Assembly (NCBI GenBank): GCA_029219425.1
Contig: JAQXTJ010000039.1
Coordinates: 1-32,515 of the forward strand
Reading direction: 5' to 3'
Source of the DNA: Bacteroidales bacterium
GTDB lineage: Bacteria > Bacteroidota > Bacteroidia > Bacteroidales > Muribaculaceae
Length of the DNA: 32,515 nt
The notes under the pieces were generated by a model. That model searched no databases, had not been told where the DNA came from, and saw nothing but the letters and a program-made list of their open reading frames with translations. A program made the translations under genes and the position numbers. Shown one piece after another: positions 1 to 32,515 of the stretch (positions within the stretch are counted from its first letter, which is position 1; every line of letters begins with the position of its first letter).

Positions 1-2
1 TA

Positions 3-662
3 TCGAAGGCTCTTATGGAGAAGGTGGCCATTGCCAAGGGGCGTGAGCTGGGTGATGACGCTGCCACCACCATCTGCTGCACGCGCTATGGCAACGTGAT
101 GGCGAGCCGTGGCTCTGTGATTCCGCTGTGGGTGGACCAGATGCAGGAGGGCAAGCCCATAACTATCACCGACCCCAACATGACGCGCTTCATGATGACG
201 CTCGACGACGCTGTTGACCTGGTGGTGTATGCGTTCACACATGGGCGCAATGGCGACCTTTTTGTGCAGAAGGCTCCGGCTGCCACGCTGAGTACGCTTG
301 CCGAGGCGCTGAAGCAGACTTATGCGCAGGTTGATCCTAAATATTGCGACACTGAGGTGAGGGTGATTGGCACTCGCCATGGCGAGAAGCTATATGAGAC
401 GCTGGTGACGCGCGAGGAGATGGCCAAGGCTATCGACATGGGCGACTACTACCGCATTCCCTGCGACACGCGCGACCTTAACTACGACAAATTCTACACG
501 GAGGGGAGTGAGGATGTGTCGCGCATTGAGGACTATCACTCGCACAACACTCACCGCCTCGATGTGGAGGAGATGAAGCAGTTGCTGCTGAAGCTGCGGT
601 TTATTCGCGAGGACCTGGGGCTTCAGCCGCGTGCCAAGGCTAAGGAGATAAGGAGTGAATGA
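3..662 (+). CDS. fnlA: UDP-N-acetylglucosamine 4,6-dehydratase/epimerase (CapD/FnlA/WbjB-like), C-terminal part; 5' end lies outside window
   Basis: Open frame runs to the window edge (SKALMEKVAIAKGRE...); extended SDR motifs RYGNVMASRGSVIPLW, DPNMTRFMMTLDDAVDLV, GTRHGEKLYETLVTREEM; followed by wbuC, capF/fnlB and a wecB-like gene. Confidence 0.9.
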   Translation, partial: SKALMEKVAIAKGRELGDDAATTICCTRYGNVMASRGSVIPLWVDQMQEGKPITITDPNMTRFMMTLDDAVDLVVYAFTHGRNGDLFVQKAPAATLSTLAEALKQTYAQVDPKYCDTEVRVIGTRHGEKLYETLVTREEMAKAIDMGDYYRIPCDTRDLNYDKFYTEGSEDVSRIEDYHSHNTHRLDVEEMKQLLLKLRFIREDLGLQPRAKAKEIRSE

Positions 663-688
663 TTTACGCCAAATAATGGAGGACTGAT

Positions 689-1084
689 ATGAAGATAGAC
701 AATGCTTTGCTCGACAGGCTTAGCGAGGAAGCCAGGCGATCGCCACGCCTGCGCATGAACTACGACATGCGCACAACTGCGGCCGATGGCAGCCAGCGAA
801 TGCTCAATGCCCTTGAGCCGGGCACGGTGCTGCCCATTCACCGTCACCGCACCACTGCTGAGACTGTGGTGGGCATCCGCGGACGGCTGAAGGAGACGTT
901 CTATGACGATGACGGGCACTTGACGGGCACTTTCATCGTGGAGCCGTGTGGCGAGTGCCCGGTGCTTCAGGTGCCTGCCGGCGTGTGGCACTCATCGGAG
1001 AGCCTTGAAAGCGGCACGGTGATATTTGAGGCAAAGGATGGGGCATACGAGCCTTTGTCGGAAGAAGACATATTGTTGAAGTGA
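689..1084 (+). CDS. wbuC: WbuC family cupin-fold metalloprotein
   Basis: 131 aa; cupin motif LPIHRHRTTAETVVGIRGRLKETFYDDDG...; located in sugar nucleotide operon. Confidence 0.85.
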   Translation: MKIDNALLDRLSEEARRSPRLRMNYDMRTTAADGSQRMLNALEPGTVLPIHRHRTTAETVVGIRGRLKETFYDDDGHLTGTFIVEPCGECPVLQVPAGVWHSSESLESGTVIFEAKDGAYEPLSEEDILLK

Positions 1085-1206
1085 GAATTTTTCCGGCTTC
1101 TTATTGAATGGTTGCACGCAGGGTTCACGAATTGAAATGTCGGTTTGGGGGATTCTGCGTGAAGTGTTTAGTACCGGATGGTTAAAAAAAAAGAAGATAA
1201 TCGACA

Positions 1207-2409
1207 ATGAGGATATTAGTGACAGGTGCGAAGGGGTTTGTCGGGAAGAACCTTTGCGCCCAACTGAAGAATATACGCGATGGGAAGGCGCGTTGCTACG
1301 GCGACTTGGCGATAGAGGAGGTGCGTGAGTATGACATCGACTCTACGGCTGAGGAACTCGACCGCTGGTGCAGCGACTGCGACTTTGTGTTTAATCTTGC
1401 CGGAGTGAACCGTCCGCAGAATCCGGAGGAGTTCATGCAGGGCAATTTTGGCTTTGCTTCCACTCTGCTCGACACATTGAAAAAGCACGGCAACCGCTGC
1501 CCGGTGATGCTGGCGTCGAGCGCACAGGCTTCTTTGGCAGGACGTTTTGGCAACTCGGAGTATGGCAGCTCGAAGAAGGCCGGTGAGGAGCTGTTTCTTG
1601 CTTATGGGGCTGAAACAGGGGCGAGTATGCTTATTTACCGATTCCCTAATCTCTATGGGAAGTGGTGCCGCCCCAACTACAACTCGGCGGTGGCTACATT
1701 TTGCAACAATATTGCCAACGACCTGCCAATCACAGTGAACGACCCGAGCGTGGAGCTGGAGCTGCTCTATATTGATGACCTTGTGGATGAGATGATTGCC
1801 GCACTCAAGGGTGAGGAACACCGCTGCGAGTTTGACGGGCTTGAGGTGCTGCCGGGTGCCGGTGGACGCTATTGCTACTGCCCGGTGACGCACAAGGCCA
1901 CTCTTGGAGAAATAGTTGACTTGCTGCACGGCTTTGCTGCGATGCCAAAGACGCTGATGATACCCGAAATTCCGGCTGACTCGCTGGCGAAACGCCTCTA
2001 CAGCACTTTTCTGAGCTATCTGCCGAAGGAGAAGACTATTTTCGACCTGAAGATGAATTGCGACGACCGTGGCTCATTCACTGAGCTGGTGCGCACGCTG
2101 AAATGCGGACAGGTGTCGGTGAACATCAGCAAGCCCGGCATCACCAAGGGGCAGCACTGGCATCACACGAAGTGGGAGCAGTTTATCGTGGTGAGCGGAC
2201 ACGGACTGATTCAGCTACGCAAGGAGGGCACCGGCGAGGTCATCAGCTATGAGGTGAGCGGCGAGCGAATACAGAGCGTGATAATGCTGCCGGGATACAC
2301 CCACAATATCATCAACCTGAGCGACACCGACGACCTGGTGACGGTGATGTACTGCAACGAGCTCTTCGATGCCACCCGTCCCGACACATACTTCGACCCT
2401 GTGGAATAA
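1207..2409 (+). CDS. fnlB: CapF/FnlB-like NAD-dependent reductase with C-terminal cupin domain
   Basis: N-terminal Rossmann MRILVTGAKGFVGKNL, YGSSKKAGEE; C-terminal cupin KPGITKGQHWHHTKWEQFIVVSGHGLIQLR; bidomain layout typical of CapF. Confidence 0.9.
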   Translation: MRILVTGAKGFVGKNLCAQLKNIRDGKARCYGDLAIEEVREYDIDSTAEELDRWCSDCDFVFNLAGVNRPQNPEEFMQGNFGFASTLLDTLKKHGNRCPVMLASSAQASLAGRFGNSEYGSSKKAGEELFLAYGAETGASMLIYRFPNLYGKWCRPNYNSAVATFCNNIANDLPITVNDPSVELELLYIDDLVDEMIAALKGEEHRCEFDGLEVLPGAGGRYCYCPVTHKATLGEIVDLLHGFAAMPKTLMIPEIPADSLAKRLYSTFLSYLPKEKTIFDLKMNCDDRGSFTELVRTLKCGQVSVNISKPGITKGQHWHHTKWEQFIVVSGHGLIQLRKEGTGEVISYEVSGERIQSVIMLPGYTHNIINLSDTDDLVTVMYCNELFDATRPDTYFDPVE

Positions 2410-2497
2410 CCGGAAATTCGTGTAAATGTTTTGGCGTTTTCTCGCAGATGCGTTATAGAGGGGCAATTTTGGCTCTCGCAGAGGTATGGAGTACGCG

Positions 2498-2712
2498 AAG
2501 GCATTATTAGATGCGCAATCGATGTGCATCGCATTCCGGGAGCAGGCTTGCTTGAGTCGGTGTACCCCAGAAAGCATTGTCTTAAGAATTGAAATCGAAT
2601 GGGTATAAGGTTGAGGAAAACTCGATAAGCCTATTGGACTGTTGATTAACTTTATATTCTCCCCTTGATACCCTCTTTTGAGGACATCAATCCCGTTAGC
2701 AGACAAGGCTGG
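2498..2712 (+). pseudogene. GxxExxY family protein remnant (frameshifted and internally deleted)
   Basis: Manual 3-frame reading: GIIRCAIDVHRIPGAGLLESVY (from about 2498), then ELKSNGYKVEEN in another frame (about 2593-2625), then KPIGLLINFIFSP (from 2627). These resemble the start, middle and C-terminal parts of GxxExxY proteins. Confidence 0.65.
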
Positions 2713-2742
2713 TAAGTGGTATAAGCCAAGAACGGAATTTTG

Positions 2743-2931
2743 AGGTGATAGCGAACGATACGCGGAGAGCTATACGAAGATTACTGAAGATTATACGGAC
2801 TTGAGTGATAGAGGTTATGATATCATTGATAAGGTAGAGATTGGTTGTGTGCTTTTTGTGGGTATCAATCCTTCTTACGATGAATCCAGGAGTGTTGCTG
2901 ATGCAAGCATTATCATGCGCTATTGGCAATA
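2743..2931 (+). pseudogene. Fragment resembling a uracil-DNA glycosylase-like family protein
   Basis: Frame without a start codon: GDSERYAESYTKITEDYTDLSDRGYDIIDKVEIGCVLFVGINPSYDESRSVADASIIMRYWQ*; the LFVGINPSY motif is UDG-superfamily-like. Low homology certainty. Confidence 0.35.
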
Positions 2932-2973
2932 ACACTTTTAATCTTGATGAGTTGCAAACTTTATTGCTTAAAA

Positions 2974-3005
2974 TTTGTTGGAGAAGTGGATTTTATCTAC
3001 TTTTG
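2974..3005 (+). promoter_or_regulatory. Bacteroidetes-type promoter (TTTG-N20-TACTTTTG) for the 3029 ORF
   Basis: TTTG at 2974-2977, 20-nt spacer, TACTTTTG at 2998-3005 (TAnnTTTG consensus), 23 nt upstream of ATG 3029. Confidence 0.5.
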
Positions 3006-3028
3006 CATCAAATAAATCAGTCAGGAAT

Positions 3029-3220
3029 ATGAGTATAAGGGAATATCGTTTGACCTCGACGGAGGAACCGTCAGATGAGTTTTTTCATGAGCTGATGCTC
3101 CAGGTTGCAGAATCGGCAAGGGATAGTTCGGAAAGAGCCGAGCAGGCATTGCGCAAGATGATGATGGAAACGATAGCCACCATCAATAAACAGCGAAACG
3201 TAGTGCCTAGTCAAATTTGA
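3029..3220 (+). CDS. Small protein, putative partner/antitoxin of a zeta-like toxin
   Basis: 63 aa MSIREYRLTSTEEPSDEFFHELMLQVAESARDSSERAEQALRKMMMETIATINKQRNVVPSQI; ends 10 nt before the ATG of the zeta-like remnant; helical, charged. Confidence 0.6.
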   Translation: MSIREYRLTSTEEPSDEFFHELMLQVAESARDSSERAEQALRKMMMETIATINKQRNVVPSQI

Positions 3221-3230
3221 TTGTCGAGAT

Positions 3231-3553
3231 ATGAGTTCCGTTCAACGACCGGTACTTTGTGTGGTTGCCGGGCCAAATTCTATGTCTGCACTGAAAATCC
3301 TAATATCAATGTGCTGCGTATTGCCCAACGCTATCTGAATGGCGGACATGAAGTGCCAATTTCGAAGATTTTCAGCCGTTACTATAAGTCGCTGACATTT
3401 GCAGCACAGGCAATCAGGTTTGTTGATAGGGCATACGTCTATGACAATTCGCGTGAGAATGAGCTTCCGCAACTGCTTTATCGCACATCAGAAGGTTCGG
3501 TTTTCAAAAGATATTCCGACAATATCCCATTGTGGGCTGAATCATTGATTTGA
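3231..3553 (+). pseudogene. Zeta toxin-like P-loop kinase, internally deleted (Walker A core missing) and frameshifted
   Basis: N-terminal stub MSSVQRPVLCVVAGPN (3231-3278) lies in a different frame from the C-terminal part AKFYVCTENPNINVLRIAQRYLNGGHEVPISKIFSRYYKSL...VDRAYVYDNS...IPLWAESLI (about 3275-3553), which is typical of zeta-toxin family proteins. Confidence 0.75.
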
Positions 3554-3638
3554 TAATATTTATAACATTCTTGTCGTTCCGAGAGTCTTCTTCCGGACGA
3601 TTAACTTGCATCCAATTATTTCTGAAGAATCAATCATT

Positions 3639-4832
3639 ATGGAACAGAAACAACCGAAATACGATTACTCGGATGTGCATTTCGAGGACAATGGGAAGAT
3701 AAAGCTGATTATTGTGGTGGGGACGAGGCCGGAGATTATCAGGCTGGCTGCGGTGATTGACAAGTGCCGCCGCTACTTCGACGTGATTCTCGCCCACACC
3801 GGGCAGAACTACGACTACAACCTGAATGGAATTTTCTTCCGCGACCTGAAGCTGGCTGAGCCAGAGGTGTATATGAACGCTGTCGGCGATGACCTCGGGG
3901 CTACTTGTGGCAATATTATTAATTGCTCCTACAAGCTCTTTGCGCAGACGAAGCCCGATGCCGTTCTGGTGCTGGGCGACACAAATTCGTGCCTATCTGT
4001 GATTGGCGCGAAGAGGCTGCATATACCAATCTTCCACATGGAGGCAGGCAACCGCTGCAAGGACGAGTGCCTGCCCGAAGAGACCAACCGCCGCATAGTG
4101 GATATTATCAGCGACGTGAATATGGCTTATTCGGAGCACGCCCGCCGCTATCTCGCAGATTGTGGCTTGCCCAGGGAGCGAACCTATGTGACCGGCTCAC
4201 CTATGGCCGAGGTGCTTCACAACAACTTGGCCGAGATTGAGGCGAGCGATGTGCACAGTCGGTTAGGGCTTGAGAAGGGAAGGTACATACTTCTCAGTGC
4301 GCACCGCGAGGAGAATATCGACACTGAGAAGAATTTCCTCTCGTTATTCACAGCCATCAACAAGATGGCAGAGAAATATGATATGCCTATTCTCTACAGT
4401 TGTCATCCCCGGAGCCGCAACCGCCTTGCCGCGAGCGGGTTCAAGCTCGATGAGCGTGTGATTCGGCATGAGCCACTCGGATTTCACGACTACAATTGCC
4501 TGCAAATGAACGCGTTTGCCGTGGTGAGCGACAGTGGCACTCTTCCCGAGGAATCATCGTTCTTCACCAGCGTGGGGCATCCATTCCCGGCGATTTGCAT
4601 ACGCACATCCACCGAGCGTCCTGAGGCAATCGACAAGGCCGACTTCATCATTGCCGGAATCGACGAGAAGTCGCTGCTTCAGGCAGTGGACACGGCAGTG
4701 GAGCTGTGCCGCGACGGGCATCATGGCACGCCTGTGCCCGACTATGTGGAGGAGAACGTGAGCACTAAGGTGGTGAAAATCATACAGAGCTATGTGGGCA
4801 TAGTGAACCGCATGGTGTGGCGTAAATACTGA
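3639..4832 (+). CDS. fnlC: Non-hydrolysing UDP-N-acetylglucosamine 2-epimerase (FnlC/WbjD/CapG-like)
   Basis: KLIIVVGTRPEIIRLAAVI, HTGQNYDYNLNGIFF, HMEAGNRCKDECLPEETNRRIVD, SDSGTLPEESSFF; operon context. Confidence 0.9.
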   Translation: MEQKQPKYDYSDVHFEDNGKIKLIIVVGTRPEIIRLAAVIDKCRRYFDVILAHTGQNYDYNLNGIFFRDLKLAEPEVYMNAVGDDLGATCGNIINCSYKLFAQTKPDAVLVLGDTNSCLSVIGAKRLHIPIFHMEAGNRCKDECLPEETNRRIVDIISDVNMAYSEHARRYLADCGLPRERTYVTGSPMAEVLHNNLAEIEASDVHSRLGLEKGRYILLSAHREENIDTEKNFLSLFTAINKMAEKYDMPILYSCHPRSRNRLAASGFKLDERVIRHEPLGFHDYNCLQMNAFAVVSDSGTLPEESSFFTSVGHPFPAICIRTSTERPEAIDKADFIIAGIDEKSLLQAVDTAVELCRDGHHGTPVPDYVEENVSTKVVKIIQSYVGIVNRMVWRKY

Positions 4833-4867
4833 ATTTTCACGAAAAATGAAACAATGTGTGAGATAGT

Positions 4868-5245
4868 ATGAGGGTGATTGGAAATTTGCTCTGGTGGGTG
4901 TTTGGCGGTCTTGAGGCTGCTGTTGGGTATTTCACGGGCAGTCTGGCTATAGCACTGACGATAGTGGGAATACCCGTTGCGTTGCAGACGCTCAAGCTGG
5001 GACTTCTGTGCCTGTGGCCCTTCGGGGCTGAGGTGCGTGCCACTAATTGCCCCATGGGGTGCATTCGCATTCCGCTGAATGTGCTCTGGATGGTATTTGG
5101 CGGCCTGTGGTCGTGCCTGATGCACATTCTCTTTGGGGTGTTGCTGGCGATAACGCTGGTGGGCATTCCATTTGCGAAGCAGCACTTAAAGATGGCAGGG
5201 CTGTCGCTTGCACCCTTTGGCAAGGAAGTGATACTTAAATTTTGA
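4868..5245 (+). CDS. YccF domain-containing membrane protein
   Basis: Two YccF-like repeats: GNLLWWVFGGLEAAVGYFTGSLAIALTIVGIPVALQTLKLGLLCLWPFGAEV and LNVLWMVFGGLWSCLMHILFGVLLAITLVGIPFAKQHLKMAGLSLAPFGKEV. Confidence 0.85.
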   Translation: MRVIGNLLWWVFGGLEAAVGYFTGSLAIALTIVGIPVALQTLKLGLLCLWPFGAEVRATNCPMGCIRIPLNVLWMVFGGLWSCLMHILFGVLLAITLVGIPFAKQHLKMAGLSLAPFGKEVILKF

Positions 5246-5251
5246 CAAACT

Positions 5252-5551
5252 ATGAACCGCATAGAAGAGGAAAAGGCTGTGGTGGAGCAGATGATAAGGC
5301 TCTACTGCAGCAAGCACGAGGGCAACAAGACACTGTGCAGTGATTGTGAAGAGTTGCTGAGATATGCCACGGCGCGGCTGTCGCACTGCCGCTTTGGAAA
5401 CGACAAGCCCACTTGCAAGCAGTGTCCCTTGCACTGTTACCGACGGGAGATGAAGGAGCGTATCAGGGCTGTGATGAGGTGGTCGGGACCGCGAATGATA
5501 ATATATCACCCGGTTGCGGCAATAAAGCATCTTTGGCGTGAATTGTGGTGA
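5252..5551 (+). CDS. Nitrous oxide-stimulated promoter family protein (YgbA-like)
   Basis: RIEEEKAVVEQMIRLYCSKHEG...LCSDCEELLRYATARLSHCRFGNDKPTCKQCPLHCYRREMKERIRAVMRWSGPRMIIYHPVAAIKHL. Confidence 0.85.
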   Translation: MNRIEEEKAVVEQMIRLYCSKHEGNKTLCSDCEELLRYATARLSHCRFGNDKPTCKQCPLHCYRREMKERIRAVMRWSGPRMIIYHPVAAIKHLWRELW

Positions 5552-5579
5552 TTTTTTATAAGCAAACAAAAAGATTGAC

Positions 5580-5984
5580 ATGGCAAACAATAAGCGTGAA
5601 TATGCAAAGGCCAACAAGGATTGGCTTGCGGCAAAGGCCAAGGAGGAGGGCGTGAAGGTACTGGAGAAGGGGGTGTGCTACCGTGTGCTCGCCGAAGGGC
5701 GCAACGATGGCCGGCATCCCACTACGCGCAGTGTGATCACGGCGCACTACACGGGCCGGACCATTGACGGCCGGGAGTTTGACAGCAGCCGGGGCGGAGT
5801 GCCGCCTGCACTGCGTGTGAACGAGGTGATTGATGGGTGGATAGTTGCGCTGCAACACATGTGTGTTGGCGACCGCTGGGAAGTGTATATCCCAGCCGAA
5901 ATGGGCTATGGCCGCTACTCTCAGCCGGGGATTCCAGCCGGGTCCACACTGATATTTGAGATAGAGCTGGTGAGTGTGAACTGA
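5580..5984 (+). CDS. FKBP-type peptidyl-prolyl cis-trans isomerase
   Basis: VITAHYTGRTIDGREFDSS...VNEVIDGWIVALQHMCVGDRWEVYIPAEMGYG...IPAGSTLIFEIELVSV. Confidence 0.92.
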   Translation: MANNKREYAKANKDWLAAKAKEEGVKVLEKGVCYRVLAEGRNDGRHPTTRSVITAHYTGRTIDGREFDSSRGGVPPALRVNEVIDGWIVALQHMCVGDRWEVYIPAEMGYGRYSQPGIPAGSTLIFEIELVSVN

Positions 5985-5987
5985 AAC

Positions 5988-6314
5988 ATGCAGAGGCCTC
6001 TCGATATGAAGAAGAAAGTGAGGATTGTGGCGATGAGGCGGGTGGAGCACCGCGACCTTATGGAACGATATGAGAATCCCATAGAGCACACCTGTGATGT
6101 GCTTGAGGGGCAGGAGTGGGTGAGCGTAGGTGCGCAGCGGCCCGAGGGGTTATGCCCGGAGGCCTGGAAAACGATGCGAGAGTTTGTTGAGGCTCTGGCT
6201 CGAGGCGAGGGCAACTTCTTTGATGGGTGGATGCGGAATCCTCAGAGCGCCATGATAAGTTGCAACGACGGCTTCCGCCCAGTGAGTTTCCTCATTGAGA
6301 CGATAGAGGGATGA
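5988..6314 (+). CDS. TIGR04076 family protein
   Basis: KKVRIVAMRRVEHRDLMERYENP...CDVLEGQEWVSV...PEGLCPEAWKTMREFVEALARG...ISCNDGFRPVSFLIE. Confidence 0.65.
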   Translation: MQRPLDMKKKVRIVAMRRVEHRDLMERYENPIEHTCDVLEGQEWVSVGAQRPEGLCPEAWKTMREFVEALARGEGNFFDGWMRNPQSAMISCNDGFRPVSFLIETIEG

Positions 6315-6856
6315 GTGCATTGAGCATACTTGGGCTTGTGCTGCCTCTGCCGGTTGCATTTATTCTGCACGATGCCGAGGAGGCGCTTTTGCAGCGAGGA
6401 TGGATGCTGCGCAATGCCGCACTGGTGAAGGAGCGCATGCCGTGGGCAGTGCCTGTGATTAGCCGCCTGTTGCGCCTCACCACCGGGGCATTTGCCATTG
6501 CCGCTATTGAGGAACTGCTGTTGATACTTGCCGCCACGGCGTGCGTGCTTGTGCAGGCCGGCTTTGCACTTGAGGTGTGGGCGGCAATGGTGATGGCTTT
6601 CGCGCTGCACTTGCTCGTGCATGTGGCTCAGGCTGTGCTGATGCGCGGATATGTGCCCGGACTCGTCACGGCGGTGCTGTTGCTTCCATATTCGGCGTGG
6701 GGAGTGTATTCGCTGTGGCTCGCCATGGGGCTTGGCACGCTGCTGCTGTACACTGTGGCAGGAGTGGCAGTTGCGGCTGTCAACCTGCGCTTTGCCCACT
6801 GGCTTGGAATTGCACTCACATCGGGGCGCAATGCGGCAAAAACAGGCTCTTTGTGA
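6311..6856 (+). CDS. HXXEE domain-containing membrane protein
   Basis: HDAEE near the N-terminus, EELLLIL, HLLVHVAQAVLMRGYVPG; several hydrophobic helices; 4-bp overlap with upstream ORF. Confidence 0.75.
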   Translation: MSALSILGLVLPLPVAFILHDAEEALLQRGWMLRNAALVKERMPWAVPVISRLLRLTTGAFAIAAIEELLLILAATACVLVQAGFALEVWAAMVMAFALHLLVHVAQAVLMRGYVPGLVTAVLLLPYSAWGVYSLWLAMGLGTLLLYTVAGVAVAAVNLRFAHWLGIALTSGRNAAKTGSL

Positions 6857-6895
6857 AGCTCTTCATATTCAGGGTGCAAAATTTTTGGGGCATAA

Positions 6896-6927
6896 TTGGC
6901 GTAATTCGTGGAAAATAGCTAATTTTG
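6896..6927 (+). promoter_or_regulatory. Bacteroidetes-type promoter (TTG-N21-TAATTTTG) upstream of DUF4290 gene
   Basis: TTG at 6896-6898, 21-nt spacer, TAATTTTG at 6920-6927; about 100 nt before ATG 7031. Confidence 0.5.
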
Positions 6928-7030
6928 CAGAATCGCTTGGCGGCATGTCACCGGCAAGACTGGCACTGTGTGGCTGCGTCCGCGATGATGCCAGTGTTAA
7001 TTAACAGATTATTTGGGTAATAAATCTTAG

Positions 7031-7633
7031 ATGGATCAAAAATATAATTCACAACAAAAGAAACTCGTGCTTCCCGAGTATGGAAGAAATGTGCAGCAAA
7101 TGGTGGACTATTGCGTGGCGATTCCCGACCGCGAGGAGCGCACGCGCTGTGCCTACACCATTGTGCAGATAATGGGCAACCTGCTGCCGCAGTTGCGCGA
7201 CACAGAGGACTACAAGCACAAGCTCTGGGATCATCTCGCAATAATGTCGGACTTCAAGCTCGACATCGACTATCCCTACGACAACATAGTGAAGAAGGAG
7301 AGCCTTGTGACCAAGCCAGAGAAAGTGCCCTACGAGCTTGAGCCAATAAAATATCGCCACTATGGCAAGATAATAGAACGCATGATTGACGCTGCATGTG
7401 AGTATCCCGAGGGAGAGGAGAAGGATAATCTCGTCTCGCTCATAGCCAACCACATGAAGAAACTTATTTTCTCGATCAACAAGGATGGCGTGGAGGACGA
7501 GAAGATTCTCAACGACCTCTATCACTACTCGCGCGGCCGCATCAATCTCGACCCCGCCACTTATCGCCTGCATGAGTTTAAGGAAGCTCCGGCACCAGCC
7601 CCGGCACCTTCGAAGAAGAAAAAGAAGAAGTGA
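7031..7633 (+). CDS. DUF4290 domain-containing protein
   Basis: LVLPEYGRNVQQMVDYCVAIPDREERTRCAYTIVQIMGNLLPQLRD...; C-terminal APAPAPAPSKKKKKK tail; next to rimM. Confidence 0.85.
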   Translation: MDQKYNSQQKKLVLPEYGRNVQQMVDYCVAIPDREERTRCAYTIVQIMGNLLPQLRDTEDYKHKLWDHLAIMSDFKLDIDYPYDNIVKKESLVTKPEKVPYELEPIKYRHYGKIIERMIDAACEYPEGEEKDNLVSLIANHMKKLIFSINKDGVEDEKILNDLYHYSRGRINLDPATYRLHEFKEAPAPAPAPSKKKKKK

Positions 7634-7637
7634 CACT

Positions 7638-8183
7638 ATGATAGGCCGCGACGACTTAGTGGAGATGGGGTGCTACAACAAGCCCCATGGCGTGAATGGC
7701 GAGATTTCGGCCACGATGCTGTGCGACATAGATTTGCTTGATCGCTTCAGTTGCCTTGTGAGCGACATTGATGGCATTTTCGTGCCTTTTTTCGTGGAGG
7801 GGAAGCGACCCAAGAATGAGCAGACCGCGCTGCTGAAGATTGACGGCATCGACAGTGACGAAGACCTGCGCATGCTGGTGAACAAGCAAATATTTGTGAT
7901 GAAACGCGAATATGAGGCGCTTGCCGCCGAATATGACTGCGACGAGGAGCCAGCCGACCTCTTCATTGGCTTCGAGGTGATAGAGGTGGAGGGCGACAGG
8001 GTGATTGGCGAGATTGTGGATGTGGACGACTCCACCGAGAACGTTCTCTTTGTGGTGGAGGATGCCATGGGACGTGAGGTGCTCATCCCCATTGCAGAGG
8101 AATTTATCGACGGAATCGACCACGAGGAGCGTCGCATATATATGAACCTGCCCCTTGGACTGCTGCCCGGTGATGCCGGATAA
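7638..8183 (+). CDS. rimM: Ribosome maturation factor RimM
   Basis: MIGRDDLVEMGCYNKPHGVNGEISATM... VGRDVLIPIAEEFI-like region (GREVLIPIAEEFIDGIDHEERRIYMNLPLGLL). Start chosen at ATG 7638, inside the longer 7485 ORF. Confidence 0.9.
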   Translation: MIGRDDLVEMGCYNKPHGVNGEISATMLCDIDLLDRFSCLVSDIDGIFVPFFVEGKRPKNEQTALLKIDGIDSDEDLRMLVNKQIFVMKREYEALAAEYDCDEEPADLFIGFEVIEVEGDRVIGEIVDVDDSTENVLFVVEDAMGREVLIPIAEEFIDGIDHEERRIYMNLPLGLLPGDAG

Positions 8184-8251
8184 TCCACGATTTGAAAAAA
8201 GTGACATAATAAAAAACTATAAAAACGACTGACTGAAAAAAGAAACTGATT

Positions 8252-8575
8252 ATGGGAGCTAAAGAATTTGATGAGAACGATGCCATAGAGTATATCCGCA
8301 ACTACGTTCCGGCAAAGATTCGCGACAAATACTCCGATGATGACATACTGCTGCTTATCGACACTATGTATGACTTCTATGAGAAGGGCGACGACCAGGA
8401 AACTCTCTATGATGAGGGCGATGGCGACAGCGATGGCTACAACATAAATGAGATTGTGAACTATGTGAAGAAGAGCATCCGCAAAGACCCCGACAACCAG
8501 ATAGAAATGGACGATGTGAAGGTGCTCGTGGAAGGAGAAGTAGAATATGAAAGCACGCTCGACGACTTGTGGTAG
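8252..8575 (+). CDS. Small acidic conserved hypothetical protein
   Basis: 107 aa, D/E-rich (AIEYIRNYVPAKIRDKYSDDDILLLIDTMYDFYEKG...), coding-like composition. Confidence 0.7.
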   Translation: MGAKEFDENDAIEYIRNYVPAKIRDKYSDDDILLLIDTMYDFYEKGDDQETLYDEGDGDSDGYNINEIVNYVKKSIRKDPDNQIEMDDVKVLVEGEVEYESTLDDLW

Positions 8576-9227
8576 CAGGCCTGCCGTGCTGCTGGCCGTG
8601 TTGCTGGCACTGTTGCTCACAGGCACAGAGGCAATAGCTGCCGGCGGCATAAAGAATATCTTCAAGGGCCGTAAGGCCGAGAAGCAAGAGCAGGTGCAGG
8701 AGGTGGATATATTCGACCTCTCTCTCGAGGACAACATATATGAGCCAAAGGTGACGAAGAACGCCAGCCAAGTGGCCGCCATGCAACTGCAAGAAGCCCG
8801 CAGCCTGAAGAAAAACGGCTATTCGGTGGAGCTGATGCGCAGCGGCGAGGTGATAGTGATTACCATTCCTGCCGGACAGCTCTTTGAGCCAAACGACACT
8901 GTGCTGAGCGAGCTGGGACGCCTCACGCTGAAGCCATTGCTGCGCTATCTGGAAACTCCCGAGATGTGGAAGATGCTGCTGGTGATGCACACCGACAACA
9001 CTGGCTCCGACGCCTATCTGCGCTCGCTGAGCCGCGCGAGGGCTGATGCCGTGTATGGCTGGATCGACGAGGTGGGCAATGCCGACTATGTGGTGCCCTA
9101 CGCACTTGGCCCGGATGAGCCACTCAAGCCCAACAACTCCATCGACAACCGCCGCCACAACCGCCGCCTTGAAATCTACCTTGTGCCGGGGCGCGTGCTG
9201 CTGAGGCGTGCGCTTGAGAGGAAGTGA
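8547..9227 (+). CDS. OmpA family protein
   Basis: Signal peptide (LLAVLLALLLTGTEAIAAGG); OmpA-like peptidoglycan-binding domain: MHTDNTGSDAYLRSLSRARADAVYGWI...NRRHNRRLEIYLVPG. Confidence 0.85.
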   Translation: MKARSTTCGSRPAVLLAVLLALLLTGTEAIAAGGIKNIFKGRKAEKQEQVQEVDIFDLSLEDNIYEPKVTKNASQVAAMQLQEARSLKKNGYSVELMRSGEVIVITIPAGQLFEPNDTVLSELGRLTLKPLLRYLETPEMWKMLLVMHTDNTGSDAYLRSLSRARADAVYGWIDEVGNADYVVPYALGPDEPLKPNNSIDNRRHNRRLEIYLVPGRVLLRRALERK

Positions 9228-9301
9228 AGATAACGGCTCTGGCGGGAGTCGATAATTAGGTCATGGATAATAAAAAAACAGAAAAAATATAGAAACAAAA
9301 A

Positions 9302-10783
9302 ATGGCAAAAGAGCTTAAAGATTTAACCAAGAGAGCCGATAACTACTCTCAGTGGTATAACGAACTTGTTGTGAAAGCCGACCTTGCAGAGCAGTCGGCA
9401 GTGAGAGGCTGCATGGTGATTAAGCCCTACGGCTACGCGATATGGGAAAAGATGCAGCGTCAGCTCGACGATATGTTTAAGGCGACAGGCCATGTGAACG
9501 CCTACTTCCCTCTGCTCATCCCCAAATCGTTCCTGAGCCGTGAGGCCGACCATGTGGAGGGCTTCGCCAAGGAGTGCGCAGTGGTGACGCACTACCGCCT
9601 GAAGACCGACCCCGACGGGCAGGGAGTGGTGGTGGATCCGGCAGCACGACTGGAGGAGGAGCTTATCATTCGTCCAACTTCGGAAACAATCATCTGGAAC
9701 ACCTACCGCAACTGGATTAAGTCGTATCGCGACCTCCCAATCCTTTGCAACCAGTGGGCCAACGTGCTCCGCTGGGAGATGCGCACACGCCTTTTCCTGC
9801 GCACCGCCGAGTTTCTGTGGCAGGAAGGACACACCGCCCATGCCACCAAGGAGGAAGCGCTCGAGGAAGCAAAGCGCATGCTCAACGTGTATGCCGACTT
9901 TGCCGAGAAGTTTATGGCAGTGCCTGTGATTAAGGGCGTGAAATCGGCCAACGAGCGTTTTGCCGGTGCCCTCGACACTTTCACCATTGAGGCAATGATG
10001 CAGGATGGCAAGGCTTTGCAGTCGGGTACGTCGCACTTCCTTGGGCAGAACTTTGCCAAAGCATTCGATGTGAAATTCATCAACAAGAACAACGAGCTGG
10101 AATATGTGTGGGCCACATCGTGGGGCGTATCGACACGCCTTATGGGTGCGCTTATCATGACTCACAGCGACGACAATGGTCTTGTGCTTCCGCCGCGTCT
10201 GGCTCCAATACAGGTGGTAATCGTGCCTGTGTATAAGAGCCTCGACCAGCTTGCCGAGATTGATGCCAAGGTGGCACCCATCGTGGAGAAACTAAAGGCA
10301 ATGGGCATCAGCGTGAAATACGACAATGCCGACAACAAGCGTCCGGGATTCAAATTTGCCGACTACGAGCTGAAGGGAGTGCCTGTGCGCCTCGTGCTCG
10401 GAGCACGCGACATTGAAAAGGGCACCATTGAGGTGATGCGCCGCGACACGCTGGAGAAGAGCGAGGCCTCGATTGAAGGCATTGAGGCACACGTTGCTGC
10501 ACTGCTCGATGAGATACAGGAGAACATCTATGCCAAGGCTCTTAAATTCCGTGAGGAGAAGACCACCACAGTGGAAACCTACGAGGAATTTAAGGAGAAG
10601 ATTGAGGAAGGCGGCTTCATACTTGCCCACTGGGACGGAACACCTGAGACCGAGGAGAAAATCAAGGATGAGACAAAGGCCACAATACGCTGCATTCCAC
10701 TTGATGGCGACAAGACGCCCGGCAAGTGCATGGTTACGGGCAAGCCTTCGGCACAGCGCGTGATTTTTGCCCGCAGCTATTAA
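9302..10783 (+). CDS. proS: Proline--tRNA ligase
   Basis: 493 aa; [72 protein letters not shown]-type class II motifs, [32 protein letters not shown]. Confidence 0.97.
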
Positions 10784-10833
10784 AAAAGATAGCCACGGCG
10801 CACAACATACACACGACTAAGGTTTTTTCTGGG

Positions 10834-10874
10834 GTAGCCCGGCTGTATCGCATTGGCAGATACAGCCGGGCTAC
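10834..10874. terminator. Hairpin between convergent proS and the 10871-11974 gene; possible bidirectional terminator
   Basis: Perfect 16-bp stem GTAGCCCGGCTGTATC (10834-10849) / GATACAGCCGGGCTAC (10859-10874), 9-nt loop; no canonical U-tract directly after. Confidence 0.6.
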
Positions 10875-11974
10875 TGCTTTGTGATGGATTTGGCGAATCG
10901 AAGCTGGCTTGTGGCGAGAGGGAAATGAAGTGTGAGTATGAGGGCATCATCGATTGAGGCATGCACATCGCAGTCGAAGGGCTTTTTCTCCGAGTCGTAC
11001 CACAGCAGTTCGTAGCTGCCTAAGAACCGGGTAGGGGTGAGAGTCCCCTTGAGCATAAAAGGCTGCCATAGGTGGGCATCAGTGGCGGCTCCGTCAATGT
11101 AGAGGATGTCGTAGCCCGACGTTGTCTTTACCAGGGCGATGCGGTAACGGCCACCGAGCCGGAGCGACGACTCGTCGAGGCTGCGGTCGAGGTAGTCCCA
11201 GTAGCCCTCAATAGGGTCGGATGAGGTGGCAAAGTGAGAGTCGAGGGTCTCGGCGGTCCACGCAGTGGCAAGGTCGTTGATGGGGGAGTGAACCGAGTGA
11301 ATCACCATTCTCTCCACCGAGAGCAATGCCGCCTTTCCGGCGAAGACGCCGAAATGGCTGCCGGGCACCAGCAATTGGCCGGGCAGCCTTGCAATAGTGG
11401 ATAGCTTGCTGCTGCCGAGCAGGATGGTGGTGCCTGATTCGTTGAGCACGATGTGCACCCTGTTGTCGCCCTCATACAGATTGGCTCCTCGGGTGATTGA
11501 GGTGTGAAGCAGGGTTGAGGAGCGTCCGGCGCGGGTGATTGACACTTCGGCTGTCATTGAGCGCTCATCGAGAACGTCGTGCAGGCATGAGTTGGAGCAC
11601 CGCAGCGTGAGTGAGCAGAAGTTGAGGCTGTCCACATAGTTCCACACGACACCCCACTCGGGATTGTCGGTTTTGCGCTTTTTGCCCGAGTGCGAGTCGA
11701 AGAAACCATAGCGTTGTCCCTCGGAGTTGTGACGGTTGGCGAGTTGCAGCACAAAGCGGAAAGAGGCATTGCGGTCGTGTTCCATAGAGTCGATGGCGAG
11801 CAAAGGCTTGTCGGTGGTGTTGTCGATAATGAGGCGCTTACCCACGATTCGGGCTTGTTGCGGCAGGGAGAAATAGCCGAAATCGTTGAGCCAGGTGGAA
11901 TATAGAGTGGTGCATTGAGCTGCTATGGCAAGCATGAGCGCCCCGACCGAAACAATGAATCTTGAAGCCATCAT
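10871..11974 (-). CDS. Hypothetical exported protein
   Basis: Likely start MMASRFIVSVGALMLAIAAQC (signal-like); 367 aa ORF without recognised domain. Confidence 0.65.
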   Translation of the reverse strand: MMASRFIVSVGALMLAIAAQCTTLYSTWLNDFGYFSLPQQARIVGKRLIIDNTTDKPLLAIDSMEHDRNASFRFVLQLANRHNSEGQRYGFFDSHSGKKRKTDNPEWGVVWNYVDSLNFCSLTLRCSNSCLHDVLDERSMTAEVSITRAGRSSTLLHTSITRGANLYEGDNRVHIVLNESGTTILLGSSKLSTIARLPGQLLVPGSHFGVFAGKAALLSVERMVIHSVHSPINDLATAWTAETLDSHFATSSDPIEGYWDYLDRSLDESSLRLGGRYRIALVKTTSGYDILYIDGAATDAHLWQPFMLKGTLTPTRFLGSYELLWYDSEKKPFDCDVHASIDDALILTLHFPLATSQLRFAKSITKQ

Positions 11975-12146
11975 AGAAAGCGAGAGTGGTGATAATTGCC
12001 TAAGATAAATGCCTAAAATAATTGTCGCAAATTTAGTAAAAAAATACATAAAAATGGCGAAGATATTGAGAAAAACACTATCTTTGCATATTGCTCTGCC
12101 ACAGCTATAAAAAAGATGGCAGAAAAATAGTGAAAAGTGACAGCTA

Positions 12147-12800
12147 ATGGACTTGATACTTTACCTACTGATAAGAGGACTGATAATAGGAATAATGGTG
12201 TCGGCGCCAATGGGGCCGGTGGGCGTGCTGTGCATTCAGCGCACGCTCAACAAGGGTCGTTGGGCGGGCTTCTTCACCGGCGTTGGGGCTGCGTTCTCCG
12301 ATGTGTTCTATTGTCTGCTCACAGGGCTGGGACTGTCGTTTATCATTGATTTCATCGAGACTAACCAGAGCCTGTTGCAGATGCTTGGCAGCATAGTGCT
12401 GCTGTTCTTTGGACTGTATCTGATAAAGAAAAACCCGGCAGGGACACTGAAGGCACCCAGGGACCGCAAGATGAACTACACTCAAGACTTTGTGACCGGC
12501 TTCCTGTTCACATTCTCCAATCCGCTGATATTGTTCCTGATAATAGGTTTGTTCACGCGATTTAATTTTCTCTCGCCCGACTTCGAATACTATCACTACA
12601 TATTGGGCTTCACGGCGATATTTGCGGGTGCAATATTGTGGTGGTTCCTGGTGACATTCTTTGTGAATGCGGTGCGGTCGCACTTCAATGTGAGAAGTAT
12701 GTGGCTGATTAACCGCATCATAGGTATTATCATATTGCTGATGTCGCTTTTTGGATTCGTGATGGGGCTTAAGGACTACATAGTTGCTCCCGTGGCGTGA
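12147..12800 (+). CDS. LysE/RhtB family transporter
   Basis: LIRGLIIGIMVSAPMGPVGVLCIQRTLNKGRWAGFFTGVGAAFSDVFYCLL...FLFTFSNPLILFLIIG. Confidence 0.88.
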   Translation: MDLILYLLIRGLIIGIMVSAPMGPVGVLCIQRTLNKGRWAGFFTGVGAAFSDVFYCLLTGLGLSFIIDFIETNQSLLQMLGSIVLLFFGLYLIKKNPAGTLKAPRDRKMNYTQDFVTGFLFTFSNPLILFLIIGLFTRFNFLSPDFEYYHYILGFTAIFAGAILWWFLVTFFVNAVRSHFNVRSMWLINRIIGIIILLMSLFGFVMGLKDYIVAPVA

Positions 12801-12859
12801 TTGTGGTGGATAAATGATAACTCTATAAAGAATATTCAGGCATAAAAATACACAAAATT

Positions 12860-13531
12860 ATGGGACAAAAGATGCTTACGGTCAGTAAACTTGATGGACT
12901 GGATGAGATGTGCATGGAGGCAGTGAGCGACTTTCTCGAGCAGGAAGCCGAGAAGCACACTATTGGCTGCCGCAACTGGGCTGAGCAATATCCATATCAC
13001 CCGGTTACGATTTTTGCAATTGCACGTTCGGATAAATATATCTATGTTGACTTTTTTGTGCGTGCCAACTATCTGCGTGCTGTGAATTACACCAACAACT
13101 CGCCGGTGGCCGACGACAGCTGTGTGGAATTTTTTCTGAGCGTGCCTGGCAGTGGCGAATACTGGAACTTTGAGTTTAATTGCATTGGCACGGTGAATGC
13201 CTCTCACCGGGCCACTCGCAGCAATCCCACTCGTCTGAGTGATGCCGAGATTGCCACTATAAAACGTTATGCCTCGTGTGGCAAGCGACCATTTGAGGAG
13301 ATAGAGGGGATGTTTGCGTGGAACCTCACCATTGCCATCCCATTCGAGCTTATTGGGCTTGATGGAGCAAATCTGCCCGACCACATCATGGGCAATTTCT
13401 ATAAATGTGCTGCAAAGACCTCGCAGCCCCACTATCTGAGCTGGAGCCCCATTGTCAGCGAGAAGCCCGATTTTCACCGCCCCGAGTTCTTCGGCCGGCT
13501 TAACTTCAGCACCGACAATCACACCGTGTAG
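12860..13531 (+). CDS. Carbohydrate-binding family 9-like (DOMON-like) protein, no evident signal peptide
   Basis: YIYVDFFVRANYLRAVNYTNNSPVADDSCVEFFLSVPGSGEYWNFEFNCIGTV...WNLTIAIPFELIGL...GNFYKCAAKTSQPHYLSWSPI...DFHRPEFFGRLNF. Confidence 0.7.
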   Translation: MGQKMLTVSKLDGLDEMCMEAVSDFLEQEAEKHTIGCRNWAEQYPYHPVTIFAIARSDKYIYVDFFVRANYLRAVNYTNNSPVADDSCVEFFLSVPGSGEYWNFEFNCIGTVNASHRATRSNPTRLSDAEIATIKRYASCGKRPFEEIEGMFAWNLTIAIPFELIGLDGANLPDHIMGNFYKCAAKTSQPHYLSWSPIVSEKPDFHRPEFFGRLNFSTDNHTV

Positions 13532-13590
13532 CCGGCTGAGTAATCGATGCCCCAATGAGGATGAGACTGCCAGCCGGGTAGAGTGTGTGT

Positions 13591-15789
13591 TCAGGAGGAA
13601 TAGGCGAGGTGGTCGAGTAGGAGGTCGGTTTCCATCGCTGTGATGCCTTTGTCGTGGAGATAGGAGGCATCGGCTGTGAAAGCGTGCATGAAATCATCTT
13701 TCGAGCCGAATGCCGAGAGCGACTGCCGGTAGTAGCCGGTGGCCGTGGCAAAGTCGCGCCTGGAGAGATGCAAGTGCCCCATGTTGAGATAGTCGTGTGG
13801 CGAGGGATTGTCGGCGAGCACCTTCTCGTAGTAGTTGAGGCTCTGCTCGAAGTTGCCGAGGAGGAATGTGCACCATGCAATTGGGCGCAGGGCACGGTGC
13901 TTTGCAGAGTCGAGATAATCCACTTTGTAGTAAGCCTTCAGTGCCTCGGCCGTCTTGCCGAGGTCGAGCAGGCAGTGTCCGATGTTGAGGCACACTGCGA
14001 GATTCTCAGGTGCTATTGCCTCGGCGCGGCGGTAGCACTCCAGGGCTTGGTCGTTGAGGCGCAAAGCCCGGTAGCATGCTGCGGTGTGGGTAATGTTCCA
14101 GAGGTTGTCGGGGGAGAATAGGTCGAATTTCCGGTAGTCGTCGATTGCTTCGTGGTAGTGCTTCATGCACTGGTGGCAGAAGCCGCGCTTCTGGATGAAA
14201 GAGGCATCGACAGTGTCGCGCTCAATTTCCATTATGCGGTCGAAGCACTCAATCGCCTCCTCGTAGTGCTCGTTCTTCATAAAATAGTCGGCGATGATGC
14301 CCAGAGTGTCGGCATTGTCGAGAATTGGTGCGATTGGTGCGATTGAGCGCAGGTTGAGCGAGGTGCTGAAGGGGTCGTAGAACTCGGTGTGGTGGCGGTT
14401 GAGCTTGGCGAAGCGGAATAGATTCTGGATGAAACGGTTGGCAATCTCCTCGTGAGTCTTTTCGCGGCTTTTGGGCAAGTTGCGGCCCATCTCCTTGAGC
14501 ATAGAGTTTTGCTGGGCAAACTGGCTGCTCATCATTCGCCTCTGAGCCTCGGGCACTGAAGCCATGCTGAGGCAGAAAGAGTATTTATCGCTGTCGCAGA
14601 GGAACGGAAGGGCGAGAATCATCTCCTTGACAGCCGTGTCGCCGGGTTCCAGCGACGACAGCACAGTGGAGTGTGACGTGTGGAATGGCAGGAACCAATT
14701 GGCAAGACGCGAGAAGAACGGGAACGACTTGAGGCGCGAGAAGGTGGTCATGAACACGTCGGCTCCCGAGAGCTGAATCTCATTGAACTCCTCGATTTTC
14801 TTTTGCAGTCCCGATGACTCGAGCAGGTCGCGCCACTCGGGGTTGGCCTCGAGGTCGGTGATGTCGCGCACCGACTGTGAGTCCTTGAACTTGTTGATGA
14901 TAGTGGGGCTTATGCGCTTCAGCTCGGGCAAAAGCTCCTCGTGCATGCGCTTCGACAGCCGCTCGGTGTCGCGGCTGCGAGTGAGCAGGAAGTAGATAGT
15001 GGCGACATCGCGGTTGAAGTTGCTGCCGCTGCCATCGGATAGGGATGCTACAATCTGTGCAATGCGCTCTGAAGCAGCCACGCGGCCGGCATATTTGTGC
15101 ATGGCAATGAGTGCGCAGCACAGTGCGGCTATCGACACTTCATCGCAGGGCGAGGCATAGAGCGACAGCAGCATAGCCACAATGGACTCTTGATAGAATT
15201 GCATCACACTCTGGTGCAGGGCAGCTACCACAAGCACCTTGATGTGTGATGGCAGGGTGGAGTCGGCAAGCAGGTCTTCGAGCTGCTGTGCATCGGCGGC
15301 TGAGAGGGGGAAGCGTGTCCACACATAGTCGAAGATGGAGGCTTCGGCGCTCTCGGTGGCAACAGTGAGATTTCGCAGGGTATCGGTGTCGGCACTGCCG
15401 GCCTCCACAAAGAGGTCGAGCTCACTCTTGCGCTTGCGGTAGGTGGCAACGATGCTCTCGAGCGACGATGGGGAGAAGCGGCGCGTGAGATAATATTGCG
15501 TGCCCGACGTCTTGCCCTCGATGTGTATGGTGAGGCGGTCGGTGAGAGAGTGGAGCGAATTGATTATCTCGGCTCGTATCTGCTCACGCCTGTCGTCGGC
15601 CGAGCCGGCTATGAAATAGCCTATAAGGTATTTGTAGGAAGTCTCGATGGCCGAAAGCTCATCGGCAAGCTCCCAGGCTGCCGATAGGTCGATGGCATTG
15701 CGCAGCTCGGCAAAAGCATCGTGGAGGCTGTGAGAGTCGAGCAGCGAGTCAATGCGGTTTCTTATGGAATTAATGTCGATGTTGCTCAT
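13591..15789 (-). CDS. TPR-repeat protein (732 aa)
   Basis: C-terminal TPR-like repeats: ADYFMKNEHYEEAIECFDRIMEIERD, ACYRALRLNDQALECYRRAEAIAPENLAVCLNIGHCLLDLGKTAEALKAYYK. Confidence 0.8.
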   Translation of the reverse strand: MSNIDINSIRNRIDSLLDSHSLHDAFAELRNAIDLSAAWELADELSAIETSYKYLIGYFIAGSADDRREQIRAEIINSLHSLTDRLTIHIEGKTSGTQYYLTRRFSPSSLESIVATYRKRKSELDLFVEAGSADTDTLRNLTVATESAEASIFDYVWTRFPLSAADAQQLEDLLADSTLPSHIKVLVVAALHQSVMQFYQESIVAMLLSLYASPCDEVSIAALCCALIAMHKYAGRVAASERIAQIVASLSDGSGSNFNRDVATIYFLLTRSRDTERLSKRMHEELLPELKRISPTIINKFKDSQSVRDITDLEANPEWRDLLESSGLQKKIEEFNEIQLSGADVFMTTFSRLKSFPFFSRLANWFLPFHTSHSTVLSSLEPGDTAVKEMILALPFLCDSDKYSFCLSMASVPEAQRRMMSSQFAQQNSMLKEMGRNLPKSREKTHEEIANRFIQNLFRFAKLNRHHTEFYDPFSTSLNLRSIAPIAPILDNADTLGIIADYFMKNEHYEEAIECFDRIMEIERDTVDASFIQKRGFCHQCMKHYHEAIDDYRKFDLFSPDNLWNITHTAACYRALRLNDQALECYRRAEAIAPENLAVCLNIGHCLLDLGKTAEALKAYYKVDYLDSAKHRALRPIAWCTFLLGNFEQSLNYYEKVLADNPSPHDYLNMGHLHLSRRDFATATGYYRQSLSAFGSKDDFMHAFTADASYLHDKGITAMETDLLLDHLAYSS

Positions 15790-15954
15790 AAGTGGAAATT
15801 TTGCACGAAGATAGCAAATTTTGGCAAATAATCGTGTGCAAGAACGAGAAAAATATCGTAGTTGCGCCCAAATGGCAAAAAGATGGGTGAGCGAAGGGTG
15901 ATGAATGATGAAAAATATTTTGGTGGTGGTTCGTTAATTACGACAAAAATTTCG

Positions 15955-15962
15955 TATCTTTG
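15955..15962 (+). promoter_or_regulatory. Bacteroidetes -7 promoter element (TATCTTTG) upstream of DUF4293 gene
   Basis: TATCTTTG at 15955-15962, 65 nt before ATG 16028; AT-rich upstream region. Confidence 0.45.
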
Positions 15963-16027
15963 TGGTATCATTGAAAACAAATCTGAAAACAATACTAACA
16001 ACAAACTAAAAAACTCAAAAAAGAACA

Positions 16028-16450
16028 ATGGTCTTACAAAGATGGCAAAGTGTGTTTCTTCTCATTGCTGCAATAGTGATGGGATTCTACACATTCTCTA
16101 CAATCGCAACTCTCACTGTGGCAGGCGTCACAAGTGAGGTGAGCATGCTCGGCGGCTCCATGATGTGGGGCTTTATGGTGGTGTCGGTGCTTTGCGCGCT
16201 GCTTGCCGTGGTTACAATCTTCAAGTATCGCACACTCAAGCTGCAACGCCGGTTGTGCCTCATTGGCGCAGGCATCACAGCTGCCCTGCTGGCCTCGCTT
16301 TTGATAGTGGTGTGCAACATTGAGTGCGACACAATGTCGCTCGGCTGGAGCAACGTGCTGCCAGTGGTGGCAATTGTGGCCAACGTGCTTGCCTACCGTG
16401 GCATCACACACGACCTGAAGATACTGAGCAGCTACGACCGGATAAGATAG
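16028..16450 (+). CDS. DUF4293 family membrane protein
   Basis: MVLQRWQSVFLLIAAIVMGFYTFSTIATL...; four hydrophobic segments. Confidence 0.8.
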   Translation: MVLQRWQSVFLLIAAIVMGFYTFSTIATLTVAGVTSEVSMLGGSMMWGFMVVSVLCALLAVVTIFKYRTLKLQRRLCLIGAGITAALLASLLIVVCNIECDTMSLGWSNVLPVVAIVANVLAYRGITHDLKILSSYDRIR

Positions 16451-16585
16451 AATTTGCCCACACTTCTCTCTTTGCTGCTGCATAAGGCGTCAATCCTCCA
16501 CCCCTCCTTTCTTTCCGCAACGAGATTTTTCCTACAATAATACTTTTTTTCACCTCTATTAGAACTTTCATTTATACCGCATACT

Positions 16586-17926
16586 ATGATAACAGCAATG
16601 ATAGCTATCTTCGTGATAGGATACATACTGATTGCTTTCGAACATAAACTGGAAATAAACAAAGCCACATTCGCGCTGATGATGTGCTCGGTGCTATGGA
16701 CCATTTATGCTGCATCGGGAATGTCGGCCGATATTTCGACGGCCATAATACACCAGCTTGGCGACACTTGTGAGATTCTAATGTTTCTCATAGGCGCGAT
16801 GACCATAGTGGAGCTTATCGACAAATACGAGGGCTTCAACTTCATCACCAAGTATGTGAAGGCTCGCCGCAAGAAGAAGCTGCTGTGCGCGCTGGTGCTA
16901 ATCACATTCTTCATGTCGGCAGTGCTCGACAACATGACCACTACCATCATCATGGTGATGCTGCTGCGCCGCATGCTGATACGCAAGGACGACCGCTGGC
17001 TGTTTGCCGGTGTGATAGTGATTGCAGCCAACAGTGGCGGTGCCTGGTCGCCTATTGGCGACGTGACAACCATAATGCTGTGGATGAAGAACAATGTGAC
17101 CACAAGCGACCTAATCATCAACCTCTTTATTCCCTGTGTAATCTCAACCTTAGTGCCGCTGTGGATGGCGTGCAGGATGATTAAGGACGATGGTATCACC
17201 CAGGCCACAGTGAAAGTGGCTTCGGCGCCCGACCCGCAGCTTGTGACCGTGAACCAGCGACTGAGCCGACTGGTGCTTATCTCGGGCGTGGCCGGCCTGC
17301 TGTTCGTGCCGGTGTTTAAGACGCTCACAGGCCTGCCTCCATTCATGGGAATGCTGCTCTCGCTTGGCGCGCTGTGGCTGCTCACCGAAATCATTGTGAG
17401 AAAATATCATCTCGACTCTTCGATTGAGGGACGCGTGTCGCAGGTGGTGAAGCACATCGACATGCCCACAATTCTCTTCTTCCTCGGCATCCTTATGGCC
17501 GTAGGCTCACTACAGGAGGCAGGAATACTGAGCAACATGGCACAGTGGCTCGACGACACCATCCATGAGCCATACCTCATCAGCTCTTCTATTGGCGTGC
17601 TGTCGTCGATTATCGATAACGTGCCGCTCGTGGCAGCGTGCATCAACATGTATCCCGTAGTGGATCCGGCCACCCTTGCCACAGCAGCCGATCCGGTCTA
17701 TGAGGCACTCTTTGTGCAGAATGGCCTCTTCTGGCACTTGCTCACGTTCTGTGCAGGAGTGGGTGGCAGCCTGCTCATCATCGGCTCGGCAGCCGGAGTG
17801 GTGGCAATGGGAATCGAGAAAATGCCATTCTGGTGGTATTGCAAGAGGATAACCCACCTTGCCTTTGCAGGCTATTTGGCCGGCATCGCCGCCATTTGGC
17901 TCCAGAGCTTCCTCCTCAGTCTGTAA
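16586..17926 (+). CDS. nhaD: NhaD-type sodium:proton antiporter
   Basis: 446 aa polytopic; GDTCEILMFLIGAMTIVELIDKYEGFNFI, SAVLDNMTTTIIMVMLLRRML, NSGGAWSPIGDVTTIMLWM, SSIIDNVPLVAACINMY. Confidence 0.9.
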   Translation: MITAMIAIFVIGYILIAFEHKLEINKATFALMMCSVLWTIYAASGMSADISTAIIHQLGDTCEILMFLIGAMTIVELIDKYEGFNFITKYVKARRKKKLLCALVLITFFMSAVLDNMTTTIIMVMLLRRMLIRKDDRWLFAGVIVIAANSGGAWSPIGDVTTIMLWMKNNVTTSDLIINLFIPCVISTLVPLWMACRMIKDDGITQATVKVASAPDPQLVTVNQRLSRLVLISGVAGLLFVPVFKTLTGLPPFMGMLLSLGALWLLTEIIVRKYHLDSSIEGRVSQVVKHIDMPTILFFLGILMAVGSLQEAGILSNMAQWLDDTIHEPYLISSSIGVLSSIIDNVPLVAACINMYPVVDPATLATAADPVYEALFVQNGLFWHLLTFCAGVGGSLLIIGSAAGVVAMGIEKMPFWWYCKRITHLAFAGYLAGIAAIWLQSFLLSL

Positions 17927-17952
17927 GCACCTCAGTGATGTCAAGATAACGT

Positions 17953-18000
17953 AGAGGGTGTATCACGAATATCATTATTCTGAATTCGGATACACCCTCT
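17953..18000 (+). terminator. Hairpin terminator downstream of nhaD
   Basis: AGAGGGTGTATC (17953-17964) / GATACACCCTCT (17989-18000) with inner CGAAT/ATTCG pairing, followed by AAAGTGTTTTT. Confidence 0.7.
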
Positions 18001-18087
18001 AAAGTGTTTTTCCCTCTTCCTCCCACGCTCATACCCGGAAGTGAAATTTTCCTATGCAGTATTGTAGGCCTGGGGCTATTGGGAGGA

Positions 18088-20169
18088 TTAGAGCCACTGG
18101 TGCCAGCGGTCGCATGATTGCTTCACGGCACGGCCGGTGGGGGTTTCGGGATAGCGAGCCACTACGGTCTTCAGGTTGAAGAGCATATATTCGGCCTCGG
18201 CACGGGCGGCGCGTGTTGTGAGCATTGCCATTGCTGCTTTCACTTCGCGGTTGAAGGCTGCTTCTGTCGCTTCATAGTCCACTGACATTTCATAGTCATA
18301 CAGTTCGGGAAATGTTCTAAGTGTGTCGGAACCTCCTGCATCGAGTGCCGGCATGAATAGTGATGTGTGGCAGCCTCGCCAGTATTGTGTGAGTGCCCAG
18401 CAATCTTCGAATGAGTTGCGGCGAGCTATGGCATATTTAAGCCGTGCCATTCCGCGCTCATCGGGCGTTTTGCCGTGCTGCATCATCTCCAGGTAGTGTA
18501 GCATGCGGCAGGCGAAGTGGTATTTTGCCCGGAGCGGTGAAGCGATGGAGTCGAAGTCGTGCCAATGACCGGGGAAGGCGCAGAATGGATTGACGTTCAG
18601 GCAGCCCTTCTTGTACACGTTGAGCGTTGACAGGTATTTGAGCGGTACTCGTGATAGATAGACGGCCGCGCGGCCGTAGCATCCATCGCGCAGAGCAAGG
18701 GTTCCAATGATTTCATCGAGATAGGAGGCATCGGTACGGGCATGAAGTCTCAGATGCCTGTAGAGTGGTGTGTCGGCTGCGATTGCGTGCTTCACGTCGA
18801 TGAGCTTCGATGATGTGAGCGAGTTCATCAGTCTGAAAGAAGCGTTGCAGTAGTCAATAGTGTTCTCATATACTCCGCTGTTTCGCATTTCTTCGAGTGT
18901 GATGCTCATCAACTGTGTCTCGGGGACAGGGCGCCAGGTGTCGTCAAACGGCCAATAGGTGTGACGCTGCTTTTCGGCAAAAAAATTGTCGGCATAGCTG
19001 CACAGGAGGATGGCTGTGGCATAATCCTGTTTATGCCACAGTGTGGGAATCCAGTTCATATAGACGATATTCTGAAGCATGCGGTTCCACTCTGTGGCAT
19101 CTTCCGATGTCACATCTATTTTTGCCTCAATCCATTGCAGGTCGGGAAGCAACGAGCCACGTTGGCCGAGAGCGGCATCCACTTTCATTCGGTAGGCACG
19201 GGCGTTGTCGCGGAAGTCGGCCGAAGAGAAGCTCGATTGCAAAGCCCTTGCTATGTGCCGCGATGCTGTGACATAGTCGGAGTGGAACTCACCGGCCTCG
19301 TATGCAAGATAGAACTCCCAGTCGCCGCGGTAATGAGTCTTGCCGCTGCGCAGCACGCTCTGTGCCACCGGCTTTATCGCGCAAAAGCGAGCGGAGTCGG
19401 TGGAACAGTGCTGGATGTGTGCCATCAGCTCGGGGCAGTCGGGATTACGCTCTGCCATATATGCCACGGCATTAGCATGGACTATGGACTTGAAATCGCC
19501 AGCTTTAGCGAAAAACTTGTTGGCCTTATCGGTATAGCCCAGTCGCGACCAGCAACCAGCCACATACTTCATTGCCATACGCTTCAACAGGTTGCTGTCG
19601 GGGAAATCGCGGAAACACTTGTCGTAGCTTTCCACGCACCCGGCATAGTCGCGTGCGGCAAACAGTGCCCTAACGAGTTGCAGTGCGTAGCGGTCCTTAA
19701 GGCGTGAACCTTTATAGGCTTTGCAGGATTCGATGATGTCGGTAAATTCTCCTGTAGTGCCATATCTCGATTCGGGATAATACCACGGCGAAGCTACCTC
19801 TTTGCGCTTGCGCTCCAACTCCTTGGCGGTGAAGAGGAACTGCTCGATCTCACAGTCGTTGGTGTTGCAAATATAGGCAATGAAAAGATTGTCGGGGTCA
19901 CTTTCGGGGTCGTAGTCCTCATAATCATAGAGAACTTTGGAGATGTCGGCAGCGGGAATTTTGGGCGATGTGAGCTGCTGCCACAGCTGCAGATTCTCGC
20001 TGCGCTCAAATGATTTCACGTCGTTGCCATCGGTCTTTGATGTGAAGAACTTTGGCGTTGGGATTACCGGGAAAAACGGGCCGCAAGCCTCAGCTGTGGG
20101 CACGGCTATGATCATAGCTGCCATGCAGCTAATTATTGCTATCGGTAGAGTATATTTTGTCGATTTCAT
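18088..20169 (-). CDS. Large exported protein of unknown function (TPR-like helical repeats; CGPFFP motif after signal sequence)
   Basis: Start at MKSTKYTLPIAIISCMAAMIIAVPTAEACGPFFPVIPTPKFF; repeats such as LVRALFAARDYAGCVESYDKCFRDFP. Start chosen inside the longer 20250 ORF. Confidence 0.7.
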   Translation of the reverse strand: MKSTKYTLPIAIISCMAAMIIAVPTAEACGPFFPVIPTPKFFTSKTDGNDVKSFERSENLQLWQQLTSPKIPAADISKVLYDYEDYDPESDPDNLFIAYICNTNDCEIEQFLFTAKELERKRKEVASPWYYPESRYGTTGEFTDIIESCKAYKGSRLKDRYALQLVRALFAARDYAGCVESYDKCFRDFPDSNLLKRMAMKYVAGCWSRLGYTDKANKFFAKAGDFKSIVHANAVAYMAERNPDCPELMAHIQHCSTDSARFCAIKPVAQSVLRSGKTHYRGDWEFYLAYEAGEFHSDYVTASRHIARALQSSFSSADFRDNARAYRMKVDAALGQRGSLLPDLQWIEAKIDVTSEDATEWNRMLQNIVYMNWIPTLWHKQDYATAILLCSYADNFFAEKQRHTYWPFDDTWRPVPETQLMSITLEEMRNSGVYENTIDYCNASFRLMNSLTSSKLIDVKHAIAADTPLYRHLRLHARTDASYLDEIIGTLALRDGCYGRAAVYLSRVPLKYLSTLNVYKKGCLNVNPFCAFPGHWHDFDSIASPLRAKYHFACRMLHYLEMMQHGKTPDERGMARLKYAIARRNSFEDCWALTQYWRGCHTSLFMPALDAGGSDTLRTFPELYDYEMSVDYEATEAAFNREVKAAMAMLTTRAARAEAEYMLFNLKTVVARYPETPTGRAVKQSCDRWHQWL

Positions 20170-21205
20170 TAGCAGTGTAATTTGAAAGGTTTTGTTGGTC
20201 GAAATGGAAAATAATGTTGCAGTGTTTACGTCCTGAGAGGTGACGCTCAATAGCCTCCTTCACAGCCTGCACTTCACTGGAGGTGGATTTTTCGGTGCGC
20301 ACTACGTCGCCCTTGCGGATAATCATGCCATTGTGCACCATATCGCAAAGCGCACGGTGGCTGTTTTTACCGGATTTTGCAAATCGTGTGGTGTCGGTCA
20401 CGTTCACCCCATTCATCAGTCCTAAGAATTTTATGTTTCGGAATAGCAGCTGCCACGAATAAGTGGGATAAGCCACATCGAGGTGAAGCTGATAGTCATC
20501 GAGATAGTCAAGGTATTGTTCCACGTCATCGATGTCGATGATGGAGTTTCTGACATTGGGGTCAGAGAAATTGCCGGTGTTGTACACCATGAGCACACCG
20601 TAGTCCACCGGCGGAGCCTTCCGGGAGAGCTGGTGCAGGCGTATGGTTGAGCTAAGCGACCATTTGAGGTCCTTCTGTGCTATCTGCACACGGGCTGAAT
20701 CGCACAGTGCGAAAAACGACTGCTCGGTTGCAGCTGTCCAGTCGCAGTCGAGCTGTAGCCCTTCCACATCAATAAAATCGTTGTAGTTGCACATGCGGCG
20801 CACGCGCTCCACTATATGGCTTGCCAGCTCGCCTTCCTGCCCTTTTGCAGCCTTCAAAGCATCGACAGTGATATACACCACCGGCACTACAAACATTGAA
20901 TTGAGCGAATCAATGGTGACCCGGTAGTTGTTAAGCGACATTCGCATGGATGCATTGGGCACCACGCGCTCAAATGTGCTGCTTGTGTAGCTCGACGCTT
21001 CGGCCGTCACGTCAAACATGCGCAGATAAATTCGGTAAATCTTGTGGCGGTCCATGAAGTTGTAGTCGTTGGGGCTAAGCTCCAGCACAGTCTTCCAGTA
21101 ATACACGCCATTGCACTCAATGTGATTGAAATCGGAGCCATCGTGGGGAGAGCAAGAGCACATTGCAGCAAGAAATAAAAGCAGATAGATAATCGATTGT
21201 CTCAT
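20129..21205 (-). CDS. DUF3142-like putative lipoprotein (TIM-barrel-like)
   Basis: MRQSIIYLLLFLAAMCSCSPHDGS lipoprotein-like signal; IYRIYLRMFDV, VEGLQLDCDWTAATEQSFFALCDSAR, KWSLSSTIRLHQL, PPVDYGVLMVYNTGNFSDPN resemble DUF3142. Confidence 0.65.
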   Translation of the reverse strand: MRQSIIYLLLFLAAMCSCSPHDGSDFNHIECNGVYYWKTVLELSPNDYNFMDRHKIYRIYLRMFDVTAEASSYTSSTFERVVPNASMRMSLNNYRVTIDSLNSMFVVPVVYITVDALKAAKGQEGELASHIVERVRRMCNYNDFIDVEGLQLDCDWTAATEQSFFALCDSARVQIAQKDLKWSLSSTIRLHQLSRKAPPVDYGVLMVYNTGNFSDPNVRNSIIDIDDVEQYLDYLDDYQLHLDVAYPTYSWQLLFRNIKFLGLMNGVNVTDTTRFAKSGKNSHRALCDMVHNGMIIRKGDVVRTEKSTSSEVQAVKEAIERHLSGRKHCNIIFHFDQQNLSNYTANEIDKIYSTDSNN

Positions 21206-21338
21206 ATTAGACTACAGTACAAAAAAAGGTGGAAATAAGATGTGTTTTATCACTGCAAATATCGCAAAAAAATAATGCCCTGCAAAGAGAATTGCCGGGC
21301 ACTGTATGAAATGGTGACTATGATGTATGAAATGACGA

Positions 21339-22196
21339 TTATCGCCAGATAATATAGTTGGTGCTTACGGATGGCGATGGTGCTTCCTTGCCATATTCAG
21401 TGCGTTTGCCATTGGCATCCACTGCAAATCCGAAAGCCTCTGACCCCACCAGATAGATGGCATTCGACACTCCCATATCAACAAGCATCTGAGCGAAATC
21501 GTGGAATGAGAGCCTCTCGTGGCTAAGAATCACCACCACATTGCCATTCCACTCGGCGAGAGCCTTACGGAGCGACCGGCCTTTAGGCTTGTTCTCCACC
21601 AACTGGTTTCCCACCACAAGCGGATACTGGCGGAAGAAGTAGCCATTGGCCTCAATGGCTCGCTCTAGGAAAGGCGTGGCATCGGCCACACCTATTGTCG
21701 TTTTGCCGTCGATAATGGCGCAGAAGCCCGATTTGGCTTGCCCCTTGCTCACCAAATTTCCCTTCAAGACGTAGGCGCCCACAATGCCGCCATTATCACC
21801 TCTAATGTCGGCAGCCTGCATTGCCAGCACCACATCAGAGCTTTGCAGCGCGTCGATGCCTATGTGAAGCTGCGGCACGGCATCTCGCGGGGTGAGAATA
21901 GTGATAGGCTCACCGCCAATAATGGTGTCGGTAATTTCCACATAGCCTTTTTTCGCCACAGAGGCAGTATCAGCAGGGGCAGTGGCAACCTGTGTCGCAG
22001 CCAGTTGCTCACTCTCAGCATCATCGGCATCATCACCGCTCCATATCAGTGCAATCACCAAGGCAACAATCGCCACAGTGGCACATGCAGTGGCAATGAA
22101 AAAGAGCCGGCGCGGACGAGCATGAATGCCCCTCCCGCCGTCGGGCGAGATAACCCTAATCTCGTTGTCATCAATGTCAATATTCCTTCTGCTCAT
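21339..22196 (-). CDS. Phosphodiester glycosidase (NAGPA-like) family membrane-anchored protein
   Basis: TM segment LFFIATACATVAIVALVIALIW; VVLAMQAADIRGDNGGIVGAYVLKGNLVSKG...CAIIDGKTTIGVADATP...VVVILSHERLSFHDFAQMLVDMGVSNAIYLVGSEAFGFAVDANG. Confidence 0.6.
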   Translation of the reverse strand: MSRRNIDIDDNEIRVISPDGGRGIHARPRRLFFIATACATVAIVALVIALIWSGDDADDAESEQLAATQVATAPADTASVAKKGYVEITDTIIGGEPITILTPRDAVPQLHIGIDALQSSDVVLAMQAADIRGDNGGIVGAYVLKGNLVSKGQAKSGFCAIIDGKTTIGVADATPFLERAIEANGYFFRQYPLVVGNQLVENKPKGRSLRKALAEWNGNVVVILSHERLSFHDFAQMLVDMGVSNAIYLVGSEAFGFAVDANGKRTEYGKEAPSPSVSTNYIIWR

Positions 22197-22558
22197 AGTC
22201 GTTCCTCCTGTTCTAAATATTCCTTCAGCGCTTTCAAGGCTTCGCGCGAAGCAGTAGCCTCATGCTTGAAGGTGCGGCAATCCGAAACAATAAGCTTCTG
22301 CCGGGCCGGGTTGATGTAGGAAATGTATTCGCGGTTGACAATCAATTTCTTGCCGATGCGAATAAACCGGTTGTCGTTGTCGGTGACAAAATCCATCAGC
22401 TTACGCTCAATCTGCCCAAGTTGCAAATTGACGACATACTCCGAGCCGTCGGCCAGTGATACGACCGAGTAGTTTCCGTCGGCAGTGATAATCACCACTG
22501 CCTCGCTCGGAACCCTTATAAGCTCACCCGAAGTGCTGAAAGTTAAACATCTGCCCAT
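22193..22558 (-). CDS. LytTR family DNA-binding protein (no receiver domain)
   Basis: IITADGNYSVVSLADGSEYVVNLQLGQIERKL...FIRIGKKLIVNREYISYINPARQKLIVSD; 4-bp overlap with the downstream gene. Confidence 0.8.
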   Translation of the reverse strand: MGRCLTFSTSGELIRVPSEAVVIITADGNYSVVSLADGSEYVVNLQLGQIERKLMDFVTDNDNRFIRIGKKLIVNREYISYINPARQKLIVSDCRTFKHEATASREALKALKEYLEQEERL

Positions 22559-22692
22559 TCTTCACAACGCATATTCTTGTGCAAAATTAGCTAAAATCCG
22601 TGAGATTCCACATCAGGAATTGCAAAATTCTGTTATGGGATGGAGCTGTGCCCTGATACATTCAGGTGGATATGGCGATGGCTCCGTTGTGG

Positions 22693-23574
22693 TCAGAAAG
22701 CGAGGATGAGACCCGCAGAGAGGGAGCGGAACTCCAGCCCGGTCGATGACCTGAGCACATGGCAGGGACTGTATTTCACATAGAAGCCCAGCCAGGAGTA
22801 GTTGATTGAGGCAAGGAAGTCGCAAGTTATCACGTTCTGACGAATGTTGTCCGATGATTGCTCGTGCTTTCCCTGGGCGTTGTGATATCGGGTGAGAAGG
22901 CTGGCGTGGGAGTTGATGCTGAGGATTGCGCCGGCATTGAGCCAGAAGTCGCGGTAGAGCCGCTGCTGGTAGATTGCAGGGACGAGCCAGGAGAACGTCT
23001 TGATGCGCGACAGCGGCTTCGACACCTCCTCGCCATAGGTGGATATGGAGATTGCGCCGTTGTCGGCCTGGGAGAAGCGCAGGTTCTCGTCGAGGCGGTA
23101 GTTGCGCCAGTCGATGCCAATGCCTATCGAGAGCCGGCTGTTGGGGGTGAAGCGGTGCTCAAAGGCAATGGCATTGAGGAGCATGATCTCCCACGAAGTG
23201 CGCATCTTGCTGCTGATGCCCGGAACCGAAACGCCGCCAAAAGCCAGACCGCCCACGATGCAGGCACTGTGGGGATATTTGGACGTGGGTTTTGCGCGGC
23301 GGCTGAATGGGAGGGTGAGTCGCCAGTTGTTGCTCTGCTGCGAGGTGTGCACGGTGGCGTCGGGGCTGAATTGCGACTGGTAGGAGTAGGAGAACCCGGG
23401 CTCGTCGTCCTTTCCGGTCACGGTTACGGTAACGCCCTGTGAGTTCTCGGTGAGGACTAAGCGGTGAGCGCCCTCAATCACCCTTATGGTGTCGGTGGGA
23501 ATAGAGTCGTAGGCCGACTCGGTTGCTGCTGCGGTGAGAGCTGTGGAAGCGAGGAGGATAAAAAGACATTTCAT
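22693..23574 (-). CDS. Outer-membrane beta-barrel protein (paralogue 1)
   Basis: Signal peptide MKCLFILLASTALTAAATES; shares NYRL..., LSRIK.F, AGA.L..N.H...LTRY, YVKY.PC.VL...EFRS motifs with the next gene. Confidence 0.7.
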   Translation of the reverse strand: MKCLFILLASTALTAAATESAYDSIPTDTIRVIEGAHRLVLTENSQGVTVTVTGKDDEPGFSYSYQSQFSPDATVHTSQQSNNWRLTLPFSRRAKPTSKYPHSACIVGGLAFGGVSVPGISSKMRTSWEIMLLNAIAFEHRFTPNSRLSIGIGIDWRNYRLDENLRFSQADNGAISISTYGEEVSKPLSRIKTFSWLVPAIYQQRLYRDFWLNAGAILSINSHASLLTRYHNAQGKHEQSSDNIRQNVITCDFLASINYSWLGFYVKYSPCHVLRSSTGLEFRSLSAGLILAF

Positions 23575-23577
23575 TGA

Positions 23578-23620
23578 GTTAGGAGTTATTAGTTAGGAGT
23601 GAGGAGTTATTTGTTAATAC
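23578..23620. repeat. Degenerate heptamer tandem repeat (GTTAGGA-type)
   Basis: gTTAGGA gTTATTA gTTAGGA gTGAGGA gTTATTT gTTAATA, period 7. Confidence 0.55.
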
Positions 23621-23625
23621 ATTAT

Positions 23626-24504
23626 TTACAGGCCTACGGAGAACCCTATGGAGAAAGAGCGGAACTCTGGGAGGTTGCCGGCCTTGAGCACTCGGCAGGG
23701 ATTGTACTTCACATAGAGTCCTATTTCGCTGAATTGGACTGCCGCCATAAGGTCGAGGCTCACTTTGTGCTGGCCTATTCCGCCCACGCACCAGCGAATC
23801 TCTTTATCGCCCTCGCGGTAGCGGGTGAGGGCTGTGCCGTGCACATTGAAGCACAGCACCGCGCCGGCCGACAGAGAGAAGTCGCCCCAGTCCTTGCGGA
23901 GCAGCAGAGGCACGTCGAGGTAGAAGCTTTTTATGCGCGAGAGGTGGCTGTAGGTGTCGGCAGCGTAGGTGCCCAGGGTGAGCCGGCCGTCGGCATCCTT
24001 GGTGAAGCAGCGGTCGGAGTTGAGGCGGTAGTTCTTCCAGCCAAAGCCCACTCCCGAGGTGATGCGCCACGAGTGAGGGAAGAACACCGATAGCGAAACG
24101 GGGCACAGCAGTCCAAGCTCGGCCGAGCTGCCCATATTGCACACATCGCCGGCGCCGCACATGTTCATAAAGCCATAGTGCATTCCCAGTGCCGAGAACC
24201 ACTCCACGCTTGGCTTTGAGGCAGTCTTCTGCTCCTTGCCGGTGAGTGAGGAGATGAATGGAATGTTGAGGTTGTCGTCGTCGTCGCCATCGGCTTTTGG
24301 CGTCTGTTTTGCCGAGTAGCGGTAGAGGAAGCTGTCGTTGGAGCCGCTGCCCTGCACCTCCACGCCCATTGAGCCACCGGGCTGCTCGGTGATGATGATG
24401 CGGTGAGGGTGCTCCACCATCACCACGGTGTCGGCTGTTGTGCTTTGTGCAGAAGCGGCCACAGCCATAAAGCAAAGGATAAATAATGATAATTGACGTT
24501 TCAT
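23626..24504 (-). CDS. Outer-membrane beta-barrel protein (paralogue 2)
   Basis: Signal peptide MKRQLSLFILCFMAVAASAQS; WKNYRLNSD, LSRIKSFYLDVPLLLRK, LSAGAVLCFNVHGTALTRYREG, GLYVKYNPCRVLKAGNLPEFRSFSIGF. Confidence 0.7.
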   Translation of the reverse strand: MKRQLSLFILCFMAVAASAQSTTADTVVMVEHPHRIIITEQPGGSMGVEVQGSGSNDSFLYRYSAKQTPKADGDDDDNLNIPFISSLTGKEQKTASKPSVEWFSALGMHYGFMNMCGAGDVCNMGSSAELGLLCPVSLSVFFPHSWRITSGVGFGWKNYRLNSDRCFTKDADGRLTLGTYAADTYSHLSRIKSFYLDVPLLLRKDWGDFSLSAGAVLCFNVHGTALTRYREGDKEIRWCVGGIGQHKVSLDLMAAVQFSEIGLYVKYNPCRVLKAGNLPEFRSFSIGFSVGL

Positions 24505-24534
24505 TTTCTTCGATAATTATGTGGGTTGGATTAT

Positions 24535-24990
24535 TCATTTCTTTTTTATGAGCTTGTTCACTTGGTCGGGCGACGCCTCGCCGGCCATATACACCACCAC
24601 AATGCGGGCCGGGCCATTGCAGCCGTTAGCGGCATCCTTGTTCACATAGAAGATGTAGCGGTTGTTGTTGTTGCGGCGAGGCAAGTTGAACGAGCCAAAG
24701 CGTAAGCGTCCACCGCGATACACTGTTTCCTTGGAGATTGCGGTGAGGCCATCCTTGAGCACCAGATGCTCAATCTCGGAGCAAGTGGCAGAGTCGGCCG
24801 ATAGGGCGAGACTGCGGTAGAGAGAGAGGTTGAATTTCTCCACTGCGTTGCCGGCGACATAGGTGGCGACGGTGCCCGGGAGCTTTGCGTAACGGCCGTC
24901 GAACACATTTGCCACGTTTAGCCCTTTCTGTGCGGCTACGGGTAGTGCTGCTGCTATAATAAGTGCTGATATTAACAAAAACTTCTTCAT
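24535..24990 (-). CDS. Small exported protein of unknown function (possibly DUF6108-like)
   Basis: Signal peptide MKKFLLISALIIAAALPVAAQK; mature region GLNVANVFDGRYAKLPGTVATYVAGNAVEKFNLSLYRSLAL...; shares the ECF locus. Confidence 0.65.
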   Translation of the reverse strand: MKKFLLISALIIAAALPVAAQKGLNVANVFDGRYAKLPGTVATYVAGNAVEKFNLSLYRSLALSADSATCSEIEHLVLKDGLTAISKETVYRGGRLRFGSFNLPRRNNNNRYIFYVNKDAANGCNGPARIVVVYMAGEASPDQVNKLIKKK

Positions 24991-25008
24991 AATATTTTCT
25001 GGGCTTTG

Positions 25009-25147
25009 GGTCATTGGCCTTGAGCTGTGAGCTGTGAGCTTTGAGCCTTGAGCTGTGAGCTGTGGACCTTTGGCTTCATGTGTGATTAATAATTTTTTAT
25101 GTTACTTCGGTTTTTTGCTCAAAGCCCAAAGCTCAAAGCTCGTAGCC
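25009..25147. repeat. Heptamer repeats (TGAGCTN-type) in opposite orientations
   Basis: Left: ttgagct gtgagct gtgagct ttgagcc ttgagct gtgagct; right: gctcaaa gcccaaa gctcaaa gctcgta; period 7, right block is the reverse complement of the left unit type. Confidence 0.65.
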
Positions 25148-25162
25148 AAAAAACAAAGAGGG

Positions 25163-25618
25163 TTATTCGGAGATGAAAGGAGCGAAGTCGGAAAATTGCG
25201 ATTCGATGCCTATGCTGGCCTCGGTGGCAGCATCGCCAATGTCGCTCAGCGAACCTTGCATGAGGGCAACCACCTGTGCCTCATCGTCGATGCGCGTGCC
25301 ACCCACCATGGCATAGCAGGTGTCGTTCATCGAGTGGCTGTAGATGATGCCGATGCCCACTGAGGCTACCACCGCCACAATGGCGGCGGCAGCCACGCGT
25401 GGCCAAGGCTTTCGGTGGTGCTTCGCTGCTGCACGGCGTTTAGCCGTGGCATAACCCAGCACAGCGCGAATGGCATTGAATTGCGGCTCGGTGCGGTGAG
25501 CTACCATGCGGCGCAGCAGAGCCTCCTCCTCGAGCGAGGTCTCGGCCTCGAAGTAGCGGTCGATAATCTGCCTAAGCTGTGCGTCGGTAAGCTGAGAGTT
25601 GTTGCGGTTATTCATCAT
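25163..25618 (-). CDS. Putative anti-sigma factor (single TM)
   Basis: DAQLRQIIDRYFEAETSLEEEALLRRMVAHRTEP...; TM VAAAAIVAVVASVGIGIIY; 11-bp overlap with ECF sigma gene. Confidence 0.65.
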   Translation of the reverse strand: MMNNRNNSQLTDAQLRQIIDRYFEAETSLEEEALLRRMVAHRTEPQFNAIRAVLGYATAKRRAAAKHHRKPWPRVAAAAIVAVVASVGIGIIYSHSMNDTCYAMVGGTRIDDEAQVVALMQGSLSDIGDAATEASIGIESQFSDFAPFISE

Positions 25619-26123
25619 CGTGAGTGTTTAAGTATATTTCTCTTATCAATTTTCGCGAGCGGCTTAGGGCCACCCTCACTGCCGTGGGCTGCATGGAGAG
25701 AGCCGAGGCAATTTCCTCGAAGCTGCGCCCCTCCACGTCGCGCATCTGCACAATGGCCTGTTGCTGAGGCGTGAGGCGGCCGGCGATGATTCGTTCCACA
25801 CTTTGCAGCAGCATTTCGCGCTGCGTGGCGTCGTCGTCGCCATCGTCGTCGGGCGGTTCGGTGATGAGGTTGTCGGTAAAGCCCACCGTGGGGGAGTGGC
25901 TGCGGCGGCGCAGCGCGTCGATGCACACATTGTGCACGGTGGCGGTGCTCAGAGCCTCGGCATTGGCATCGGGAGCGATGCGGTCGCGACGCGTCCACAG
26001 GCGGCAGAAAGCATCTTGTAGGGCGTCGTCGGCAGCGTTGCTGTCGCCGAGAATCGCTGTGGCCATGCGCCTAAGCCGCTGGCGCAGGCCCACAAACACC
26101 GATGTGAGAGCATCATCATTCAT
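25608..26123 (-). CDS. ECF-type RNA polymerase sigma factor
   Basis: AILGDSNAADDALQDAFCRLWTRRDRI (sigma2) and LTPQQQAIVQMRDVEGRSFEEIASALSMQPTAVRVALSRSRKLIRE (sigma4). Confidence 0.9.
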   Translation of the reverse strand: MNDDALTSVFVGLRQRLRRMATAILGDSNAADDALQDAFCRLWTRRDRIAPDANAEALSTATVHNVCIDALRRRSHSPTVGFTDNLITEPPDDDGDDDATQREMLLQSVERIIAGRLTPQQQAIVQMRDVEGRSFEEIASALSMQPTAVRVALSRSRKLIREIYLNTHDDE

Positions 26124-26203
26124 TCCGTGGATTGGTAGTTACATAGAATAGACGCACGCCACACACAGTTTGTTACAAAAAATAAGCAAAAAATTTCACA
26201 ATG

Positions 26204-26234
26204 CAAAATTACACCTGTGAAAAAGGCTGCACAA
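26204..26234 (-). promoter_or_regulatory. Bacteroidetes-type promoter (TTG-N20-TAATTTTG, minus strand) for ECF operon
   Basis: Plus-strand CAAAATTA 26204-26211, 20-nt spacer, CAA 26232-26234. Confidence 0.45.
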
Positions 26235-26283
26235 TACCTAAAGGTTGTGAAACTGAAGTGCTCCGAAACATCAAAAACCGCCT

Positions 26284-26306
26284 TTTTGGTGAAAAAAACA
26301 CCAAAA
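26284..26306 (-). terminator. Possible terminator hairpin downstream of uvrA
   Basis: TTTTGGTG / CACCAAAA stem with A/T loop, followed on the minus strand by AGGCGGTTTTT. Confidence 0.4.
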
Positions 26307-26348
26307 CTTGTTAGTCGGATAAATGTGGAAGTGTGGTCAGTGGAGCTG

Positions 26349-29138
26349 TCAGCCGAGGTGGAGCTTGGGGCGGAGGTAGGTGCCGGTGATGCTGGCGGGG
26401 CATGAGGCAATCTCCTCGGGGGTGCCGGTGGCTACTACTTCGCCGCCGGCGTCGCCACCGTCGGGACCCATGTCGATGATGTGGTCGGCACACTTAATCA
26501 CGTCCATGTTGTGCTCAATGATGATTATGCTGTGGCCATTGTCGATGAGCTGGTTGAATGATTTCATGAGCGTGTTGATGTCGTGGAAGTGCAGTCCGGT
26601 GGTAGGCTCGTCGAAGATGAACAGGGAGGGGGCGTGCTTCTCACCGGTGAGGTAGTAGGCGAGCTTCACTCGCTGGTTCTCGCCGCCCGAGAGGGTAGAT
26701 GACGACTGGCCGAGCTTTATGTAGCCCAGTCCCACGTCTTGCAGTGGCTTCAGCCGGCTCACAATTTTTTTCTCAACAGAGCCTTTATGCTCACCGAAAA
26801 ACTCGATTGCCTGGTTCACGGTCATGTCGAGAATGTCGCTGATGGTTTTTCCGCGATAGAGTACTTCGAGTGCGCTCTTGGAGTATCGCTTGCCGTGGCA
26901 GCACTCACATTGCAGGGTGATGTCGGCCATAAACTGCATTTCGATGGTGATAGTGCCCTCGCCCTTGCACTCCTCGCAGCGTCCGCCGGGGGAGTTGAAG
27001 GAGAAGAAGCCGGGAGCGTAGCCCATCTGTTGCGACAGCTGCTGCTCGGAATAGAGACGGCGAATTTCGTCGAATGCCTTCAGGTAGGTGGCTGGATTGC
27101 TGCGTGTGGATTTGCCGATGGGCGACTGATCGACAAATTCCACCTTAGTGATTGAATTGAGGTCGCCGCGCATCGCCTTGTGCACGCCCGGATTGTCGGC
27201 AGCCTCGCCGAAGTGGCGCATGAGGGCACGATAGAGGGTGTCTTTCACAAGGGTGGATTTTCCCGAACCGCTCACGCCTGTGACCACTGTGAGTACACCA
27301 AGAGGGAAGCGCACGGTGACTTGCTTGAGGTTGTTGGCAGCAGCACCGACGACTTCGATATAGTTGGTCCACTTGCGGCGGAAGCGAGGCAGTGGAATCT
27401 CGCGCTCGCCATTCAGATATTGCAGGGTGTAGCTCGATGTGGCTTTAGCAAGGCTCGCCACATCGCCCTGATATATTACCTCGCCGCCGTGGCGACCCGC
27501 TTCGGGACCAATGTCGATGAGATAGTCGGCATTGCGGATAATATCCTCGTCGTGCTCCACCACGATAACGGTGTTGCCAAGGTCGCGGAGCGACTTCAGC
27601 ACGCTTATTAGTCGGAATGTGTCGCGCGAATGGAGTCCAATGCTTGGCTCATCGAGGATATACATGGAGCCTACGAGGCTGCTTCCGAGCGAAGTGGCAA
27701 GGTTGATGCGCTGGCTCTCACCGCCCGAGAGGGTGGAGGAGAGGCGGTCGAGGGTGAGATAGCCCAGTCCCACCTCGTTCATGAAGCCGAGGCGGCTGCG
27801 GATTTCCACAAGCAGACGCTTGGCAACCTTGGCTTCGGTGGCCGACAGCTCAAGGCAGTTGAACCACTCGGTGAGGTCCTTGATGGGCATTTTCACAAGG
27901 TCGGTGATAGAGCAACCGCTGATTTTCACGAATGAAGCTTCGCGCTTGAGGCGCGAGCCGCGGCACTCGGGGCATAGAGTCTTGCCGCGGTAGCGGGCAA
28001 GGAGCACGCGATACTGAATGTTGTAGGCTTTGCTCTCTATATATCGGAAGAATCCGTCGATTCCTGGGAATTGCTTGTTGCCATGCCACAGCAGCTCCTT
28101 CTGCTCGTCGGTGAGCTGGAAGTAGGGCTTGTGAATGGGGAAGTCGTTCTCGGCGGCGATGTGGATAAACTCGCGCTTCCACTCGCCCATTTTCTCGCCG
28201 CGCCAGCAATACACCGCGCCGTCGTTGATCGACAGCGACTTGTCGGGCACCACCAGGTCCTCGTCGATGCCTATCACGCGCCCGAATCCCTCGCAGCGAG
28301 GACAGGCGCCGATGGGATTATTGAAGTTGAACATCAAGTCGGTGGGTTCCTTAAACTCGATGCCATCGGCCTCGAAGCGTTTTGAAAAATGCAGTTCTTG
28401 GATTCCGTCGGGAGTCCAAAACTTTAGCAGACACTCATCGTGACCCTCGAAGAAAGCAGTTTCTATGGAGTCGAAAATGCGGCCATCGTCGTCGGGCGAG
28501 TCGCTCACGGCAAGGCGGTCGATGAGCAGGTTGTAGGAGGCTTTCAGCGCTTTCTTGTCGGCGACAACGTCGGCAATCTGAAGGAAAGAACCATCTTTTT
28601 CGAGGCGAGAGAAACCCTCCTTGGTGAGTACCTCGAGGTGCTGGGCGAGAGAGCGGCCCTCGGGCAGAACAATGCGAGTGAGGATAGCGAGGCGAGTGCC
28701 GGCGGGATAGGAGTGAATGGCTTCGATTACATCCTCGGGCGTGTGTCGCTTCACCACTTCGCCCGAAATGGGGGAATACGTCTTGCCCACGCGGGCAAAA
28801 AGCATGCGCAGGTAGTCGTAGATTTCGGTTGATGTGCCCACGGTGCTACGGGAGTTGCGTGTGTTCACCTTTTGCTCAATGGCGATTGCCGGTGGCAGAC
28901 CCTTCATGAAGTCGCACTCGGGCTTCGCCATCTTGCCGAGAAACTGGCGGGCGTAGGAGGAGAGGCTCTCCACATACCGGCGCTGGCCTTCGGCGTAGAG
29001 CGTGTCGAATGCCAAAGAGGATTTGCCCGAGCCTGAGAGTCCGGTGATTACTACAAACTTATTTCGAGGAATAGCCACGTCGATATTCTTGAGGTTATTG
29101 ACGCGGGCGCCCTTCACTATAATGTCGTTTTCAGCCAT
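26349..29138 (-). CDS. uvrA: Excinuclease ABC subunit UvrA
   Basis: 929 aa; two Walker A ([20 protein letters not shown]), two ABC signatures ([24 protein letters not shown]), zinc-binding CPRCEG/CPEC, CEECKG/CECCHG. Confidence 0.98.
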
Positions 29139-29165
29139 ATCTATCGTTGCATTGTTTCAAACTGC

Positions 29166-29332
29166 AAAGATAGTGCAAATTGAAATCAAAAGCAACAAGC
29201 TTGCTTGATTGATTTTGATGAGATGCCGCCTGTCTTATCCAAAGATAGTGCAAATTGAAATCAAAAGCAACAAGCTTGCTTGATTGATTTTGATGAAATG
29301 CCGCCTATCTTATCTAAAGATAGTGCAAATTG
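29166..29332. repeat. 75-bp tandem direct repeat, about 2.2 copies, over the uvrA upstream region
   Basis: AAAGATAGTGCAAATTG... begins at 29166, 29241 and 29316; copies 1 and 2 differ at only a few positions; the third is truncated at 17 bp. Confidence 0.9.
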
Positions 29333-29358
29333 CTGAGAAATTATAGCAATGATTGTAG

Positions 29359-31305
29359 TTATGCCCAGGCATCGAAGCGGCCGTCGTCGTCGGGAGGCTT
29401 GGGGGTGTCTTCTTCGTCATTGTCGGTGTCGCTGATGGTGAAGTCGTCGGAATCGAAGACGGGACAGTAGTATTGTTCTATCTCGGCGGCAAATTCGGTG
29501 AGGCGGCCATGGGTGTAAGCTATCACGGTTTCGGCCAGGAGCTTCTTTGAGCCAAGTCGGGCGCCATTGAGGGCGAGGTGGTCGCAGAAACTTTGGTCGG
29601 CATCGATATAGTGGTCGTGCACCATGGCGTACATTTTTTCGTAGGCTTGCTGATTATCCCAAAGCGCGGCACGGGCATACCACTTCCATGCCGTTTGGTC
29701 GTCCTCCTCCCGGTTGAGGTCGCCATAATAGTACACTTGCCCCAGAAGAAATGCTGCGGAGGAGCTGCCCCAGGAGTGAGCCTTTTCGAGCATATCGATT
29801 ATCTCCTGTGCCAGCTCATCGGTGCGCTGCTCATCGCTGAGGGCTGTGAATTCGTCTATTTCCATTGCGGCAAGCTGTGAGAAGCACTCAGGGCTGTGAT
29901 GCTTTGTGCCCTCGTAGATCACATCCCTGAACTCAGGGAGATTGGTCACGGTGCCGTCGTCGCCGAATTTGGCCTTCATCAGTGCAAGGTCGTACCAGGC
30001 ATCGGCTACTCCCATGCGGGCTGCGTGGGTGAGATAGTCGCCAGCATCGGGCCGGTTGAGGCTGTTGAGCGCAAGGCCTATGTAGTAGAGCGACAGGCCC
30101 GATGGCGTGCCGGCTTTAGCATCGCGGTCGCGAAGGCCACGGGCGGCCTCAAGAGCCGTTGTCGGGTCGGTGGAACTGCCATGATGGCCATAGAGGAGGT
30201 GATTGAGCTGCAGCACTGCGGCAAAGTCGCTCTCATGCTCCAGGGCTTCGAGGAGAAGCTGCTTCGACTTAGAGCGATCGACCATGCCCATGTCGCCAAA
30301 GTCCCACGCCAGCGAGAGGGCAGCCGTGGCATCGTAGAGCCCCTGGTCTTGGGCCATCTGAAGATACTTCAGTGATATTGTGCCTGAATTCTCGTCAACC
30401 TTCTTGATGTCATGATAGCGGCCGTAGGCAAACTGTGCATAGCGGTTGCCGGCATCGGCGGCGCGGCGAATCATCTCAATTGACTCATCGCTGAGCATAA
30501 ACACCGAGCTGCGCATATAGAACACGCGCAGGAAGTATTTTGCCGCTTTCTCGCTCATCACGGTGGAGAAAGTGAGGGCGGTGGCAACGAGTTCGTCGAA
30601 GCGCATATTCTCAAACAAATCGCCATATCGCGGCTCATCGAGGCACAGATGCACCGAGTGCAATTCACGGCCGCGGTGATAGTCGTGAGTCTCGTTGAGT
30701 CCCAGCTTGAACACATGGCCGCTGCAGTCGCAGAACAGCAGGTGCTCATCGTCGGCCACGGTGACGTAGGCATGTCCGTTGAACGAATAGCGTCCGTCAG
30801 AGCCGGCGTCGGCGATGTGCTTGGTGAAAACGTCGCTGTATTTTTCTATGGGATGCCCATAGTCGTCGTAGTCGTAAAGAGTCATTGCCCACTTCCATGG
30901 GGCGCGTTTCAGCGCGTCGGGGGCGCATGGCTCGATGAATGTGTCGTCGGCCCACCGTCCGTCGCAATCTTTAATCCACTGTTCATGATGCACGGTGCAT
31001 TTCTCGTAGTGTCCCACGCGGTCGCAGTGAATCACCCGGCCACAGGAGTCGAACTCGGCTGTAGCCATCACCTCCTCGTAGGAGCCATTTATCCACACAG
31101 ACTCCACCGCCTCCCACTTTTTGTGAGTGAGAGTGAAGCCACGGCCGTGGCGCTTGCCGTGGGCGAACTCGCCGGCATAGAAATGCAGGTCATCGCCCAG
31201 GGTGATTATACCCAAGCCATGAGGAGTGAGGGAGTCGGCGAGAGTTTCGCCTTGGTAGCGACTGCCGTCGGGCAACGCAAGCCATTTTTCGGGATATAGG
31301 TTCAT
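29359..31305 (-). CDS. MORN-like/Sel1-like repeat protein
   Basis: N-term MNLYPEKWLALPDGSRYQGETLADSLTPHGLGIITLGDDLHFYAGEFAHGKRHGRGFTL (MORN-like); C-term Sel1-like repeats AADAGNRYAQFAYGRYHDIKK, AHSWGSSSAAFLLGQVYYYGDLNREEDDQTAWKWYARAALWDNQQAYEKMY. Start chosen inside longer ORF. Confidence 0.75.
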   Translation of the reverse strand: MNLYPEKWLALPDGSRYQGETLADSLTPHGLGIITLGDDLHFYAGEFAHGKRHGRGFTLTHKKWEAVESVWINGSYEEVMATAEFDSCGRVIHCDRVGHYEKCTVHHEQWIKDCDGRWADDTFIEPCAPDALKRAPWKWAMTLYDYDDYGHPIEKYSDVFTKHIADAGSDGRYSFNGHAYVTVADDEHLLFCDCSGHVFKLGLNETHDYHRGRELHSVHLCLDEPRYGDLFENMRFDELVATALTFSTVMSEKAAKYFLRVFYMRSSVFMLSDESIEMIRRAADAGNRYAQFAYGRYHDIKKVDENSGTISLKYLQMAQDQGLYDATAALSLAWDFGDMGMVDRSKSKQLLLEALEHESDFAAVLQLNHLLYGHHGSSTDPTTALEAARGLRDRDAKAGTPSGLSLYYIGLALNSLNRPDAGDYLTHAARMGVADAWYDLALMKAKFGDDGTVTNLPEFRDVIYEGTKHHSPECFSQLAAMEIDEFTALSDEQRTDELAQEIIDMLEKAHSWGSSSAAFLLGQVYYYGDLNREEDDQTAWKWYARAALWDNQQAYEKMYAMVHDHYIDADQSFCDHLALNGARLGSKKLLAETVIAYTHGRLTEFAAEIEQYYCPVFDSDDFTISDTDNDEEDTPKPPDDDGRFDAWA

Positions 31306-31371
31306 AATAACAGATATTAGAGGGTTAGTTGGTATTTGTTCGCAAATATAACAAGAAAAAATGAGATTGAC

Positions 31372-31426
31372 AAAAAAAACGTGTGTGGTGGAGCGACGAC
31401 CGGGAAAGTTGCTCCCCCCACACACG
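31372..31426 (-). terminator. Rho-independent terminator downstream of VWA gene (minus strand)
   Basis: CGTGTGTGG-TGGAGC (31380-31394) pairs with GCTCCCCCCACACACG (31411-31426); on the minus strand followed by TTTTTTTTG. Confidence 0.75.
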
Positions 31427-31489
31427 GCGACAATAAAAAGCACTCGAAAAATAACAGATAATAAACTAAATAGCACCCGAAATGTTATG

Positions 31490-32218
31490 TCAAATATCGT
31501 TGAGGCTCTCCTCGTCGAAAGCCTCGTCAGCCATATTGGTGTAGGCCCTCTTGCGCTCGTAGTCGGCCATAGGGGCGGCATCACCGGTCATCTCGGCCTC
31601 TTTCACGTTCTGGAGTCGGGAGAAGAATTTCATGCGGGCTCTTGAGTCGTAATGCATGGTGCGTAGTGCGCCCTCGCTCGAGTAGTCGAAGTTGCGTGCG
31701 TTGCGAATGGATAGTGTCATAGCCACCTCAATTGAGTCCTGGTTGGCTCCCATATAGGTGAAAGTCCAGCCCTCGCCGCGCAGTTTCTCCACCAGCGCCT
31801 TGATGCTTGCGCCATTGTATTCGTGAGAGGCGTTCTCGTAGCCATCGGTGATGATAGTCACCACCACCACGGCATCGTCGATAGCCTTCACCTGTTTCTG
31901 CATAGCGGTGAGGGTGAATCCCATGGCATCGTAGAGCGGTGTGCAGCAGCAAGGCTCGAAGTCGTGCAGCCTCAATGGCTTGGCCTCGGCGGCCGGTGTC
32001 TTGTCGAAAACATATCGTGTCTCGCAGCTGCAAAAGGTTACGAGCGTCACGTAGTGGTCCTGGGTGTCGGCGAAGTGCTCCTGAGCTTTCTTGATTCCTG
32101 CAAGAGTTTCATTGAATCCATCCACGGCAGCCTTGCGAATCGACGACATAGAGCCGCTGCGGTCGAGAATAATAACATTGAATACTTGAGTCTTTTTGAA
32201 ATCTTGTTTCGTTTCCAT
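31490..32218 (-). CDS. VWA domain-containing protein (cytoplasmic)
   Basis: MIDAS motif elements: VIILDRSGSMSS, CTPLYDAMG, VTIITDGYEN; no signal peptide. Confidence 0.85.
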   Translation of the reverse strand: METKQDFKKTQVFNVIILDRSGSMSSIRKAAVDGFNETLAGIKKAQEHFADTQDHYVTLVTFCSCETRYVFDKTPAAEAKPLRLHDFEPCCCTPLYDAMGFTLTAMQKQVKAIDDAVVVVTIITDGYENASHEYNGASIKALVEKLRGEGWTFTYMGANQDSIEVAMTLSIRNARNFDYSSEGALRTMHYDSRARMKFFSRLQNVKEAEMTGDAAPMADYERKRAYTNMADEAFDEESLNDI

Positions 32219-32423
32219 ATTTGTTGAAAATTTAATATTGCGTTGTTTCGCTATCTATGTATAGAGATAGAGAAAGGTAACCCATTCTATCAGATAAAAA
32301 TAAAAAATTTTTGATAAATGAAAGTTATTCAACTTCTACTGAGAACTTCCAAATAATAACTAACATACGGCATAAACCGAAAATAATATAGGAAAAATGC
32401 GGTTATTTTTCCGAATAATTATG

Positions 32424-32431
32424 TATCTTTG
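32424..32431 (+). promoter_or_regulatory. Bacteroidetes -7 promoter element (TATCTTTG) for a gene beyond the window
   Basis: TATCTTTGTGC in AT-rich sequence, no ORF downstream within window. Confidence 0.4.
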
Positions 32432-32515
32432 TGCACTTTTTTAGAATCGAATAACTTAAAGAATGGAATGCAAAATCACACATTTATAAAAAACAAACAA
32501 TATTAACTATGATTA

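Follow-up and report, generated by a model that had tools for sequence, protein, structure and literature searches.

The stretch analysed here (the window, 32,515 bp) is the whole of contig C39 from an uncultured gut bacterium of the Muribaculaceae, whose draft assembly totals 2.47 Mb in 203 contigs and is 86% complete. At its left end, the window carries an L-FucNAc-type operon with fnlA, wbuC, fnlB and fnlC (Table 1). As in the known fnlABC, wbjBCD and capEFG operons, an FnlA, an FnlB-type reductase and an FnlC-type 2-epimerase are encoded together (TIGR04130, NF047837 and TIGR00236/PF02350, respectively), and all four genes, wbuC included, are matched by family models. The FnlA and reductase scores fall below the equivalog cut-offs, fnlA being truncated at the contig end, and the exact sugar made is therefore putative. 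Two features set the window apart from these operons: wbuC separates fnlA from fnlB, and the distance from fnlB to fnlC, usually -7 to 50 bp, is 1,229 bp (2410-3638). The initial annotation had placed the end of fnlB at 2409 and the start of the next gene at 3639, which is right, and had described the biosynthetic genes as intact, which holds: all four reading frames are open, that of fnlA as far as the contig start. The intervening DNA is AT-rich, with a GC content of 33-46% in five sub-stretches versus 54-59% in the operon genes.

Table 1. Features at the left end of the window, with the evidence for each.
Feature	Position	Strand	Evidence and remarks
fnlA, 3' part (UDP-GlcNAc 4,6-dehydratase/5-epimerase)	15..662	+	cut by contig start; TIGR04130 FnlA, E 1.2e-89
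wbuC (cupin)	689..1084	+	TIGR04366, E 9.5e-40
fnlB (WbjC/CapF-type reductase), intact	1207..2409	+	NF047837, E 1.7e-101
GxxExxY gene remnant	2494..2653	+	head 2494-2571 in frame 0, middle 2568-2621 in frame 2, tail 2624-2653 in frame 1
Third fragment, possible UDG-like head, identity unproven	2744..2932	+	motif VLFVGINPS; one weak relative in G096
Predicted module promoter	2974..3005	+	TTTG 2974-2977, 20 nt spacer, TACTTTTG 2998-3005
Intact 63-aa ORF, probable antitoxin of the zeta gene	3029..3220	+	homologues in family, gene order, dN/dS 0.11
Zeta toxin, N-terminal stub	3231..3278	+	MSSVQRPVLCVVAGPN; ends at AGPN, cut within P-loop
Zeta toxin, C-terminal part, 91 codons, open	3278..3553	+	P-loop, INPD and FET motifs absent
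fnlC (UDP-N-acetyl sugar 2-epimerase), intact	3639..4832	+	PF02350, E 6.9e-75; TIGR00236, E 3.4e-62

The first guest in the interval is a stretch that we accept as the remnant of a GxxExxY gene (TIGR04256; PDDEXK_3, PF13366), as proposed initially. Its head, which reads EGIIRCAIDVHRIPGAGLLESVYPR, carries the family signature G-x-G-L-L-E-x-V-Y and is followed, collinearly and in another frame, by the tail motif GLLINF; a third-frame piece, ELKSNGYKVEE, lies in the expected place between them behind an internal TAA and alone is not significant. The head matches TIGR04256 at E 1e-4 (22.7 bits, with a cut-off of 35) and PF13366 at E 6.6e-4, both under the curated cut-offs because the fragment comprises only 32 aa, and a profile built from 25 intact members of related genomes recovers the head at E 1.3e-6 and the tail at E 0.0096. 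Compared with intact GxxExxY genes, the window copy is frameshifted, is interrupted by a stop and has lost its core, which would lie between the middle and tail pieces. The gene therefore carries at least one frameshift, one stop and one internal deletion. Our literature search on GxxExxY returned nothing directly relevant.

The next fragment had been described as a UDG-like gene. What it shares with the uracil-DNA glycosylase superfamily is the motif VLFVGINPS alone, spotted by eye, whereas no profile or structure match was obtained for the fragment or for its one relative, and the UDG label stands as an unconfirmed resemblance. The fragment has no match in Pfam, NCBIfam or the PDB, no credible one in PHROGs, none in plasmids or viral contigs, and no other among 397 genomes of the family; among 247 genomes of the order there is one weak match (G096, 43% identity over 42 aa around the motif), and the full protein of that relative (L205) is itself without a Pfam, profile or structure match. 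An 18-nt direct repeat, 83% identical, occupies 2676-2693 and 2854-2871, its second copy encoding LFVGINPS of the fragment.

The distal part of the interval holds the two ends of a zeta toxin gene. Its 91 C-terminal codons are about 45-94% identical to open zeta genes of relatives (69% to that of locus L072), and full-length homologues match Zeta_toxin, PF06414 (L072, E 9e-15; L038, E 2e-11), which bears out the earlier suggestion of an eroded zeta-like gene with its core missing. Intact relatives resemble the zeta/PezT proteins (epsilon/zeta, PezAT, ng_epsilon1/ng_zeta1) in having the P-loop GPNGSGKT, the FET motif and, in most intact pairs, a small overlapping upstream gene, and they also contain an INPD motif; the window copy, in contrast, stops at GPN and resumes after the core, without the Walker A lysine and without INPD and FET. 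In a congener, G002, about 270 bp lie between the two window pieces, which gives the length of the loss. The toxicity of Streptococcus pyogenes zeta depends on K46 (the Walker A lysine), D67, E116, R158 and R171 (PMC6356619). Because residues of this kind are missing, we regard the window gene, from its sequence, as a pseudogene of the family whose product could not be an active kinase.

Directly ahead of the zeta stub lies a small intact ORF. The initial annotation had listed it as a separate item, and it is evidently a real gene: homologues occur in 89 of the 397 family genomes and encode proteins of 59-77 aa with a conserved Y-R-x-x-S-x-x-E-P-x-D-E pattern. The ORF has no match in NCBIfam or PADLOC, none in Pfam above cut-off, no PHROG below E 0.05, and it was not found in viral contigs; searched against the PDB, its family profile (A1) retrieved no credible chain and no epsilon or PezA up to E 10, so that by sequence or profile similarity it falls outside the epsilon and PezA antitoxins. 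The same applies to the solved structures of epsilon, PezA and ng_epsilon1, none of which is matched by the window ORF at a credible E-value. Zeta antitoxins are mutually unrelated, and gonococcal ng_epsilon1 has a fold unrelated to epsilon (PMC5923241). Our search for literature on zeta antitoxins of Bacteroidetes found nothing directly relevant, and a search of the organism's own assembly gave no further copy of either the zeta gene or the small ORF. Upstream of the ORF, in the window and in G002, a predicted promoter fits the Bacteroidetes consensus TTTG / TAnnTTTG (quoted in PMC7366714). A -7 element TAnnTTTG is likewise present within 150 bp upstream of most small ORFs of the homologous loci, and the 78 bp in front of the ORF show 5 differences from G002, with about 29 expected at the synonymous rate (P 4e-10).

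The small ORF and the zeta gene form one two-gene module with its own Bacteroidetes-type promoter rather than two unconnected items, and homologous pairs occur across the family. The small ORF stands directly in front of the toxin in 17 of 17 intact zetas of the subfamily examined (a 243-aa zeta in L060 belongs to another subfamily and is outside this count). In most intact pairs it overlaps the zeta start by 4-28 nt, while in the window and G002 its stop precedes the toxin ATG by 10 nt. No intact toxin lacks the small ORF, as predicted for a toxin-antitoxin pair, and the adjacency of the two genes is that of a zeta toxin-antitoxin module. From gene order, conservation pattern and family membership, we consider the small ORF the probable zeta antitoxin. 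UDP-GlcNAc is the substrate of known zeta toxins, and the gonococcal enzyme phosphorylates several UDP sugars (PMC5923241); by analogy, the small protein was most likely the antitoxin of a UDP-sugar kinase. FnlA also uses UDP-GlcNAc, which is suggestive of a link to the operon; given that the module adjoins many unrelated genes in other genomes, we claim no functional connection.

Damaged toxins beside the small ORF recur outside the genus. At the loci with enough downstream sequence, zeta is intact in 19 of 31 and truncated, frameshifted, internally deleted or absent in 12 of 31, a proportion that is no population estimate because the loci were gathered by similarity to the window and include draft genomes. 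Examples of an intact small ORF with a truncated, P-loop-deleted or missing zeta are L040 (G024 C2), L050 (G015 C8), L076, L077, L081, L084, L089 and L092. At L074 (G378 C3, 947-1653), a pair in which zeta has an in-frame deletion of about 24 aa over the FET motif lies next to a GDP-L-fucose-synthase-like gene.

The initial annotation had proposed a past accessory insertion between fnlB and fnlC. Tight spacing of the two genes is the common state in relatives: the median gap is 21 bp in the family set (29 other operons, 22 of them with 150 bp or less) and 23 bp in other groups (57 operons, 42 of them with 150 bp or less). The longer gaps, found in about a quarter of relatives, usually hold unrelated cargo, the identities of which were judged from sequences and not from profile searches. 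This cargo includes intact GxxExxY genes (L106, L158, L168), acyltransferases, a phosphoribosyltransferase-like gene, a cytidylyltransferase/sugar-kinase fusion (L003, L187), wbuC (L183) and four-helix-bundle genes (L166, L194), and coordinate comparison places GxxExxY just upstream of fnlB in G056 and G049. Parabacteroides faecalis (L104) has simple GGTTAT/ATAACC-type repeats and no gene in its gap, and in L194 the four-helix-bundle-like gene lies on the strand opposite to the operon and is flanked by GCAATT-rich repeats. Because the gaps of relatives hold so many kinds of cargo, the slot is a recurrent guest site, and what happened in the window is a common kind of insertion. A mobile-element origin was also considered and found no support: flanking repeats above 12 nt with at least 90% identity are absent, the one inverted pair, of 15 nt, is weak, and neither a tRNA nor an Rfam family is present.

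The congener G002 allows the decay to be dated relative to the split of the two species. Its fnlA, wbuC, fnlB and the start of fnlC share one 4.3-kb contig, and the first three genes are 85-88% identical to the window in nucleotide sequence (fnlA-wbuC 88%, fnlB 86%); its fnlC is split over two contigs (L066/L067, that is C228 and C130), the N-terminal part being 82% identical, versus 97% for the rest. The same gap holds the small ORF and zeta. It lacks the counterpart of 2410-2943, with GxxExxY and the third fragment, which may reflect loss or later gain, one congener being compared. The G002 zeta retains the core, but tryptophan replaces the first P-loop glycine, and its two halves are put out of frame by a single base in a T run, possibly a sequencing error; the congener thus does not carry the sequence as a set of conserved intact ORFs. 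The shared position and the differing damage mean that the module predates the species split, and it may have broken separately in the two species or acquired one early lesion followed by others.

Between window and G002, the zeta C-terminus differs by 23 synonymous and 4 non-synonymous changes (dS 0.51, dN 0.019, ratio 0.037), with 23 of the 27 differences on third codon positions (2/2/23). The corresponding dN/dS ratios are 0.107 for the small ORF and, comparably, 0.041 for fnlA and 0.072 for fnlB, and non-synonymous change is greater in the small ORF (12.5/150) than in zeta (4/211; P 0.008). The 95% upper limit for the zeta non-synonymous changes is 9.2, compared with 79 expected under neutrality; even if all four changes arose after inactivation, the neutral share of the total path is therefore no more than about 12%. 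With so little of the path neutral, zeta was functional over most of the period after the two species parted, and we conclude from this substitution pattern that purifying selection acted on it during most of that period and that the toxin's decay is recent. To call the gene eroded, with a dN/dS of 0.04 against the congener, therefore overstated its age. Likewise, the small ORF (dN/dS 0.11) is an exception to the description of the interval as decaying and, on the same comparison, is not itself decaying.

Taken together, these observations lead us to think that ordinary accessory-gene turnover is the likely explanation: the module was inherited with the operon, the toxin was recently destroyed and the small ORF, with its presumed antitoxin role, was left open. 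The broad interpretation first given thus survives in several parts, namely that accessory genes were inserted into an intact fnl operon, that GxxExxY and zeta find family matches in 2410-3600, and that at least these two genes were broken by frameshifts and internal deletions. It needs correction in its separate listing of the small ORF and zeta, in the age implied for zeta and in its view of one insertion at what is a recurrent guest site, and its UDG label is unconfirmed. The orphan small ORF could instead be retained for a continuing benefit, such as anti-addiction protection against zeta toxins of incoming elements or neighbours, a role discussed for chromosomal toxin-antitoxin systems (PMC12548467). 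Both congeners have it intact, at a dN/dS of 0.11 and behind a conserved promoter region, and small ORFs beside broken or absent zetas recur, as counted above. However, selection before the recent loss of the toxin accounts for the low dN/dS, non-synonymous change has gone further in the ORF than in the toxin, and damaged toxins may have been over-counted through frameshift errors in drafts; we consider continued usefulness rather improbable.

We give still less credence to the idea that the decay is an artefact of assembly or strain mixing and that the true zeta, and perhaps GxxExxY, is intact. The assembly is a metagenome-type draft, G002 keeps the core of about 270 bp and selection on zeta was strong until recently, all of which would fit such an artefact. 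Against this, the deletion junction shares about 1 base and has no repeat, which makes repeat-driven misassembly unlikely, the G002 zeta is damaged as well, and GxxExxY carries several separate lesions. The interval might also be a functional non-coding or regulatory spacer with protein similarity arising by chance, its one support being that the DNA ahead of the small ORF is more conserved than synonymous sites; yet the concentration of zeta differences on third codon positions largely refutes this reading, family-level matches lie in the right order, no Rfam family is found in the window and relatives lack such a spacer, leaving it a very slim chance.

Under the turnover that we favour, the fnlB-fnlC gap would be a slot that tolerates guest genes and that received a promoter-bearing module of small ORF and zeta kinase as well as a GxxExxY gene and the third fragment. 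The module, seen at this operon in one congener only, was present in the common ancestor with G002 and was inherited with the operon under purifying selection. When made, the small protein would have acted as an antitoxin, binding and inhibiting a zeta kinase that, by analogy with known zetas, phosphorylated UDP-GlcNAc-type sugars. In the window lineage, a recent deletion then removed the P-loop lysine and the substrate-site region, the small ORF staying open. Given that a dead toxin leaves its antitoxin unneeded, the latter should decay next, while the operon enzymes would be kept because the sugar is needed.

The locus offers a clean, small example of the death of a toxin-antitoxin module, in which the toxin appears to have gone first, and recently, while its partner is still open, and the timing can be measured against a sister species in which the module occupies the equivalent position. 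Across distant gut bacteria, the fnlB-fnlC gap emerges as a recurrent landing place for guest genes. For a zeta kinase common in the Muribaculaceae, the likely antitoxin is a small protein family that has no model in the searched libraries. More tentatively, the 63-aa ORF could represent an antitoxin family, so far undescribed, that serves Bacteroidales zeta kinases and persists while the toxin is repeatedly destroyed. In this genus, zeta was kept under selection within an operon that consumes UDP-GlcNAc, the substrate of known zeta toxins, and on this reading it could have been a local regulator of that pathway.
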